64,000 nucleotides of DNA from Paludibacterium sp. B53371 (lineage in GTDB: Bacteria; Pseudomonadota; Gammaproteobacteria; Burkholderiales; Chromobacteriaceae). The translations under genes and the position numbers were made by a program. Below are positions 1 to 64,000 of this stretch, one piece after another. The stretch lies in NCBI RefSeq assembly GCF_018802765.1, contig NZ_CP069163.1:2986311-3050310 (forward strand), written 5' to 3'. Below the pieces are notes generated by a model. It searched no databases, was not told the origin of the DNA, and saw nothing but the letters and a program-made list of their open reading frames with translations. Each line of letters starts with the position of its first letter. Positions within the stretch are counted from its first letter, which is position 1.

Positions 1-1730
1 TTCATGGTCTCGTCCAGTGCCGGGTGGGTTCCAGCGGCCTGCAAGGCCTTGTTCCACAGCGCACGCGCCTCATCCTGGCGACCGAGCGACCAGAGCACCT
101 CGCCATAGTGGGCCGCCACCTCCTGATCAGGCAGCAGACTGTAAGCACGGGACAGATACTGCAGTGACTCTTCGCTGCGCCCCAGCTTGAACAGTACCCA
201 GCCCATGCTGTCGATGATCATGGCGTTGTTGGGCTCGATACGCAGCGCACGGTTGATCAGACCATAAGCCTCCTGGTAACGGTTGGTGCGCGTTGTCAGG
301 ATATAGCCCAGGGCATTGAGGGCCTGCTGGTTTTCCGGCTGCAGTTTCAACACCTGGCGCAGATCGCGCTCGGCGGCGGCCGTATCCTGACGGGCATCCG
401 AGATCAGCGCCCGCTCATACAGCAGGTCAGGCCGCTTACCACTCTGTTTCAAGGCATCGCTGAGCATGGCATAGGCAAGATCGTAGCGCTTGGCCTCACG
501 GGCAATCTCGGCGCTGGCCAGCGTCAGTTGCAGCCGTTCCTCCGCCGAACTGCCCAGCCGCCCCAGTCGGGCGATGGCCTGGTCGGTCTGGCCGGCCTGG
601 GCCTCCAGATAAGCCTGCCTGACCTGGGCCGCCATGTACTGACTGCCCTTCGGGACTTGCAGATACCAGCGCGAAGCGGCCGCATTATCCCCCTGGGCTT
701 CAGCGATCTGCCCGAGCGAATAGGTCAGAAAGCCGGTATCCGGATAGTGCTCTGCCAACGCGGCCTCCAGATCGCGCCGGGCAGCCGGCAGGTCATTCAG
801 CTCGAAAGCAAGCAGACCGGTCGCATACAGCAGCTCCGGCTGGCGCGGGTATTGCGGCAACAATCGCTCGAAAGCCGCCCGGGCCTCGACAAACTGCTTC
901 TGCGACACCAGCAGGCGCGGATAGGCCATTTTCATTTCGAAGGAGGCCTCCGGGCGACGGGCCAGTTCCTTCTTCAGCAGGGCCAGGGCCGCGAGAGGCT
1001 GATCCTTGCGCAGCCGGTCGGCCAGCCAGGCGACGGGCAAATCCCATTTGGGCGCCAGCGTCGCAAGCCGATCCAGCTCCTGATCAACGACCTCTGTCTT
1101 GCCGCTGTCTGCCGCCGCAGTCAGCAGGGCAAACCGTGCTTCGGGCAGGTCGGGATAGTTCTTGGCCAGCGTATCGACCATGGCATAAGCCGCTGCCTTG
1201 TCTTTCTGCCCCGGCACCATACGTACCAATTGCTGGAAAACCGGCGAAGCCATGTCCGGCTGCCTGGCCAGCAACTCGTCGATCAGCCGCTGAGACTCAG
1301 TCAGCTTGCCGGTACGCAGGGTCACCACGATCAGTTGCTCCCGCGCACGCAGCGAGTCCGGATCTATCTGCAACCACAGTTGCAGGGCTTCGCTGGCGGT
1401 ATCCATATTGCCGGCCACCAGGGCAAATTGCGCCGCCCGCTCTGCCAGACGCGGATCCCGGGTCTGTTTCGCCAGTGTCAGTTCAGTCACGGAGGCAGAG
1501 GCTACGGCGCCGCGCTGGGCGGCAATTTCACTGGCCAGGACACCAAACAGCAACTCGGGGCTCAGGTCCATTTTCGGATAACGCGCCACCTCGCTGTCCG
1601 GGACACCGGCAGATGCCGATGCCGCGGAGCGGGCCATGGGCGCGGGCGCGGGGGGCTGGTTGACGGCACAAGCCGTCAACGAAGAAAGCAGAATCAGCAA
1701 CAGGGGGCGTTTTAGCGATTTCATCAGCAT
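1..1730 (-). CDS. TPR-repeat lipoprotein, 3' end beyond window
   Basis: Reading leftwards from ATG 1730, the frame stays open to the window edge, about 576 codons. The N-terminus is a lipoprotein signal: K/R-rich start, a run of Leu/Ile, then lipobox LTAC with Cys21. The rest is helical repeat sequence with typical tetratricopeptide pairs, for example around PENQQALNALGYIL and IDSMGWVLFKLGRSEESLQY near the C-terminal end. This is the TPR lipoprotein that often precedes lolB and ispE in Betaproteobacteria; those genes would lie outside the window to the left. Predicted to be an outer-membrane lipoprotein scaffold. The start is close to mutM, which is transcribed divergently. Specific role unknown. 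Confidence 0.85.
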   Translation of the reverse strand, partial: MLMKSLKRPLLLILLSSLTACAVNQPPAPAPMARSAASASAGVPDSEVARYPKMDLSPELLFGVLASEIAAQRGAVASASVTELTLAKQTRDPRLAERAAQFALVAGNMDTASEALQLWLQIDPDSLRAREQLIVVTLRTGKLTESQRLIDELLARQPDMASPVFQQLVRMVPGQKDKAAAYAMVDTLAKNYPDLPEARFALLTAAADSGKTEVVDQELDRLATLAPKWDLPVAWLADRLRKDQPLAALALLKKELARRPEASFEMKMAYPRLLVSQKQFVEARAAFERLLPQYPRQPELLYATGLLAFELNDLPAARRDLEAALAEHYPDTGFLTYSLGQIAEAQGDNAAASRWYLQVPKGSQYMAAQVRQAYLEAQAGQTDQAIARLGRLGSSAEERLQLTLASAEIAREAKRYDLAYAMLSDALKQSGKRPDLLYERALISDARQDTAAAERDLRQVLKLQPENQQALNALGYILTTRTNRYQEAYGLINRALRIEPNNAMIIDSMGWVLFKLGRSEESLQYLSRAYSLLPDQEVAAHYGEVLWSLGRQDEARALWNKALQAAGTHPALDETM

Positions 1731-1805
1731 GGAATCATTTTCTGGCGAATGGGTAGAATAACATGCGTAACGACCAACATTTCATTTTCTGGGGCCACTT
1801 CAGCC

Positions 1806-2621
1806 ATGCCCGAATTACCGGAAGTCGAGACCACCCGCCGCGGCGTCGAGCCCTGGCTGCTAGACCGAACCATCCACGATGTCGTGGTAAGGGAAGACCG
1901 CCTGCGCTGGCGGGTGCCACCACATCTTGCCGAGACCCTGCGCGGCCTGCGTGTGCGTGCCGTCGAGCGACGGGCAAAATACCTGTTGCTGCACTTTGAT
2001 ACCGGCTGCCTGCTGATCCACCTGGGCATGTCCGGCAGTCTGCGCATCGTCGACCCCGATGCGCCACCCGGCAAGCATGACCATCTGGACTTCATTCTCG
2101 ATGAGCGCCTGATGCGCTACCGCGACCCTCGCCGCTTCGGGGCCGTGTTGTGGCATGTCGGCCCGCTCGAATTCCACCCGCTGCTCAGGGATCTGGGGCC
2201 GGAGCCACTCGGTGACGGCTTTGACGGTGCCGCCCTGTTTGCTGCCACCCGCGGCAAACGCACGGCCATCAAACTGATGTTGATGAACAATCACGTGGTG
2301 GTCGGTGTGGGCAACATCTACGCCAACGAGGCCCTGTTCAGCGCAGGTATCCATCCCGCCCGCCAGGCCGGTGGCCTGTCGCGTGCCGAATGCGACAGCC
2401 TGGCCGCCATCATCAAGCAGACGCTGGCGCGCGCCATTCAGGCCGGCGGCAGCACCCTGCGCGATTTTGTCAGTGCCGAAGGCAAGCCGGGGTATTTTCA
2501 GCAGACCTACCAGGTTTATGATCGGGCCGGTCTGCCCTGCCCGCACTGCGCAACACCCATTTGCCATATCCGGCAAGGGCAAAGAAGTTCGTACTATTGC
2601 CCACAATGCCAACCATGCTAG
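1806..2621 (+). CDS. mutM: formamidopyrimidine-DNA glycosylase
   Basis: 271 residues starting MPELPEVETTRRG, the invariant Fpg N-terminus in which Pro2 is the catalytic nucleophile and Glu3 the general acid. An in-frame ATG at 1749 is rejected because processed Pro2 is required for chemistry. The C-terminus carries the CxxC-x16-CxxC type zinc finger (CPHC ... CPQC). The enzyme excises 8-oxoguanine and other oxidised purines and nicks the abasic site. It runs divergently from the TPR lipoprotein and is followed 39 nt later by plsC on the same strand. Confidence 0.97.
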   Translation: MPELPEVETTRRGVEPWLLDRTIHDVVVREDRLRWRVPPHLAETLRGLRVRAVERRAKYLLLHFDTGCLLIHLGMSGSLRIVDPDAPPGKHDHLDFILDERLMRYRDPRRFGAVLWHVGPLEFHPLLRDLGPEPLGDGFDGAALFAATRGKRTAIKLMLMNNHVVVGVGNIYANEALFSAGIHPARQAGGLSRAECDSLAAIIKQTLARAIQAGGSTLRDFVSAEGKPGYFQQTYQVYDRAGLPCPHCATPICHIRQGQRSSYYCPQCQPC

Positions 2622-2660
2622 AGTGGCGCATCATTTGCCGAACCAACTGATCGTACTGCC

Positions 2661-3491
2661 TTGAAGACCACCCTGCCCCACACCGCCCTTCCGACCCGGC
2701 TGCTGCGCCTGAGCTGCATGGCCTGGCGTTTTCTCACCGGTTTCTCGCTGCTGACCTTCCGCTATCAAAGCCTGTCACGCGAGCAGCAAACCCTGATTAC
2801 CCGCCGTTGGTGCCGACAGTTCCTGCGTGCACTCGGGCTGGAACTGAAAGTCAGCGGGCAGGTGCCGCAGGGTTTTCCGGGCAATACCCTGCTGGTCTCC
2901 AACCATGTTTCCTGGCTGGACATCATTGCCCTGGCCGCCTGTACCCCGCCGCGCTTCGTCGCCAAGATGGAAATCCGCCACTGGCCGATCGTCGGCTGGA
3001 TGGTCGCCCGGGGCGGCACCCTGTTCATTGATCGCAGCAACCGGCGCGATGCCGGCAGGGTGAACCAGATCATGGCGGCGTCCCTCCGTCAGGGTGACTG
3101 CCTGTGCGTTTTCCCGGAAGGGACGACCACCACCGGACATCACATGCTGCCGTTCAAGTCCTCGCTGTTCGAATCCGCCATCCTGGCCGGCAGCACGGTA
3201 CAACCCGTGTCGCTGCGCTACCTGGACGAACAGGGCAATCTCACCAGCGCACCGGCCTATGCCGGCGATACCACCTTCTGGCAGAGCCTGTGCCGCATGC
3301 TGAAGCTGCGCCGGATCACGGTCGAGCTGCACTACGGCCAGCCCCTGGTCAGCGGTCAGGAGCCGCTGCTGACCCGTTTCGAGCTGGCCGAAGCGGCCCG
3401 TCACGACATTGCCGCGAACCTCAAGCAATTGCCTGATACGCCTGACACTCAAGCGAAAACAGCTGACGATCCTCAAGTCGAAGTGCGGTAA
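2661..3491 (+). CDS. plsC: 1-acyl-sn-glycerol-3-phosphate acyltransferase
   Basis: 276 residues from TTG 2661; an internal ATG at 2718 is possible but would remove sequence before the first hydrophobic segment. PlsC motifs are clear: NHVSWLD (the HX4D catalytic motif, residues about 80-86), a second block with FVAKMEIRHWPIVGW, and FPEGTTT (substrate-binding motif III). It acylates lysophosphatidic acid at the inner membrane, the second acyl step in phospholipid synthesis. Its last 71 nt overlap the 3' end of apaH on the other strand. The hydrophilic C-terminal tail (TPDTQAKTADDPQVEVR) is the overlapped part and looks unconstrained. Confidence 0.92.
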   Translation: MKTTLPHTALPTRLLRLSCMAWRFLTGFSLLTFRYQSLSREQQTLITRRWCRQFLRALGLELKVSGQVPQGFPGNTLLVSNHVSWLDIIALAACTPPRFVAKMEIRHWPIVGWMVARGGTLFIDRSNRRDAGRVNQIMAASLRQGDCLCVFPEGTTTTGHHMLPFKSSLFESAILAGSTVQPVSLRYLDEQGNLTSAPAYAGDTTFWQSLCRMLKLRRITVELHYGQPLVSGQEPLLTRFELAEAARHDIAANLKQLPDTPDTQAKTADDPQVEVR

Positions 3492-4239
3492 GGCTGCCCC
3501 CCCACAGGCAGCCAGTATCGATCGCCAGGATCTCGTCGGTCACGAACAGCCCCAGCGCAGACCAGTGTCCACAGATGATCGGCGTCCCCTGGCTGCGGCG
3601 TCGCTCTACGGCAAACCAGGGCATCAGGTTGGCCGGTGCATCGGCCAGTTCACCCTTGAATGACAAGTCGATTTCCCCATCCCGCGTCACCAGACGCATG
3701 CGCGTCATGGCATTGACGATCAGCCGCAGGCGTTCGACACCGCGCAACTCCTCACTCCAGCGCGTCGGCTTGTTGCCGTAGAGTCTGGCGAGGAACTCGC
3801 GATACCCCGGGCCGGCCAGCTCGTTCTCCACCTCTTCGGCCAGATCCAGCGCCCGATCGATGGTCCACTCCGGCAGCAGGCCGGCATGCACCATGGCATA
3901 GCCGTCGCCGGCAATCATCAGCGGCTGGCAACGCAGCCAGTCGAGCAGGACCTTGCCGTCTGCCGCATGCAGGATATCCAGAATGGTGTCGCTGGCATGC
4001 ACCTTGCCAAACCCTTCCGAGACCGCCAGCAGATGCAGATCATGATTGCCCAGCACCGTCTGCACGCAATCCTGATGACGATAGACCCAGCGCAGCACCT
4101 CGAGAGATTCCGGACCGCGGTTGACCAGATCGCCCGTCAGCCACAAGGTGTCTTTGCCCGGATTAAAGTCGATCTTGCGCAGCAGTTGCTGAAAGGGCGC
4201 AAAACAGCCCTGGATATCACCGATTGCATAGCTGGCCAT
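3421..4239 (-). CDS. apaH: bis(5'-nucleosyl)-tetraphosphatase (symmetrical)
   Basis: 272 residues starting MASYAIGDIQGCF. ATG 4239 is chosen over ATG 4254 because AGGAG lies about 7 nt upstream of it. Calcineurin-type metallophosphatase motifs are present: GDIQGCF, GDLVNRGPESLE and GNHDLHLL, with the later His ligands in CGHWSALG. It hydrolyses Ap4A to 2 ADP. Tail-to-tail with plsC with an overlap of 71 nt. Confidence 0.95.
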   Translation of the reverse strand: MASYAIGDIQGCFAPFQQLLRKIDFNPGKDTLWLTGDLVNRGPESLEVLRWVYRHQDCVQTVLGNHDLHLLAVSEGFGKVHASDTILDILHAADGKVLLDWLRCQPLMIAGDGYAMVHAGLLPEWTIDRALDLAEEVENELAGPGYREFLARLYGNKPTRWSEELRGVERLRLIVNAMTRMRLVTRDGEIDLSFKGELADAPANLMPWFAVERRRSQGTPIICGHWSALGLFVTDEILAIDTGCLWGGSLTALRLEDRQLFSLECQAYQAIA

Positions 4240-4429
4240 GGTCAAGCTCCTCATTCTGGCGGCTCGCTGCCGCGCGAACCGTACGAAGTGACATGATACC
4301 CCATGCTACAATGGACTTTCTGCGTTACCGATTTATTCCAGCAAGCAAAATAATTCCCGGGCTTGCGCTTAGGCGCCCGGAGCTGGCCAGCCTGCCAGTC
4401 ATCGTCCGTCTGGCTTCGACCGAGAGACC

Positions 4430-6436
4430 ATGTCCCTGACCCAACTGAACACGCCGCAACGCGATGCGATTCATTACCTTGACGGCCCCCTGCTGGTCCT
4501 GGCGGGAGCCGGCAGCGGCAAGACCCGCGTCATCACCTTCAAGATTGCGCACTTGATCCGTCATGCCGGCATCAGCGCGCGCAATATTGCGGCCATCACC
4601 TTCACCAACAAAGCCGCGCGCGAAATGCTGGAGCGCATCGGCAAGCTGATGAACCCTGGCGAAATCCGCGGCCTGACCGTCTCGACCTTCCACTCGCTCG
4701 GCATGCAGATGTTGCGCCAGGAAGCACCGCACCTCGGCTACAAGCCACAGTTTTCCATCCTCGACGCCTTCGATGCCGGCAAGATCATCTCGGACATCCT
4801 GCTCACCACGCACAAAGAAGAAGTGCGCAAGGTGCAGACCCAGATCTCCCTGTGGAAAAACGATTTCAAGGACCCGCAGGAAGTGCTGTTCGCGGCAGAG
4901 ACCGAATTCGACAACGTCTGTGCCAGGACTTACCTCGCCTATCAGGACACGCTGGCCGCCTACCAGGCGATGGACTTCGACGACCTGATCCGCCTGCCGG
5001 TCCAGTTGTTGCGCACCAACCCGGAAGTCCTGGAGCGCTGGCAAAACAAGCTGCGCTACTTGCTGATCGACGAATACCAGGACACCAATACCTGCCAGTA
5101 CCAGATGGTCAAGCTGCTCACCGGCGTGCGCGGCATGTTCACTGCCGTGGGGGACGACGATCAGTCCATCTACGCCTGGCGCGGCGCCAACATGGAAAAC
5201 CTGCGGCTGCTGCAGCACGATTTCCCGCGCCTGAACATCATCAAGCTGGAGCAAAACTACCGCTCTACCGCGCGCATCCTGCGCGCGGCCAACAGTGTGA
5301 TCGCCAACAACCCCAAGCTGTTCGAGAAGCAATTGTGGAGCGAACTGGGCCTGGGCGAGCCGATCCATGTCGTGCAGTGCAAGGATGAAGAGCACGAAGC
5401 CGAAGTGGTGGTACAGCGCCTGCTGGCACACAAGTTCGAGCACCGTACGTCGTTCAAGGACTATGCCATCCTGTACCGCGGCAACTATCAGGCACGCATC
5501 TTCGAACAGGCACTGCGCAACCAGCGCATCCCTTATCAGATGTCGGGCGGCCAGTCCTTCTTCGACAAGCCGGAAATCAAGGATGTGATCGCCTACATGC
5601 GGCTGATCACCAACCCGGATGACGATCCGGCCTTCATCCGCGCCCTCACCACCCCGCGGCGCGGCGTCGGTGCCGGTACGCTGGAAAAACTCGGCAGCTA
5701 TGCCGGACAGCGTCAGAAGAGCCTGTTTGCCGCGGCCCATGAAGAAGGCTTCCAGCATCAGGTGCAGGCGGCCCAGCTCGACCCCTTGCTCGATTTCTGT
5801 CGCTTCATCGTCAATCTGCAGTATCGGGCCAGCCGCGAGCCGGCCGGCCCGCTGGCACAGGAAATGCTGCAGGCCATTGGCTATGAGGCCTGGCTCTATG
5901 ACAGTGAAGAACCCCGTCCGGCGGAAAGCAAATGGAAAAACGTCATGGACATGGTGGCCTGGCTTACCAAAAAAGGGGAAGAGGACGGCAAGTCGCTCAT
6001 CGACCTGACCCAGACCATTGCGCTGATCACCATGCTGGAAGGCCGCGAAGAAGGCGAGGTGGATGCGGTCAAGATGTCCACCCTGCACGCCTCCAAAGGC
6101 CTGGAGTATCCGCATGTGTTTCTGGTCGGGGTGGAAGAAGGCATCCTGCCGCACCAGGAGTCCGTGGATAACGGCATGATCGAAGAAGAACGCCGGCTGA
6201 TGTACGTCGGCATTACCCGGGCGCAGCGCAGCCTGACCCTCAGCTACTGCGTCAAGCGCCGCCGTGCGGGGGAGTGGCTGTTCGTCGATCCCTCACGCTT
6301 CATCGACGAAATTGATCCGCAAGACATCAAGCACTTCGGCCGGCCGGGGGCCGAACCACTGGTCAGCCGCAGCGAGGGCAAGGCCAGACTGGCCAACCTC
6401 AGCGCCATGCTGGGCGCCAAGACCAGCAAGGAATAA
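4430..6436 (+). CDS. rep: ATP-dependent DNA helicase Rep
   Basis: 668 residues, close to the usual Rep length of about 670. SF1A helicase motifs occur in order: Walker A AGAGSGKTR (residues about 24-32), TFTNKAAREM, DEYQDTN (motif II), GDDDQSIYAWRGA (motif III), LEQNYRST (motif IV), MSTLHASKGLEYPHVFLVG (motif V) and YVGITRAQ (motif VI). A 3'-5' helicase that clears protein roadblocks and restarts replication forks. It is a single gene ending at a bidirectional terminator. Confidence 0.95.
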   Translation: MSLTQLNTPQRDAIHYLDGPLLVLAGAGSGKTRVITFKIAHLIRHAGISARNIAAITFTNKAAREMLERIGKLMNPGEIRGLTVSTFHSLGMQMLRQEAPHLGYKPQFSILDAFDAGKIISDILLTTHKEEVRKVQTQISLWKNDFKDPQEVLFAAETEFDNVCARTYLAYQDTLAAYQAMDFDDLIRLPVQLLRTNPEVLERWQNKLRYLLIDEYQDTNTCQYQMVKLLTGVRGMFTAVGDDDQSIYAWRGANMENLRLLQHDFPRLNIIKLEQNYRSTARILRAANSVIANNPKLFEKQLWSELGLGEPIHVVQCKDEEHEAEVVVQRLLAHKFEHRTSFKDYAILYRGNYQARIFEQALRNQRIPYQMSGGQSFFDKPEIKDVIAYMRLITNPDDDPAFIRALTTPRRGVGAGTLEKLGSYAGQRQKSLFAAAHEEGFQHQVQAAQLDPLLDFCRFIVNLQYRASREPAGPLAQEMLQAIGYEAWLYDSEEPRPAESKWKNVMDMVAWLTKKGEEDGKSLIDLTQTIALITMLEGREEGEVDAVKMSTLHASKGLEYPHVFLVGVEEGILPHQESVDNGMIEEERRLMYVGITRAQRSLTLSYCVKRRRAGEWLFVDPSRFIDEIDPQDIKHFGRPGAEPLVSRSEGKARLANLSAMLGAKTSKE

Positions 6437-6450
6437 TCCTGCACAAACAA

Positions 6451-6474
6451 AAAGCCGCCCGAAGGCGGCTTTTC
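6451..6474. terminator. bidirectional Rho-independent terminator
   Basis: Perfect 9-bp stem AAAGCCGCC / GGCGGCTTT with loop CGAA. It sits between rep and the convergent peptidase gene, and flanking A and T runs let it act on both strands. Confidence 0.9.
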
Positions 6475-6494
6475 AACCTGCTGAACCTGCTTGA

Positions 6495-7961
6495 TCAGGC
6501 ACCGTGGAACAGATACATGGCGTTCACGTCGATGGCCATTTGCGTCAGGATGTCGTTGCTCAATTGCTCGGTCAATGCATCCACCTGGCTGACGGTCTTG
6601 TCGGTAAAGGCGTCCAGCAGCTTCTGAGCCTGTTTCGGGCTCTTGGCATAAGCCTTCACGTACTCCTTCTCGAACGCCACCTGTTGTTGCTGAATGGAAG
6701 TATTCAGCTTGGCAAAGGCGCTTTCCACCATCGGCCCATACTTCGGGAAGTTCTGCATGGCCAGCGTTTGCAGCTTGTGGAGCTTCCACCAGGCCGACTT
6801 GCTGTCAGCATGGTCGGTATTGTCCTGATAAGCGGCCGGAATCTTGGCCCCTTGATAGAACGGGACATAGATGCTCAGCGTGGTCATGCCCAGCGCCAGA
6901 TACTCAACGTTGGCAATCGGCAGCGGCAGATTGGCCCGTTGTTGCAGCACATGCGATTCCTGGGCACGGAATACCGAGATCGGACGATACTTCGACTTCG
7001 GATTCTGCGTCATGTACGGCTCGTTCGGCGTGCCCTGATAATGGTTCTGCAGCGCGCTTTCCACATCCGTCACCGACAGCTTGTGCTCAGGCGTCAGGAA
7101 CACCGGTGCCTTGCCATCCTTGAAGCTTTCATTCTTCAGGCTCGGGTTGTAGATGCCCTGTACCGTCCACACACGGTTGTAGTTGTAGTAGACGTTGCTC
7201 GGACCATCTTCAGTGAAGGCGGCGAAGAAGTCGAACTTGCCATCGGTACGCGGCTTGGCCAGACCATTCTTCACGGCAAAGTCCGCCAGCCCCTTGGAGG
7301 ACATCACGTTGGCCTTGTCGTTCAGGTCGATTTCACGCAGACGGCCCTGATTGGCCGACACGAAGTACATATTGTCCGGAATGCGTACCGCCACCCACTG
7401 GTGACCGCCAGCGTTCTCGAGATACCAGGCTTCCTTCTGATCGGCAAACGCAATGCCGAAGCCCTCGCCAGAACCCTGGGTTTCAATGATCTTGCCCAGC
7501 AGCTCGACACCCTGACGGGCCGATTTGATCTGCGGCAGCAGGATGCTGGTCACTTCACTTTCCGTCAGGCCGGTCTTGTCCAGATAGGGGTCGACCTTCA
7601 GCGTCGCCTCATTGCTGTAGATGGTTTCGGTGGCGGACATCGACACGCCGGCCGAATTGAAACCGGCTTCTTCATAAGACTGGCTCTTGCCGTCAAAGTC
7701 GGGCAGACCGGTGTAGCTCATCAGATGATCCGGCATCTGATAGGTGAATTGGGATTGTACCGACTTGAACAGGAAGCCCTTCTTCAGTGCTTCGTGCTTG
7801 ATGAAGTGGATAGGGTGGTTACCCGCGCCGGAATCCACGTTGCGCCCGATCAGGATCGAACCATCGGCAGAGGCATTCTTGCCGACAATGATCGTGGTAC
7901 AAGCAAAGGTCGAAGCGCAGGACAGACCGATAACGGCCAGGGCAATTTTCTTCAACATCAT
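6495..7961 (-). CDS. secreted C69-family dipeptidase
   Basis: 488 residues from ATG 7961, which has GGGAG about 10 nt upstream; earlier in-frame ATGs have none. Signal peptide MMLKKIALAVIGLSCASTFA is followed directly by CTTIIVGKNAS. Cys21, exposed by cleavage, matches the N-terminal nucleophile of the C69 (PepD-like) Ntn-hydrolases. GRNVD and further C69 blocks such as ENAGGHQWVAVRIPDN follow. Expected to release dipeptides or hydrolyse amides in the periplasm or outside the cell. It is monocistronic, converging on rep. Substrate not determinable from sequence. Confidence 0.88.
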   Translation of the reverse strand: MMLKKIALAVIGLSCASTFACTTIIVGKNASADGSILIGRNVDSGAGNHPIHFIKHEALKKGFLFKSVQSQFTYQMPDHLMSYTGLPDFDGKSQSYEEAGFNSAGVSMSATETIYSNEATLKVDPYLDKTGLTESEVTSILLPQIKSARQGVELLGKIIETQGSGEGFGIAFADQKEAWYLENAGGHQWVAVRIPDNMYFVSANQGRLREIDLNDKANVMSSKGLADFAVKNGLAKPRTDGKFDFFAAFTEDGPSNVYYNYNRVWTVQGIYNPSLKNESFKDGKAPVFLTPEHKLSVTDVESALQNHYQGTPNEPYMTQNPKSKYRPISVFRAQESHVLQQRANLPLPIANVEYLALGMTTLSIYVPFYQGAKIPAAYQDNTDHADSKSAWWKLHKLQTLAMQNFPKYGPMVESAFAKLNTSIQQQQVAFEKEYVKAYAKSPKQAQKLLDAFTDKTVSQVDALTEQLSNDILTQMAIDVNAMYLFHGA

Positions 7962-8155
7962 GACAAATTCGCTCCCAAACGATTGGACGATCAAGCATAA
8001 TCCCGTCCGGCCGACAATCATTAACAAATAAGCAGATACTTAATTTAAGTCATGAAACTTGAACGAAATGATGGCTGTTCGCGTCTGTCAGTCCTAGAAT
8101 CGAAGCCCCTGGCGTCTTGCTGAAGCACGATTTGATCGAATCCTGTCCGCGAGAC

Positions 8156-8183
8156 AAAAAAAATGGCGTCCGTGCGGACGCCA
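8156..8183 (-). terminator. strong Rho-independent terminator, minus strand
   Basis: On the minus strand GGCGTCC-GTGC-GGACGCC-type stem (9 bp counting flanking pairs) followed by eight T residues. It lies about 190 nt beyond the cytochrome c5 stop codon, so it ends either a long 3' UTR or a separate small RNA. Confidence 0.85.
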
Positions 8184-8300
8184 GTACAAGAATGAGGAAC
8201 ATCTCTGGGTAGGGTAAGTCCACCGGGAATCACCCTAGCCGAACTAGACAGGAAACCTGGGAGCGAAACGGCGGTTCCTGCGTCATTCAGGCCAGTCATA
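8156..8300 (-). ncRNA. candidate small RNA upstream of terminator
   Basis: The roughly 190 nt between the cytochrome c5 stop (8373) and the terminator hold no convincing ORF but pair well when read on the minus strand. TAGGGT pairs with ACCCTA, and AGGAA with TTCCT. A C/U-rich single-stranded tract GUUCCUCAUUCUUGU, with UUCCUC complementary to a Shine-Dalgarno sequence, stands just before the terminator stem. This is the usual layout of an Hfq-type trans-acting sRNA, either independently transcribed or cut from the 3' UTR. The 5' end is a guess, and I do not recognise an Rfam family. Confidence 0.35.
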
Positions 8301-8336
8301 CGTACCCATGATGCCGGATGCCCCCTGTCCCGACAC

Positions 8337-8352
8337 CTGTCCTTTCAGACAG
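8337..8352. promoter_or_regulatory. imperfect lux-type inverted repeat
   Basis: CTGTCC-TTTC-AGACAG differs by one base from the CTGNCC-N4-GGNCAG consensus of CviR sites. It lies between the cytochrome c5 stop and the candidate sRNA. It could equally be a simple hairpin at the 3' end of the cytochrome message. Confidence 0.25.
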
Positions 8353-8372
8353 GCGCCGAACAGCAGGCCAGA

Positions 8373-9119
8373 TTACTTCGAATTGTTCACCATGTATTCG
8401 ATGGCCGAACGGAACTCGGCATCGCTGCCGGTATAGCCCCCCTTCGGCGGCATGGCATTCAGACCCTTGGTGGCGATCTTCTGCACTTCATCCAGACCCG
8501 GCTTCAGACGAACCGCCCAGGCAGCCTTGTCGCCGAACTTCGGTGCACCGGAGACCCCGGCCTGATGACAGGCGATACAAACCGACTCATAGATTTTCTT
8601 GCCGGTCACATTCGGATCGATGGCGGCCGTCGCTGCGGCGCCACTGGCATCCGACTTCGGCTCGGCAAACTTGGCACCGCCGGCATTGGCCATATAAGCC
8701 ACGGCACGGCCCACCTCGTCATCGGTCAGCGTGGTGTTGCCGCCCTTGGCCGGCATGGCATTAAACCCTCCCAGCGCATGCTTCAGCAGCGTGTCATAGC
8801 CCTTGGCGATACGCGCCCCCCAGGCCCCGGCATCCCCAAACTTCGGCGAGCCAAGCAAACCAGCGCCGTGACAACTGATACAGACGGCCTGATAAACCTG
8901 CTGTCCGCTGCGGCTGCCCGGCTGGCCATCACTGGCCACCGAGTCCCCTACCGGCTTCAGGCGAGCGGCAACGGCCTCATTGGTCATGACCTCGGCGTCC
9001 ACGTTGAAACCGCTGGTGGCCAACTTGGCCAGCAGAGTGATTGCTACGACAAGGAATACGACGACGCCGACCAGGACTTTGACGATCTGCCCCGTGGCCA
9101 TTCCGTTTTCATTGCTCAT
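8373..9119 (-). CDS. membrane-anchored di-heme cytochrome c5
   Basis: 248 residues from ATG 9119 (GAGG upstream); the frame runs further upstream but without a ribosome site. An N-terminal membrane anchor (residues about 12-33) is followed by two class-I cytochrome domains. Haem sites are CISCH (80-84) and CIACH (181-185), each with a distal Met in NAMPAKGG (Met122) and NAMPPKGG (Met223). This two-domain, anchored arrangement is that of neisserial cytochrome c5, which passes electrons from bc1 to terminal oxidase or nitrite reductase in the periplasm. It has its own consensus promoter upstream. Confidence 0.9.
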   Translation of the reverse strand: MSNENGMATGQIVKVLVGVVVFLVVAITLLAKLATSGFNVDAEVMTNEAVAARLKPVGDSVASDGQPGSRSGQQVYQAVCISCHGAGLLGSPKFGDAGAWGARIAKGYDTLLKHALGGFNAMPAKGGNTTLTDDEVGRAVAYMANAGGAKFAEPKSDASGAAATAAIDPNVTGKKIYESVCIACHQAGVSGAPKFGDKAAWAVRLKPGLDEVQKIATKGLNAMPPKGGYTGSDAEFRSAIEYMVNNSK

Positions 9120-9161
9120 TCGCGCCTCGCCTGAAAAATAATGACATTTAATAATTAGCCG

Positions 9162-9190
9162 ATTATACGAGAAGCATTTCCGCAAGGCAA
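9162..9190 (-). promoter_or_regulatory. sigma-70 promoter of cytochrome c5
   Basis: On the minus strand TTGCCT, a 17-bp spacer, then a perfect TATAAT. The start point would fall about 35 nt before the ATG at 9119. Confidence 0.75.
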
Positions 9191-9199
9191 AACCCCTAC

Positions 9200-9229
9200 T
9201 GGACTTGTGGGCGCGCTTTGCGATATGAT
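9200..9229 (+). promoter_or_regulatory. probable promoter of tRNA-Arg
   Basis: TGGACT (four of six), 18-bp spacer, TATGAT (five of six), placed about 20 nt before the mature tRNA 5' end. It is back to back with the cytochrome c5 promoter. Confidence 0.5.
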
Positions 9230-9249
9230 CCGCCTGCTTCACGATCAGC

Positions 9250-9326
9250 GCACCCGTAGCTCAGTTGGATAGAGTGTCGGTTTCCGAAGCCGAAGGTCAC
9301 AGGTTCGATCCCTGTCGGGTGCGCCA
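9250..9326 (+). tRNA. tRNA-Arg (anticodon CCG)
   Basis: The cloverleaf folds fully. Acceptor GCACCCG pairs with CGGGTGC, and the D-arm GCTCAGTTGG is present. Anticodon stem TCGGT/GCCGA encloses loop TTCCGAA with CCG at 9284-9286. The T-arm contains GGTTCGATCC, and the 3' CCA is encoded. It decodes CGG codons. Confidence 0.97.
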
Positions 9327-9520
9327 GTCACTGCAACGCCACGCCATACCCTCTTTTCCGGCCTCTGCGCCGACACTTCGCCCCCCCTCACCGACTCACC
9401 ATCCAGGCCCAAACTGCCAGGCCGTGCCCGCACGTCAGCGATGGGATGAAAGCGAAGAAAAGCCAGGTGCCTGGGAACCAATACAAAAGGGAGAGTCGCC
9501 TGAGTGCAGGCGAAAGAAAA

Positions 9521-9721
9521 TCAGTCAGGAGAACCGATGGTCTCGATCACGCGCTTTTGGTGGGTCCGCAGATCGATCACTTGATAAATCTCGACTTTCA
9601 CCTTGCCGCGATAGAGACGCAGCATGACTTGTGCCGCGGCGCGCGCGGCCTCTACCGTCGGATAGATCGGGCTCTTGTCATCGATACCGAATGTGTTGGA
9701 GATCAATTTCAGACGAAACAC
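9521..9721 (-). CDS. small conserved-looking hypothetical protein
   Basis: 66 residues if started at GTG 9721, which has GAGG about 7 nt upstream; an ATG at 9757 lacks a ribosome site. The protein begins FRLKLISNTFGID and is balanced in charge. A helix-like stretch (VEAARAAAQVMLRLYRGK) is followed by two strand-like segments (VKVEIYQVID, KRVIETIG), the look of a compact single-domain protein rather than a chance frame. No family recognised. It stands alone between the tRNA and the Nudix gene. Confidence 0.55.
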   Translation of the reverse strand: MFRLKLISNTFGIDDKSPIYPTVEAARAAAQVMLRLYRGKVKVEIYQVIDLRTHQKRVIETIGSPD

Positions 9722-9944
9722 TGCAAAAACCTCGCGGCGAAACCACAAAAACAGCAATCATGCCTACAGCATATCAAATGCTGATGATACCAGCGTTATA
9801 AAGTATTCTGAATGTCTGGCTGGCACCATTCGGGTAAATGCGTAAGCCACGGGATCCGGGAAGTAGAAGCCGTGATTCAGTTTAGGCACTGACGGAGAAA
9901 ATAGCTGCAGAGACTGAAGTGATTCCCCGCCCGGCGCGGACGAG

Positions 9945-9978
9945 AAACAAAACGGCGTTGCCAGATCAGGCAACGCCG
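9945..9978 (-). terminator. terminator of the Nudix gene
   Basis: Perfect 10-bp stem CGGCGTTGCC / GGCAACGCCG with loop of 6, followed on the minus strand by TTTTGTTT, 10 nt beyond the stop codon at 9989. Confidence 0.85.
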
Positions 9979-9988
9979 ACGTGCAGAA

Positions 9989-10837
9989 TCAGGGCCGGGC
10001 CTGCAAGGCCTCCAGGACATGCCGGCTTTCCGGCCCCCAATACCCCAGACGCCCCAGGCATTCCGCCGCCACCAGTGCGGCATCAATCATGAAGCGCTCT
10101 TCGATCAGCAGGGACTCAACCTCGGACAGCGACAGCAGCACGTGCTCGGCCACCTCGCCATCCTGATTACAGGGCTGAATTTCCGGCGGCAGCCAGATAT
10201 CGAAAACATGCAGCCACTCACGATGCAGCCCGCGCTGCACCGGCCTTTCTGCCAGCAGCAGGGAATGTCGCGGCACATCACGCAAGCGCTCGGCCGACAG
10301 CCCAGCCTCCTCCCAGCCCTCACGCTCTCTTGCCAGCTCGATCGACTCACCGGCCGCAACCCCGCCGCCGACCATATTATCCATGCGGTTCGGGTCGACC
10401 GCCTTGTGCGGGCTGCGTCGTCCCAGCCACATGCGTACTTCGCCATCAGGCATGCGACACAATCCGTTGAGATGTACCGCATGGCTGGTCAGGCCGAGAG
10501 GGCGAAAGGCCGCACGTTCCAGCTCGAACAGCGGCGTGCCGTCCGGCAGACAGGCCTGGAAATTTTCGTTGCGCCAGCCATTGAGCCAGCCAGCGGCATG
10601 CCAGCGCTCCGCCGCCTCTGCCAGCTGGGCGCTGACGGCCTGGTAGTCGCCCGTCGCCAGACAGACCATGCCCGCCTCCCCGACGGCAAAAAGCGGCGTC
10701 GCCTCATTGAGCAATCGCTGGCGCCAGTCGGCATTCACCCAGCCCAGGCGGGTGGCGCCAAAGTACAGAGGGGTAAAAGCGGACAAATCAACCCGCGTCA
10801 CGCGCGCGAGATAGTCAAGGACACGGTGCAAAGGCAT
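9989..10837 (-). CDS. Nudix hydrolase with DUF4743-type N-terminal region
   Basis: 282 residues from ATG 10837 (GGAG 7 nt upstream). The C-terminal half holds the Nudix box GGVAAGESIELAREREGWEEAG: the core Gly-x5-Glu-x7-Arg-Glu-x2-Glu-Glu-x-Gly is intact, but the position usually filled by a bulky residue after RE is Gly. The N-terminal 120 residues resemble the domain found in Nudix proteins related to eukaryotic thiamine pyrophosphokinase-linked hydrolases (DUF4743). Those cleave oxidised or damaged thiamine diphosphates in the few members studied; here the substrate is inferred only. It lies downstream of recD on the same strand with a 66-nt gap, so may be co-transcribed. Confidence 0.8.
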   Translation of the reverse strand: MPLHRVLDYLARVTRVDLSAFTPLYFGATRLGWVNADWRQRLLNEATPLFAVGEAGMVCLATGDYQAVSAQLAEAAERWHAAGWLNGWRNENFQACLPDGTPLFELERAAFRPLGLTSHAVHLNGLCRMPDGEVRMWLGRRSPHKAVDPNRMDNMVGGGVAAGESIELAREREGWEEAGLSAERLRDVPRHSLLLAERPVQRGLHREWLHVFDIWLPPEIQPCNQDGEVAEHVLLSLSEVESLLIEERFMIDAALVAAECLGRLGYWGPESRHVLEALQARP

Positions 10838-10903
10838 TAGCGCTCCAGACAACCCAAAAATGATCGACAAACCAGCATCTTACGGTGAAGTACCTGACTT
10901 TGA

Positions 10904-12601
10904 CTATGTTGAGCGGATTTTATCCGCCAAACCACAATGACGTTGCAGGGTATTACCCATGGCAGCGCACAACATCGCCACCGAGCCCACCAGCCGGAAG
11001 CGTTCGCGCGCCCGGGTAATGGCGGTATACACCAGCGCCCGGTCAGGCAGATTGGTCGTGTCCTCCGGCAACACCAGCCAGACCTCGGCAAACTCGGAGC
11101 CCTGGCTCTTGTGCACGGTCATGGCATAGACCGTGTCATGCTCCGGCAGCCGCGCCGGCGCCAACTCACGCCAACTGCCATCCGCAGAAGGAAAGGCCAC
11201 CCGCAACCCTTCCGGCCGCGCGATGGTAAAGCCGATATCACCATTGAACAGCCCGACCCCATAATCATTGCTGCTGATCATGACCGGCCGCCCCGGATAC
11301 CAGACCTGACCGGGGCTCTTGCGCCCCTCGGCCTCCAGCCGGGCTTCGACCAGCTGATTGATCTGAGCCACCTGGCGTCGCTCGGCGGCCAGTGGCATAA
11401 ACGCGACAAAGCCTGCCTGTAAAACATCCAGATCCGCCTGCTGATCCAGCGCCTGCCAGTAAGCCGTCCGTCCGGCCTGCAGCCGGTCGACATCCAGCGC
11501 CGGCAGACAGCCCAGCACATCCTGCCGTTCATCCAGCAGCAGGGCACTGGCCGCATCGGGCTGATTATCATTGACCAGACGGCTCAGTGCCCCGATCCCC
11601 CCGTCAGCCGAAAAACGATGGCTGTGGGTCAACAGCACCACGGCATCGGCCATCGGCGCCGCATCCGTCACCGCCCTGGGCAACTCGGTGGATGGGAAGC
11701 CCAATTGAGCCAGCCAATTCAAGGTGTCCTCGCGATAGCCGATATCGCGACACAGCTCGGCCAGCACCGCCCCGGCCTCGACCGAGGCCAACTGATCGCG
11801 ATCCCCCAGCAGGATGACCCGCGCATGCGGCGGCAAGGCATCGAATGTCCGCGCCATCAAATCCAGATCAATCATCGACGCCTCATCAATCACCAGCACG
11901 TCGAGCGGCAAAGTGTGCTCAGCATGATGTCGCGGACGATGCCCTCCCGGCCGCAGACCCAACAGGCGATGCAGGGTCTGGGCACTTTTCGGCAGCCCAT
12001 CCTTGACGGCCTGCGCCAGCGGCAGACGATCAATGGCCGAGCGGATGGCATCGGACAAACGCGCCGCCGCCTTGCCGGTCGGCGCGGCCAGAGCCATCAC
12101 CAGCGGGCGGTCGGACAAGACCGCCAGCAGTGCCAGCAGACGGATGACCGTGGTGGTCTTGCCGGTTCCCGGCCCCCCGGATATCACCAGCAGCTGTTGG
12201 CGCAGGGCCAGGGCAGCGGCCAGCTTTTGCCGATCAAGGCCCGGGGAGGTCGCAGGAAACAAGGTCGCCAGCCAATGTGCGGCCCGGTCCGGATCGGCGA
12301 CAGGCAAGCGCGCGGCCCGGGCACGGATGGCCGCCGCCAGCCGGACCTCATCAAACCACTGGCGCGCGAAGTACAAATTGCCGCCGGGCTCCAGGATCAG
12401 AGGCACATACTGCCCGGGCGAACCGACCAGCGGACTGGCGGCAAGACGGCGGCGCCCGCCCGGAACGTGAACGGGCAGGCACACATGCCCCTGGCTCTGT
12501 GCCTGGATCAGGGCCAGCAACCATTCGGCACACACCTCATCCCATTGCGGGTCCAGTCGGCGGAACAAATCATTCAGGGCAGGATAAAGCGGGGTATCCA
12601 T
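10904..12601 (-). CDS. recD: exodeoxyribonuclease V subunit alpha
   Basis: 565 residues. Motifs of the RecD 5'-3' helicase follow in order: Walker A SGGPGTGKTTT (about residues 140-150), DEASMIDL (motif II), GDRDQLASVEAGAVLAEL (motif III), and near the C-terminus the UvrD_C_2 block YAMTVHKSQGSEFAEVWLVLP plus ALVYTAITRARERFRLVG. It provides the fast motor and Chi-responsive regulation of RecBCD. Unusually placed: recC and recB are 5-11 kb away on the same strand, separated by two permeases on the opposite strand and by pap. Confidence 0.95.
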   Translation of the reverse strand: MDTPLYPALNDLFRRLDPQWDEVCAEWLLALIQAQSQGHVCLPVHVPGGRRRLAASPLVGSPGQYVPLILEPGGNLYFARQWFDEVRLAAAIRARAARLPVADPDRAAHWLATLFPATSPGLDRQKLAAALALRQQLLVISGGPGTGKTTTVIRLLALLAVLSDRPLVMALAAPTGKAAARLSDAIRSAIDRLPLAQAVKDGLPKSAQTLHRLLGLRPGGHRPRHHAEHTLPLDVLVIDEASMIDLDLMARTFDALPPHARVILLGDRDQLASVEAGAVLAELCRDIGYREDTLNWLAQLGFPSTELPRAVTDAAPMADAVVLLTHSHRFSADGGIGALSRLVNDNQPDAASALLLDERQDVLGCLPALDVDRLQAGRTAYWQALDQQADLDVLQAGFVAFMPLAAERRQVAQINQLVEARLEAEGRKSPGQVWYPGRPVMISSNDYGVGLFNGDIGFTIARPEGLRVAFPSADGSWRELAPARLPEHDTVYAMTVHKSQGSEFAEVWLVLPEDTTNLPDRALVYTAITRARERFRLVGSVAMLCAAMGNTLQRHCGLADKIRST

Positions 12602-13022
12602 AGTGATCCGTCAGTTCTTCAGGCTGGCAGACTGTCGCACCAATTTCGGGGCAAGGCAAGCGCGTCTGCCGACAGAAGACGCCAGCACATTCAGCGTGGA
12701 AAACCCTGAAATGACGGCCTGTCGCTTTGGATTTCACAAGCAATGACCACAACAGCAGCGCAAAGCACTGCACTGCAATCAAACTAAGAACCATCCGAAA
12801 CCAGAGAATGTCCCAAAATGGGTGATTACTTGTCATAGATGAGCAATTTTTGGCGTTAACAGCCCTGATTGGCGACATTTTTTGGCAGCAATCCATGCCA
12901 TAGGCATTTCGGTAGAATATATATTGTATCCAGTGGTTTGACGCTATCGCCGGTCAATGGTCTGATGGTCTGCGAAAAGTCTTACTTGCATACCTGACAG
13001 CAATTCCCGAAAGGAGTCCCCG
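12602..13022. other. 421-nt divergent gap between recD and permease
   Basis: No supported gene; open frames here have no ribosome site or coding character. AT-rich stretches (12780-12935, including the run around GAATATATATTGTATCC) mark the promoter region of the rightward permease, and the same gap must hold the recD promoter. Confidence 0.6.
12938..12966 (+). promoter_or_regulatory. candidate promoter of first permease
   Basis: TTGACG, 17-bp spacer, TCTGAT (four of six), about 57 nt before the ATG at 13023. Confidence 0.45.
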
Positions 13023-14396
13023 ATGAGTCATGCCACTCAAGGCGGCGAGCTCAAACGAGAGCTCAAAAATCGTCATATTCAACTGATTGCGCTGGGCGGC
13101 GCGGTCGGTACCGGTCTGTTCCTCGGCTCGGCCAGCGTCCTCAAGGCCGCCGGTCCGTCGATGATTCTCGGCTATGCCATTGCCGGCTTCATCGCCTTCC
13201 TGATCATGCGCCAACTGGGAGAAATGATTGCCGAAGAACCGGTCGCCGGCTCCTTCAGCCATTTCGCCTTCAAATACTGGGGGCCGTTTCCGGCCATGGT
13301 CGCCGGCTGGACCTACTGGCTGCTGTATGTGCTGGCCGGCATGGCCGAACTGACCGCAGTGGGGGCCTATGTGCAGTACTGGTGGCCGCACGTGCCGACC
13401 TGGCTGACTGCCCTGGTCTGCTTCCTTGCCATCAACGGCCTCAATCTGGCGAGCGTCAAGTCTTACGGTGAAACCGAATTCTGGTTTGGCCTGATCAAGA
13501 TCGTCGCCGTGATCGCCATGATCCTGTTCGGTGGCTACCTGCTGGCGACCGGCAGCGGCGGCCCGCAGGCCGGGGTACATAATCTGTGGAGCCACGGCGG
13601 TTTCTTCCCGCATGGCTTTACCGGTCTGTTCATGATGATGGCCCCGATCATGTTCTCCTTCGGCGGTCTGGAGCTGATCGGCATGACGGCAGGCGAAGCG
13701 GCCAACCCGCAGAAAGTCATCCCGCGCGCCGTCAACCAGATCATCGTCCGCATCCTGGTGTTCTACATTGGCTCGCTGACCGTCCTGCTGTCCCTCTACC
13801 CGTGGAGCGAGGTGGCCAGTGGCGGCAGCCCCTTCGTGATGATCTTCCAGCAGATTGGCGCCGGCGCCACCGCACATGTACTGAACTTCGTGGTCATGAC
13901 GGCGGCACTGTCGGTCTACAACAGCGGCGTCTATGCCAACAGCCGCATGCTCTACAGCCTGGCCGAACAAGGCAATGCCCCGCGTGCGCTGAAGGATCTC
14001 GACCGTCGCGGCGTGCCGGTCAAGGCCACCCTGTTCTCGGCTGCCTGCACCTTCCTCGGCGTGGTACTGAACTATGTCCTGCCGGAAGAGGCCTTCGGCA
14101 TCCTGATGTCGATGGTGGTCATGACCATCGTCACCAACTGGGCCATGATCAGCCTGGCACACCTCAAGTTCCGCCGCGCCAAGGCCGGCCAGCAACTGGT
14201 GTTCCCCTCGATCTGGTTCCCGGCCGCCAATTACCTGTGTCTGGCCTTCATGGTGATGATCCTCGGCATCCTGCTCTTTACGCCGGGTGGCGCCATCTCG
14301 GTCTATCTGCTGCCAGTCTGGGTCGGTGTTCTGTGGCTTGGTTTCCGCATGCGCAAGACCGACAGCGCCGCGGAACTGGCCAGCCAGCAGGTTTGA
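13023..14396 (+). CDS. amino-acid permease, APC superfamily (AroP/PheP type), copy 1
   Basis: 457 residues with AAGGAG placed before the ATG. Begins GELKRELKNRHIQLIALGG, the N-terminal signature of the amino-acid transporter (AAT) family. The TM1 Gly-rich break GGAVGTGLFLGSA and the conserved FSFGGLELIGMTAGEA segment in TM6-7 follow, and about twelve membrane helices are evident. AroP, PheP and related proton symporters for aromatic amino acids are the closest by sequence feel, but specificity is not provable here. It is the first of two tandem paralogues of identical length. Confidence 0.85.
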   Translation: MSHATQGGELKRELKNRHIQLIALGGAVGTGLFLGSASVLKAAGPSMILGYAIAGFIAFLIMRQLGEMIAEEPVAGSFSHFAFKYWGPFPAMVAGWTYWLLYVLAGMAELTAVGAYVQYWWPHVPTWLTALVCFLAINGLNLASVKSYGETEFWFGLIKIVAVIAMILFGGYLLATGSGGPQAGVHNLWSHGGFFPHGFTGLFMMMAPIMFSFGGLELIGMTAGEAANPQKVIPRAVNQIIVRILVFYIGSLTVLLSLYPWSEVASGGSPFVMIFQQIGAGATAHVLNFVVMTAALSVYNSGVYANSRMLYSLAEQGNAPRALKDLDRRGVPVKATLFSAACTFLGVVLNYVLPEEAFGILMSMVVMTIVTNWAMISLAHLKFRRAKAGQQLVFPSIWFPAANYLCLAFMVMILGILLFTPGGAISVYLLPVWVGVLWLGFRMRKTDSAAELASQQV

Positions 14397-14454
14397 GTTT
14401 CTTTACCGCCAGGCGCCATCCGGCCCTGGCGGCACTCGCACAAGGAATCGTCAC

Positions 14455-15828
14455 GTGAGTACCCATCGTCCCCAAACCGAACTGAAACGCGAGCTGAAAA
14501 ACCGCCATATCCAACTGATCGCCCTCGGTGGCGCAGTCGGTACCGGCCTGTTTCTCGGCTCGGCCAGCGTGCTCAAGGCCGCCGGCCCGTCGATGATCCT
14601 CGGCTATGCCATTGCCGGTTTCATTGCCTTTCTGATCATGCGCCAGCTGGGCGACATGGTGGCCGAAGAGCCGGTCGCCGGCTCATTCAGCCACTTTGCC
14701 TATCGCTACTGGGGCAACTTCGCCGGCTTTCTGTCCGGCTGGTCCTACTGGTTGCTGTATGTCCTGGTGAGCATGGCCGAACTGACGGCGGTCGGGGCCT
14801 ATGTGCAGTTCTGGTGGCCACAATTCCCGACCTGGGCCACCACCCTGCTGTGCTTCGTGGCGATCAACGGCATCAATCTGGCCAGCGTGAAATCCTACGG
14901 TGAAACCGAGTTCTGGTTTGCGCTGATCAAGGTGGTCGCCGTGCTGGCCATGATCTGCTTCGGCGGCTATCTGCTGGTTTCCGGCGCCGGCGGCCCGCAG
15001 GCCACGGTGCGTAACCTCTGGGCTGATGGCGGCTTCTTCCCGCATGGCGGCAGCGGCCTGTTCATGATGATGGCCATCATCATGTTCTCCTTTGGCGGGC
15101 TGGAGCTGATCGGCATGACCGCGGCGGAAGCCGACAATCCGCAGAAAGCCATCCCGCGCGCCGTCAATCAGGTGATCGTGCGTATTCTGGTGTTCTACAT
15201 CGGTTCGCTGACCGTCCTGCTGTCGCTCTACCCGTGGAGCAAGGTCGCCGCAGGTGGCAGCCCCTTCGTGATGATTTTCGAGCAGATCGGCGCCAATGCA
15301 ACGGCCCAGGTACTGAACTTCGTGGTACTGACCGCGGCACTCTCGGTCTACAACAGCTGTGTCTATGCCACCAGCCGCATGTTGTTCGGCCTGGCCCAGC
15401 AAGGCAACGCCCCGCGCGCCTTCCAGCAGACCGACCGTCGCGGCGTACCGGTCAAGGCGACACTGTTCTCGGCTGCCGCCACCTTCGCCTGCGTCATCCT
15501 CAACTATGTCCTGCCAGGAGAAGCCCTGGGCATTCTGATGTCGCTGGTGGTAGCCACCCTGGTCATCAACTGGGCAATGATCAGCCTGACCCACCTGAAG
15601 TTCCGCCAGGCCAAGCAAGGACAGCCGCGCGTATTCCCGTCCCTGTGGTCGCCATTCTCCAACTATCTGTGTCTGGCCTTCATGCTGATGATTCTCGGCA
15701 TCCTGCTGATGACCCCGGGCATGGCGATCAGTGCTTATGCCATGCCAGTGTGGATTGCCCTCATGTGGCTGGTCCACCGTCTGCGCAGCCGGGGCGAAAG
15801 CGCCACCCTGGCACGCCAGAACAGCTGA
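14455..15828 (+). CDS. amino-acid permease, APC superfamily (AroP/PheP type), copy 2
   Basis: 457 residues from GTG 14455, with AAGGA 9 nt upstream. This start makes the protein collinear with copy 1 (VSTHRPQTELKRELKNRHIQL). Earlier ATGs in this frame lie inside copy 1 and are rejected. The two proteins are nearly superimposable through TM1-10 and differ mainly in loops and in the last 60 residues, so this is a tandem duplication. The intergenic distance is 58 nt with no terminator, so both are probably on one message ending at the hairpin at 15838. Confidence 0.85.
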   Translation: MSTHRPQTELKRELKNRHIQLIALGGAVGTGLFLGSASVLKAAGPSMILGYAIAGFIAFLIMRQLGDMVAEEPVAGSFSHFAYRYWGNFAGFLSGWSYWLLYVLVSMAELTAVGAYVQFWWPQFPTWATTLLCFVAINGINLASVKSYGETEFWFALIKVVAVLAMICFGGYLLVSGAGGPQATVRNLWADGGFFPHGGSGLFMMMAIIMFSFGGLELIGMTAAEADNPQKAIPRAVNQVIVRILVFYIGSLTVLLSLYPWSKVAAGGSPFVMIFEQIGANATAQVLNFVVLTAALSVYNSCVYATSRMLFGLAQQGNAPRAFQQTDRRGVPVKATLFSAAATFACVILNYVLPGEALGILMSLVVATLVINWAMISLTHLKFRQAKQGQPRVFPSLWSPFSNYLCLAFMLMILGILLMTPGMAISAYAMPVWIALMWLVHRLRSRGESATLARQNS

Positions 15829-15837
15829 TCCGACAAC

Positions 15838-15875
15838 AAAAAAAAGCCCGCATGGTCATTCCATGCGGGCTTTTT
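15838..15875. terminator. bidirectional Rho-independent terminator
   Basis: Perfect 10-bp stem GCCCGCATGG / CCATGCGGGC, loop TCATT, flanked by eight A and five T. Shared by the permease pair and the convergent pap gene. Confidence 0.93.
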
Positions 15876-15886
15876 ACTGGCCGGCG

Positions 15887-17377
15887 CTAGTCGGCGTGCA
15901 AGCGGGCTTCCAGCGTTTCGCAGATCGTCTGCAGAATCTTCAGCCGGGCGTAGTACTTATTGTTGGCTTCGACCAGCACCCAGGGAATACGCGTCGTGCT
16001 GGTGCGATCCACCATATCGCTCACCGCCAGGCGGTAGTCATCCCACTTGTCGCGATTGCGCCAGTCCTCATCGGTAATCTTGAAGCGCTTGAACCCGGTC
16101 TCTTCGCGCGCCTTGAAACGGGTGTACTGCTCCTCCTTGCTGATCGCCAGCCAGAACTTGATGACGATGATGCCGTTCTCGCTCAACTGATGCTCGAAAT
16201 CATTGATCTCGTAATAGGCCCGCATCCAGTCGGCCTCGCAGGCGAAGCCCTCCACCCGCTCCACCAGCACCCGGCCATACCAGGTCCGGTCAAAGATGCT
16301 CACCCGCCCCTTGGCCGGCACATAACGCCAGAAGCGCCACAGCCAGGGCTGGGCGCGCTCCTCTTCCGTCGGCGCAGCAATCGGCACCACATGATAGGTC
16401 CGGGCATCCAGCGCCTGGGTGATACGGCGGATGGCGCCGCCCTTGCCGGCGGCATCATTACCTTCAAACGCCAGCACCAGCGCATGCTCGGCAAAGCGCG
16501 GATGGCGGGTCAGGTGATACAGCCGCCCCTGCAGCTTGTCGATCTGTGCGCGGTATGCGTCACGCGTGGTCGGCTGATCCAGCACCAGCGCATCCAGAAT
16601 CAGCTTGTTGTCGATCGGCGCCATCAGCGGCGGCGCATTGGGCTTGCGCTTGTCGCGGGCCGCTTCTTCGGACAGGCGCCCGCGCAGCGCATTCAGAATG
16701 GTATTGCCGACCGTCAGGCTGCGGTAATTGGCATCCTCGCCATCGACAATCACCCAGGGCGCATCGGCAGTATTGGTCAGCCGGATCATGTGCTCGGCGT
16801 ACTTGCGGATCACCTCGTACTGCTCGAAGTGCTCCCAGTCGGTCTTGGTCACCCGCCAGCGGGTGGCCGGGTCCTTCTCCAGCGTCTTGAGGCGTTTCTT
16901 CTGCTTCTCGCGCGACAGGTGGAACCAGAACTTGATCACCAGTGCACCGTCCTGCGCCAGCATGTGCTCGAAATGCTGGATCTCCTGGATCTGCAGATCG
17001 AAGGCATCCCAGTCACTCTGCCCCTTCACCCGGTCGAACAGCGTGTCCGAATAGTAGGAACCGAAGAACATCCCGAGCCGCCCCTTGCCGGGCAATTCGC
17101 GCCAGAAACGCCACATCCACGGACGGGCACGCGCCTCGTCGTTGGGGGCGTCGAAGGCCACGGTGCGGATCAGGCGCGGATCCATCCACTCGTTAATCAG
17201 ATTCATGGTTTCGCCACGTCCGGCACCATCAAAACCGTGAATCAGGATCAGCACCGGAAAGTCCGGCTTCTCTTTCAGATCATATTGCGCATCCAGCAAG
17301 GCCTTGCGCAGCAGCGGTGCCTGCTCTCGGAAGGTTTCCTTGTCGACACGGTGTTCGATTTCGGCTGATTCAAACAT
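15887..17377 (-). CDS. pap: polyphosphate:AMP phosphotransferase (two-domain PPK2)
   Basis: 496 residues made of two tandem PPK2 domains. Domain 1 (about residues 10-240) has Walker-like GFDGAGRGET, in which the usual Lys is Arg. Domain 2 (about 260-490) has the canonical FEGNDAAGKGGAIRR and FDRTWYGRVLVERVEG, the active half in characterised class II enzymes. It transfers phosphate from polyphosphate to AMP, giving ADP. The ribosome site AGGGGAG precedes ATG 17377, only 18 nt after the recB stop codon, so it is probably the last gene of a recC-recB-pap transcript. Confidence 0.92.
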   Translation of the reverse strand: MFESAEIEHRVDKETFREQAPLLRKALLDAQYDLKEKPDFPVLILIHGFDGAGRGETMNLINEWMDPRLIRTVAFDAPNDEARARPWMWRFWRELPGKGRLGMFFGSYYSDTLFDRVKGQSDWDAFDLQIQEIQHFEHMLAQDGALVIKFWFHLSREKQKKRLKTLEKDPATRWRVTKTDWEHFEQYEVIRKYAEHMIRLTNTADAPWVIVDGEDANYRSLTVGNTILNALRGRLSEEAARDKRKPNAPPLMAPIDNKLILDALVLDQPTTRDAYRAQIDKLQGRLYHLTRHPRFAEHALVLAFEGNDAAGKGGAIRRITQALDARTYHVVPIAAPTEEERAQPWLWRFWRYVPAKGRVSIFDRTWYGRVLVERVEGFACEADWMRAYYEINDFEHQLSENGIIVIKFWLAISKEEQYTRFKAREETGFKRFKITDEDWRNRDKWDDYRLAVSDMVDRTSTTRIPWVLVEANNKYYARLKILQTICETLEARLHAD

Positions 17378-17395
17378 CAGGCTCCCCTTGGATAA

Positions 17396-20300
17396 TCAGG
17401 CGGCAAACAGGGCATCCAGCGCATCAAGCAGGCCCTCTGCAGGCCGGTCGCACCAGACGCCATGACCTTGCAAATCGACGCCCCTCATATAGAGATAGCG
17501 CACACCGGCAAAGCGTGCGGCAAAGTCGATACCGCGGCTGCGTAAATATCTTCGTATGGCAACGCAATAAAACAGGTACTGAAGATAATAGTGCTCGCGT
17601 GCAATCGATTGCGCCAGCCGCTCAGCGTGATAATCCGCAAGCTGTGGCCCCAGATCATTCGACTTGTAATCGATCAGATAAAAACGGCCGTCGATTTCGC
17701 AGACCAGATCAATAAACCCCTTGAGAAACCCGCGTACCTGACCGAAGTCGAGCGTGGCCGCAGCGGCACGCAGGGCAGGATGCAAACCATGACGGGCATC
17801 GCCGAGCAAAGCCTGCAGTGTCTCGGGACGCAGGCGACCGACAGGCAGGGTGAACTCCAGCTCGATCAGGCGCCGCCCAGGCTCAACCTGCGCCAGCGAC
17901 ACCCCCGGATCCAGTGGCGCGGCCAGGGTACGACACACCAGCGCATGCGCTGCTTCGGCATACTCGGCAGTAAAACCATGCGCCAGCACGATCTCGCGCA
18001 CCTGTTCCAGCGCGGGCGCGGCGAAGTCGATCTGCTCCAGTACCGCATGCAGGCACGTCCCGGCGCGAGCACCGCGCGGGAAGATCAGTTGCGGGCTTTC
18101 TGCCTCCAGCCCGAGCTGCAATTCTCCCCGATCATGATCGGGACGCTCCCGCTCCGCCCCGCCATGGTGCTGCACCAGCCCACTGAAACTGGCCACCCGC
18201 CAGGGGGTGTAGATCGGCCGCTCAATACGGGCCGCGTGATAATCCCCTGTCGCCTCGTCCGGGCGGCGCGGCAAGGCGGGCACCAGTTCGACGCCCTGCA
18301 GGGCCATGCGTGGAGACTGGCTGGCCGTCCAGCGCTGCAAATCCCCCCATACCTGAGCCCCGCTCAGGGCAGGCAACTGCTCAAGCGCAGTCTCCGCAGA
18401 CGCATGCAGCAGCCAGGCCAGCGCCGAGGTTTCCATCTGCTGCACCCAGCCCCAACTGATGTACTGCCGGTGTTCGGCCCGGGTCAGCGCCACATAGGCC
18501 AATCGCAACTTTTCGGCCAGCAACTCGCGCCGGGCCGCGGCGCGCGTGGCATCGTCCAGCAGCACCTCCGGCGTCAGACGGCTGCCCTGCTCGCCATGAC
18601 TACGCCAGAACGGCATGTCGCGCCGCTCCAGCGTGCCATCCCACAGGAAGGGACAAAACACCACCGGATACTGCAGGCCCTTGGCACTGTGAACAGTGGC
18701 GATCTTGACCAGCGAAGCATCACTTTCCAGCCGCAGCAATGCCGCCTCGCCCCCCTGAGCCTGATGGACCTGCAGCTCGAACCAGTCCAGCAGCGGCAAC
18801 ATGCCCTGCTGGGTGTCGCTGGCGTTTTGCAGCAACTCGATCAGATGCGACAGATTGGTCAGGCGCCGCTCGCCATCCGGCAAGGGCAACAACCGCTCGG
18901 CCAGAGAACAGCGGGCAAAGAAGTGGCGCCATGCCGCCATCAGACCGTGCTGCAGCCAGCGCTGATGATCCGCGGCATGCAAGGCCAGCAGGGCCTCCCA
19001 GCGACTTTCATCCTGCAGGCAGGCCGCCAGGTCGGCGGCATTGAAACCGACCAGCTCGGTCGCCAGCGCATGGCGCAGGCGCGGCTCATCGGCCGGATGC
19101 GCCCAGGCAGACAGCAACACCAGCAACTCGCGTGCCTCATGACTGGCATACACGCTCTGCTGGGTCAGCGCCACGCTGGGAATATTCAGTTCGGCCAGTG
19201 CGCTGCGCATCATTTCACCCTGACGATGGGTACTGACCAGCACGGCAATATCCCCGCCGGACAAGGGACGTTCGCCACGCTCACCACACAGCCGGGCACG
19301 CCCCTCGGCCGCCAGGGACAACAGGTGGGCGATTTCCGCGGCAGCCCCCTGTGCCGCCTGGGCTGCCGCCAGGGTCTTGCTGGCTCCCTTGGTGGTTTCG
19401 CTGAAGTCCAGCCATTGCCACTGGCACGGCGCACGGCCATCGTCGATGACCAGCCGGGTAGCCGGCCCGGCCGCCGCCACAGGCTGATAGCCGATCTCGG
19501 ACAGCACAAAGGGAGCAGGCCGGGAAAACAGGGCATTGACCGCAGCCACCAGATCGCCCTGCGAACGGCGGTTCACATCCAGCGTGTAGCGGTTGGCCGG
19601 CAGGGTATCGTTGCGGGCCTGCAGATAGGCAAAGACATCCGCGCCGCGAAAACTGTAGATCGCCTGCTTCGGATCCCCCACCAGGAACACCGGGCGACCG
19701 GCATCGATAAAGCAGTGTTTGAAAATGTGGTACTGCACCGGATCGGTATCCTGAAACTCATCGATCAGTGCCACCCGGAAGCTGCCGGCCAGCTGAGCCG
19801 CCAGCGTCGCACCGCGTGCCGGATCGCGCAGCGCGTCATATAAATCCGTCAGCAAATCATCAAAGCTGCGCGTGCGTTCCTCCCGGCGCCGTTGCGCCAA
19901 TTCCTCGGCCAGCCAGTCAATCAGATCCAGCTTGAGCCGGGTCACCTCCAGCACGGCCGCCTGCTGGTAACGATCCCAGGCGTCCAGCCAGACGCCAATG
20001 GCATCGAACGCTGCATGCGAGGGGGGAACATGCCCCTTGTTAGCCGCCTTGGCCAGGGCTGCCGGCGTCAGCTTGTCAAGCAACTTGCGCTCGGCGCTGC
20101 CAAGTAGTGGCGGCACACCGTCCACCGCCAGCCAGCGCGTCATCCATTCACTAAGCTGAGCGCGTACGGCAGCACTGTAGCTGCGTCCATTCAGCCCTTC
20201 GGCCTGCTGCAGCAAGGCCAGGGCCGCCATGCAAGCCTCGCGCTGCTGCAACAGGGCCTGCCAGCCGGCATCCAGTTCCGCGCGCGCGGTCGCCAGCCCC

Positions 20301-20926
20301 GAGCCAGGCGGCCGGTCCATGACCAGGTAGGGCTTGGCCAGGTAGGGCCGGATCGCCGCCAGCCAGCGCTCCGGCGACTCGCCGCCATCGGCCAGCAAGC
20401 CGGCCAGCAGAGGGTCATGCAGCACATGTCGGCGCCAGAAGTCATCCACCGCTTCCAGTAAGCGCTGGCTGTCATCCTGAATCAGTTCGGCACGAAAGCT
20501 CTGGCCGGAGGCAAAGGCGGCATCGGTCAGCGCACGCTGGCAAAACCCGTGAATGGTATAGATCGCCGCGGTATCAAAACCGACAATCGCAGCATTAAGG
20601 CGCGACAGGGCCTGCTGGCGGGCGGGTCCGGGCGGATGGCGCTCGGCCATGGCCAGCAGGAAGGGATCCTCACTGTGGCCACCAGCCAGCAAATCAGCCA
20701 GGGCGTGCAAGCGGGCGCGCAGACGGCTGCGCAGCTCGGCGGTCGCAGCCTTGGTATAGGTCACCACCAGCAGCTGTTCGATGGCAGGCACCTGACCTTC
20801 GGCGTCCGCTTCCAGCAACAGACGCGTGTACAGCGCGGCAATGGTCCAGGTCTTGCCGGTACCGGCCGACGCTTCAATCAGATTGACGCCACTGAGCGGG
20901 CAATCCAGCGCATTGAGCGGATTCAT
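17396..20926 (-). CDS. recB: exodeoxyribonuclease V subunit beta
   Basis: 1176 residues, the same as the family. The N-terminal helicase has Walker A LIEASAGTGKTWTI (residues about 16-29), VVTYTKAATAELRSR, ALIDEFQDTDPVQY (motif II), VGDPKQAIYSFRGAD (motif III) and VKIATVHSAKGLQYPVVFCP (motif V). The C-terminal nuclease has FIDLVCEIDGRFYLIDYKSN, the RecB-family D-x-x-x-K active site. A 3'-5' helicase and nuclease of the RecBCD recombination complex. It starts inside the recC stop codon (ATGA overlap). Confidence 0.96.
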   Translation of the reverse strand: MNPLNALDCPLSGVNLIEASAGTGKTWTIAALYTRLLLEADAEGQVPAIEQLLVVTYTKAATAELRSRLRARLHALADLLAGGHSEDPFLLAMAERHPPGPARQQALSRLNAAIVGFDTAAIYTIHGFCQRALTDAAFASGQSFRAELIQDDSQRLLEAVDDFWRRHVLHDPLLAGLLADGGESPERWLAAIRPYLAKPYLVMDRPPGSGLATARAELDAGWQALLQQREACMAALALLQQAEGLNGRSYSAAVRAQLSEWMTRWLAVDGVPPLLGSAERKLLDKLTPAALAKAANKGHVPPSHAAFDAIGVWLDAWDRYQQAAVLEVTRLKLDLIDWLAEELAQRRREERTRSFDDLLTDLYDALRDPARGATLAAQLAGSFRVALIDEFQDTDPVQYHIFKHCFIDAGRPVFLVGDPKQAIYSFRGADVFAYLQARNDTLPANRYTLDVNRRSQGDLVAAVNALFSRPAPFVLSEIGYQPVAAAGPATRLVIDDGRAPCQWQWLDFSETTKGASKTLAAAQAAQGAAAEIAHLLSLAAEGRARLCGERGERPLSGGDIAVLVSTHRQGEMMRSALAELNIPSVALTQQSVYASHEARELLVLLSAWAHPADEPRLRHALATELVGFNAADLAACLQDESRWEALLALHAADHQRWLQHGLMAAWRHFFARCSLAERLLPLPDGERRLTNLSHLIELLQNASDTQQGMLPLLDWFELQVHQAQGGEAALLRLESDASLVKIATVHSAKGLQYPVVFCPFLWDGTLERRDMPFWRSHGEQGSRLTPEVLLDDATRAAARRELLAEKLRLAYVALTRAEHRQYISWGWVQQMETSALAWLLHASAETALEQLPALSGAQVWGDLQRWTASQSPRMALQGVELVPALPRRPDEATGDYHAARIERPIYTPWRVASFSGLVQHHGGAERERPDHDRGELQLGLEAESPQLIFPRGARAGTCLHAVLEQIDFAAPALEQVREIVLAHGFTAEYAEAAHALVCRTLAAPLDPGVSLAQVEPGRRLIELEFTLPVGRLRPETLQALLGDARHGLHPALRAAAATLDFGQVRGFLKGFIDLVCEIDGRFYLIDYKSNDLGPQLADYHAERLAQSIAREHYYLQYLFYCVAIRRYLRSRGIDFAARFAGVRYLYMRGVDLQGHGVWCDRPAEGLLDALDALFAA

Positions 20927-23900
20927 GCCGTCTCCTCCCCGGCCGACATGGCCTGCAACATCGGCAATAGCAACACTTCGGCCAACTGGATGAACAAGGG
21001 ATCGGCCAAGGGGTCCTGATGTCGGAAAGCCAGTGCCACGGCGGGGTCATCCTTCTGGGCAAATTTGTCTTCAAAGGCCGGCGCCCACTCGCCGAGGGCC
21101 CTGACCATCGCCCCGGCAAGATCATCCGGTTTGTCATGGCGATGCCGGGCATAGGCCAGGCTGGTGCGGGCAAAGAACGGCAGCGGCGAGCGTTGGCCGG
21201 CCTGCCAGAAGGCCAGCCAGGGGCGCAGCTGTTCGACAGCATCCTCCTGCGGCCCGAGTATCCGGGTACCGTCCACGGCAAACAGCATCGATACCGGCGC
21301 CACACCCTGCGGCCGGGCAGCGCACAGCAACAGATGCCCCAGCCACAGATCGAGCAGCTCGGTGGCAAAGGCAGGGCGTGCGCACATCAGCAGCCGCCCC
21401 TGTGGCCGCAGGCCGGACAGCGTCCCGACCAGCGTCAGCGCATCGATCTGCAAATTCAGCACCACCGGCGGAAGCGGCGGATCCGCCAGTTCGGGCGGCA
21501 AAGCCGCCGCAAAGCGTCGTCCCTGACCAATCTGGCGCGACAGAACCGCCTCTCCCAGTGCCCCGGGTGGCAACCAGCCACTGCCACGTGCCAGCTCGCC
21601 GACCCGCGCCAGCGGCCGCCCCTGCATGCTGGCCTCCACCACCCGCTCCACGACCGACTGCGCATACTCCCGTTCCAGCACAAAAGGTTCACGGACCGCC
21701 GGCGCCTCCTGCGCCGACGCCACGCGGATGCCAAGACACTCCGACAGCCAGGCCCGGCAGGGCATGCGCCAGAAGCGCAGCCAGGACGCCACCTCCAGCA
21801 CCGTGGAGGCGGGCACGTCGAGTGGCGCCGCAAAGGGTTGCGGCTGCGCAGGGGGCGCAATCAGGGCCTGGGCAAAGGCCGGCTCGAAGCTGCGCAGGCG
21901 CTCATCCCGGCCGTCATAGCAAGTCGGCGAGAAAGGCTGCAGCGGGTGGGCCACACACAGCATCTGCGGCGTCGCCCCCATGGCCAGCAGCGTATCCAGC
22001 AGTTCGGATACCAGGGCAGAGGGAGGGAGTGCTTCGTTGCTGCGAGCCGACAAACCGACATAAGACAGGTACAGCGTTTCCCTGGCCGACAGCAGGGCCT
22101 CCAGGAACAGATAGCGGTCATCAAAGCGCCGTGATCGGTCTCCACGCCGCGGATGCTGGGCGATCAGGTCAAAACTCACCGGCCGCTCATCGCGCGGATA
22201 GGCGCCGTCATTCATCCCGATCAGACACAGCACACGGAAAGGAATGGAACGCATCGGCACCATGGCGCAAAAGGTCACTCCGCCGGTCAGAAAGCCCCCC
22301 GCCGAAGGCTGGCTCAAGCGGCGCGACAGCCAGTCGCGCAGTACCGCCAGGCCAAATGGCCGGGCAAAATCGGCGGCCAGCGCCTCCTGCACCAGGGCGG
22401 TCAGTGCTTCGCGCCAGATCTGCAGGGCGTCTTCTTCTGTTTCATCGACCAGCAACAGATCCGCCGCCAAGGCCTGAAGGCGCTGTTGCCAGCCCTCGGC
22501 ATCCGCAGGCTCGGCACATTGTCGCGCCCAACCATCCAGCGTGTCGTACAGGGCGGAGAAGCGTGCCAGTACCTCGCTGTCGCCACCGCTCGCCAGGGGC
22601 AGTGGCAGCAGGTCCTGCCAGAGGGGACTCTCCCTGCCGGCCATGGCGGGCGGCAGAGCACAGCCCAGCAGCAGACGATCCAGCCCCCAGCGCCAGGTAA
22701 ACAGCGGATCGGCCGGCAAACCCAGCTCGGCCTTGTGATTCGCATCGCGCCCCCAGCGAATGGCAGCCTGCTCGACCCAGCCCTGGATCAGGGGTACATC
22801 GGCCGGCGTCAGCCCGAAGCGGCGCAGCAAGGCGGGACAATCCAGCAACGCCATGACCCGATCGGCCGGGAAACGGCTGTCCAGCAAGGTCAGCACCCCC
22901 GACAGGGTCGACAGCAGCGGCACATCACGCTCGATACGCCGGTCGGCAATGCTGTAGGGAATCCCCGGGGCATCGGGACGGGCCCCGAACACCGCATCGA
23001 TATAGGGGGCGTACTGATTGATATCCGGCGTCAGAACGGCGACATCCGCCGGCGTAAGGGTCGGATCGGCAGCAAAACGCGCCAGCAGGCGGTCTTTCAG
23101 CACTTCCAGTTCGCGCATGGCGCCATGGGTGGCATGAATCTCGATGGAGTCATCCGCAGCCACGGCCTCGGGCGCCGGCATCTGCAAGGTCAGCATGTCG
23201 CGCTGCAGGCGATTGAGCAGACGATTGCCTTGCGGTGCCGCGAATGCCGGCAACGACTCATGCATGCTCTCCGACACCAGATCGAAGAAATCCCGGCCCT
23301 GCTTACCCAGCGAAGCCAGCAGCGGATGGTCCGGTGCCACATCCAGCCCCTGACCGCTCAGGCGCAGCTGGCCGCGGGCATCGACAATATTGCCCCAGTA
23401 CTCCTGACAGGGATTGAGCAGGAACAGGCAGACATCGGTCAGCTCGGCCAGTCGCCGCACCAGTGCCAGATACATCGGCGCCAGACTGGCAATGCCGAAC
23501 AGGGTGATGCGCTCCGGCAGCATGTCGGATGTCAGCGCGGCCAGAAAGGCATCGCTCATGCGCACCCGGTGCATGCCCGGCACTTCGTCAGCCAGCCGGC
23601 GCCACAAAGCCGCCTGCCATGCCTCGTCCGGCCCCAGCCCCTGCAATTCGCCCCGTTCCCAGGCGCGAATCCAGTCCGGGCGAAACACCAGGTATTGGTC
23701 AAAAATATCGGCCACGCAGCCGGCCAACTCAAACACCGCCCGCTCCCCCCCCTGCAGATAGTGCTGGACCGGCGCAAAGACCGGCTCCTGCAACTGGGGC
23801 AGCAAGGCTGTCAGCCGCCAGGTCAGCACCTCTGGCGCAAAGGCCGATTGCTCGGGCAAATCCCCCAGAGCCTGGCGCATCAGACGCCAGGCATAGCCCG

Positions 23901-24096
23901 CCGGCAGCACGAACTGCAGATGCGCGGCAATGCCGCTGGCGCTGGCTGTCGCCAGCGTCAGCCAGCGCCCCATGCCGCGACTTTGCACCATCACCACCTC
24001 GGGTTGAAACGGATCGGACAAAGGCACCGCCTGCACCATCCCGGTAAACAGGGTACCGAGATGCTCCAGACGGTTGGACTGATAGAGATGCAGCAT
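20923..24096 (-). CDS. recC: exodeoxyribonuclease V subunit gamma
   Basis: 1057 residues from ATG 24096; a TTG at 24102 in frame is less likely, and neither has a strong ribosome site. Begins MLHLYQSNRLEHLGTLF, the usual RecC start, followed by VMVQSRGMGRWLTLATA. The protein has an inactive helicase-like fold that recognises Chi within RecBCD. Conserved blocks such as VAVLTPDINQYAPYIDAVFG and CLIGMNDGAYPRDERPVSFDL are clear. The last four nucleotides overlap recB, implying coupled translation. Confidence 0.95.
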   Translation of the reverse strand: MLHLYQSNRLEHLGTLFTGMVQAVPLSDPFQPEVVMVQSRGMGRWLTLATASASGIAAHLQFVLPAGYAWRLMRQALGDLPEQSAFAPEVLTWRLTALLPQLQEPVFAPVQHYLQGGERAVFELAGCVADIFDQYLVFRPDWIRAWERGELQGLGPDEAWQAALWRRLADEVPGMHRVRMSDAFLAALTSDMLPERITLFGIASLAPMYLALVRRLAELTDVCLFLLNPCQEYWGNIVDARGQLRLSGQGLDVAPDHPLLASLGKQGRDFFDLVSESMHESLPAFAAPQGNRLLNRLQRDMLTLQMPAPEAVAADDSIEIHATHGAMRELEVLKDRLLARFAADPTLTPADVAVLTPDINQYAPYIDAVFGARPDAPGIPYSIADRRIERDVPLLSTLSGVLTLLDSRFPADRVMALLDCPALLRRFGLTPADVPLIQGWVEQAAIRWGRDANHKAELGLPADPLFTWRWGLDRLLLGCALPPAMAGRESPLWQDLLPLPLASGGDSEVLARFSALYDTLDGWARQCAEPADAEGWQQRLQALAADLLLVDETEEDALQIWREALTALVQEALAADFARPFGLAVLRDWLSRRLSQPSAGGFLTGGVTFCAMVPMRSIPFRVLCLIGMNDGAYPRDERPVSFDLIAQHPRRGDRSRRFDDRYLFLEALLSARETLYLSYVGLSARSNEALPPSALVSELLDTLLAMGATPQMLCVAHPLQPFSPTCYDGRDERLRSFEPAFAQALIAPPAQPQPFAAPLDVPASTVLEVASWLRFWRMPCRAWLSECLGIRVASAQEAPAVREPFVLEREYAQSVVERVVEASMQGRPLARVGELARGSGWLPPGALGEAVLSRQIGQGRRFAAALPPELADPPLPPVVLNLQIDALTLVGTLSGLRPQGRLLMCARPAFATELLDLWLGHLLLCAARPQGVAPVSMLFAVDGTRILGPQEDAVEQLRPWLAFWQAGQRSPLPFFARTSLAYARHRHDKPDDLAGAMVRALGEWAPAFEDKFAQKDDPAVALAFRHQDPLADPLFIQLAEVLLLPMLQAMSAGEETA

Positions 24097-24116
24097 GAGC
24101 AAGCGTTCAGGGTGAT

Positions 24117-24130
24117 TTGAATGGCATCAG
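24117..24130. promoter_or_regulatory. FNR/ANR-like site upstream of ubiU
   Basis: TTGAA-TGGC-ATCAG matches eight of ten fixed positions of the FNR consensus TTGAT-N4-ATCAA. It lies in the recC/ubiU divergent gap, about 130 nt before ubiU. No good -10 hexamer at the ideal distance, so the call is tentative. Confidence 0.3.
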
Positions 24131-24260
24131 TTTAGCAGCAGGGCCGGGGTTGGCGGAGAAAGACCCACGTCCCCGGGCGAGCGCTTGACGCAACGCAAAA
24201 GCCGGTACGCCCGCCTCTGCTAGGCTTGGGCGGTTTCCCACAAGATCCGTTACTCCCGTC

Positions 24261-25274
24261 ATGACGACCCCTCGCCCTTTGCCGGAACTGGTATGTCCGG
24301 CCGGCAGCCTGCCGGCCATGAAAGCCGCTGTCGACCATGGCGCCGATACCGTGTATTTCGGCCTGAAAAATGGCACCAATGCCCGCAATTTTGCCGGCCT
24401 CAATTTTGATGACAAAACGGCGCGTGAAGGCATTCGCTATGCCCATGACCGCAAGCGCAAGGTGCTGATGGCCATCAACACCTACGCCCAGGGCGCCGAC
24501 ATCAGCCAATGGAAACGGGCCATTGACGAAGCCGCTTCCCTCGGCGTGGATGCGGTCATCCTGGCCGACCCGGGCCTGATGGATTACGCCGTACGCACCC
24601 ACCCGGATCTGCGCCTGCACCTGTCAGTACAGGGCTCAGCCACTAATTACGAAGCCATTAATCTGGCGCGCGACCTGTTCGGCATCCGGCGTGCAGTCCT
24701 GCCGCGCGTGCTGACACTCGATCAGGTGCGTCAGGTCATCGACAAGACCGATGTAGAAATCGAAGTTTTCGGCTTCGGCAGTCTGTGTGTCATGGTCGAA
24801 GGGCGCTGCCTGCTGTCCTCCTATGCCACTGGCGAATCCCCCAATACCCACGGCGTCTGCTCGCCGGCCCGTTTCGTGCGCTGGGAACATGGTCCGGAAC
24901 ACCTGAATGCCAGACTGAACGAGATTCTGATCGACCAGTACGGCAAGACCGACCCGGCCGGCTATCCCACCCTGTGCAAAGGTCGTTTTGACGTCAATGG
25001 CGATACTTATTACGCCCTGGAAGAGCCCACCAGCCTCAACGTACTGCCGATGTTGCCCGAACTGATCGACATCGGCGTGGCCGCCATCAAGGTGGAGGGA
25101 CGCCAGCGCAGCCCGGCCTATGTGGCGCAGGTGACGCGTACACTGCGCGAAGCCCTCGATGCCGCACGCGACAGCCAGCGTTTCAGCGTCAAGCCTGCCT
25201 GGCAACAGGCCTTGGGCAAGGTCTCGGAAGGTCATCAGCAAACACTGGGCGCCTATAGCCGCCCGTGGAAGTGA
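24261..25274 (+). CDS. ubiU: O2-independent ubiquinone biosynthesis protein UbiU (U32 family)
   Basis: 337 residues. U32 peptidase-like protein beginning [27 protein letters not shown]. The four cysteines that bind the 4Fe-4S cluster in E. coli UbiU have matching spacing here: Cys176, Cys183, Cys200, Cys239 (gaps of 7, 17 and 39, as in C169/C176/C193/C232). UbiU and UbiV form a complex that hydroxylates the ubiquinone ring without oxygen, using prephenate as hydroxyl donor. First gene of ubiU-ubiV-ubiT, divergent from recC. Confidence 0.93.
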
Positions 25275-25287
25275 GAAGCACACCGCC

Positions 25288-26208
25288 ATGAACAATCAAG
25301 CAATGCAACTGACCCTCGGCCCGATCCTGTTCTTCTGGCCGCGCGATACCGTCATGTCGTTTTATGCCGAAGCGGCACAATGGCCGGTCGATACCATTTA
25401 TCTGGGTGAAGTCGTGTGCAGCCGCCGCCAGCAACTGCGCTCGGACGACTGGATTGGCCTGGCACAAGACCTGCAGGCTGCCGGCAAGCGCTGTGTGCTG
25501 TCCTGCCTGGCCCTGATCGAAAGCGAATCTGATCTCAAACGGGTGCGCAAGCTGGTCGAACAGGGCGACCTGGCCATCGAGGCCAATGACATGGGCGCGG
25601 CGCGACTGGCGCACCAGGCCGGACTGCCCTTCGTCGCCGGCCCGCACATGAACATCTACAACGCCGAGACGCTCGCACTCTATCACCGCCTCGGCGCCAC
25701 CCGCTGGGTACCGCCGGTGGAAATGGACCGTGACACCCTGGCGGCCATTCTGGCCACACAGCCCGAAGTGGAAACCGAGCTGTTTGCCTGGGGCAAGCTG
25801 CCGCTGGCCTTGTCGTCGCGCTGCTTCACAGCCCGGCATTACAACCTGAAGAAAGACAGCTGCGAATTCCGCTGTCTGGAACACCCGCAGGGACTGACCC
25901 TCGCCACCCGCGAAAGCCAGGACTTCCTGACGATCAATGGCATTCAGACCATGTCTGCCGGTTGTCAGTCGCTCTGGCCGTATCTGGACGATATCCGCAG
26001 CATCGGCGTTGATGCCGTGCGACTAAGCCCTCAGGCGGAGGGCTGCGCCGAGCTGGTGACCCATGTGGCTGCCCTGCTGCAAGGCGCCCCCGCCGACACC
26101 GCCCTGCTGACGCAAGCGGCATCGCAGGCCGGGGGAATACGTGTCGATGGCTACTGGCGAGGCACCGCCGGGATTGCCCAGCAAGGAGAAGCTCATGCAT
26201 GTGCCTGA
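25288..26208 (+). CDS. ubiV: O2-independent ubiquinone biosynthesis protein UbiV (U32 family)
   Basis: 306 residues from ATG 25288, 13 nt after ubiU; an alternative ATG at 25303 gives the more usual [13 protein letters not shown]-first form. The UbiV cysteine set is intact: GEVVCSRR near the N-terminus, then [18 protein letters not shown] with the same 13- and 4-residue intervals as E. coli Cys180/193/197. Partner of UbiU with its own 4Fe-4S cluster. The 3' end overlaps ubiT by 14 nt, indicating coupled expression. Confidence 0.92.
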
Positions 26209-26629
26209 TTTCGTCCTGCCCAGCCGACTGGGCAAACTGCTGACCCGGCTGCCGGCCACGCCGCCGGCCTTTGTCCTGGCGGCCGGTCTGAACCAGCTGG
26301 TCAAGCGCGGGGTACTGCCCGCCGACATGAGTCTGCTGGCCGGGCGCCGCTTTGAGGTCCAGGTACTGGATGCCGGCATCAGCCTGCGCTTTTGTGCCGA
26401 TGAGCAAGGCTTCAAGGTCGACAAGTCCGGCGAGGCCGCAGATCTGCGCTTTGCTGCCAATGCCGCCGACTTTGCCCGCATGATGCTACGCGAAGAAGAC
26501 CCGGACACCTTGTTCTTCAATCGCAAACTGGTGATTGAAGGCGACACCGAGCTGGGACTGATCGTCAAAAACCTGCTCGACAGTGTCGACTGGAGCAGTA
26601 CCCCGCTCGGCCGCTTCATGGCCGCCTGA
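26195..26629 (+). CDS. ubiT: O2-independent ubiquinone biosynthesis accessory factor UbiT (SCP2 domain)
   Basis: 144 residues from ATG 26195 with AAGGAG 7 nt before it. An SCP2 sterol-carrier-like lipid-binding domain covers most of the protein ([23 protein letters not shown] ... [39 protein letters not shown]). It binds the hydrophobic quinone intermediates for UbiU/UbiV under anaerobiosis, as UbiJ does in air. The gene order U-V-T in one block is typical of anaerobe-capable Betaproteobacteria. Confidence 0.9.
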
Positions 26630-26633
26630 GTCT

Positions 26634-26655
26634 CGGCAGGGCCCTGGCCCTGCCC
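26634..26655. terminator. GC hairpin between convergent genes
   Basis: GGCAGGGCC / GGCCCTGCC inverted repeat in the 32-nt gap between ubiT and the convergent oxidoreductase. There is no T run, so at best a weak or Rho-assisted stop. Confidence 0.3.
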
Positions 26656-26661
26656 GGACGG

Positions 26662-27948
26662 TCAAATCCCCAGACGGTCGCGCCAGCCGTAATACCAGGC
26701 CCCCAGTGTCAGCATCGGCACGCGCAACAGGCGTCCTCCCGGGAAGTTGTGATGAGGCAGCGCAGCAAAGGCATCCAGTCGCTGACTTTGCCCCTGTATC
26801 GCCTCGGCCAGCAGACACCCAGCCAGATGGGTGTAGGTCACGCCGTGTCCGCTGCACCCCTGTGAGAAATAAAGATTACTGCCCAGGCGACCGGCTTGCG
26901 GCAGACGCGACAGGGTCAGCAGGAAATTGCCGGTCCAGCTATAAGCGATGCGCACATCGGACAGATGCGGGAAGGTCTTGCTCAAATTGTGCCGGATCTG
27001 TGCCTCAATGCGCGCACTGTCCCTGGCCCCATAGACCGTGCCGCCACCATACAGCAGGCGCCGGTCCGCACTGAGCCGGAAGTAGTCCAGCATGAAGTTG
27101 CAATCCTCCACACAGTGATCGGTGGGCAACAGGCGCGCGGCCTCAGCCGCCGACAAAGGCTCGGTGGCAATGACCTGGGTACCGCAGGGCAGGCTTTTTT
27201 CCGCCAGGGCCGGAATCAGATCCCCCAGATAGGCATTGCCGGCCACAATGACAAAGCGGGCCGTCACCTGCCCCCGGGCGGTATGCACGATCGCCGGATC
27301 ACCCTGCTGCAGTCGCGTCACGGCACTTTGCTCAAAAATCCGCCCACCGAGTGACTCGAACGCCGCCGCCTCGCCCAGCGCCAGATTCAGCGGATGGAGA
27401 TGCCCACCCCAGTCATCCAGCAGACCGCCGACATAACGCTCACTGCCGATATGCTCGCGAATGCCGTCAGCCTGCAACAAATGCAGTCCGCGATGACCAT
27501 AGCGCTCCCACAGCGCCTTCTTGGCAGCCAGCTCATCCAGCTGCTTGCTGGTCAGCGCGGCAAAAATATTGCCCGGTTTCAGATCACACTGAATGTTGTA
27601 GCGCGCCACCCGCTCGCGAATGATGCGCCCGCCCTCAAAAGCCATCGCTCCCAGTGCCTGGGCCTGGGCCCGGCCATAGCGGCGCTCGATCACATCCAGA
27701 TCGCGGCTGTAGCTGTTGACGATCTGCCCTCCGTTGCGTCCGGAGGCACCATAACCAACCCGCGCAGCCTCGAGCACAATGACACGGTAACCGGCCTCAG
27801 CCAGTGCCAGCCCGGCCGACAGGCCGGTATAGCCTGCCCCAATGATGCAGACATCCGCCTGCTCGCTCCCCTGCAACTCGGCACGAGCAGGTGACGGATT
27901 GGCCGAGGCAGCGTAGTAAGAAGCCGGATGGTTGACGGCTGAGCGCAT
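26662..27948 (-). CDS. FAD-dependent amine oxidoreductase (PuuB/OrdL type)
   Basis: 428 residues with GAGGGG before ATG 27948. A DAO-family flavoprotein: dinucleotide fold ADVCIIGAGYTGLSAGLALAEAGYRV at residues about 31-56, then GYGASGRNGGQIVNSYSRDLD, characteristic of gamma-glutamylputrescine oxidase and relatives. The C-terminal FAD-binding block is LYFSQGCSGHGVTYTHLAGCLLAEAI. It oxidises an amine substrate to aldehyde plus ammonia; gamma-glutamylputrescine is the best guess, but no other puu gene is adjacent. A LysR regulator sits behind it on the same strand, with a REP palindrome between. Confidence 0.82.
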   Translation of the reverse strand: MRSAVNHPASYYAASANPSPARAELQGSEQADVCIIGAGYTGLSAGLALAEAGYRVIVLEAARVGYGASGRNGGQIVNSYSRDLDVIERRYGRAQAQALGAMAFEGGRIIRERVARYNIQCDLKPGNIFAALTSKQLDELAAKKALWERYGHRGLHLLQADGIREHIGSERYVGGLLDDWGGHLHPLNLALGEAAAFESLGGRIFEQSAVTRLQQGDPAIVHTARGQVTARFVIVAGNAYLGDLIPALAEKSLPCGTQVIATEPLSAAEAARLLPTDHCVEDCNFMLDYFRLSADRRLLYGGGTVYGARDSARIEAQIRHNLSKTFPHLSDVRIAYSWTGNFLLTLSRLPQAGRLGSNLYFSQGCSGHGVTYTHLAGCLLAEAIQGQSQRLDAFAALPHHNFPGGRLLRVPMLTLGAWYYGWRDRLGI

Positions 27949-27987
27949 AAGAAGTCCCCTCTGGCGGCGATTAAAATATTATCCTCA

Positions 27988-28003
27988 TGTTTAATATGTT
28001 TAA
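27988..28003. promoter_or_regulatory. direct repeats at oxidoreductase promoter
   Basis: TGTTTAA occurs twice with a 9-nt period (27988 and 27997), next to GATAAT on the minus strand (27978-27983), a plausible -10 of the oxidoreductase gene. It could be an operator; the regulator is unknown. Confidence 0.3.
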
Positions 28004-28099
28004 CGCATGACACGCCATCTGCCCAGCGGCATCGCCTTCAGAAGGGAAAAGTGAGTACAAAATCTGACAGTATCAAACAGGAGAAGGGATCAAAAACAA

Positions 28100-28151
28100 G
28101 GGGTCAGGTCTTGAATTTTGCATCCAGATGCAAAATACAAGACCTGACCCC
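28100..28151. repeat. REP-like palindrome (RAYT-associated type)
   Basis: A 52-nt near-perfect inverted repeat: 25-nt arms with one A/A mismatch and loop CA. The outer part is GGGGTCAGGTCTTG / CAAGACCTGACCCC and the inner part ATTTTGCATC / GATGCAAAAT. The GGGGTCAGGTCTTG end is the type I associate with REP-associated tyrosine transposase (RAYT) elements scattered in proteobacterial genomes. No transposase lies nearby, so this would be a non-autonomous copy. It lies between two genes on the same strand and may also act as a transcript-end hairpin for the LysR gene. Confidence 0.75.
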
Positions 28152-28204
28152 GTCGGTACTGCAGTATCGGAGGTCGGGCGCGCCGCGCCCTCAGTGCCCG
28201 CGAA

Positions 28205-29173
28205 TCACAGGTCGACCTGCTGGCGCAGGGCCGAACGCTTGGCCGTCAGGTCCAGTCCGGGCAGATCGGCAATGATGTCCGGATGATCCGCCAGTTTCTC
28301 CACGACGAAATCGACAAAGACCCGCGTGCGCGGGGCAATGTGATCGCGGTGCGGGAAACAGATATAGATCGAGCGCTCCAGAGAGACCATGTCGGTCAAA
28401 ACGGCTTCCAGTTCGCCGGTGCGGATGTAATGCACCACCTCATGACCCGGCAGTTGCGCCACACCCATACCGAGGCGGGCCAGTTCGCATACGGCCTCCA
28501 TCTCATTCAGGGTATAGGTACCGGTGACTTCCAGCGGGATGCGCTCGCCGGAGCGATCAAACTCCCACTTGAACAGCCGTCCCGACGTCGGGAACTGGAA
28601 GTTGATGCAGTCGTGATTGGCGAGATCTTCCGGCTTTTCAGGGCGACCGAATCGCTTCCAGTAGGAAGGCGAGGCTACGACATAGAGCGGCATCTGCGCC
28701 AGGTTGCGCGCCACCATGCGCGAGTCAGGCATCATGCCGGTACGTACGCCGACATCGTAACCGTCCTCGACCAGATCGCTGAAGTTATCGTCCAGACCGA
28801 AAAACACCTTGATCTTCGGATACAGATCGCAGAACTCTTCCATCAGCGGCAGGATGAAGCGACGGCCAAACGAATTGGGCATGCTGACACGCAGGTGTCC
28901 GGCCGGCTCATCACGGCTCGCCTTGAGCTGGTTGATCGCCGAGTCCAGATTGTTGACCGGGCCGCGACATTGCGCATAAAAGCGCCGGCCATCTTCGGTC
29001 AGGGTCAGTTGACGCGTGGTGCGGTTAAACAGCCGGACTTCCAGCTCCTGCTCCAGTCGGGCGATGCTCTGACTGATGGCGGCCGGCGACACGCCCAGCT
29101 TGCGGGCGGCGTCGGAAAAGCTGCCGTTTTCGGCAGTGGTCATGAAGACCATTAGGGCTTTCAGGGTATCCAT
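28205..29173 (-). CDS. LysR-family transcriptional regulator
   Basis: 322 residues. The N-terminal winged helix is MDTLKALMVFMTTAENGSFS followed by DAARKLGVSPAAISQSIARLEQELEVRLFNRTTRQLTLTEDG, a canonical LysR DNA-binding domain. The remainder is the periplasmic-binding-like effector domain of the CrgA/AaeR-like subgroup ([37 protein letters not shown]). Effector and targets cannot be read from the sequence. Candidates are the downstream oxidoreductase on the same strand or, across the 495-nt gap, the quorum-sensing receptor. Confidence 0.9.
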   Translation of the reverse strand: MDTLKALMVFMTTAENGSFSDAARKLGVSPAAISQSIARLEQELEVRLFNRTTRQLTLTEDGRRFYAQCRGPVNNLDSAINQLKASRDEPAGHLRVSMPNSFGRRFILPLMEEFCDLYPKIKVFFGLDDNFSDLVEDGYDVGVRTGMMPDSRMVARNLAQMPLYVVASPSYWKRFGRPEKPEDLANHDCINFQFPTSGRLFKWEFDRSGERIPLEVTGTYTLNEMEAVCELARLGMGVAQLPGHEVVHYIRTGELEAVLTDMVSLERSIYICFPHRDHIAPRTRVFVDFVVEKLADHPDIIADLPGLDLTAKRSALRQQVDL

Positions 29174-29668
29174 AACTCAGCGATGGTCCGTGTTTCAGCA
29201 AAGCCCCTGACATGCGACGTCGATCGCATGACATAAGCATTGCCAAAGTCATTATTAAATGTATATTCTTAAAAAAGGTTACACCAATATTTGTAGTTAT
29301 TAAAGTAAAAAGTTAATAGCAAAAATACGTAGTTTCTGACAATTTTCCCGCATTTTGGCTTGCAACTGCAGGGATGCCAGCGCCCTCGGCATGCATTGGA
29401 AATAAATGTCGAAGACATGAAGCTTGCCAGATCTGCTTGCCATATGAATTCAGCCAGTCTCGCTTACCCCACGACGTACCTGCCCGGGCGGCCAGCCCGA
29501 TCCTGCCTCTGCGGCCAGCAGCCAAGGCAAAGCAATCGTGTTAGCCAAGGCCAAAACTGGTCTAAAAGCCGGGAGAATCATCGTCTTAGGCGACCGATAG
29601 ACCCTGCGTCCGACAGACGGCTCTGCTATGATTTTTGAACATACTCATTACCAGTGCTTACACCGCCC
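29174..29668. other. 495-nt divergent regulatory gap, LysR gene / cviR
   Basis: No supported gene. The segment 29240-29345 is strikingly AT-rich compared with its surroundings. On the minus strand TTGGTG (29282-29287) and TATACA (29260-29265), 16 bp apart, could serve the LysR gene. On the plus strand TATGAT (29627-29632) could be the -10 of cviR, with a poor -35. No lux-type box was found here. Confidence 0.55.
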
Positions 29669-30466
29669 ATGACATCTGTTCATACACTCAATACCAGACC
29701 GTTGCCTGCAGATCTGCCGGCTTCCCGGCAATGGATGCTACTGGAGTGGATTCATGCTCTTGGACACATCGAGGAAGAGCAGGGCCTGAAGGATTTCCTC
29801 GACCGACTGCAAAGTCAGCTGCCGGCGGAACACATGGTGCTGGCTCTGGGCAGACTGAATGCCCAGCAGCACATGCAGAAAGTCGAAAAACTGATTGATG
29901 TCAGCTACCCGCTGGGCTGGCTGGACCATTACATGCAGGAGAACCTCGCCAGCTGCGACCCCATCCTGCACAACCCGATGGGCAGCAATCCGATCTTCTG
30001 GCAGGACTCCTTTTCCAGCGCGCGCAGCCCGCTGGCCAAGCGCTTCATCGCCGAAGCCGCCTCGGTCGGTCTTGGCACCGGCGTCACCTTCAGCGCCGCC
30101 TCCACCCGGCAGAACATGGCCTGCGTGATCTCGGTGACCGGCGAGGACATTACCCGCGATACCCAACTGATCGAGATGCTCAACTGCCTGGTGCCCCATC
30201 TGCACCAGGCCATGAGCCGAGTCACCGACCTGGCGCCGATGTCTGCCTCGGCGATGCTGCTGTCCAATCGCGAGTACGACATCTTCCACTGGATGAGCCG
30301 GGGCAAGACCAACTGGGAAATCGCGACCATCCTGGATATCAGCGAGCGCACGGTCAAATTTCATGTCGCCAACATTATCCGCAAGCTCAATGCCAATAAC
30401 CGGACACATGCGATTGTGCTGGGGCTGCAGCAGGGGATTCGACCGCCTGTCGCAGCCAACGGATGA
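29669..30466 (+). CDS. cviR: LuxR-type AHL quorum-sensing receptor (CviR-like)
   Basis: 265 residues from ATG 29669; a GTG at 29654 is rejected because the ATG puts ligand residues on CviR numbering. Autoinducer-binding domain (about 30-170): Tyr80, Trp84, Tyr88, Asp97, Pro98, Trp111 and Ser155 match the CviR AHL-contact positions, with Leu at 135. The C-terminal LuxR helix-turn-helix (about 200-258) has LSNREYDIFHWMSRGKTNWE and ISERTVKFHVANIIRKL. The receptor binds acyl-homoserine lactone and DNA in the cytoplasm. Neither candidate start has a good ribosome site. The 3' end overlaps cviI, on the other strand, by 80 nt. Confidence 0.92.
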   Translation: MTSVHTLNTRPLPADLPASRQWMLLEWIHALGHIEEEQGLKDFLDRLQSQLPAEHMVLALGRLNAQQHMQKVEKLIDVSYPLGWLDHYMQENLASCDPILHNPMGSNPIFWQDSFSSARSPLAKRFIAEAASVGLGTGVTFSAASTRQNMACVISVTGEDITRDTQLIEMLNCLVPHLHQAMSRVTDLAPMSASAMLLSNREYDIFHWMSRGKTNWEIATILDISERTVKFHVANIIRKLNANNRTHAIVLGLQQGIRPPVAANG

Positions 30467-31043
30467 ACGCCGGCTCGGCGGCCTGCCAGTCGAAATAGGC
30501 CGCTTGCGACACCACCCCGCCATCGAGCGGCCGCGCCGGGCCGATGGGCCGGATGGGAAAGCCCAGCCGGTCCAGACGCCGGTAAAATGCCGGCTCGACC
30601 ACAAAGTACATCCAGCGCACCTGGTGTAGCTCGGCCCAGCGGAACAGACAGTAGTAAAGCAGCATGGCGGCGGGCTCAATGCGCCGGCCCTGCGCATCCG
30701 TCTCCACGGCAAAACGGGTAATCTCGGCGCTGGCGGCACCTTTGTGCAGACACCAGCCGTCAGGCAGCAGCGCCGAGAATTCCTTTTCCAGCATGAAAGG
30801 CTGATGCCCTGGGGTCATGCGTACCGACCCCACCACCCGTTGCTGGATGAACACGCCGAGATTGTCAGAAAAATCATCGTATTCATCCCGATCCAGACCA
30901 TCCACCGACAAAGGCACCCAGCGCAGCTGCTCGCGGAAAATCCGGTGCCGGAACCGCAACAACTCGGTTTCCTTGCGCCCGCCAAGCACCCGTTCCAGAC
31001 GAAAACCCTCGCGGGAAGCCAATACGGTCATGCTGTTCATCAT
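30387..31043 (-). CDS. cviI: acyl-homoserine-lactone synthase (CviI-like)
   Basis: 218 residues from ATG 31043 with AGGAG 7 nt upstream; a further 28 codons upstream are open but cover the promoter box and are rejected. LuxI family landmarks: RFRHRIFREQLRW (Arg, Phe, Trp), DRDEYDDFSDN (paired Asp), VVGSVRMTP and ASAEITRFAVE (Glu/Arg). It makes the AHL signal from S-adenosylmethionine and acyl-ACP. The last codons lie opposite the HTH-coding end of cviR. A perfect CviR-type box upstream implies positive autoregulation. Confidence 0.93.
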   Translation of the reverse strand: MMNSMTVLASREGFRLERVLGGRKETELLRFRHRIFREQLRWVPLSVDGLDRDEYDDFSDNLGVFIQQRVVGSVRMTPGHQPFMLEKEFSALLPDGWCLHKGAASAEITRFAVETDAQGRRIEPAAMLLYYCLFRWAELHQVRWMYFVVEPAFYRRLDRLGFPIRPIGPARPLDGGVVSQAAYFDWQAAEPAFIRWLRQAVESPAAAPAQSHVSGYWH

Positions 31044-31107
31044 GTCCTCTCTCCTGTCGGTGATTGCAGAAAGCCGCACTGTAAGAGAGGGGAAAAAATC
31101 TGATAAT

Positions 31108-31123
31108 CTGTCCTTTAGGACAG
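31108..31123 (-). promoter_or_regulatory. lux-type box controlling cviI
   Basis: CTGTCCTTTAGGACAG, a perfect dyad fitting the CviR consensus CTGNCC-N4-GGNCAG at every fixed base. It lies 65 nt before the cviI start. TACAGT (31078-31083) is a possible -10, putting the box centre near -44, close to the usual class II position for LuxR activators. It is also about 210 nt ahead of the divergent flavoprotein gene. Confidence 0.85.
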
Positions 31124-31334
31124 CCATATACGGGCATCTTTTTCAGAAAAAACACGTTATCATCAAGGATTTAGCCAATACCCTACTTCCTTCCTCTGGA
31201 ACGAAGCCAAAGGTTCCCTGCCCGCCCGTTTTCCCAACTTCTCCTTGAGATTCATCAATTTGACACGGCAGAAATACCGACGTGCCGGAATTTTCCTGTA
31301 AACTAGTGTTTTTGCTCGACACAGGGTCATCCCT

Positions 31335-32516
31335 ATGAAACATGCTTTCCCCCCCCTCGTCATCCGCGGTCGCTCCTTGCTGCCTATCGTTCAGGGCGGC
31401 ATGGGCGTCGGCATCTCCGCGCAGCGGCTTGCCGGCAGCGTGGCACATGAGGGCGGTGTCGGCACGGTCGCCAGTGTCGACCTGCGCCATCTGCACGAAG
31501 ACCTGATGGCACGTTCGGCCACGGCCCAGGGCCAGGCCGAACTGGATGCACTGAACCTCATCGCGCTGGATCGCGAGGTCAAAGGCGCGCTGAGCCGCTC
31601 GGAAGGTCATGGCATGGTGGCGGTCAACGTCATGAAGGCCGTGGATTCGCACGCCGCCTATGTTCGCCAGGCCTGCGAGTCGGGCGCCCATGCCGTGGTG
31701 ATGGGGGCCGGTCTGCCGCTGGACCTGCCGGAAATGACAGCCGATCACCCGGACGTCGCCCTGATTCCGATCCTGTCCGAATCGCGCGGCATCAGCATCG
31801 TGCTCAAGCGCTGGATGAAAAAGAACTGCCTGCCGGACGCCATCGTGATCGAACATCCGAAACATGCCGGTGGTCACCTGGGCGCGGCCCAGATCCAGGA
31901 TCTCGGCCAGGAGCGTTTCGATTTCCGCCGTGTACTGGAAGAAACCTTCGAAACCTTCCGTTCACTGGGGCTGGAGCGCGAGAAGATTCCGCTGATCGTT
32001 GCCGGTGGCATCAACAGTTTTGACAAGGTACGCACCTTCATCTCCGAACTGGGCGCCACGGCCGTACAGGTCGGCACCGCCTTTGCCGTCACCCGTGAGG
32101 GGGATGCGCACGACAACTTCAAGCGCACCCTGGCCGAAGCCCGGCCGGAAGACATCGCCGAGTTCATGAGCGTGGCCGGCCTGCCGGCACGTGGCGTGCT
32201 GACGCCGTTCCTGAAGAGCTACCTGAACCGCGAAGCCAAGCTGCAGGCCAATGCCAAGGCCGATCCGCGCCGCTGCACCCAGGGCCTCAACTGCCTGTCG
32301 GTATGTGGTTTGCGCGATGGTCTGTCGAAGGTCGGGCAGTTCTGCATCGATCTCAAGCTGGCAGCCGCCTTCCGCGGCGAAGTCAGCAAGGGCCTGTTCT
32401 TCCGCGGCTCGGAACCGCTGCCATTCGGTTCCGCCATGCGCAGCGTGCGTGAAACCATCGATTACCTGCTGACCGGCACCATGCCGCAGGAACTGAATTT
32501 CAAGCCCGCTGTTTGA
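31335..32516 (+). CDS. nitronate monooxygenase-like FMN protein (NPD/FabK fold)
   Basis: 393 residues. TIM-barrel flavoprotein of the 2-nitropropane dioxygenase/FabK group: PIVQGGMGVGIS at residues about 17-28, VIEHPKHAGGHLGA with the AGGH loop (about 171-184), IPLIVAGGINS (218-228) and TAVQVGTAFAVT (242-253). A C-terminal cluster, Cys314, Cys320, Cys324 and Cys337, is outside the core fold and looks like a metal or Fe-S site. In vivo substrate unknown; nitronate detoxification is the generic assignment. Single gene diverging from cviI, ended by a strong terminator. Confidence 0.8.
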   Translation: MKHAFPPLVIRGRSLLPIVQGGMGVGISAQRLAGSVAHEGGVGTVASVDLRHLHEDLMARSATAQGQAELDALNLIALDREVKGALSRSEGHGMVAVNVMKAVDSHAAYVRQACESGAHAVVMGAGLPLDLPEMTADHPDVALIPILSESRGISIVLKRWMKKNCLPDAIVIEHPKHAGGHLGAAQIQDLGQERFDFRRVLEETFETFRSLGLEREKIPLIVAGGINSFDKVRTFISELGATAVQVGTAFAVTREGDAHDNFKRTLAEARPEDIAEFMSVAGLPARGVLTPFLKSYLNREAKLQANAKADPRRCTQGLNCLSVCGLRDGLSKVGQFCIDLKLAAAFRGEVSKGLFFRGSEPLPFGSAMRSVRETIDYLLTGTMPQELNFKPAV

Positions 32517-32535
32517 GCTTTTCCCGTCTCTGATC

Positions 32536-32568
32536 AAGCCTCGCTGCTGTCCGGCAGCGGGGCTTTTT
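32536..32568 (+). terminator. Rho-independent terminator
   Basis: 12-bp stem AAGCCTCGCTGC / GCAGCGGGGCTT with one T-G pair, loop TGTCCG, followed by TTTTT, 17 nt after the flavoprotein stop. Confidence 0.9.
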
Positions 32569-32612
32569 GTTAAAGTACTCTATTACTTCCAACTAATAAA
32601 GCCAATCTGGCT

Positions 32613-33968
32613 ATGACAGCATTTACTTCCTGCAATCCGGCCACGGGCGAGGTGGTCTTTACCCGGGCCGCCTGGCCGCACGATCAACTTCCCGGCTGCC
32701 TGGCCCGACTGCGCCAGGCGCAGGCCGAATGGGCCCGGCTCGACATCGAGGAGCGTGCCGGGCGCATGATGCGCCTGGCGGATCAATTGATGCAGCACCG
32801 CCAGGCACTGGCCGACCTGGTCACCCTGGAGGTCGGCAAGCGCACCGCGGAATGCCTGGCCGAAATCGACAAATCGGAAAAGCTGATTCGCTATTACGCC
32901 AGTCTGGCGCCCAGCCTGCTGCAACCGCTGATGATTCCGACCAATGGCAGTCGCAGTGGTGTTGCTTTCGAACCGCTGGGCACCGTCCTGGCAGTGATGC
33001 CGTGGAATTATCCGATCTGGCAGGTACTGCGATTTGCCGTGCCGGCACTGATGGCCGGCAACGCCTGTCTGGTCAAACCGGCGCCCGTGGTACCACAGTC
33101 CACCCAGTTGCTGCTGGACTGTGTCCATCAGGCCGGACTGGCCGTACTGGATATTGCCTGGATCGACCATGATCAGGTCGAGCAGGCCATCCGCCTGTCC
33201 GATGCGGTCGCCTTCACCGGTTCGACAGCCACCGGCCGACATCTGGCCTCACTGGCCGGCCGACATCTGAAGAAGACCGTCCTGGAGCTGGGCGGCAGCA
33301 ACCCCTTCATCGTGCTGGCCGATGCCGATGTCGATGCGGCCGCGCGCGAAGCCGTACACTCGCGCTTCCGCGACGCCGGGCAGTCCTGTAATGCCGCCAA
33401 GCGCATGATCGTGGTACCCGAGGTGGCCGAACGCTTCATGACCACCTTTGTGGCCGAGGCGGCCGCCCTCCGGGCAGGCGCCCCCACCGACCCGGACACG
33501 ACACTGTCGCCGCTGACCCGCAGCGATTTACGCGCCGGCCTGCACGCCCAGGTGCTGGATGCGCTGGCCAACGGCGCCACCTTGCGCCTGGGCGGCGAGA
33601 TGCCGACGGGGCCCGGCTTCTTCTACCCGGCCACGGTACTCGATCATGTCAATCCGGGCTGCCGGGTCTATCGTGAAGAGGTATTTGGTCCGGTCGCCAG
33701 CATTCTGCGCGCACGCGACGAACAGGATGCCGTCCGACTGGCGAATGACACCCCCTTTGGTCTGGGGGCGTCCATCTACAGCAACGATACGGCCCGGGCC
33801 TGGGAACTGGCACGTCAGCTGCAGGCGGGTAGTGTCTTCATCAATCGACACACCAGCTCCGACCTGCGTCTGCCGTTTGGTGGCGTCAAGGATTCCGGTT
33901 ACGGTCGTGAATTGTCCGAATTCGGCCTGTACGAATTCGTCAACGTCAAAACCTATTGGCAAAAGTGA
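32613..33968 (+). CDS. NAD(P)-dependent succinate-semialdehyde dehydrogenase-like enzyme
   Basis: 451 residues, ALDH superfamily, closest in style to the compact Sad/YneI type. Blocks: GTVLAVMPWNYPIWQ (about 127-141), catalytic Glu in LELGGSNPF (about 227-235), nucleophilic Cys in AGQSCNAAKR (about 257-266), EEVFGPV and PFGGVKDSGYGRELSEFGLYEFVNVK near the C-terminus. Oxidises an aldehyde to its acid, probably succinate semialdehyde. First of five co-directional genes with short or overlapping junctions, so read with the downstream carboxylate transporter and hydroxyacid dehydrogenase. Confidence 0.85.
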   Translation: MTAFTSCNPATGEVVFTRAAWPHDQLPGCLARLRQAQAEWARLDIEERAGRMMRLADQLMQHRQALADLVTLEVGKRTAECLAEIDKSEKLIRYYASLAPSLLQPLMIPTNGSRSGVAFEPLGTVLAVMPWNYPIWQVLRFAVPALMAGNACLVKPAPVVPQSTQLLLDCVHQAGLAVLDIAWIDHDQVEQAIRLSDAVAFTGSTATGRHLASLAGRHLKKTVLELGGSNPFIVLADADVDAAAREAVHSRFRDAGQSCNAAKRMIVVPEVAERFMTTFVAEAAALRAGAPTDPDTTLSPLTRSDLRAGLHAQVLDALANGATLRLGGEMPTGPGFFYPATVLDHVNPGCRVYREEVFGPVASILRARDEQDAVRLANDTPFGLGASIYSNDTARAWELARQLQAGSVFINRHTSSDLRLPFGGVKDSGYGRELSEFGLYEFVNVKTYWQK

Positions 33969-33972
33969 GTCC

Positions 33973-34170
33973 ATGAAGTCATTGCTGTTACTGCTGCTCC
34001 TGCCAATCGCCGCCTTTTACGGGGCGATTGCCTTTTTTCCGGCGCTGCTGGCCATACCCTGCGGCCGCTTGCCGCTGTCCATGCTACTGGCACTGGGACT
34101 GATCTGGCTGGGTGTGATCGTGAGTCTGCTGTACGTGCGCCAGGCCAACCGGCGTGAGGATCGCACATGA
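33973..34170 (+). CDS. small two-helix membrane protein (DUF485-like symporter partner)
   Basis: 65 residues starting 5 nt after the dehydrogenase stop. Two hydrophobic segments (residues about 4-28 and 36-54) end in a basic tail (YVRQANRREDRT). Its position immediately before, and ATGA overlap with, a sodium:solute symporter matches the small DUF485/YjcH proteins that accompany ActP-type acetate permeases. Sequence similarity to DUF485 itself is not obvious, so the assignment rests on size, topology and context. Confidence 0.65.
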   Translation: MKSLLLLLLLPIAAFYGAIAFFPALLAIPCGRLPLSMLLALGLIWLGVIVSLLYVRQANRREDRT

Positions 34171-35645
34171 ATCTGGCCCAGTTCTGTGTTCTCCTGCTGT
34201 TGGTCATCAGCCTGTCGCTGACGCTCTGGGCCTCGCGGCGCACCCATACACGTGCCGAGTTTTATACCGCCGGCGGCCGGATCCGTGCCTGGCAGAATGG
34301 CCTCGCGCTGGCCGGCGACTACCTTTCTGCCGCCGCCTTTCTGGGCGCGGCAGGGCTGTTCATGAGCCAGGGCTACGACTCGCTGATCTATGCAGTCGGC
34401 ACACTGGCCGGCTGGCCGCTGTTGTTGCTGCTGTTTGCGGAAAAACTGCGCGAGCGCGCCCGTTTCACCCTCGGTGATGTGCTGGCCGAGCGCTTTGGCG
34501 GCCGGCCGGTGCGAGCCATGGCCGCCTTCAGCACCTTGCTGATCGTGCTGTTCTATCTGGTGGTACAACTGGTCGGTGCCGGCAAGTTGCTCGGTCTGCT
34601 GTTCGGCCTGGCCTACCTGCCTGCCGTACTGACCGTGGCGGCCCTGACCATGCTCTATGTTGCACTCGGCGGCATGCTGGCCACTACCTGGGTACAGATC
34701 GTCAAAGCCTGCCTGCTGCTGGCCTGCGGGCTCACGCTGGCATTGGGCGTACTGATCAAGAGCGGGTTCAGTACCGACTGGCTGATCACGCAGGCAGAGG
34801 CCATCCACCCGGCAGGCCACGGCATCTGGCTGCCCAGCCAGGCCATGCACAACCCGTGGGAAGTCTTGTCGCTCGGTCTCGGGCTGGTACTCGGCCTGCT
34901 CGGACTGCCGCATGTGCTGATGCGCTTCTTTACCGTCCCCGATGCCCGCGCCGCACGCGCCTCGGCCTGCTGGGCGACCGCCATCGTCGCCTTGTTCTTT
35001 ACCCTGAATGTGCTGATCGGCGTTGGCAGCATTGTCTTCGTCAGCAAGACCCCGGCCTTCCTTGATGCGCACGGCAAACTGCTCGGCGGCGGCAATATGG
35101 CCGTCTTGCACCTGGCACAGGCGCTGGGCGGTGCTGCGCTGCGTGACGTGGTGGCCGCCGTGGTGTTTGCCACCATCATGGCCGTGGTGGCCGGCCTGAC
35201 CGTCGCCGGCTCCAGTGCGCTGAGCCACGACATTTACGGCGGCCTGCTGTGTCGCGGCAAACCGGATGAACGGCGTGAATTGCAGGTCTCGCGCGGCTCG
35301 GTGCTGCTGCTGGTCCTGTTGGCCGTGCTGCTGTCCTGCGGCTTCCAGAACCAGAACATTGCCATTCTGTTTGGCCTGGCCTTCGGCATGGCGGCCAGCG
35401 GCCCGTTCCCGATTCTGCTGTTGACCCTGTTCTGGCCCGGGCTGACGGCCCGCGGCGCGATTGCCGGCGGACTGGTCGGACTGCTCAGCGCCACCCTGCT
35501 GATCATTGCCGGCCCGGCAGTCTGGGTCGCAGTACTCGGCCATGCCCGCCCCTTGTTTCCGCTGGCCAGCCCGGCGCTGTGCTCGGTACCGCTGGCCTTC
35601 CTGACCGCCTGGCTGGTCTCGCGCCTGCCCGGCACCCCGGAGTGA
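34167..35645 (+). CDS. sodium:solute symporter, ActP-like monocarboxylate permease
   Basis: 492 residues, about thirteen membrane helices. Typical SSS features: AEFYTAGGRIRAWQNGLALAGDYLSAAAFLG near the N-terminus (the ActP-type first-helix motif), GGMLATTWVQIVKACLL, and GLPHVLMRFFTVPDARAARAS (the acetate-permease PHxLMRFFTVPDA block). Probable cation-coupled uptake of a small carboxylate such as acetate, glycolate or lactate. It overlaps the preceding small membrane gene by 4 nt and is followed 7 nt later by an FAD-linked 2-hydroxyacid dehydrogenase. Confidence 0.85.
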   Translation: MNLAQFCVLLLLVISLSLTLWASRRTHTRAEFYTAGGRIRAWQNGLALAGDYLSAAAFLGAAGLFMSQGYDSLIYAVGTLAGWPLLLLLFAEKLRERARFTLGDVLAERFGGRPVRAMAAFSTLLIVLFYLVVQLVGAGKLLGLLFGLAYLPAVLTVAALTMLYVALGGMLATTWVQIVKACLLLACGLTLALGVLIKSGFSTDWLITQAEAIHPAGHGIWLPSQAMHNPWEVLSLGLGLVLGLLGLPHVLMRFFTVPDARAARASACWATAIVALFFTLNVLIGVGSIVFVSKTPAFLDAHGKLLGGGNMAVLHLAQALGGAALRDVVAAVVFATIMAVVAGLTVAGSSALSHDIYGGLLCRGKPDERRELQVSRGSVLLLVLLAVLLSCGFQNQNIAILFGLAFGMAASGPFPILLLTLFWPGLTARGAIAGGLVGLLSATLLIIAGPAVWVAVLGHARPLFPLASPALCSVPLAFLTAWLVSRLPGTPE

Positions 35646-35652
35646 CTGTCTG

Positions 35653-37047
35653 ATGCAAACTGCCGAATTCCTGACTGCGCTGAGCCAATTGATCGGCCCC
35701 AGCCATGTCCTGCAAGCCCCGATCGATATCGAGCCATTCTGCCTGGACCTGCGCCAGCGCTATCATGGCCGGCCTCTGGCAGTGGCCTTGCCCGGCAGCC
35801 GGCAAGAGGTGGCGGCACTGGTCCGTCTGGCCAGCCAGGCCGGCATCGCCCTGCTGCCGCAAGGGGGCAATACCTCCACCTGCGGCGCCGCCACACCGGA
35901 TGACAGCGGTCGGACACTGGTAGTGGGGCTGCGCCGGCTGGATCGGGTGATTGAGGTGGACGCCGCCAACAACAGCATGACCCTGGAAGCCGGTGTCACG
36001 CTGGCGCGCGCCCAGCAGATCGCCGCCGAAGCTGATCGGCTGTTTCCGCTGTCTCTGGCCAGTGAAGGCAGTTGTCAGATCGGCGGCAATCTGGCGACCA
36101 ATGCCGGCGGGCTGGCGGTCTTGCGTTACGGCACCATGCGCGATCTGGCACTGGGGCTGGAAGTCGTGTTGCCGGATGGCCGGGTACTCAACCAGCTCTC
36201 CGGCCTGCGCAAGGACACCAGCGGTCTGGATCTCAAGCAACTGTTCATCGGCTCGGAAGGCCAGCTGGGTCTGATCACCGCGGCCACGCTCAAAGTTTTC
36301 CCCATGCCCCGCGCTCGGGCGACGGCCATGGTGGGCGTCGCCGATGCCCAGACCGCCATCGACTGGCTGGCGGCCTTGCGCGACCGTTTTGCCGACAGGC
36401 TGACCACCTTTGAAATGATGTCCGGCGACTGCATGGCGCTGTTGCAGCAGTACCAGGGCGACAAGGTGCCATTCATCGCACCGTGGACCCTGCTGATCGA
36501 ACTCTCCGACAGCGAGGGGCAGCAGGCGCTGGAAGATCAGCTGGTGCAATGGCTGTCTGAACGGGACATGCTGGATGGGGTAATTGCCCAGAGCGAAACC
36601 GAGCGTCTGGCGCTGTGGCAGCTACGTGAAGACATGTCGGAAACCCAGAAACGGCGCGGCCCGAGTATCAAGCATGATATCGGTCTGCCAAGCAGCGCCA
36701 TTCCGGCCTTTCTGACGCAGTGCGGCGAGGCACTGCAACGCGCTTATCCGGGCTGCAGCATCATGGCATTCGGTCACGCGGGCGATGGCAACCTGCACTA
36801 CAACGTGTCCTACACCCGGCCAGACAATGCCGAGCTGTTTGCCGACGAAGAAAACGTCAACCGGATTGTCTACGATACGGTATACCGGCTGAACGGCACC
36901 CTGGCTGCAGAGCATGGCATCGGGCAGCTGAAAACCCACTGGCTGGAGACTTACAAGGATCCGCTGGCCTTGTCGCTGATGCGCTCGGTCAAGAAGCTGC
37001 TGGATCCTGAGAATCGGATGAATCCGGGAAAATGGCTTTCTGACTGA
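35653..37047 (+). CDS. FAD-linked 2-hydroxyacid dehydrogenase (GlcD / D-2-hydroxyglutarate / D-lactate type)
   Basis: 464 residues. VAO/PCMH flavoprotein: LLPQGGNTSTCGAATPD (FAD pyrophosphate loop, about 75-91), SLASEGSCQIGGNLATNAGGLAVLRYG (136-160) and LFIGSEGQLGLITAATLKVFP. The C-terminal metal and substrate motifs are FGHAGDGNLHYNV and LAAEHGIGQLK. There is no Fe-S domain. The single-subunit form fits D-2-hydroxyglutarate or D-lactate dehydrogenase better than glycolate oxidase subunit GlcD, because no glcE/glcF follow. Electrons would pass to the quinone pool or an electron-transfer flavoprotein. Confidence 0.82.
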   Translation: MQTAEFLTALSQLIGPSHVLQAPIDIEPFCLDLRQRYHGRPLAVALPGSRQEVAALVRLASQAGIALLPQGGNTSTCGAATPDDSGRTLVVGLRRLDRVIEVDAANNSMTLEAGVTLARAQQIAAEADRLFPLSLASEGSCQIGGNLATNAGGLAVLRYGTMRDLALGLEVVLPDGRVLNQLSGLRKDTSGLDLKQLFIGSEGQLGLITAATLKVFPMPRARATAMVGVADAQTAIDWLAALRDRFADRLTTFEMMSGDCMALLQQYQGDKVPFIAPWTLLIELSDSEGQQALEDQLVQWLSERDMLDGVIAQSETERLALWQLREDMSETQKRRGPSIKHDIGLPSSAIPAFLTQCGEALQRAYPGCSIMAFGHAGDGNLHYNVSYTRPDNAELFADEENVNRIVYDTVYRLNGTLAAEHGIGQLKTHWLETYKDPLALSLMRSVKKLLDPENRMNPGKWLSD

Positions 37048-37100
37048 GGTCTGACCTGCAAGCGCCGCAGCGCTCAACCCGGCCATTGGAAGGACCTGCT

Positions 37101-37883
37101 ATGCGCAAGCCCCTCTTGTTGCTGTTTGCCGCTCTGATGGCCTCGGGGGCTGTCGCGGCCGATCTGTCGGTGCGCATGGCCTATGCCGATGTCGCCTCCC
37201 CGCCGTATTTCTGGGGCAATGGCAGCCTGATTCCCGAGCATCCCGGCGCAGCCGTCGACCTGATGCGCGAAGCGGCTGCCGCCTGCCACCTCAAGCCGCA
37301 GCTGTCGCGCTGGCCGAACAAGCGGCTATTCGCCATGCTGCAGGCGGACCAGATCGACATTTCCTTCATGTATTCCTTTCACGAAGATCGCATGGCGCTG
37401 TTCGCCTACCCGATGAGCGGCACGCAACCGGACCGGCGTTATCGCATCACGAGTCTGGTCTACTCGCTCTATGTGCTGCGCAACAGTCCGGTGCAATTCG
37501 ATGGCCAGCAGATCCTGAACCTGAATAACGGCCTGATCGGCGCCAATACCGGCTGGTCGATTGTCGAAGACTTGCGCAATCGCGGACAAAACGTCGAAGA
37601 AGCCCCCACCACCGAAATCAACTTCCGCAAGCTGCAGGCAGGCCGCATCGCCGCCTATGCCACCCAGGACAATGTCGCCGACCATTATCTGAATGCCAGC
37701 AAGCTCACCACCTTTGTCAAACTGCAACCTCCGCTTTTACGCAAAGACTACTTTGCCGTCATCAGTCATGGCTGGCTGAAACAGCATCCGCAGGAGTCGA
37801 ATTGCCTGTGGCAGCAAATCGCCCTGCTGCGGGAACAGCGATTGCCCGCCCTGCTGAACGCAGCGGAACTGTTTTCCCCGTAG
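37101..37883 (+). CDS. periplasmic solute-binding-like protein (SBP family 3 fold)
   Basis: 260 residues with GGAAGG before ATG 37101. Signal peptide MRKPLLLLFAALMASGAVAA. The mature protein reads like an amino-acid-type binding protein: SVRMAYADVASPPYFWGNG at the start, VDLMREAAAACHLKPQLSRWPNKRLFAMLQADQIDISFMYS, and a second lobe with IGANTGWSIVEDLRNRGQNVEEAP. No permease or ATPase genes follow, so it may be a stand-alone sensor or binding protein, perhaps tied to the neighbouring chemoreceptors. It shares its terminator with them. Confidence 0.75.
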   Translation: MRKPLLLLFAALMASGAVAADLSVRMAYADVASPPYFWGNGSLIPEHPGAAVDLMREAAAACHLKPQLSRWPNKRLFAMLQADQIDISFMYSFHEDRMALFAYPMSGTQPDRRYRITSLVYSLYVLRNSPVQFDGQQILNLNNGLIGANTGWSIVEDLRNRGQNVEEAPTTEINFRKLQAGRIAAYATQDNVADHYLNASKLTTFVKLQPPLLRKDYFAVISHGWLKQHPQESNCLWQQIALLREQRLPALLNAAELFSP

Positions 37884-37908
37884 GTACGCCAGCCCGGAGA
37901 ACAGGCAT

Positions 37909-37947
37909 AAAAAAACGGCTCGTGCATGGCACGAGCCGTTGGTTTTT
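37909..37947. terminator. bidirectional terminator, copy 1
   Basis: 12-bp stem AACGGCTCGTGC / GCACGAGCCGTT, loop ATG, with A7 on one side and GGTTTTT on the other. The identical hairpin recurs at 40005, downstream of the second chemoreceptor gene. Confidence 0.92.
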
Positions 37948-37960
37948 CCTACCGCCGTCG

Positions 37961-39847
37961 TTACAGCTTGAAGCGGCCGAAGGCATCCTGCATCTGCTTG
38001 GCAGCCGCAGACAGGCGCTGCAGCTCTTCGCTGACACTTTGCAGCCGGTCGTCGTTTTCCAGGATGCGACCGTTGATGCTCTCGGTACTCTGGGCAATCA
38101 GCGTGGTGGCATTGTGCTGTTCATTGGTCGAGTGGGAAATCTCGCTCATTTTTTCCACCACCACATCCATCGACTGACGGATGCTGCCAATACTGTCGAC
38201 GGCGACTCGCGTCAATTGCACGCCTTCGTCGACCGAACCGACCGTCTGGTTCATGTCCCCCACCGCGCGGCTGGTCTCCTGCCGGATGGCATCCACCATG
38301 CTGCTGATACCCAGTGTCGCCTGGGCGGTACGTTCGGCCAGCTTGCGCACTTCGTCGGCCACCACGGCAAAGCCACGGCCCTGCTCACCGGCACGGGCGG
38401 CCTCGATGGCGGCATTCAGGGCCAGCAGGTTGGTCTGGTCGGCAATGTCGCGGATCACATTGGTAATGCCGCTGATTTCTTCCGAGCGCTTGTCGAGCGA
38501 CGCCAGCATGCTCTCCAGCCCGCGCACCGAGGTCACCGTGCTTTCCATGCCGGACGAGAGGCGACTGATGCTCTGCGCACTTTCACCCAGGCGCTGTTCG
38601 GTCTGGTTGACCAGTTCGTCGGCCTGGTGTGCACTTTCGGCAATATGCGAAATGCTGACCGTGATCTCTTCCAGTGTCGCGGCATTGGAGGACGACACAT
38701 CGGACATTTCACGCGAGCTGTTGGCCACGCCGCCCACCAGCTGGCTCACCTGCTGCACACCACCGATCAGGGTGGTAGCATCGTTGCGCAGCGTGCTGAA
38801 CATGCCTTGCAGACGGGCCACAAACTGGTTGAAGGCATGGGCGGTTTCGGCAATTTCTTCCGCACCGTCCTCAGCCAGACGCAGGGTCAGATCCCCCTCG
38901 CCGCGCGACACTTCCACCATGGCGGCTTTCAGCGCCATCAGACCACCGAACATGCGGGCAATCACAAAGCTGGCCACCGGCACCATCAGGATCAGCACCA
39001 GCGCCGTCAGGGCAATCAGGGTGTACAGCAAGGTATGCAGCGGCGCCAGCACCTGCGCCTTGTCGACGGCGGCGCAGATATACCAGTCGGTCCCCGGCAC
39101 CGGCACGGTCTGCCACAGCATCACTTCATTATCAATGGTGGTTTCCTGCACCGGGTCCAGCTTGGAGGCTCGGTCGATTTCATCCGGCGTCAGAGTCGGT
39201 GCAATGCTGGTAATCGGCTTCATGGTCAGATCGGGCTTGGGATGGCCGATCAGCTTGCCTGCGCGGTTGATGATGAACATGTAACCGCCGGCACGAATCT
39301 TGGCGCTGAGCACGGTATGTACCAGATCCTCGACAAACACGTCACCGGCAACCACGCCGGCAAACTTGCCACCGGTGGTAAACGGCACGGCAACCGTCAT
39401 GGTCATCTTTTTGGTCTGGGCATCGACATAGGGCTCGGTCAGGGTGATCCGGTTATTGCTCTTGGTCTGCGAGTACCACGGGCGGTCAGCGGCCTTGTAG
39501 TCGGCCGGCGGCTGCCAGTTGTCATTGAAGATCGGCTTGCGGCCATCTTCGAACCCGGCATAGACCCCACCACCGAAATGGCCGCCAGCAGCGGTCTGGG
39601 CCAGGAAGGGAATGGCATCCGGGCGATTGACGTTGTTGACCTGGGCAGTGATCAGGCTGACCTTGTCGTCAATCCAGTTCTTGGCCACGGTCTGTTGACC
39701 ATAGAGCAGCGCATTGAATTCATTGTCGAGATCGGACATGATCTCGCTGCGCATCTGGATATAGCTGATCGATACCAGAATCAGACCGAAAACGGCCAGC
39801 ATGAACGCATTGAAGACAATGAGCCGGCTTCTCAGTGATTTCAGCAT
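37961..39847 (-). CDS. methyl-accepting chemotaxis protein, tandem copy A
   Basis: 628 residues with GGAGGAAAG before ATG 39847. Domains: TM1 (about 8-29), a periplasmic dCache-type sensor (about 35-275) with [10 protein letters not shown] and [27 protein letters not shown]2 (about 280-305), HAMP, and a cytoplasmic signalling rod with the kinase-binding hairpin [40 protein letters not shown]. It reports a periplasmic ligand to CheA/CheW. Lies downstream of its near twin; they are 628 residues each and identical in most of the signalling region. Confidence 0.95.
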
Positions 39848-40004
39848 AAAGAGTCTTTCCTCCGGTAGTAGGACGGAAATGCCTGCGGCGACTACCTGCC
39901 GGACACACCCGGGTTTGGTTCTAAACCGTTAGAATATCATTTCCAGAACGATTATTAATAAGACATTGATCATATAAAGTTGATTTAGCACGGATCACTG
40001 ATGC

Positions 40005-40043
40005 AAAAAAACGGCTCGTGCATGGCACGAGCCGTTGGTTTTT
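40005..40043 (-). terminator. bidirectional-type terminator, copy 2
   Basis: Same 12-bp stem and ATG loop as at 37909, at an offset of exactly 2096 nt, so the duplication unit included the terminator. It follows the stop codon of chemoreceptor copy B on the minus strand. Confidence 0.9.
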
Positions 40044-40056
40044 CCTACCGCCGTCG

Positions 40057-41943
40057 TTACAGCTTGAAGCGGCCGAAGGCATCCTGCATCTGCTTGGCCG
40101 CTGCCGCCAGGCGCTGCAGCTCTTCGCTGACACTTTGCAGCCGGTCGTCGTTTTCCAGGATGCGACCGTTGATGCTCTCGGTACTCTGGGCAATCAGCGT
40201 GGTGGCATTGTGCTGTTCATTGGTCGAATGGGCGATTTCACTCATCTTGTCCACCACCACATCCATCGACTGGCGGATGTTGCCAATCCCCTCCACCGCT
40301 GCGCGCGTCAGCTGCACGCCGTCGTCCACTGAACTGACCGTCTGGTTCATGTCACCCACCGCGCGGCTGGTCTCCTGCCGGATGGCATCCACCATGCTGC
40401 TGATACCCAGTGTCGCCTGGGCGGTACGTTCGGCCAGCTTGCGCACTTCGTCGGCCACCACGGCAAAGCCACGGCCCTGCTCACCGGCACGGGCGGCCTC
40501 GATGGCGGCATTCAGGGCCAGCAGGTTGGTCTGGTCGGCAATGTCGCGGATCACATTGGTAATGCCGCTGATTTCTTCCGAGCGCTTGTCGAGCGACGCC
40601 AGCATGCTCTCCAGCCCGCGCACCGAGGTCACCGTGCTTTCCATGCCGGACGAGAGGCGACTGATGCTCTGCGCACTTTCACCCAGGCGCTGTTCGGTCT
40701 GGTTGACCAGTTCGTCGGCCTGGTGTGCACTTTCGGCAATATGCGAAATGCTGACCGTGATCTCCTCCAGTGTCGCGGCATTGGAGGACGACACATCGGA
40801 CATTTCTCGCGAACTGGTCGCCACACCGCCCACCAGCTGGCTCACCTGCTGCACACCACCGATCAGGGTGGTGGCATCGTTGCGCAGCGTGCTGAACATG
40901 CCTTGCAAACGGGCCACAAACTGGTTGAAGGCATGGGCGGTCTCGGCAATTTCTTCCGCCCCGTCTTCATCCAGACGCAGGGTCAGATCCCCCTCGCCGC
41001 GCGAGACCTCAATCATGGCGCTCTTCAGGTGCATCAAGCCACCGAACATGCGGGCAATCACATAGCTGGCCAGAGGCACCATCAATACCAGTACCAGAGC
41101 GGTCAGCGCGATCAGGGTATACAGCAGGGTATGCAGCGGCGCCAGCACCTGCGCCTTGTCGACGGCGGCACAGATATACCAGTTGGTACCCGGCACCTGC
41201 ACCGTCTGCCACAACACGTCCTGTCCGTCGATCTGCGCCGCCTGCACGGAATCCAGTTTGGCGATATTCGCCACGGTTTCCGGCGTCAGATCAGGGGCGA
41301 TGCTCGTCAGAGGCTTCATGGTCAATTCCGTTTTCGGATGACCGATCAGATTGCCGGCACCATTGACGATGAACATGTAGCCCCCGGCGCGGATTTTGGC
41401 ACTGAGCACCGAGCGCACCAGATCCTCGACAAACACATCACCACCGACCACACCGGCGAACTGGCCATTGGTGGTAAACGGCACAGCGACCGTCATGGTC
41501 ATCTTCTTGGTCTGGGCATCGAGATAGGGATCGGTCAGGGTCACCCGGTTATTGCTCTTGGTCTGCGAATACCAGGGACGATCGGCGGCCTTGTAGTCGG
41601 CCGGCGGCTGCCAGTTGTCATGAAAAATGGGCTTGCGACCATCCTCGAATCCGGCATAGACCCCCCCGCCAAAGTGACCGCCTGCGGCCGTCTGTGCCAG
41701 ATACGACACCGCATCCGGCCGATTGACGTTGGTCGCCTGGGCGGTGATCAGACTGACCTTGCCGTCAATCCAGTTCTGCGCCACGGTGCGTTCGCCATAC
41801 AGCAGCGCGGCAAACTCATTGTTGAGATCATTCATGATCTCGTTGCGCATCTGGGAATAAGCGATGGTGACCAGCACCAGACCGAAAATGGCCAACAGGA
41901 ACGCATTCAGCACGATCAGGCGGCTTCTGAGTGATTTCAGCAT
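40057..41943 (-). CDS. methyl-accepting chemotaxis protein, tandem copy B
   Basis: 628 residues, AGGGG before ATG 41943. Same architecture as copy A: TM1, dCache sensor, TM2, HAMP, MCP signalling domain. Most differences from copy A lie in the sensor (for example [19 protein letters not shown] here against [19 protein letters not shown] in copy A) and in the segment after MNQTV. This suggests related but distinct ligands feeding one signalling output. A 410-nt core of the two genes looks identical even at silent sites. Confidence 0.95.
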
Positions 41944-42066
41944 GCAATGCCCCTTGTAACTGGACTATTTAAACAATAATCAAATCATTTTTTATTCTAG
42001 AAGCAGTTTCGCCGCCTGAAAGTCAAATTTGATATGCGTCAGACAGACAAAAGCATGCGCAGAAGT

Positions 42067-42096
42067 AAAAGCCCCCCGCCGCTGTCGCGACGGGGG
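42067..42096 (-). terminator. Rho-independent terminator, minus strand
   Basis: Minus-strand stem CCCCCGTCGC / GCGGCGGGGG with loop GACA, then GCTTTTA. Ends the candidate sRNA or the acyl-CoA synthetase message. Confidence 0.65.
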
Positions 42097-42206
42097 TCAA
42101 CACGAGGAAGAAGCATCTTGCGATGCTTCGAGGGGCTAACATCACAACAGCTTCTCAGCCATTGTGAATTCAACAGGACATGAGGTCGCTCACCGCCATG
42201 CCCTGC
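42067..42206 (-). ncRNA. candidate small RNA with own promoter and terminator
   Basis: On the minus strand TTGCAC (42235-42240) and TGCAAT (42213-42218), 16 bp apart, could start a transcript near 42206. It contains hairpin GAAGCATC-GCAA-GATGCTTC (42110-42129), then a C/U-rich tract CUUCUUCCUCGUGUU with an anti-Shine-Dalgarno-like core. It ends in a 10-bp GC stem at 42073-42096 with one G-U pair and four T. The layout parallels the candidate at 8156. It may instead be the 3' UTR of the acyl-CoA synthetase gene ending at 42284. No ORF of note. Confidence 0.4.
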
Positions 42207-42283
42207 ATGAATATTGCAAACAGCATGTAATTTAGTGCAAAAACTCAAGTTTGTCCAACAGTTCGACGGCTCGACAAGATCGC

Positions 42284-43912
42284 TTATTGTGGCCACTGAT
42301 AATCGCGCATTTTTTCCCGTAACTTGAGTTTTTGCAGTTTGCCTGTGGCGGTGTGGGGCAATTCGTCGACAAAGATCACGTCATCGGGCGTCCACCATTT
42401 GGCCACCTTGCCTTCGTAGAACTGCAGCAGCTCTTCGCGTGTCACCCGGCTGTCCGGTTTGAGCACCACCACCATCACCGGCCGCTCGTCCCACTTGGGG
42501 TGAACCACGCCGATGGCAGCCGCTTCGGCAACCGCCGGATGGCCCATGATGATGTTTTCCAGCTCGATCGAACTGATCCACTCGCCGCCGGACTTGATGA
42601 CATCCTTGGTACGGTCGGTGATGCGCATATAGCCATCGGCATCCAGCTTGGCCACATCCCCGGTATTGAACCAGCCGTCGTCGGTATGACTGGCATCGCG
42701 CTCGCGCTTGAAATACTGCGACAACACCCAGGGGCCGCGCACCTGCAGGTTGCCAAACGCCACGCCATCGTGCGGCAGCGGCTGGCCGGCGCCATCCACA
42801 ATGCGCATCTGCACGCCGAACAACGGCCGTCCCTGCGTCCCCTGGATCCGGCGCAGCCCCGCCACGCCATCGTGGCGATGCTTGAATTTCGGTGTGCTCA
42901 TGGTGCCGCAGGGCGACATTTCAGTCATGCCCCACAGCTGGCGCAGTTCGACCCCCTGCTCGGCCATGTGCTCGATCATCGAATCCGGTACGGCCGAGCC
43001 CCCCACCACAACACGCTTCAGATGATGCAGACGCAGACGATTGGTCTCGCAGTGCTGCAACAGATTCAGCCACACGGTCGGCACGCCGGCAGCCAGATTG
43101 ACCTCTTCTTCTTCGATCAGCTGATACACACTGACGGCATCCAGCCGCGATCCCGGCAGAACCAGCTTGGCCCCGTTGAGCGCCGCACTGTAGGGCAGCC
43201 CCCAGCCGTTGACGTGGAACATCGGCACGACCGGCAGGATGCAGCTCTGCGCCGACAGGCCGAAGGCATCAGGCAGCGAGCTGGCCAGGGCATGCAGTAC
43301 GGTCGAGCGATGGGCATACAGCACCCCCTTGGGGTGACCGGTGGTGCCCGAGGTATAACAGAGGCTGGAAGCGGTTTGTTCGTCAAACTGGGGCCAGTCG
43401 AAGCTATCGCTATGGCTGCCGACGAGATCTTCATAGCACAACAGATTCCCGAGTCGGCTATCTGTCGGCATGTGCTCCCGCCCCCCCAGCAGGATCCAGT
43501 GACGCACATGCGGCAGATCAGGTGCCAATTGCTCGACCTGCGGCAGGAAACAGGCATCAAACATCAAAACCCGGTCTTCGGCATGATTGATGATGTAGCT
43601 GATCTGATCGGCAAACAGACGGTGATTCACGGTATGGCAGATGGCACCGATACCGGAAATGGCAAAGTACGCCTCAAGATGGCGATAGGTATTCCAGGCC
43701 ATGGTACCGATGCACTGCCCGGGCTCGACACCCAGTGATTGCAGCGCATTGGCCAATTGACGGGCACGGCGGGCGGTATCGGCCCAGCTGTAGCGATGGA
43801 TCGTGCCATCGAACAACCGTGACACGATTTCTGCATCGGCATGATTTTGTTCTGCATGCTGCAGCAGGCTGGAGATCAGCAGAGGCTGATCCATCATCTG
43901 ACCGTATTGCAT
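42284..43912 (-). CDS. acyl-CoA synthetase (AMP-forming, medium/long-chain fatty acid)
   Basis: 542 residues from ATG 43912 with AAGGAG before it; upstream in-frame codons have no ribosome site. ANL-family motifs: A3 [21 protein letters not shown]4/A5 [14 protein letters not shown]7 [36 protein letters not shown], and the A10 Lys in [26 protein letters not shown] is typical of the AlkK-like medium-chain group. Activates a fatty acid to acyl-CoA for beta-oxidation. A perfect 15-bp palindrome lies 31 nt before the start, so a repressor is likely. Confidence 0.9.
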
Positions 43913-43942
43913 CTGTCTCCTTCTCCCTGTTGAGGACGCAAA

Positions 43943-43957
43943 AATGACTGCGTCATT
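43943..43957. promoter_or_regulatory. 15-bp palindrome upstream of acyl-CoA synthetase
   Basis: AATGAC-TGC-GTCATT is a perfect dyad, typical of a TetR- or bZIP-like operator length. TAATGAC recurs on the minus strand about 35 nt further upstream (around 43981-43986). Placed where it would overlap the promoter of the acyl-CoA synthetase gene. Confidence 0.45.
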
Positions 43958-44025
43958 AAATAACCCTAGATTGAATAGAGTCATTACTCAAATGTTTTTT
44001 GGGAGAAGCAGCCGTACCGGGAGAC

Positions 44026-44547
44026 TCAGTCGCTGACCGGCTTCTTGGCCAGCATGCGCTGCAAGGTGCGCCGATGCATGTTGAGGGCACGAGCCGTCGC
44101 GGAAATATTGCCTTCGTGCTCGGCCAGCACACGCTGCACATGCTCCCAGGTCAGACGACGTACCGACATCGGCCGGGCATTGACCGGCATGGCAGCATCC
44201 GGCTCGATCTGCTGAAAAGCCTGCAGGATCTCATCGACCGAGGCCGGCTTGGCAAGGTATTGCACGGCCCCCAGCTTGGTGGCCTCGACGGCAGTGGCGA
44301 TGCTGGCATAGCCGGTCAGGACCAGCACGGCACTGTCGGGACTGAGGCGTCGCAGCTGCGGCAACAGCTTCAGACCACTGTCGCCCCCCAGATTGAGGTC
44401 CAGGATGATACGTTCGAAGCCACGGGGAAGACATTGCAGCGCCTCGGCCTCACTGGCTGCGCGCTCGACCTGATGGCCGCGGCGCATCAGCGAACGAGCC
44501 AGCACGCCGGCAAAGACATCATCGTCATCAATCAGCAGAAAAGTCAT
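44026..44547 (-). CDS. regA: response regulator, RegA/PrrA/ActR family
   Basis: 173 residues. Receiver domain with acidic cluster IDDDD (residues 6-10), phosphoacceptor Asp50 in RIILDLNLGGDSG, and VLTGYASIATAVEATKLGAVQYLAKPA. The C-terminal Fis-type helix-turn-helix EGNISATARALNMHRRTLQRML is the nearly invariant DNA-binding helix of RegA/PrrA/ActR. Controls redox-responsive genes (respiratory chain, carbon and nitrogen metabolism). Its ATG overlaps the regB stop by 4 nt. Confidence 0.9.
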   Translation of the reverse strand: MTFLLIDDDDVFAGVLARSLMRRGHQVERAASEAEALQCLPRGFERIILDLNLGGDSGLKLLPQLRRLSPDSAVLVLTGYASIATAVEATKLGAVQYLAKPASVDEILQAFQQIEPDAAMPVNARPMSVRRLTWEHVQRVLAEHEGNISATARALNMHRRTLQRMLAKKPVSD

Positions 44548-45800
44548 GGTGACATCTCTTTCAAGGGCAGGGTGATGTGCGCATGCACACCACCGCTCGC
44601 GCGGTTATCCAGGGTCAGGCTGCCCCCCAGTCTGGCAAGCGTGGCATGCGACAACATCACGCCCAGCCCCAGCCCGGCAGGCTTGCCGGACTGCATCTGC
44701 CCCAGCCCGGCCGCCCGTAACTGTGCCTCGCTGAGGCAGCCTTCACGATTGACGATATCCACGCTGAGCACCCCCTGGCGGAAAGTGGCGGTGATGTTCA
44801 CCTGACCGCCACCGGCCTCGGCGGCATTGTTGATCAGGTTAAACAGCGCGGGCCAGAAGGCACTGTCCAGTTCAACCTGCGGATCGCCCTCCCCTGATGG
44901 CTGCCACTGCAGGGTGACATCCGGACGCAGGGCACGCCACCCCTCCAGTCGCTCGGTCATGGCGCTGAACAGCGGCAGGATGACGGGACCGGTCCGGGCC
45001 TGGGACTTGAGGCGGGTCAGGGCCGCACGACAAACGGCAAGCTGGCTTTTCATCAGTGCCAGCTCATCCACGGGCAGACCGCCGGGGGGCAGGTCATGCC
45101 AGTCATCCACCAGCAGCGTCAGGGTGTTGAGCGGTGTCGACAGCGCGTGGGCCGCCATCGCCGCCTGCATGCCGAGTCCGACCAGCTGCTCGTCGCGCAG
45201 CTGGCTTTCGCGGGCAATCGCCAGCTCATGTTCGCGATCGGCCAGTTGTCGGGCCAGCCAGGAGATGAAACCGGTCATCAGCAGGGCAGACAGGGCAAAG
45301 GTAAACCACATGCCCAATTGGTGGGCCTGGAAGGCATAGGCGGCATCGGAGTCGGCCAGCGGCCAGGGCAGGTGCCAGACAAACAACACCCCGTAGGCAG
45401 TCAGGGCCAGCGCAGAGAGGCACCAGGAGAATACCCCCGGACTGAGCAGGGCGGCGAACAGGACAGGCGGCAGATACAGGGAGGCCAGCGGATTGGCGGC
45501 GCCGCCGCTGAAGGCCAGGATTTCACTCAGGGCCACCACATCGGCCAGCAAACCGAAGCGAATCAGCCAGAGCGCAGACACGCCGCGCCGGGCCAGCAGG
45601 GGCAACACCGCATTGACCAGTACCAGGGTCAGCATGGCCTGGAGAACCGGGACCCAGGCCAGCTGCACGGGATAACGGGAGACCAGCAGCAGCATCAGGG
45701 CACACAGGCCCAGCATCCCCCAGCGCAACAGCCCCAGACGCCGCTGCGCCCGGGCCAGATCGTTGCTTTCGGAGGCAAACAGAGAAGAGGCGATCGGCAT
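44544..45800 (-). CDS. regB: redox sensor histidine kinase, RegB/PrrB family
   Basis: 418 residues. About six membrane helices in residues 25-185. The segment FSGGAANPLASLY (residues 98-110) matches the RegB quinone-sensing heptad GGxxNPF with Leu replacing Phe. Dimerisation/phosphoacceptor helix: His218 in MAAHALSTPLNTLTLL, where the usual HELGTPL is HALSTPL. The ATPase domain has FNLINNAAEAGGG and GLGLGVMLSHATLARLGGSL. It senses quinone-pool redox state and phosphorylates RegA. First gene of the regB-regA pair. Confidence 0.88.
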   Translation of the reverse strand: MPIASSLFASESNDLARAQRRLGLLRWGMLGLCALMLLLVSRYPVQLAWVPVLQAMLTLVLVNAVLPLLARRGVSALWLIRFGLLADVVALSEILAFSGGAANPLASLYLPPVLFAALLSPGVFSWCLSALALTAYGVLFVWHLPWPLADSDAAYAFQAHQLGMWFTFALSALLMTGFISWLARQLADREHELAIARESQLRDEQLVGLGMQAAMAAHALSTPLNTLTLLVDDWHDLPPGGLPVDELALMKSQLAVCRAALTRLKSQARTGPVILPLFSAMTERLEGWRALRPDVTLQWQPSGEGDPQVELDSAFWPALFNLINNAAEAGGGQVNITATFRQGVLSVDIVNREGCLSEAQLRAAGLGQMQSGKPAGLGLGVMLSHATLARLGGSLTLDNRASGGVHAHITLPLKEMSP

Positions 45801-45828
45801 GCCCGCTACTCTATCATCCGATGCGCTG

Positions 45829-47160
45829 TCAGTCAGTCCTGGCGATGCGCACCACCGCCGCGCTCAATCCCCCTTCCGCGCGGTTCGATAGCTGCAATTG
45901 CAGACCATGCAGTTCAGCAATCCGTTCGACGATCGACAGGCCCAGACCACTGCCGGGCTCACTCTGCCCGGGCATGCGCACGAAGCGCTGACGAATTTTG
46001 TCCAGCCACGCCGGGTCGATGCCCGGCCCATTGTCCTCGACCACCAGGCGATCCGCCGAGCCGGACAGCCGCACGATGGCCCCGGCCGGGCTATAGCGCA
46101 GGGCATTTTCCAGCAGATTGCGCAGCATGAGTGTCAATAAAGTGCTGTCACCCTGCAGTGGCAGCACTTGCTCGGCCGGCACCTGCCAATCCAGCGCGAG
46201 CTGGCTGCCGCGTCGCGACAGCAGTGGCGCCAGATCACGCTGCAGGCTGTCGATCAGGCGCGACCAGTCGACGGGTTGGGCCTGGGTCAGGCCCTGCATC
46301 GGGTCGAGACGGGAGAGGGCAAGCAACTGATCGACCAGACGAGTAGCCCGCTCGATGCCGATGCCCAGGTTGGTCAGTGCGTGTTGCTGCACGTCGGGAT
46401 CGTGGGCCAGCTGCGCCACTTCGGTCTGCACCCGCAAGGCCGCCAGGGGGGAACGCAGTTCGTGTGCGGCATCGGCGGTGAAACGCCGTTCATGTTCGAT
46501 ATTCTGTCCGACACGGTCAAACAGCTGATTGAGCGCCTTGATCAGTGGCTGCGCTTCCGCCGGCACCGCCTGACTGAGCGGACTGAGATCATCCGGACGC
46601 CGTCCGGCCAGCTCCGCCGCCAGGCGGTTCAAAGGCATCAGCCCGCGCCGCACGGCCAGCACCAGCGCCAGCAGCAGAATGGGCAGGGGCAGGATCCACG
46701 CCAGCAACTGACTGCTGACCACCTTGAGCGCCGCCTCGTTGCGGGCACGCAAACGCTGCCCGACCGCCACGACATGCTCGCCATCAGCACTGCGCAGCGC
46801 ATAGATACGCCAGGGACCATGATGACTGACCCGCAGGAAAAAGCCTCCCTCTCCGGGCGGCAGCTGCCAGTCGGCACCGGCACCATCAGCCCAGATCAGG
46901 CGGCCGTCGCGACGCCAGATAGCCTGGGACAACGCATCGGCCTCATCGTCATGACCATGCCGCATACTGCCGTCATCACTTTGCAGCCCGCGTCCACTGG
47001 TCAGCAACTGACGAGCCAGCAACTGCAGCTGGGCATCATAGAGCTCATTGATCTCTTCATGGGTCTGATACAGGGCCACCCCGGCCGACAGCAACCACAT
47101 CAGCGGCGCAATCAACAAGAGGGCCAGCACGATGCGGCGCTGCAGACTGGCCGGCTTCAC
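45829..47160 (-). CDS. qseC: sensor histidine kinase, QseC/PmrB type
   Basis: 443 residues. Two membrane helices (about 10-31 and 150-171) enclose a periplasmic domain of about 118 residues. Then comes a HAMP-like linker, phosphoacceptor His233 in [26 protein letters not shown]-box [10 protein letters not shown], and [13 protein letters not shown] / [17 protein letters not shown]. The domain order and H-box are those of QseC. Overlaps the response regulator stop by 4 nt. Ligand unknown; the enterobacterial signal assignments should not be assumed here. Confidence 0.85.
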
Positions 47161-47819
47161 TCGACATTCCCCAGGGTGTAGCCGATGCCGCGCACCGTAC
47201 GAATCACATGGCGACCGAGTTTCTTGCGCAGGTGATGGATATGGACTTCGATGGCATTACTTTCCAGATCCTGCTCCCAGCTATAGAGCTTCTCTTCGAT
47301 CAGCTCGCGGGGCAGCACCCGGCCCTTGTTCAGCATCAGCACCTCGAGAATGGCCATTTCCCGCGCGGTCAACTCCAGGGGCTCACCGTTCAGGTAGGTA
47401 GTACGTGCCGCCGGGTCAAAACTGACGGCGCCGTGACTGAGCAACTGGCGGCTCTCGCCGTTGCTGCGCCGGAGCATGGCCCGCAGGCGGGCAGCCACCT
47501 CGACAAGCGCAAAGGGCTTGACCAGATAATCGTCAGCGCCGGCATCCAGTCCGGCCACCCGGTCGCTGATGGCATCCCGCGCCGTGAGCACCAGCACCGG
47601 CAGGCTGTGGCCCTGACGCCGCCAGCTGGCCAGCACGTCCATGCCATCACAGCCCGGCAAGCCCAGATCCAGCACGGCGGCATCATAGGGCGCGGCATCC
47701 ATGGCCAGCAGTGCCTCCTTGCCGGAGGTCAGCCAGTCCACGGCAAAGTCGAGCTGACTCAAGCCAGCCTTCAGACCGTCGCCGATCAGGGGATCATCCT
47801 CGACTACCAGTATACGCAT
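47157..47819 (-). CDS. qseB: OmpR-family response regulator, QseB/PmrA type
   Basis: 220 residues. Receiver with [16 protein letters not shown], Asp51 in [43 protein letters not shown]. The C-terminal winged helix contains [37 protein letters not shown] and [11 protein letters not shown]. First gene of a regulator-kinase pair. Two TTAA half-sites 11 bp apart lie about 90 nt upstream and may be its own binding site. Confidence 0.88.
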
Positions 47820-47905
47820 TGCCCTCTCCTTGGATTCTTACCTGCCCTGCTTGGCATGCTACCCCTTTCGCCCGAAGCTTTCTGCCCGGATTGAAGCAGC
47901 CCCGG

Positions 47906-47922
47906 GTTAACAGACGCTTAAA
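47906..47922. promoter_or_regulatory. PmrA/QseB-like direct repeat
   Basis: GTTAAC-AGACG-CTTAAA: half-sites (C/G)TTAA(A/C) repeated with an 11-bp period, like the (C/T)TTAAT-N5-(C/T)TTAAT boxes of PmrA/QseB regulators. It lies in the divergent qseB/plcP-like gap. Confidence 0.4.
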
Positions 47923-47946
47923 TGGCATCGAAACGACATGGCGGTA

Positions 47947-47990
47947 AATTCATTTTCCCGTCATCAAATGCTCATTTTTCTGTCATTAGC
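47947..47990 (+). promoter_or_regulatory. Pho-box-like array, four 11-bp repeats
   Basis: TCAT occurs at 47950, 47961, 47972 and 47983, an exact 11-bp period. Units: AATTCATTTTC, CCGTCATCAAA, TGCTCATTTTT, CTGTCATTAGC. Units 2 and 4 match the CTGTCAT core of PhoB half-sites at 6/7 and 7/7. It lies 40 nt before the metallophosphoesterase gene, where a Pho box would replace the -35. A convincing -10 is not seen. Confidence 0.65.
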
Positions 47991-48030
47991 CATAGGCAGC
48001 ATGAGCGCGTGACATCTCCCGGAGGCCACC

Positions 48031-48855
48031 ATGCAACGTGAGCAGATCAAGCTGGAAAAGCGCCATTTCCGCAGTATCTGGATCTCCGACGTTCACCTCG
48101 GAACAGCGGGCTGCCGGGCAGATCATTTGCTGGATTTCCTGCGCCATCATGAATCGGACACCCTCTATCTGGTGGGAGACATCGTTGACGGCTGGCAACT
48201 GCGCAAGTCCTGGTACTGGAAGCAAAGCCACAATGACGTGGTGCAGAAGGTGTTGCGCAAAGCGCGCAAAGGGACACGGGTGATCTACATCCCCGGCAAT
48301 CATGACGAGATGGCCCGGCAGTTTGCCGGGCTGGATTTTGGCGGCATTGCCATCCGCATGGAGGCCGACCACATCACCGCCGACGGCAAACGGCTGCTGG
48401 TGATTCACGGCGACGAATTCGACGGTGTGATTCAGTACGCCAAATGGCTGGCCTATCTCGGCGACAGCCTCTACACCCTCATCCTGCAGCTCAATCGCGG
48501 CTACAACTGGTGCCGGATGAAACTGGGCCTGCCCTATTGGTCGCTGTCGCAGTATCTGAAGCACAAGGTGAAAAACGCTGTCAATTTCATCAGCAACTTC
48601 GAAAAGATGCTGGCAACGGAAGCCCGTCATCGTGGTTACGATGGCGTCATCTGCGGCCACATTCACCAGCCGGAAGTACGCGACCTGGACGGCACGCTGT
48701 ATGGCAACAGCGGCGACTGGGTCGAAAGTCTTTCTGCCCTGGTGGAAACAGCCGACGGCACCCTGTCGGTGGTGTACTGGACCCACATCCTGAGCGAATC
48801 CTCTGCGCAGGAACCCATCCTTGAGCCTGTACAGGAGAATGTATGCGCATCCTGA
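48031..48855 (+). CDS. metallophosphoesterase, LpxH/PlcP-like
   Basis: 274 residues. Calcineurin-fold motifs: SDVHLG (residues about 19-24), GDIVDGW (about 50-56), PGNHDE, VIHGDEFD and CGHIHQPE. It is longer than LpxH (about 240) and lacks the lipid A operon context. Its partnership with a GT4 glycosyltransferase is that of PlcP, a manganese-type phospholipase C that strips phospholipid head groups during phosphate starvation so the diacylglycerol can be glycosylated. An UDP-diacylglucosamine hydrolase role is the alternative. The upstream Pho-like array supports PlcP. Overlaps the next gene by 13 nt. Confidence 0.8.
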   Translation: MQREQIKLEKRHFRSIWISDVHLGTAGCRADHLLDFLRHHESDTLYLVGDIVDGWQLRKSWYWKQSHNDVVQKVLRKARKGTRVIYIPGNHDEMARQFAGLDFGGIAIRMEADHITADGKRLLVIHGDEFDGVIQYAKWLAYLGDSLYTLILQLNRGYNWCRMKLGLPYWSLSQYLKHKVKNAVNFISNFEKMLATEARHRGYDGVICGHIHQPEVRDLDGTLYGNSGDWVESLSALVETADGTLSVVYWTHILSESSAQEPILEPVQENVCAS

Positions 48856-49895
48856 TCGTCACCGACGCCTGGCGCCCCCAGGTCAATGGCGTGGTTCGCA
48901 CGCTGACCGAAACGATTCGCGAATTGCAGGGCTTCGGCCACGAAGTCTCGATGATCACCCCGGAAACCTTCACCACCCTGCCCTGCCCGACCTACCCGGA
49001 CATTCGTCTGTCCCTGTTCCCCTATCGCAAGGTCGCCAGGATGATCGACAGCTTCCAGCCGGATGCCATCCACATTGCCACCGAGGGGCCGCTGGGGCTG
49101 GCGGCTCGGCGTCACTGCCTGCGCCATGGCCGGGCCTTCACCACCGCCTATCACACCCGTTTCCCGGAGTACATCCAGGCCCGCACCCGGCTGCCGCTCT
49201 CCATCAGCTATGCCTGGATGCGCCGCTTTCACAATGCCTCCAGCGCGGTGATGGCGCCGACTCAATCGATCGTCAATGATCTGAAGGCACGGGGCTTCAA
49301 CAATGTGGTGTTGTGGAGTCGCGGGGTGGATACCGAGCTGTTCTCCCCCGGCCCGCGCGACCGGCTGGAGGAAAGTCAGCCGCCACGCTTTGTGTATATC
49401 GGTCGTGTCGCCGTGGAAAAAAATATCGAGGCTTTTCTCAAGCTCGACCTGCCGGGCAGCAAGTGGGTAGTTGGCGACGGGCCGCTGCTCGCCAGGCTGA
49501 AGAAGCATTATCCGGAGGTGCATTTCGCCGGCATTTTCCCGCAGCCGGAACTGGTGCGCTTTTACCGTGCGGCCGATGTATTCGTCTTTCCCAGCCTGAC
49601 CGACACCTTTGGCCTGGTGCTGCTGGAGGCCATGGCCTGCGGCACCCCGGTGGCCGCCTACCCGGTGGCCGGGCCACTGGATGTGGTCGGCGACAGCGGC
49701 GCCGGCGTTCTGGACCAGGACCTGCGTCAAGCTTGCCTGAACGCCCTGGCGCTGGATCGCCAGCATGTGCGTTCGGTCGCCGAGCGTTTCTCCTGGCAGG
49801 CCGCAGCACGACAGTTCGAGCATCATCTGCATCCCAACGCCAGCCAGCTCACCCCCGAGGGAGGGCTGTCAGATTCCACCCAGGGCGCACGATAA
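48843..49895 (+). CDS. GT4-family glycosyltransferase (Agt-like glycolipid synthase)
   Basis: 350 residues. GT-B fold: N-terminal MRILIVTDAWRPQVNGVVRTL, typical of GT4 lipid glycosyltransferases. HIATEGPLGLAARRHC and TAYHTRFPEYIQAR follow, and the C-terminal sugar-nucleotide lobe has FVYIGRVAVEKNIEAFL, VVGDGP and FPSLTDTFGLVLLEAMACGTPVAAYPV (the E-x7-E pair). With the overlapping metallophosphoesterase it resembles the PlcP-Agt module that makes glucosyl- or glucuronosyl-diacylglycerol under phosphate limitation. Donor sugar not readable from sequence. Confidence 0.82.
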   Translation: MRILIVTDAWRPQVNGVVRTLTETIRELQGFGHEVSMITPETFTTLPCPTYPDIRLSLFPYRKVARMIDSFQPDAIHIATEGPLGLAARRHCLRHGRAFTTAYHTRFPEYIQARTRLPLSISYAWMRRFHNASSAVMAPTQSIVNDLKARGFNNVVLWSRGVDTELFSPGPRDRLEESQPPRFVYIGRVAVEKNIEAFLKLDLPGSKWVVGDGPLLARLKKHYPEVHFAGIFPQPELVRFYRAADVFVFPSLTDTFGLVLLEAMACGTPVAAYPVAGPLDVVGDSGAGVLDQDLRQACLNALALDRQHVRSVAERFSWQAAARQFEHHLHPNASQLTPEGGLSDSTQGAR

Positions 49896-49901
49896 AAAAT
49901 C

Positions 49902-49929
49902 TTGCACCCTGAGAAGGGGGTTCTATACT
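49902..49929 (+). promoter_or_regulatory. strong promoter ahead of a gene-free region
   Basis: TTGCAC, 16-bp spacer, TATACT, 7 nt after the glycosyltransferase stop. The predicted start near 49936 leads into a leader ORF and a structured region, not into fpr directly. Confidence 0.65.
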
Positions 49930-49958
49930 CCAATCAGGTCATGGCAAGGAGGTAATGA

Positions 49959-50033
49959 ATGCATCTGGGAGAATTTTCGGCTGCAGACCGTTGCTTCTGT
50001 GTTGGGATAACACGCCGTTTCATTGACGTTTGA
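49959..50033 (+). CDS. possible leader peptide
   Basis: A 24-codon ORF (MHLGEFSAADRCFCVGITRR...) preceded by a perfect AAGGAGG 6 nt before the ATG and by the promoter at 49902. An alternative overlapping ORF starts at ATG 49955 and encodes 23 residues (MNASGRIFGCRPLLLCWDNT...), but the ribosome site would then be only 2 nt away. Such short reading frames right behind strong promoters are often regulatory leaders. No homology recognised. Confidence 0.4.
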   Translation: MHLGEFSAADRCFCVGITRRFIDV

Positions 50034-50603
50034 GGCATCGCTGACGATGCAGGTCACCTGGCAGCCGATAGGCCAGATAACGCGAAAAATGCCGAGCAGT
50101 CGTAACATGCATCCTGTTTCGGGGAAACCCGTACCAAGCCCGTGATGGGCTCGCGGCTCCAGGGCGCCAAGCCAATGTGGAGCGCCAGCAGTAGCAGTGT
50201 GATGTGGTTGTGATGATGTCGCTGCGCAATGCAGCATCGGTCTTTTCATGACGTTGTTGGCGCTTCATTGCATGCGTGGTAGGCATGCAGGACACATGAA
50301 GCGGATGAGTGAGCAGTACCGACCCGGGGGCGCGCCAATTTGGTCCGCCCTCGTTCATTTCCATCCGTCATAAATCACCCCTCCCACCCTGCCGTTTTTA
50401 CTGTCAGGCAATCCAACCAGTCGCCAGCCCACCACAATTCATGTAAAATGCCGTGTTTTCAACTGCTTGCAACCCTTATGGCATGATGGGCATTGCGGTC
50501 GCATATACCGCCGTGACACAGCCAACGGTTGCAACTGTTCTATCGCAGCGCTTTATTCGCCGGTAGAATGGCCCGATTCCTAGTTCAATATCAGATTCTG
50601 CAT
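50034..50603 (+). other. 0.57-kb structured region without protein gene
   Basis: Successive hairpins when read on the plus strand: GCATCG-CTGA-CGATGC (50035), CTGGC/GCCAG (50058), GTTTC-GGG-GAAAC (50116), AGCCC-GTGAT-GGGCT (50137), GGCGC/GCGCC (50163). A 15-bp stem at 50261-50303 has arms CGCTTCAT+TGCATGC and GCATGCA+ATGAAGCG with a 6-nt bulge. Open frames on either strand have poor composition and no ribosome sites. It could be a long structured RNA, an attenuator or a decayed element. The fpr promoter must lie in the last part, but no clear hexamers were found. Confidence 0.45.
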
Positions 50604-51380
50604 ATGGCAACCTTGACCTCGGAACGCGTCCTCAGCGTTCACCACTGGAACGACACCCTGTTCAGCTTCACCACCACCCGCGACCCGGGCCTGCGCTTCA
50701 TCAACGGTCAGTTCGTCATGATCGGTCTGGAGGTCAATGGCCGGCCGCTGATCCGTGCCTACAGCATTGTCAGCGCCAACTGGGAAGAAAACCTCGAGTT
50801 TTTCAGCATCAAGGTGCAGGATGGTCCGCTCACCTCGCGCCTGCAGCATCTGAAGGTCGGCGATGAGATCATCGTCAGCGGCAAACCGACCGGCACCCTG
50901 GTGCAGGACAACCTGTTGCCGGGCAAGCATTTGTACCTGCTGTCGACCGGTACCGGTCTGGCGCCGTTCATGAGCATCATCAAGGATCCGGAAGTCTACG
51001 ACCGCTACGAGAAGATCGTGCTGGTGCACGGCGTGCGCTGGGTCAGTGAACTGGCCTACGAGGATTACATCACGCGCGAACTGCCGCAGAACGAATTCTT
51101 CGGCGACGTGGTCCGCGACAAGCTGATCTACTACCCGACCGTGACGCGCGAGCCGTTCCGCAACCAGGGTCGTCTGACCGATCTGATCGTCAGTGGCAAG
51201 CTGGCAGCCGATATCGGCCTGCCGCAACTGGATCCGGCCAATGACCGCGTTCTGATCTGCGGCAGCCCCAACATGCTGAAAGACAGCTGCCAGATCCTCG
51301 ACGACATGGGTTTTGTCGAATCGCCGCGCATGGGCGAACCGGGTCACTACGCGATCGAGCGAGCCTTCGTCGAAAAATAA
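50604..51380 (+). CDS. fpr: ferredoxin/flavodoxin-NADP reductase
   Basis: 258 residues from ATG 50604 (MATLTSERVLSVHHWNDTLFSF), the size and start of Azotobacter/Pseudomonas-type Fpr; the frame extends upstream without a ribosome site. FAD-binding RAYSIVSANWEENLEFFSIKV, NADP-binding LLSTGTGLAPFMSII, CGSPNML, and C-terminal HYAIERAFVEK. Reduces ferredoxin/flavodoxin for Fe-S assembly and oxidative-stress responses. Ends at a strong hairpin terminator. Confidence 0.95.
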   Translation: MATLTSERVLSVHHWNDTLFSFTTTRDPGLRFINGQFVMIGLEVNGRPLIRAYSIVSANWEENLEFFSIKVQDGPLTSRLQHLKVGDEIIVSGKPTGTLVQDNLLPGKHLYLLSTGTGLAPFMSIIKDPEVYDRYEKIVLVHGVRWVSELAYEDYITRELPQNEFFGDVVRDKLIYYPTVTREPFRNQGRLTDLIVSGKLAADIGLPQLDPANDRVLICGSPNMLKDSCQILDDMGFVESPRMGEPGHYAIERAFVEK

Positions 51381-51397
51381 GCATGCCGCCGGGATGA

Positions 51398-51426
51398 GAA
51401 AAAGCAGCCTGACGGCTGCTTTTTTC
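51398..51426. terminator. bidirectional Rho-independent terminator
   Basis: AAGCAGCC-TGAC-GGCTGCTT with flanking A and T runs (11 bp when A/T pairs are counted), between fpr and the convergent rquA. Confidence 0.92.
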
Positions 51427-51441
51427 TTGACGGCGCCAGCA

Positions 51442-52146
51442 TCACGCCTTGTGCGTCACTTCCACAATCTGATACACCCCGCCAAAAACCGTCCGCTTGC
51501 GCCAGTCAAAGCGTCCCGCTTCGCGGGCATATTCCTGAATCTCATGCTGCCAGAGGGCCATGGCAAAAGGCTCGAGACAACGATTAACCCAACGCAGCAG
51601 CCAGCCGATCGGCTGCCAGGCGGCCGGCCGGTGATAATCGACAAACAGGGCCCGGGCGCCGCGCGGCAACTGATCGAGCATATTGTCCACAATCTCGCGC
51701 TTCTTGTTGTCCGGCACTTCGTGCAGCAGGAAAAAACTGACGATCAGGTCATAGTCGGGCTCGCCGCGAAAATCGGCGGCGTCCGCCTGCACCACCCTGG
51801 CTTGCGGCATTTGACTCAGCTTGCGCGAGGCATGGGCAATCTGCACCGGCGTCACGTCGGTCAGATCAAAGCCCCCCTGCGGCCCCACCTTGCGCGCTAC
51901 ACGCTGCACCAGATCGCCATAGACATGGGCCACCTGCCAGACCTTCATGCCCGGACGGACCCGGTCCAGATAGGCCTGCATCAGGCGCCGGTCATTGCCA
52001 AACAACAGGACCCGCACCACCAGATTACGGTCCAGCCAGGCGGCATGGCGCGGATTGACGTAAGCCCAGTCATAGACTTCCGTCATGTACTGCGGCACAT
52101 CACGGTAATAGAAGTCGTCGTGCAGCTCGGGGGGATTTTTCGTCAT
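51442..52146 (-). CDS. rquA: rhodoquinone biosynthesis protein RquA
   Basis: 234 residues, AGGA before ATG 52146. A class-I methyltransferase fold with an unusual signature that I associate with RquA: an aromatic N-terminal block YMTEVYDWAYVNPRHAAWLDR, VLLFGNDRRLMQAYLD, the SAM loop KVWQVAHVYGDL (GxGxG replaced by AHVYGD), DLTDVTPVQIAHASRKL, FFLLHEVPDNKKREIV, FVDYHRPAAWQPIGWLL and LEPFAMALWQHEI. RquA uses SAM as amino donor to convert ubiquinone to rhodoquinone, the low-potential quinone for fumarate reduction. Follows xth by 12 nt. An ordinary quinone methyltransferase is the alternative. Confidence 0.78.
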   Translation of the reverse strand: MTKNPPELHDDFYYRDVPQYMTEVYDWAYVNPRHAAWLDRNLVVRVLLFGNDRRLMQAYLDRVRPGMKVWQVAHVYGDLVQRVARKVGPQGGFDLTDVTPVQIAHASRKLSQMPQARVVQADAADFRGEPDYDLIVSFFLLHEVPDNKKREIVDNMLDQLPRGARALFVDYHRPAAWQPIGWLLRWVNRCLEPFAMALWQHEIQEYAREAGRFDWRKRTVFGGVYQIVEVTHKA

Positions 52147-52158
52147 GTCGATCCTGGT

Positions 52159-52941
52159 TCAATGAGCGTCGTCGAGCGTCAGCCAGACCGGCGCATGGTC
52201 CGAGGGACGCTCCCAGCCGCGCGGGGTCTTGTCGATGCCGGCATCCCTGGCCCTCTGCGCCAGCGCCTGCCCGTAGAGAATGTGGTCGATACGCAGTCCG
52301 AGATTGCGGCGGAACATGGCGGCACGGTAATCCCACCAGCTATAGGCTACCTCCTGCGGGTGGAAATGCCGGAAGGCATCGGTCATGCCCAGCGCGATCA
52401 GCGACGCGAAGGCAGCACGTTCCGGTTCAGAGCACAGCACCTTGTCCTGCCAGGCGGCAGGATCATGCACATCGGCATCCGCCGGGGCAATGTTGAAGTC
52501 GCCCAGCAAGACGACCCGGCCGGCATGGGCCTGCATTTCACTGGCGACATAACGCTGCAGCGCCGCCAGCCAGGCAAGCTTGTACTGGTATTTGTCCGAC
52601 TCGACCGATTCGCCATTGACGAAATAGGCGCAGATCACGCGCACCTCACCCACCGTGGCGGCAATGACCCGACTTTGTACGTCCGGATAATCCGGTATGC
52701 CGCACACCACCGCCAGCGGCTCATGCGGCAGCCTTGTCAGGATGGCAACGCCGTTATAGGTCTTCTGACCGAACCAGGCGGCACGGTAGCCGGCCGCTTC
52801 GATCTCGGCCTGCGGAAAAGCCCCCTGCTCGAGCTTGAGCTCCTGCAGACACAGCACATCCACCGGATTGGCAGCGAGCCATTCCAGGACATGCGGCAAA
52901 CGGACTTTCAGAGAATTGACGTTCCAGGTGGCAAGCTTCAA
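52159..52941 (-). CDS. xth: exodeoxyribonuclease III
   Basis: 260 residues from TTG 52941, chosen because GGAG lies 6 nt upstream and it yields the standard MKLATWNVNS start. Catalytic residues are on E. coli numbering at the N-terminus (Asn7, Glu34 in QELK). GDFNIAP, RRNLGLRIDHIL and the terminal SDHAPVWLTL follow. It is an AP endonuclease and 3'-5' exonuclease in base-excision repair. Same strand as the EamA permease upstream and rquA downstream. Confidence 0.94.
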   Translation of the reverse strand: MKLATWNVNSLKVRLPHVLEWLAANPVDVLCLQELKLEQGAFPQAEIEAAGYRAAWFGQKTYNGVAILTRLPHEPLAVVCGIPDYPDVQSRVIAATVGEVRVICAYFVNGESVESDKYQYKLAWLAALQRYVASEMQAHAGRVVLLGDFNIAPADADVHDPAAWQDKVLCSEPERAAFASLIALGMTDAFRHFHPQEVAYSWWDYRAAMFRRNLGLRIDHILYGQALAQRARDAGIDKTPRGWERPSDHAPVWLTLDDAH

Positions 52942-53017
52942 GACAACTCCATGTGCAATCGATTGACTCTGGCATGATGCATGAACCAGGCGGGCTGGCT
53001 CAAGCAAAATGCCAGAC

Positions 53018-53923
53018 TCAGCCCGACTTCTTGCCCCCCCACCAGACACCGGCCAGTACCGTACCGGCACCGGCAATCTGCAGCACACCCAGCGCCTCGC
53101 TGAACAGGCCCCAGGCCAGGATGGCAGAGACCACCGGTTGCGTGAGCAACATCAGCGAGGCTGTTGCCGCCGGCAAGCGGTCAAACCCCTTGCCTACCAG
53201 TCCCTGGCCGGCACAGTGCACGAGCAGGGCCATCGCCCCTAGCACACTCCAGGCCACCCAGCCATGCGGCCACCAACTGCCGCCGCGCCACAGCATCAGC
53301 GGAATCAGTGTGGCTGTGGCCGCCATGCAGCTGGCCAGCATGACTCGCGGAAAAGCCCCACGGCGCAAGGCCTGCTTGAGCGCCAGGAAATAGGCGGCAT
53401 ACAGCAGCGCGCCGAGCAAGGCGACCAAATGGCCGGCCAGCAGATGACGATCCTGCAGACCCGACAGGCCGCCGCCCTCGCCGAGAATCAGCAGCACCGT
53501 ACCGATCACCGCCAGCAGCATGCCCACGCCGAGCTGGCGCGAAGGGCGCTCTCCCATGCCCCACCACGCAAACAAGGTGATAAACAGCGGCGCCAGACTA
53601 TCGACCAGCGAGGCATTGGCGATGCTGATCATGGTCAGCGACTGGTTCCACAGCACCAGATTCAGCGCCAGAAACACCCCGGACAGCCATGCCCACCAAC
53701 GCGCACACCAGGGGCAATCCAGCGATTCGCCGCTGGTGATGCGCGGAATCAGCAACAGCAGCAACACTGGCTGCGCCAGCAACAAGCGGAAAAAGGCGGC
53801 CGCGACCGGCCCAACGTCGGTCAGGCGCACCAGGATGGGCGAAAAGGCGAGGCAGAAGATACCCACGACCAGCTGGAACAGGGCACGGGACGATGGCGCA
53901 GGGACCGCAAGGGAAAGCATCAC
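53018..53923 (-). CDS. EamA/DMT-family permease
   Basis: 301 residues, ten membrane helices in two five-helix EamA repeats. First repeat: VGIFCLAFSPILVRLTDVGPVAAAFFRLLLA ... WNQSLTMISIANASLVDSLAPLFITLFA. Second repeat: HLVALLGALLYAAYFLALKQAL ... PAATASLMLLTQPVVSAILAW. Drug/metabolite exporter superfamily; substrate unknown. Probably starts the message that continues through xth to rquA (76-nt gap). TATAAT on the minus strand at 53948-53953 is a likely -10. Confidence 0.88.
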   Translation of the reverse strand: MMLSLAVPAPSSRALFQLVVGIFCLAFSPILVRLTDVGPVAAAFFRLLLAQPVLLLLLIPRITSGESLDCPWCARWWAWLSGVFLALNLVLWNQSLTMISIANASLVDSLAPLFITLFAWWGMGERPSRQLGVGMLLAVIGTVLLILGEGGGLSGLQDRHLLAGHLVALLGALLYAAYFLALKQALRRGAFPRVMLASCMAATATLIPLMLWRGGSWWPHGWVAWSVLGAMALLVHCAGQGLVGKGFDRLPAATASLMLLTQPVVSAILAWGLFSEALGVLQIAGAGTVLAGVWWGGKKSG

Positions 53924-54148
53924 AATGACCGAAAATATAATTGTTTGATTATACAGACTAAATGCTGTCCGGATTTGACCGGAAGCAAGCCTGAACCGCT
54001 TGAGAAACGCCGGCGCAAGTGCACTCTGCGCACATTTTCACCACACAAAAATTTGGCCGATTGTATATTAGCCAATTGTAATGATATTTCATTTTTACCT
54101 TGTTTTTCATTTACTTGCAGAAACAAAAGGCATGAAATATGTTTTGTA

Positions 54149-54162
54149 TTTTGTATACAAAA
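54149..54162. promoter_or_regulatory. 14-bp palindrome, GntR/FadR-like operator
   Basis: TTTTGTATACAAAA, perfect dyad whose core TTGTATACAA fits the TNGTNNACNA-type half-sites of FadR-subfamily GntR regulators. It lies 31 nt upstream of the -35 of the small gene at 54251, within a 300-nt AT-rich gap. Confidence 0.4.
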
Positions 54163-54192
54163 CTACTTTTGCATAAAAATCACGGATAGTTG

Positions 54193-54221
54193 TTGTCAGA
54201 CAATCCGGCGGTTCATACAAT
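54193..54221 (+). promoter_or_regulatory. sigma-70 promoter of small ORF
   Basis: TTGTCA, 17-bp spacer, TACAAT; start predicted near 54228, leaving a leader of about 23 nt before ATG 54251. Confidence 0.7.
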
Positions 54222-54250
54222 GAAATTGTCTTCGTAACCAGAGAACCATC

Positions 54251-54418
54251 ATGTCTGTTCCCCTTAGATCCCGCGATACCAGCAAGACCCAAAGCTCTAC
54301 CACTCGTTCTTCGCGTTCCACCCTGGCGCCGATCATGCCGGAGTTCTCGGTTCGCACCCCGTCGTTCAATTCGCGCCCGGATCGTGGCGCACCGCTTCCC
54401 ACAAACCGTAAAGACTAG
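54251..54418 (+). CDS. small Ser/Thr/Arg-rich hypothetical protein
   Basis: 55 residues: MSVPLRSRDTSKTQSSTTRS and so on, ending PTNRKD. Rich in Ser, Thr, Arg and Pro with no hydrophobic segment, so probably disordered. No good Shine-Dalgarno sequence (AGAGAA only), but a near-consensus promoter is placed at the right distance and the frame ends cleanly. No family recognised. It stands alone in a 750-nt gap between the EamA permease and prlC. Nothing else coding was seen in that gap. Confidence 0.5.
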   Translation: MSVPLRSRDTSKTQSSTTRSSRSTLAPIMPEFSVRTPSFNSRPDRGAPLPTNRKD

Positions 54419-54559
54419 CACTGCATCAACGCACCTGCGCGTCCTGGCCAGTGGGTATCGCCGTACTTCATGACGGTTGATCCCTGGCTGCGGACAGCGC
54501 GGTGGACGCCCACGCTCCCCCTGCCTGCACGCTGTTGGATCACGTTACCAGCCATGCGC

Positions 54560-54589
54560 AAAAAAAATGCCCCCGCATGACACGGGGGC
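54560..54589 (-). terminator. terminator of prlC
   Basis: Minus-strand stem GCCCCCG / CGGGGGC, loop of 7, followed by A/T pair and eight T, about 90 nt after the prlC stop. A second hairpin, CTGTTG-TGTAAC-CAACAG, lies between. Confidence 0.85.
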
Positions 54590-54675
54590 GACGGTCTGAG
54601 TCCTTGGGAAGACTTTTACGTCCAAGCTCGCTGCTGTTGGTTACACAACAGATAGTTTGAAATTTCTGATCAAGA

Positions 54676-56724
54676 TTAGTTCCCGGTTCTGAGCAAATCT
54701 TCCACCATGCCGGAATGACGCAGCAGGGCATCGATCTGCGGATCACGGCCGCGGAACGCCCGGAACGACTCCATCGCCGGGCGGGAGCCGCCTACCGACA
54801 GGATTTCACGCCAGAAATGCGCCCCGGTGACCGCATTGGCACCCCCGGCCTCCTCAAAGGCACTGTAGGCATCCGCCGACAGCACTTCGGCCCACTTATA
54901 GCTGTAGTAGCCTGCAGCGTAACCCCCGGCAAAGATATGGCTGAAGCTGTTGGGGAAGCGGTTGTAGGCCGGCGGAAAGTTAACCGCCACCTCCTGGCGG
55001 ACCTGATCCAGCAGGGCCAGCCAGTCCCCCTGGTCGGCATCAAAATCGCTATAGAGCAGCATGTCGAACAGCGAGAACTCGAGTTGTCGCACCGTCTGCA
55101 TGCCGGACTGGAAGTTGCGTGCGGCCAGCATTTTGTCAAACAGGGCCCGCGGCAGCGGCTCGCCCGTGTCAACATGGGCACTCATCCCGCCCAGCACCTC
55201 CCACTCCCAGCAGAAGTTCTCCATGAACTGCGAGGGCAGCTCGACCGCATCCCACTCCACGCCCTTGATGCCCGAGACCGATAACTCATCGACCTCGGTC
55301 AGCATATGGTGCAGGCCATGACCAAACTCGTGGAACAGCGTGATCACCTCATCGTGGGTAAACAGGGCAGGCTTGTCGCCGATCGGGCTGCTGAAGTTGC
55401 AGGTCAGGAAGGCGACCGGGGTCTGCACGACCCCCGCCTTGACGCAGCGCGCCCGGGCATCGTCCATCCAGGCACCCGGCCGCTTGCCTTCGCGGGCATA
55501 CAGATCAAAGTAGAAGCTGCCGATCACCCGGCCCTGACGCAGGATCTCGTAATAGCGCACCTCCGGATGCCACACCTCGGCCGAGGCCTGACGCACCTCA
55601 ATGCCAAACAGGGTATTCACCACCCGGAACAGACCGGACAGCACCTTGGGCTCGGGGAAGTACTGCTTCACCTCCTGGTCGGAGAAGGCGTAACGCGCCA
55701 CGCGCAACTTCTCGGAGACATAGGCCAGGTCCCAGGCTTCCAGGTGATCCATGCCCAGTTCCTCGCGGGCAAAGGCTTCCAGCTCGGCACGATCGCGCAG
55801 GGCGAACGGCCGGGCACGCGACGCCAGGTCACGCAGGAAGGCAATCACCTGAGCCGGGCTCTCCGCCATCTTGGTGTAAAGCGACAGTTCGGCGTAATTG
55901 GCAAAGCCCAGCAGCTGCGCCTCTTCGCGATTGAGCTGCAGTTTCTCGCGCATCACCGGGGTATTGTCCTGTTCGGCCGGACCGAACTCGGAGGCGCGCT
56001 GCACATAGGCATCGTAGAGTGCATGGCGCAAGGCGCCGTCCTCGGCATACTGCATCACCGGCAGATAGCAGGGGAACTGCAAGGTCAGTTTGTAACCGGT
56101 CTTGCCCTCCTGGGCAGCCCAGGCCGCCAGCATGGCGCAAACATCCTCGGGCAGGCCGGCCAGCTGGCTGGCATCGTCCAGATAGAGACTGAATCCGTCG
56201 GTGGCATCCAGCACGTTCTCTTCAAAGCGGGCCGACAGCTCGGCCAGGCGGCTTTGCACCCCGGCAAAGCGGACCTTGTCGGCATCCGGCAGCTCGGCAC
56301 CGGACAGCTTGAAGTCACGCAGATTGTTTTCGATGATGCGCTTGCGCGCCGGGTTGTAGGCGGCATAGGCAGGCTGGTCGCACAGTGCCTTGAAGCGGGC
56401 ATACAGGGCCAGGTTCTGCCCCAGCTCGGTCCAGAACGCCGACAACTGCGGAATATTGGCGTTATACACTTCGCGCAGTGCCGGGGTATTCACCACGGCA
56501 TTCAGATGGCCGACCACCCCCCAGCAGCGCGACAGGCGTTCGATGACTTCATCAAGCGGCTCGACAAAGTTCTCCCAGGTCGGGGACTGGGCATCAGCGG
56601 TCAGACGTGCCACCGTTTCGCGCGCCTCGGCCAGCAGGGCTTCCACGGCGGGCGTCACGTGTTCGGGCTTGATCTCGCCGAAGCGTGGCAGATCGGTGAA
56701 ATCAAGAAGCGGATTGGCTGTCAT
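54676..56724 (-). CDS. prlC: oligopeptidase A
   Basis: 682 residues from ATG 56724 (AAGGA upstream), starting MTANPLLDFTDLPRFGEIKPEHV. M3-family zinc metallopeptidase with HEFGHGLHHML (HEXXH) and the downstream Glu in GVEWDAVELPSQFMENFCWE. It degrades short peptides, including cleaved signal peptides, in the cytoplasm. Single gene with its own terminator, diverging from the gamma-carbonic-anhydrase-like gene. Confidence 0.95.
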   Translation of the reverse strand: MTANPLLDFTDLPRFGEIKPEHVTPAVEALLAEARETVARLTADAQSPTWENFVEPLDEVIERLSRCWGVVGHLNAVVNTPALREVYNANIPQLSAFWTELGQNLALYARFKALCDQPAYAAYNPARKRIIENNLRDFKLSGAELPDADKVRFAGVQSRLAELSARFEENVLDATDGFSLYLDDASQLAGLPEDVCAMLAAWAAQEGKTGYKLTLQFPCYLPVMQYAEDGALRHALYDAYVQRASEFGPAEQDNTPVMREKLQLNREEAQLLGFANYAELSLYTKMAESPAQVIAFLRDLASRARPFALRDRAELEAFAREELGMDHLEAWDLAYVSEKLRVARYAFSDQEVKQYFPEPKVLSGLFRVVNTLFGIEVRQASAEVWHPEVRYYEILRQGRVIGSFYFDLYAREGKRPGAWMDDARARCVKAGVVQTPVAFLTCNFSSPIGDKPALFTHDEVITLFHEFGHGLHHMLTEVDELSVSGIKGVEWDAVELPSQFMENFCWEWEVLGGMSAHVDTGEPLPRALFDKMLAARNFQSGMQTVRQLEFSLFDMLLYSDFDADQGDWLALLDQVRQEVAVNFPPAYNRFPNSFSHIFAGGYAAGYYSYKWAEVLSADAYSAFEEAGGANAVTGAHFWREILSVGGSRPAMESFRAFRGRDPQIDALLRHSGMVEDLLRTGN

Positions 56725-56801
56725 TGTTTTGGCATTCCTTTTACCATGATTTGGGTATGATATGCCGCTTGGCACTATCAGCGAATATGAGGACCGAGGC
56801 C

Positions 56802-57359
56802 ATGAATCACAATATCCGATCTTACGACGGCATCCGGCCGCAGATTGATCCCAGCAGTCACATTGATCCGGCCGCCGTGGTCATCGGCGATGTCAGCCTC
56901 GCGGCGGGCAGCTCGGTCTGGCCCTGCGCGGTGCTGCGCGGTGACGTCAATCACATCCGCATCGGTACCGGCAGCAATATCCAGGATTTCGCCATGCTGC
57001 ACGTCACCCACAAACGCAGCGATGATCCCGAGGGTGCCCCGCTGATCATTGGCGAGCACGTCACCATCGGCCATCACGTCACGCTGCATGGCTGCACCAT
57101 CGGTGACGAGGTGCTGATCGGCATCGGCAGCATCGTCCTCGACCGGGCTGTGATTGAAAAACATGTGCTGATCGGCGCCGGCTCACTGGTTCCGCCCGGC
57201 AAGCATCTCAAGTCCGGCTATCTCTACCTGGGCAACCCGGTCAAGGCCGTACGCCCGCTCAGCGCCGAAGAGATCGCCTATTTCCGCTACTCGGCGGAGC
57301 ACTATCAGCGCCTGGCCGCCAAGCATCAGGCCAGCCTGGCTGCCGACCGGACTGAATAA
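56802..57359 (+). CDS. gamma-carbonic-anhydrase-like hexapeptide protein (YrdA family)
   Basis: 185 residues from ATG 56802 with GAGG upstream. Left-handed beta-helix built from hexapeptide repeats. Metal-binding signature: VLRGDVNHIRIGTGSNIQDF, HVTHKRSD, and GEHVTIGHHVTLHGCTIGDEVLIGIG with the His triad. The C-terminal helix contains EEIAYFRYSAEHYQRLA. A zinc protein often encoded near prlC in Betaproteobacteria. Carbonic anhydrase activity is unproven for most members. Confidence 0.88.
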   Translation: MNHNIRSYDGIRPQIDPSSHIDPAAVVIGDVSLAAGSSVWPCAVLRGDVNHIRIGTGSNIQDFAMLHVTHKRSDDPEGAPLIIGEHVTIGHHVTLHGCTIGDEVLIGIGSIVLDRAVIEKHVLIGAGSLVPPGKHLKSGYLYLGNPVKAVRPLSAEEIAYFRYSAEHYQRLAAKHQASLAADRTE

Positions 57360-57371
57360 TCCTGCAACACA

Positions 57372-57393
57372 GGCCGGGTAGGCTGACCCGGCC
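57372..57393 (+). terminator. hairpin after YrdA-family gene
   Basis: GGCCGGGT-AGGCTG-ACCCGGCC perfect 8-bp stem followed by TTCCCTCTCC; weak as an intrinsic terminator. Confidence 0.4.
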
Positions 57394-57417
57394 TTCCCTC
57401 TCCCTGGCGAACCTCCG

Positions 57418-57882
57418 ATGACACAAGAAGTTGAATACGTCGGTTTTGTGCCGCGAGCCTGCGCCTGGTCTGTCGACAAGCTGCTGGTGCTGGCGCTGAC
57501 CAGTCTGATGGCCTGGGCCTGGCCGGTCGCCGGGCTGAGCTGGCACGGGCTGCTGGCCTGTGGCAGCGAGCTGGCCTGCTGGCGTCATCAGTTACCCTTG
57601 CTGGTCATGGCGGTCGCTCGCTGGTTGTTGCCCGCCGTTCTGACGGTGTTTTTTCTGACCCGCATCCGGGCCACGCCAGGCAAATACCTGCTGCGCGCCG
57701 AAGTCGTGGACGCCCGCACCGGCGCCACCCTGACCCAGCGCCAGGCCTGGCTGCGGACCCTGGCCTGCCTCCTGTCCTATCTGACGCTCGGTCTGGGCCA
57801 CGCCTGGGTGATCATTGACCGGCGCAAACAATCCCTGCATGACAAACTTGCCGGCACGGTGGTCATTCGCCGCCGCCAATGA
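57418..57882 (+). CDS. RDD-family membrane protein
   Basis: 154 residues. RDD domain: PRACAWSVDKLLVLALTSLMAW (the usual R-x2-A-x2-D motif), a middle helix (about 59-80), TPGKYLLRAEVVDARTGATLTQRQAWLRTL, and HAWVIIDRRKQSLHDKLAGTVVI at the end, which is the most conserved part. Three to four membrane helices. Function unknown; some members have been linked to ion exchange. Same strand as the YrdA-like gene, 58 nt apart. Confidence 0.85.
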   Translation: MTQEVEYVGFVPRACAWSVDKLLVLALTSLMAWAWPVAGLSWHGLLACGSELACWRHQLPLLVMAVARWLLPAVLTVFFLTRIRATPGKYLLRAEVVDARTGATLTQRQAWLRTLACLLSYLTLGLGHAWVIIDRRKQSLHDKLAGTVVIRRRQ

Positions 57883-57886
57883 CAAA

Positions 57887-57913
57887 GCCGCTCACGGTGA
57901 CCCGGTGAGCGGC
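57887..57913. terminator. hairpin between convergent RDD gene and tpx
   Basis: GCCGCTCAC / GTGAGCGGC perfect 9-bp stem, loop of 9, in the 51-nt convergent gap. Only three T follow on the minus strand, so a weak intrinsic stop. Confidence 0.45.
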
Positions 57914-57933
57914 CTGATACAGTCAGTCAGTCC

Positions 57934-58431
57934 TTACAGCACGGCCAGCGCAGCGGCATAGTCCGGCTCATTGGCGATTTCGCTCACCAGCTCGGCATGC
58001 AGCACGCGGTTATCGGCATCCAGCACCACCACGGCACGGGCACACAGCCCGGCCAGCGGCCCCTGGGCCAGCTTGACACCGTAGTTCTGCAGGAATTCAG
58101 GGTGACGGAAGGTCGACAGATTCTTGACGTTTTCCAGTCCCTCGGCACCGCAGAAACGTTGCTGGGCGAACGGCAGGTCGGCCGAAATGCACAGCACCAC
58201 GGTATCGGCACGATCCGAGGCTTGCTGATTGAACTTGCGCACCGAGGTGGCGCAGGTCGGGGTATCGACACTGGGGAAGATATTGAGGATTTTCTTCTTG
58301 CCGGCAAAGGCCGCCAGCGACACATCGGACAGATCAGCCGCCGTCAGCGAGAAATCCGGCGCCGCCTGGCCCTTGGCCGGCAAGGAGCCCGCCACTTCAA
58401 CCGGGTTTCCCTTCAACGTAACAGTAGACAT
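57934..58431 (-). CDS. tpx: thiol peroxidase
   Basis: 165 residues from ATG 58431 with AAGGA upstream. Atypical 2-Cys peroxiredoxin: peroxidatic Cys60 in [15 protein letters not shown] and resolving Cys94 in [12 protein letters not shown], both on Tpx numbering. Begins [14 protein letters not shown]. Thioredoxin-dependent removal of alkyl hydroperoxides and H2O2. It lies downstream of crcB on the same strand across a 94-nt gap. Confidence 0.95.
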
Positions 58432-58525
58432 TGCGCAATCCTTCAGTTTGTTGTGGTGATCTGCTGAAGTTTGCGCCGCCCCCGGCAAAAAGCAACCCTT
58501 TATCCAATACGGTTATCGCAAAAAA

Positions 58526-58903
58526 CTATTTCAGCGACTGAACCGTGGCCATGCCCAGCAGCGTCATGAGCAGCGAACCGCTGACATGCAAGGCGATGGC
58601 GCCGAAAGCCCACCAGAGTCGCCCCTGTTGCAACAGCGTCGTGGTTTCGGCTGAAAAGGTGGAAAACGTCGTCAGGCCACCGAGAAAGCCGGTGATCACC
58701 ATCAGCCGCCACTGCGGCGGCAACTCGGGATGGCCGGCAAAGAAAGCGACCGCCACCCCGATCAGATAGCCGCCGAGCAAATTCGCCGCCAGCGTCCCCA
58801 GCGGCAAAGTCGGAAACAGGTGATTGAGCTGCAGCCCCAGCCCCCAGCGCAGCAGACACCCGAACGAACCACCCAGCGCGATGGCCAGCATCGAATACCC
58901 CAT
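58526..58903 (-). CDS. crcB: fluoride ion channel CrcB/Fluc
   Basis: 125 residues, four membrane helices. Signature blocks are [12 protein letters not shown] in TM1, [17 protein letters not shown] in TM2 and [17 protein letters not shown] with the broken TM3 (Phe-rich FSTFS) lining the fluoride pore. Works as an antiparallel dimer. Here its ATG shares a base with the stop codon of the SMC-like gene (TGATG), so it is the third gene of a coupled operon and has no fluoride riboswitch directly in front of it. Confidence 0.93.
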
Positions 58904-61728
58904 CAGCGCTCTCCTTCGGCGTGCTCACTGCGACCATCCACCCGGCGGCGGGTCTGCAGGATCGGCGGGGCCCAGACTTCGCCCGGCCGCTTCTTGCGCG
59001 TCGCCAGCGTCAGCTCGGACGGCGCAAAAATATTGATATTGTGGGTGTTCGGCGTGGTGATCAGATACTGCGCCTCGGTCGCCTTGAGGAAACCCGCCAC
59101 CCGGTCGATATTGAAGATATCCAGATGGGCGAAGGGCTCATCGATGAACACGAAGCCGGACGGATTGGCTTCATCCATCATCAGGGCGATCAGCAGGATC
59201 AGCGATTTCATCACCTGCTGACCACCGGAGGCCTCGCCGTCATTCATGCCCATCATGCCCTTCTGGTCGAAATTGAAGCGCAAGGCCAGACCAGCCTGTG
59301 CCAGCACGGCATCGTCATTCTCCAGTTGCGGCAGCTCCACCTCGACGCCGATGCCGGCCAACTCGCCCAGACGGCGGACATTCTGGCCATAGGCCCGCAC
59401 CGTGGCACGCAGCTTGTTGATATAGGCGGCGCGGGCGTCACCGGTCAGCGCACTGGCACGATCCACTTCCTGCTGACGGCGCTGATGCTCACGTGCCAGC
59501 TGTGCCAGGTCGTCAAGCAGCTTGTCCTTGAGCGACAACACCGTCTCGTCGGTTTCCCAGTCACCACTTTGCAGACGCTCCTGCAGATAGTTGAGCTGAT
59601 GACGGGCATCGGCGGCACTGTCGTACTCGTCCAGCAGGGCCTCGACCCGTGCGGGCGCCAGCGCCCCATCCGGCAGGCGGGCCGCCCCCTCGCGCAACTC
59701 CAGCAGCAGGCGGCGGACCTGACGACGGCTGCCATCGACCTGGCCGCGCAATGCGGCCAGTTGCGCCAGGCCATCCTGCTCGCGCTGGCACACCCGGTCA
59801 TGCGCCAGACGGGCATCGCTATAGCGCTGGTCGGCGGCCGATTTTTCCTGCTGGGCCTCTGCCAGCTGTCCGCCCAACCTTGCCACGGCCTCCTGCAGGC
59901 CGAGCAATTGCTGCGCCAGGGCCGCAAACTCTTCGCTGCGGGCATCCAGGGCGGCAATGGCATCCATGCCGCCGAGATACTCGGCCAGCGCCGCCGCTTC
60001 GGCACTCAGCGCCACCAGCCGCTCCTCGTGAGCCAGCACCTGCTGGTTGAGCTGCCGCAGCGACTCGCGCAGCGCCAGCAGACGCGACTGACGCGCCCCC
60101 TCGCCAAACGCGTACTCGTGCGGCGCCACACCGATATGCCGTGCGCCGCGCCGCTCGCGGAAATAACCTTCGCGGGTAATCCAGTCGCCGTCGACCTGTT
60201 CGGCCGCCGCGACGTTCTCCACCCTGGTCACCTGCCCCAGCTGGCGATACAGCCAGTCCGGCGCCGCCGCCGAAAAACGCAGCACTTCCAGCACACTGCC
60301 CGGCCTTGCCTTCGGGGCCTGCTCGCGCTCATGGACCAGGAAGTGACGGTAGCGCAAACGCTCTGCCAGCTGCCAGGCGGCACGCCGGTCTTCTGCCCGC
60401 TCCAGCAACACCACATGGCGGTAGGGACGCAGCAGCGCCTCGACCGCGCCCTGCCAGCCGGCATCCAGCACCTCGACAATCTCCGACAGCATGCAATGGC
60501 GGATATTGGCTTCATCCAATGCCGCGCGGAACTGCCGCACCTCATCCGGCGCCCGGCCGCGGCCGATCTCCAGCGCCTCGACATGCTGGCTCATCTCGCT
60601 GCGCTGCTGCTTCATGGCACGCAGGGCATCCCGCACCGCTTCACTGTCAGCACGCAAGGCCGCCAGTTTCTGCGCCAGGGCGCCGGCATCTTCACCATAC
60701 TGCTTGCCGGCCAGGGCCTGCAGTCGGTCACGCTCTTTCAACTGCCCCTGCACCGCGGCCACCTCGGCCTTCAGGGCGACAAACTGATCCTGCAGGTGCT
60801 GACGCTGCGTTTCAGCCGCCTCGCGGGCTTCGGCAGCGCTTTGCTCGGCCTGCAGCAGCTTCTGTACCAGATCCAGACTGTCGCCGTGCTCCTTCTCCGC
60901 CACGCGCAGAGCGCGCAGCTGGCTGCGGTAGCCCTGCCACAGCGAGGCAAAGCCAGCCCGGGCGTCCAGATGGCTCAGCACCGGCAGCGCCTGATCGCGG
61001 ATCAGCTCGATGCGTTCGGCCAGCTGCCGCCACTCGACATAGCGGTTGGCGCGGGCACGCATGGTTTCCGCCCGGGCCTCCAGCGCCTCCTCCTGACGGG
61101 TCAGGGCCTCCAGTTCCAGCTCGGTGGCTTTTTGCTCGTCGCGGGCACGCTGATAGTTGTCCAGCACGTCCTTGTCGCCGAACACCTGAAACACCAGGTC
61201 CAGCAGTTGCCGCGGCGAGTACTCGGTCAGCTTGTCGGTATCGCCCTGCTCCAGCGCCAGCACCTCGGCCACCGCCGAGGTCAGACCGGCGACTTCCAGC
61301 TGGCGTCGGTATTCCTGCACCCCCAGCCATTGCGCACGCCCTTCGGCCTCCTCCAGTGACACATCGCCCTCGAGGATGGCGTAATGGCGCACCCAGTCGC
61401 CACCCTGCTTGCGGATGCGGCACAACAGCGTGACGGTCTCGCTGACGATCGGAAAGAAGGGCGTCGGATAAAGGCCGCCGGACAACCGGCGCGGGTTATC
61501 CACCACCCCGCGCAGAAAGGCGAAGGCTTCGCGGTTGTTGCGCACATAGCGTTTGTAGTCGCGCTTGCCGGAACACTTGATCGCCAGCAGGGTACGCATG
61601 GCATCCAGCAGGGTGGTCTTGCCCGAGCCGTTGGGCCCGATGATGGTGACAATCTGGGCATCGAGCGGCACAGACAGCCGCTGCCAGAAGTCCCAGTGCA
61701 CCATTTCTACCGATTTCATCTGGAACAT
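58903..61728 (-). CDS. SMC/MukB-like ATPase (MksB/JetC type)
   Basis: 941 residues. N-terminal head [20 protein letters not shown] (Walker A at residues 31-38), then long coiled-coil arms rich in Ala, Glu, Gln and Arg (about 200-430 and 550-760). A hinge-like middle carries [21 protein letters not shown] and [14 protein letters not shown], and the C-terminal head has signature [12 protein letters not shown] (about 832-843) and Walker [13 protein letters not shown] (about 859-870). A DNA-loop-extruding SMC complex is expected, of the Mks/Wadjet kind. Starts on the TGATG junction with its MukE-like partner and ends on another with crcB. No kleisin or nuclease gene adjoins. Confidence 0.85.
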
Positions 61729-62399
61729 CAGTCGCCCTCCACCGAGTCATCTGCAGCCTGCGGCGTCAGCGCCTGACGGCGACCAAGCACATCGGCCAGC
61801 GCCCCTTCGATGATGCGTGGCGCCATCTGGCTGTAATCGATCATCAAATCCAGCATCGGCCCTTCCAGCAGCATGCGATTGCGCCGGATGACAAAGCCCA
61901 GGTTGGCCAGACGCCCCAGGTTGGCATTGAAACGGGTCCGTCCGCCCAGCGCCTTGCCGAAGTCGGCATAAAGCGCATCCTCCGACACCCCGGTAGAAAC
62001 GGTCTCGCCGGTTTCCACCGGCTTCTGCGCACCGAACATATCACCCTGCCCTTCGCGGCCGGCTTCAACCCGGGCAATTTGTCGCTCGCGCTTGGGCAGG
62101 ATGATCTGTGCCCACAGGATGACCAGCAGGGCCACGCCATCGCGCGGCAAACCCAGATTGTTATTGACCCAACTGTCGCCGGCGCCGAATACCGGTTCGA
62201 TCATCGGCGGCAGCAAGGCGACCGCAATATGCTCGGCATAGGGGTTCTCGACCAGCCGCAAGCCGACCTCGGCCAGACGGCGATCCAGCTCGTTGCGAAA
62301 AATGTCATCCAGCAGCGCTCGGCGCGCCAGCGGATCGCTGCGACTCACCACGCGATGCGCCAGCAGGCGCGCAGTCAGGGTTTTAAGTTCGATATCCAT
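61728..62399 (-). CDS. MukE/MksE/JetB-like partner of the SMC ATPase
   Basis: 223 residues. The N-terminal half is helical (RRALLDDIFRNELDRRLAEVGLRLVENPYAEHIAVALLPP), then LPRDGVALLVILWAQIILPKRERQ. The C-terminal winged helix, ALYADFGKALGGRTRFNANLGRLANLGFVI, ends in LEGPMLDLMIDYSQMAPRIIEGAL. Size, placement directly ahead of the SMC gene and winged-helix content fit the KITE-type subunits MukE/MksE/JetB. The assignment rests on context and fold feel rather than strong identity. Upstream lies a 230-nt gap and then the type III secretion genes in the other direction. Confidence 0.7.
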   Translation of the reverse strand: MDIELKTLTARLLAHRVVSRSDPLARRALLDDIFRNELDRRLAEVGLRLVENPYAEHIAVALLPPMIEPVFGAGDSWVNNNLGLPRDGVALLVILWAQIILPKRERQIARVEAGREGQGDMFGAQKPVETGETVSTGVSEDALYADFGKALGGRTRFNANLGRLANLGFVIRRNRMLLEGPMLDLMIDYSQMAPRIIEGALADVLGRRQALTPQAADDSVEGD

Positions 62400-62629
62400 G
62401 TGATCCAGGGCAGGAATGAAAAGGCGTCAGATGCCCGCGAGGCGGCGGGCAGAGAGGCCGGCCGCTTCATAGAAAGCGCAATTATTTCACAGCTTGCGTG
62501 TATCCCGAAATTTCCCCTCCCGGCCGGCCGGCTGCCTGTTGTCGATTCCGCAAAGCCAAAGGGGAAAGACAACAGCTTGGTCCGGTCGACCTGCCTACGA
62601 TGCATGACATCAACAGAGGCGGATATCTC

Positions 62630-62941
62630 ATGAAAACGACAACGAATCCTTTCGAGCAGATGACCGAGCTGATGCTGCAACTCAAGGCCCAGCTCGCCGA
62701 ACAAATGGCGCTGACCAGACGCATCAAGGAGGAAATCGGCCTGCTGGAACAACGAGCCCCGGCCGACGCCAAGGCTCGCGACACCCTGGTTCGTCTGGGC
62801 TCGCTGATGAAGGAAGAAATTGGCCCCAAGCAGCAGAAGCTGACCGCCCGGGCACAGGCCATGAAGTCCGCCCTTTCGGGCACCGATTCCCCAACGGCGG
62901 CCACCAGCGGCAAAAACAAGCCGCGCCGCTCTTTTATTTGA
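62630..62941 (+). CDS. SseA/CesAB-like type III secretion chaperone
   Basis: 103 residues from ATG 62630 (GAGG about 10 nt before). Mostly one long amphipathic helix pair (FEQMTELMLQLKAQLAEQMALTRRIKEEIGLLEQ, then DTLVRLGSLMKEEIGPKQQKLTARAQAMKSAL) with a basic tail GKNKPRRSFI. Length, coiled-coil character and position immediately before an EspA/SseB-like gene match SseA, the cytoplasmic chaperone of the SPI-2 translocon filament protein. Sequence identity to SseA is low, so the call is by context. 18 nt separate it from the next gene. Confidence 0.6.
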   Translation: MKTTTNPFEQMTELMLQLKAQLAEQMALTRRIKEEIGLLEQRAPADAKARDTLVRLGSLMKEEIGPKQQKLTARAQAMKSALSGTDSPTAATSGKNKPRRSFI

Positions 62942-62959
62942 CCCACCAGGAGTTATGCC

Positions 62960-63583
62960 ATGCAAGTCACTCCCCCGTATTACAGCGACAGCCAGTTCAA
63001 TCCTCCCACGACCAACACCGCTGATGTCTCAGCGGCACAGGATACGAAGTATGCGTCGCTGGCCGACCTGATCAATGCCCAGAGCTTCAACCCGGTCATG
63101 GCCTTCTATGAAGCCATGAACTCGGTACTGGAATTTGCCGGCCAGATGGTCATCCTGCAATCGCAACTGATCCAGCAACACAATCAGGAAGCCGCCAATA
63201 CCAAACAGGCCTCGGCCAACCTAGGCGCGACCATCAATGGCATGACTGACGCCAACAGCACGGCTGACCTGCCTTCTGACGTCAAGAACACCTACGAGCA
63301 GTACGATGTTGTCATCACCTGGGACGGCGGCTCGGGCTCCATCGATGACTATCTGAAAGCCATTGGCAAGGAGGATGGCAAGGACCTCGACAAGGAGCAG
63401 CTGACCCGCATCCAGTCGGCACTGGACAACACTTCGGACCAGTACAGCAGCCTGTCTTCGCAAGACCAGATGAAGACTCAGCAACAGATGCAGACCTATG
63501 CCACGGCCTCCAGCAACATGACCACGGCACTGAACAACGTCAAGACCATGCTCGACGCCATCGTGCGCAACATGGGCGTGTAA
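62960..63583 (+). CDS. EspA/SseB-family type III secretion filament or translocon protein
   Basis: 207 residues, AGGAG upstream. Low-complexity polar N-terminus without Sec signal, hydrophobic helix AFYEAMNSVLEFAGQMVILQSQL (about 49-71), polar middle with VVITWDGGSGSIDDYLKAIG, and a long C-terminal coiled coil (SSQDQMKTQQQMQTYATASSNMTTALNNVKTMLDAIVRNMGV). The order helix, polar insertion and C-terminal coiled coil is that of EspA and SseB, which form the extracellular sheath or translocon platform of SPI-2/LEE type systems. Flanked by chaperones of both classes. Confidence 0.78.
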   Translation: MQVTPPYYSDSQFNPPTTNTADVSAAQDTKYASLADLINAQSFNPVMAFYEAMNSVLEFAGQMVILQSQLIQQHNQEAANTKQASANLGATINGMTDANSTADLPSDVKNTYEQYDVVITWDGGSGSIDDYLKAIGKEDGKDLDKEQLTRIQSALDNTSDQYSSLSSQDQMKTQQQMQTYATASSNMTTALNNVKTMLDAIVRNMGV

Positions 63584-63631
63584 TGGCGCCAGGCATGCTC
63601 TGGCATGCCTGGCCTTTCAAGGAGAGCCGGC

Positions 63632-64000
63632 ATGCCTGATCACTCCCGTGCCGCAGTCTTGCAACATCTGCTGCAAAACGGCGTCACCCTGCAAGCGCTG
63701 ATGGATATCGACCCAGGCGAGCTGGACCAGTTGTATCTGCATGCCTGCAATGCGTTTGGGCAACAGGACTATGCCAGCGCCTACAAATGGCTGACGCTGC
63801 TGACCCGTCTCAGTCATTGGCAATTTGACTATTGGCTGGCACTGGGACAGACCTGCATGCGCCTGGACCGGCTGGAAGAAGCGGTACACAGCTTCAGTCA
63901 GGCGGCGCCATTGCGGCTGGACGATCCGCGTCCGCCGGCGCTGAGCGGGGAATGCCTGCAGCGAAGACAGCAGTTTGACGCCGCCGCCGAGGCCTATCAG
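63632..64000 (+). CDS. LcrH/SycD/SscA-type TPR chaperone, 3' end beyond window
   Basis: 123 codons to the window edge from ATG 63632 with AAGGAG upstream. Class II type III secretion chaperone: three TPRs, with the family hallmark ACNAFGQQDYASAYKWLTLLTRLSHWQFDYWLALGQTCMRLDRLEEAVHSFSQAAPLRLDDPRPPALSGECL. Missing only the last 30 or so residues. It should bind the SseC/EspD and SseD/EspB pore proteins, whose genes are expected just past the window. The order sseA-sseB-sscA equals that of Salmonella SPI-2. Confidence 0.88.
   Translation, partial: MPDHSRAAVLQHLLQNGVTLQALMDIDPGELDQLYLHACNAFGQQDYASAYKWLTLLTRLSHWQFDYWLALGQTCMRLDRLEEAVHSFSQAAPLRLDDPRPPALSGECLQRRQQFDAAAEAYQ

Follow-up and report, generated by a model that had tools for sequence, protein, structure and literature searches.

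A JetABC (MksBEF-like) gene set split in one clade of Paludibacterium

The genes for a KITE protein and an SMC ATPase that lie side by side in the window, by which we mean the whole stretch of 64,000 nucleotides analysed from Paludibacterium sp. B53371, belong to a complete JetABC (MksBEF-like) gene set that is split in one Paludibacterium clade. The third member, the kleisin gene jetA, is present and intact in the same genome (C1:3057872-3059128, plus strand; 418 codons, TTG start as listed), 9,162 nt (about 9.2 kb) from the start codon of the KITE gene, on the opposite strand and in head-to-head orientation. The last position of the window is 3050310, 7.6 kb short of jetA. The preliminary description of this DNA had taken the kleisin to be absent, which is wrong, and had offered three explanations: that a minimal SMC system exists, that the kleisin is elsewhere, or that it was lost. 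The second is right, and the other two are refuted as statements about gene content by the presence of jetA. An apparent exception to the rule that complexes of this SMC class have a kleisin is thereby removed, its cause being where the window stops. We consider it quite probable that the set was split by the entry of a secretion cluster together with a rearrangement and that it represents an accessory condensin without JetD.

The locus and its three subunits

The features of the locus, in window coordinates, are as follows.

57934-58437, minus strand: tpx, thiol peroxidase gene (NCBIfam thiol peroxidase, 3.1e-76), downstream anchor of the obgE-jetABC(D)-tpx locus
58526-58903, minus strand: crcB, fluoride channel gene, 125 aa (NCBIfam fluoride efflux transporter CrcB, 4e-53)
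58903-61728, minus strand: jetC/mksB-like SMC ATPase gene, 941 aa, overlapping jetB by 1 nt
61728-62399, minus strand: jetB/mksE-like KITE subunit gene, ORF of 223 aa
62400-62629, no strand: divergent intergenic stretch of 230 nt, the jetB-side breakpoint, where the secretion cluster parts jetB from jetA
62630-63583, plus strand: start of the type III secretion block, with a 103-aa gene and an SseB/EspA-like gene
62960-63583, plus strand: the SseB/EspA-like gene (EspA, 2.4e-15; NCBIfam SseB, 1.4e-17, below the curated cut-off)

The sequence confirms the anatomy as first described, with a KITE gene, a 941-residue SMC gene and crcB joined through two TGATG junctions, a 230-nt gap and a divergent type III secretion gene (ATG at 62630) upstream, and crcB and tpx downstream. 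A sigma-70-like site was looked for in the 230-nt gap and none was found; the 103-aa gene, for which a Pfam scan gave no match, is labelled sseA by position only. The 1-nt overlap between jetB and jetC is not chance, because it is kept in 50 of the 51 loci measured (a count without G057, whose pieces lie on two contigs), the exception being G427, which lies outside the family. The tpx gene is also found downstream in G039, G040, G041, G042, G012, G013, G017, G020, G038 and G044, and most of the other stretches stop short of where it could show.

Two parts of Wadjet, JetC and JetB, are present in the window. The SMC ATPase matches the Pfam SMC_N model (E 2.7e-16) and, partially, the PADLOC JetC model (2.1e-22), its Walker A motif (GPNGSGKT) stands at 31 and its Walker B-type motif, FIDEP, ends at 865, and its comparison with the type I JetC profile reaches a probability of 99.6 over 864 columns. 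For the KITE protein, the best matches of the predicted structure are JetB and MukE, the chain identities in the entries of complexes being judged by entry titles and lengths. Comparison of the JetB profile with type I JetB gave 1.5, and a PDB profile search likewise gave nothing convincing (control comparisons paired with ObgE gave 0.0 and 0.1).

The profile of the jetA family finds the gene in the window's chromosome with an E of 7.9e-197, and the predicted structure of the jetA product is MukF/JetA-like, with matches of moderate strength to MukF and Wadjet-II. Nothing convincing came from Pfam, PADLOC and NCBIfam scans of three homologues, from a Pfam scan of 24 homologues, from a PDB profile search with jetA or from comparison of its profile with 15 type I JetA; a PADLOC JetA1 match of 0.0029 for one homologue and a JukB match of the same value were both left uncounted. 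jetA and the KITE gene have diverged beyond the reach of the sequence models tried, and annotation that relied on those alone would miss both. We also considered whether jetBC could be part of Smc-ScpAB with ScpA as the partner, and rejected this, since the one ScpA match of the window's genome lies far away, at 2581636, and neither jetA nor 23 homologues match ScpA.

Conservation in relatives and the jetD nuclease gene

That a MukF/JetA homologue lies beside the locus in relatives, a finding that the preliminary description had itself named as one that would make the arrangement incidental, is seen in two samples. In the named-genome search (38 loci), 36 loci have a gene of about 420 residues upstream of the KITE gene, in the same orientation and within 1 kb of it; the gap is within 60 nt in 24 of these, and the five widest gaps measure 517-936 nt, where another ORF may intervene. 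An upstream jetA is missing only from Paludibacterium L031 and L032, and crcB was seen after the SMC gene in these two loci alone; L032 and L031 are taken as the same genomes as G040 and G042. In the second sample, 61 genomes of the window's GTDB family, the SMC gene is found in 51 (E <= 1e-20), and the same 51 have jetA. In 48 of the 51 it stands ahead of the KITE gene, in the same orientation and no more than about 0.5 kb away; G046, where a contig end cuts the locus, was disregarded for the jetA-jetB gap. Only the window's genome (G000), G040 and G042 depart from this order. The congeners G039, G041 and G043 carry obgE-jetA-jetB-jetC uninterrupted. A jetC match is absent in 10 of the 61 genomes, one of which is 61% complete and one 80%. 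One further relative of the SMC gene, in G427, was found among 368 other genomes of the class-wide sample, where at most two candidates were scored per genome and distant relatives may be missed. The L068 locus is cut inside jetC.

Outside this pattern, a distant genome (L154, G088:C71) has a jetA relative that appears as four separate matches, with a JetD fragment, and is apparently broken. A plasmid search gave two Variovorax plasmids with half-length jetC matches (L198 7025-8488; L199 7046-9597), each beside an IS1071 transposase and with no jetA match on either plasmid; in L199, the gene next to the jetC match, annotated as hypothetical, is a JetD relative (36% to Sulfuricella-type JetD, E 4e-46).

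The earlier statement that a TOPRIM nuclease is absent holds for the window's own genome as far as it was searched, with 0 matches to the profiles A2, PF09983 and PF09664, and none of the six congeners matches the family JetD profile. That profile matches 23 of the 61 family genomes (E <= 0.01); two of its matches are weak, an additional one in G006 (8.3e-5) and that in G060 (0.007). In 14 genomes, jetD lies beside jetC (G001-G008, G045, G047, G030, G031, G018, G025), and it follows the SMC gene in 6 of the 38 named loci (two Aquitalea, two Silvimonas and two Sulfuricella-type contigs), which are partly the same genomes; a third Aquitalea locus is without it. PADLOC recognises JetD in the Silvimonas gene (7.4e-14) and in a second of the six (2.4e-11), and comparison of the JetD profile with the type I JetD profile gave only 5.1. 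In the distant genome G427, jetD also follows the SMC gene. Other arrangements are a JetD remnant of about 60 codons with a stop directly after jetC (G017) and, in five genomes of the Chromobacterium group (G011, G014, G015, G016, G023), a jetD at a distance from jetABC.

Because distant relatives have JetD, an ancestral JetABCD with repeated loss of JetD would be the simplest reading. We suggest with some hesitation that the obgE-tpx locus may form a natural series from a Wadjet defence complex to a housekeeping condensin (JetABCD; JetABC with a JetD remnant; JetABC; JetD elsewhere; kleisin elsewhere; JetD alone), with a kleisin/KITE branch that is not securely recognised by the sequence models tried (Pfam, NCBIfam, PADLOC). 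The family allows nuclease presence at a Wadjet-type locus to be compared species by species, and the proposed route from plasmid defence to a role in organising the chromosome would become testable.

The remnant in G017 (L140 2235-2414) is 68% identical to the JetD of G018 over a 65-position alignment. In G038 (L155 9090-10361) and G044 (L156 8837-10090), jetD stands alone between obgE and tpx with no jetABC match, and the stranded copy in G044 has stops. Of the five places with a distant jetD, two were read (L151 9083-10300 in G023; L152 8592-9848 in G014); no jetABC was seen in either, and a gene that by eye is miaB-like is among the neighbours. In G042, a canonical JetD_C match that is separate from these and falls into two pieces (G042:C49:53340-53681 and C142:21256-21591) perhaps belongs to a second, complete Wadjet system in that congener.

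Selection on the separated genes and the origin of the split

In the split genomes all three genes have kept open reading frames, that of jetA in G042 extending across a contig break. Within the split trio, dN/dS is 0.076-0.097 for jetA, 0.043-0.069 for jetB and 0.070-0.098 for jetC, at high dS. For comparison, the same three genes give 0.065-0.084 in the contiguous genomes G039-G041 and 0.15-0.31 in three genomes of the Chromobacterium group, by which the low values of the trio are owed in part to its higher dS. Dividing jetA by jetC distances gives a mean ratio of 1.00 within the trio, 1.03 among the other genomes and 1.19 for pairs that join the two sets (FastTree, as for the trees linked to dN/dS). 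From the distance ratios and dN/dS together, we take the separated jetA to be evolving as a working partner would, having perhaps changed faster for a time on the branch that leads to the trio.

All six congeners group together in the JetA tree (0.97), five of them do so weakly in the JetB tree (0.35), and they do not group in the JetC tree; FastTree separates G039/G041 from the split trio by a fork of 0.99. The JetC of the split clade resembles that of genera g2, g3 and g9 (75-78%, not counting the truncated gene of G046 at 83%) more than that of the congeners G039, G041 and G043 (71-73%). For this reason we considered whether jetBC had been replaced horizontally in that clade, which we do not claim, as the trees do not settle it.

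Between the KITE gene and jetA lie SseB-/SseC-like and TPR chaperone-like secretion genes, a SnoaL-like gene, a 240-residue ORF without a Pfam hit, three genes that we take from their sequence to be ispB, rplU and rpmA, and obgE. jetA directly follows obgE and is bordered on its 3' side by the remaining half of the type III secretion cluster, where a sctQ-like gene (SepQ 0.003, weak) is followed by sctN. The junctions of jetA with the sctQ-like gene and of an sse gene with jetB also occur in G040 and G042. The simplest account is one insertion followed by an inversion, presumably in that order: in the ancestor of a single Paludibacterium clade, the type III secretion cluster would have inserted between jetA and jetB, and the two parts would later have been turned head to head by an inversion that had one of its ends within the cluster. 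The involvement of a secretion island, as proposed earlier, fits these junctions, but the kleisin was not lost on its arrival. The L089 stretch has type III secretion genes in two blocks (6271-10102 and 16137-19075) that flank ispB-rplU-rpmA-obgE-jetA; ispB is separated from the last gene of the jetB-side block by about 1.6 kb in G000 and by far more, tens of kb, in G040.

Proposed function and known SMC systems

ScpA is found in all 61 family genomes, and jetABC is not found in 10 of the 61. Since ScpA is present in the window's genome, jetABC is taken to be a second SMC complex beside the canonical one. We infer that the separated subunits would assemble, with JetA as the kleisin that closes JetC dimers and with JetB bound to them, and that they would use ATP to move along DNA or to extrude it in loops. 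With JetD absent, the complex would not cut DNA, and it is most likely an accessory condensin beside Smc-ScpAB, the likeliest reading being that of a condensin-like second SMC complex left after the loss of JetD from a Wadjet-type locus. A chromosome role of MksBEF in P. aeruginosa is described (PMC7485682), and MksG is given as a nuclease (PMC10123090); the condensin role proposed here is drawn by analogy. No paper on this locus was found among the matches listed for the open-licence literature.

The likeness to Wadjet (JetABCD/MksBEFG) lies in the kleisin-KITE-SMC order of the relatives, with JetD downstream in some, in the recognition of JetC by PADLOC and in the JetA- and JetB-like predicted folds. 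Unlike Wadjet, the window's genome has no JetD match and a displaced jetA, its jetA and jetB are not securely recognised by PADLOC (best JetA 0.0029), and its JetC has 941 aa compared with 1107-1223 in 13 type I loci read. The genome does hold MksBEF-type content (kleisin, KITE, MukB-like SMC and no nuclease), and by gene content we liken it to the MksBEF of Pseudomonas aeruginosa, a nuclease-less MukB-like complex beside a canonical SMC complex, although here the operon is split by the secretion cluster. As in MukBEF of Escherichia coli, the kleisin model is closest to MukF entries and the KITE model is also close to MukE, whereas the MukB N-terminal Pfam model PF04310 scores 14.8 bits on the SMC protein, below its cut-off of 23, and ScpA is kept here as well.

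JetABC might instead still defend against plasmids, by recognising small circles and recruiting a nuclease encoded elsewhere or by blocking plasmids without cutting. The retention of JetD next to jetC in 14 of the 51 jetC-bearing family genomes and at some named loci, together with the five genomes in which it lies at a distance, makes action in trans conceivable. We nevertheless find such a role rather unlikely, given that three profiles found no JetD-like gene in the window's genome and that in most of the relatives seen the set keeps a constant chromosomal position behind obgE, as would not be expected of a mobile defence island. It is far less probable that jetB, jetC and jetA, rather than forming an accessory condensin, are functionless remnants broken by the secretion island; the operon is split, a nuclease was not found and jetC is unmatched in ten family genomes, but all three reading frames have stayed open in the split genomes, with a dN/dS of about 0.04-0.10.

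The preliminary description had also seen in the tight junction of crcB with the SMC gene a hint of a part in chromosome condensation, which our counts do not support. We found crcB in 44 of the 61 family genomes, and in most genomes it is unlinked to the SMC gene, the second finding that the preliminary description had named as one that would make the arrangement incidental. It was seen beside that gene in the split trio only, in 3 of the 61 family genomes (the contig of G046 ends inside the SMC gene, so that a following crcB or jetD is out of view) and in 2 of the 38 named loci, both of which belong to these three genomes. The overlap with jetC occurs only in the window, the other two genomes having gaps of 10 and 11 nt. 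Because of this restricted adjacency and unshared overlap, the coupling looks incidental. The TGATG overlap and the place of crcB after jetC in all three split-clade genomes would agree with crcB being a functional part of the SMC module, a view to which we give very little credence, as the genome has a second crcB at 1208154 (G000:C1:1208154-1208492) and NCBIfam names the family a fluoride efflux transporter. Least credible of all is a minimal two-subunit SMC system, as the kleisin-like gene is intact, is under purifying selection and has a MukF-like model.
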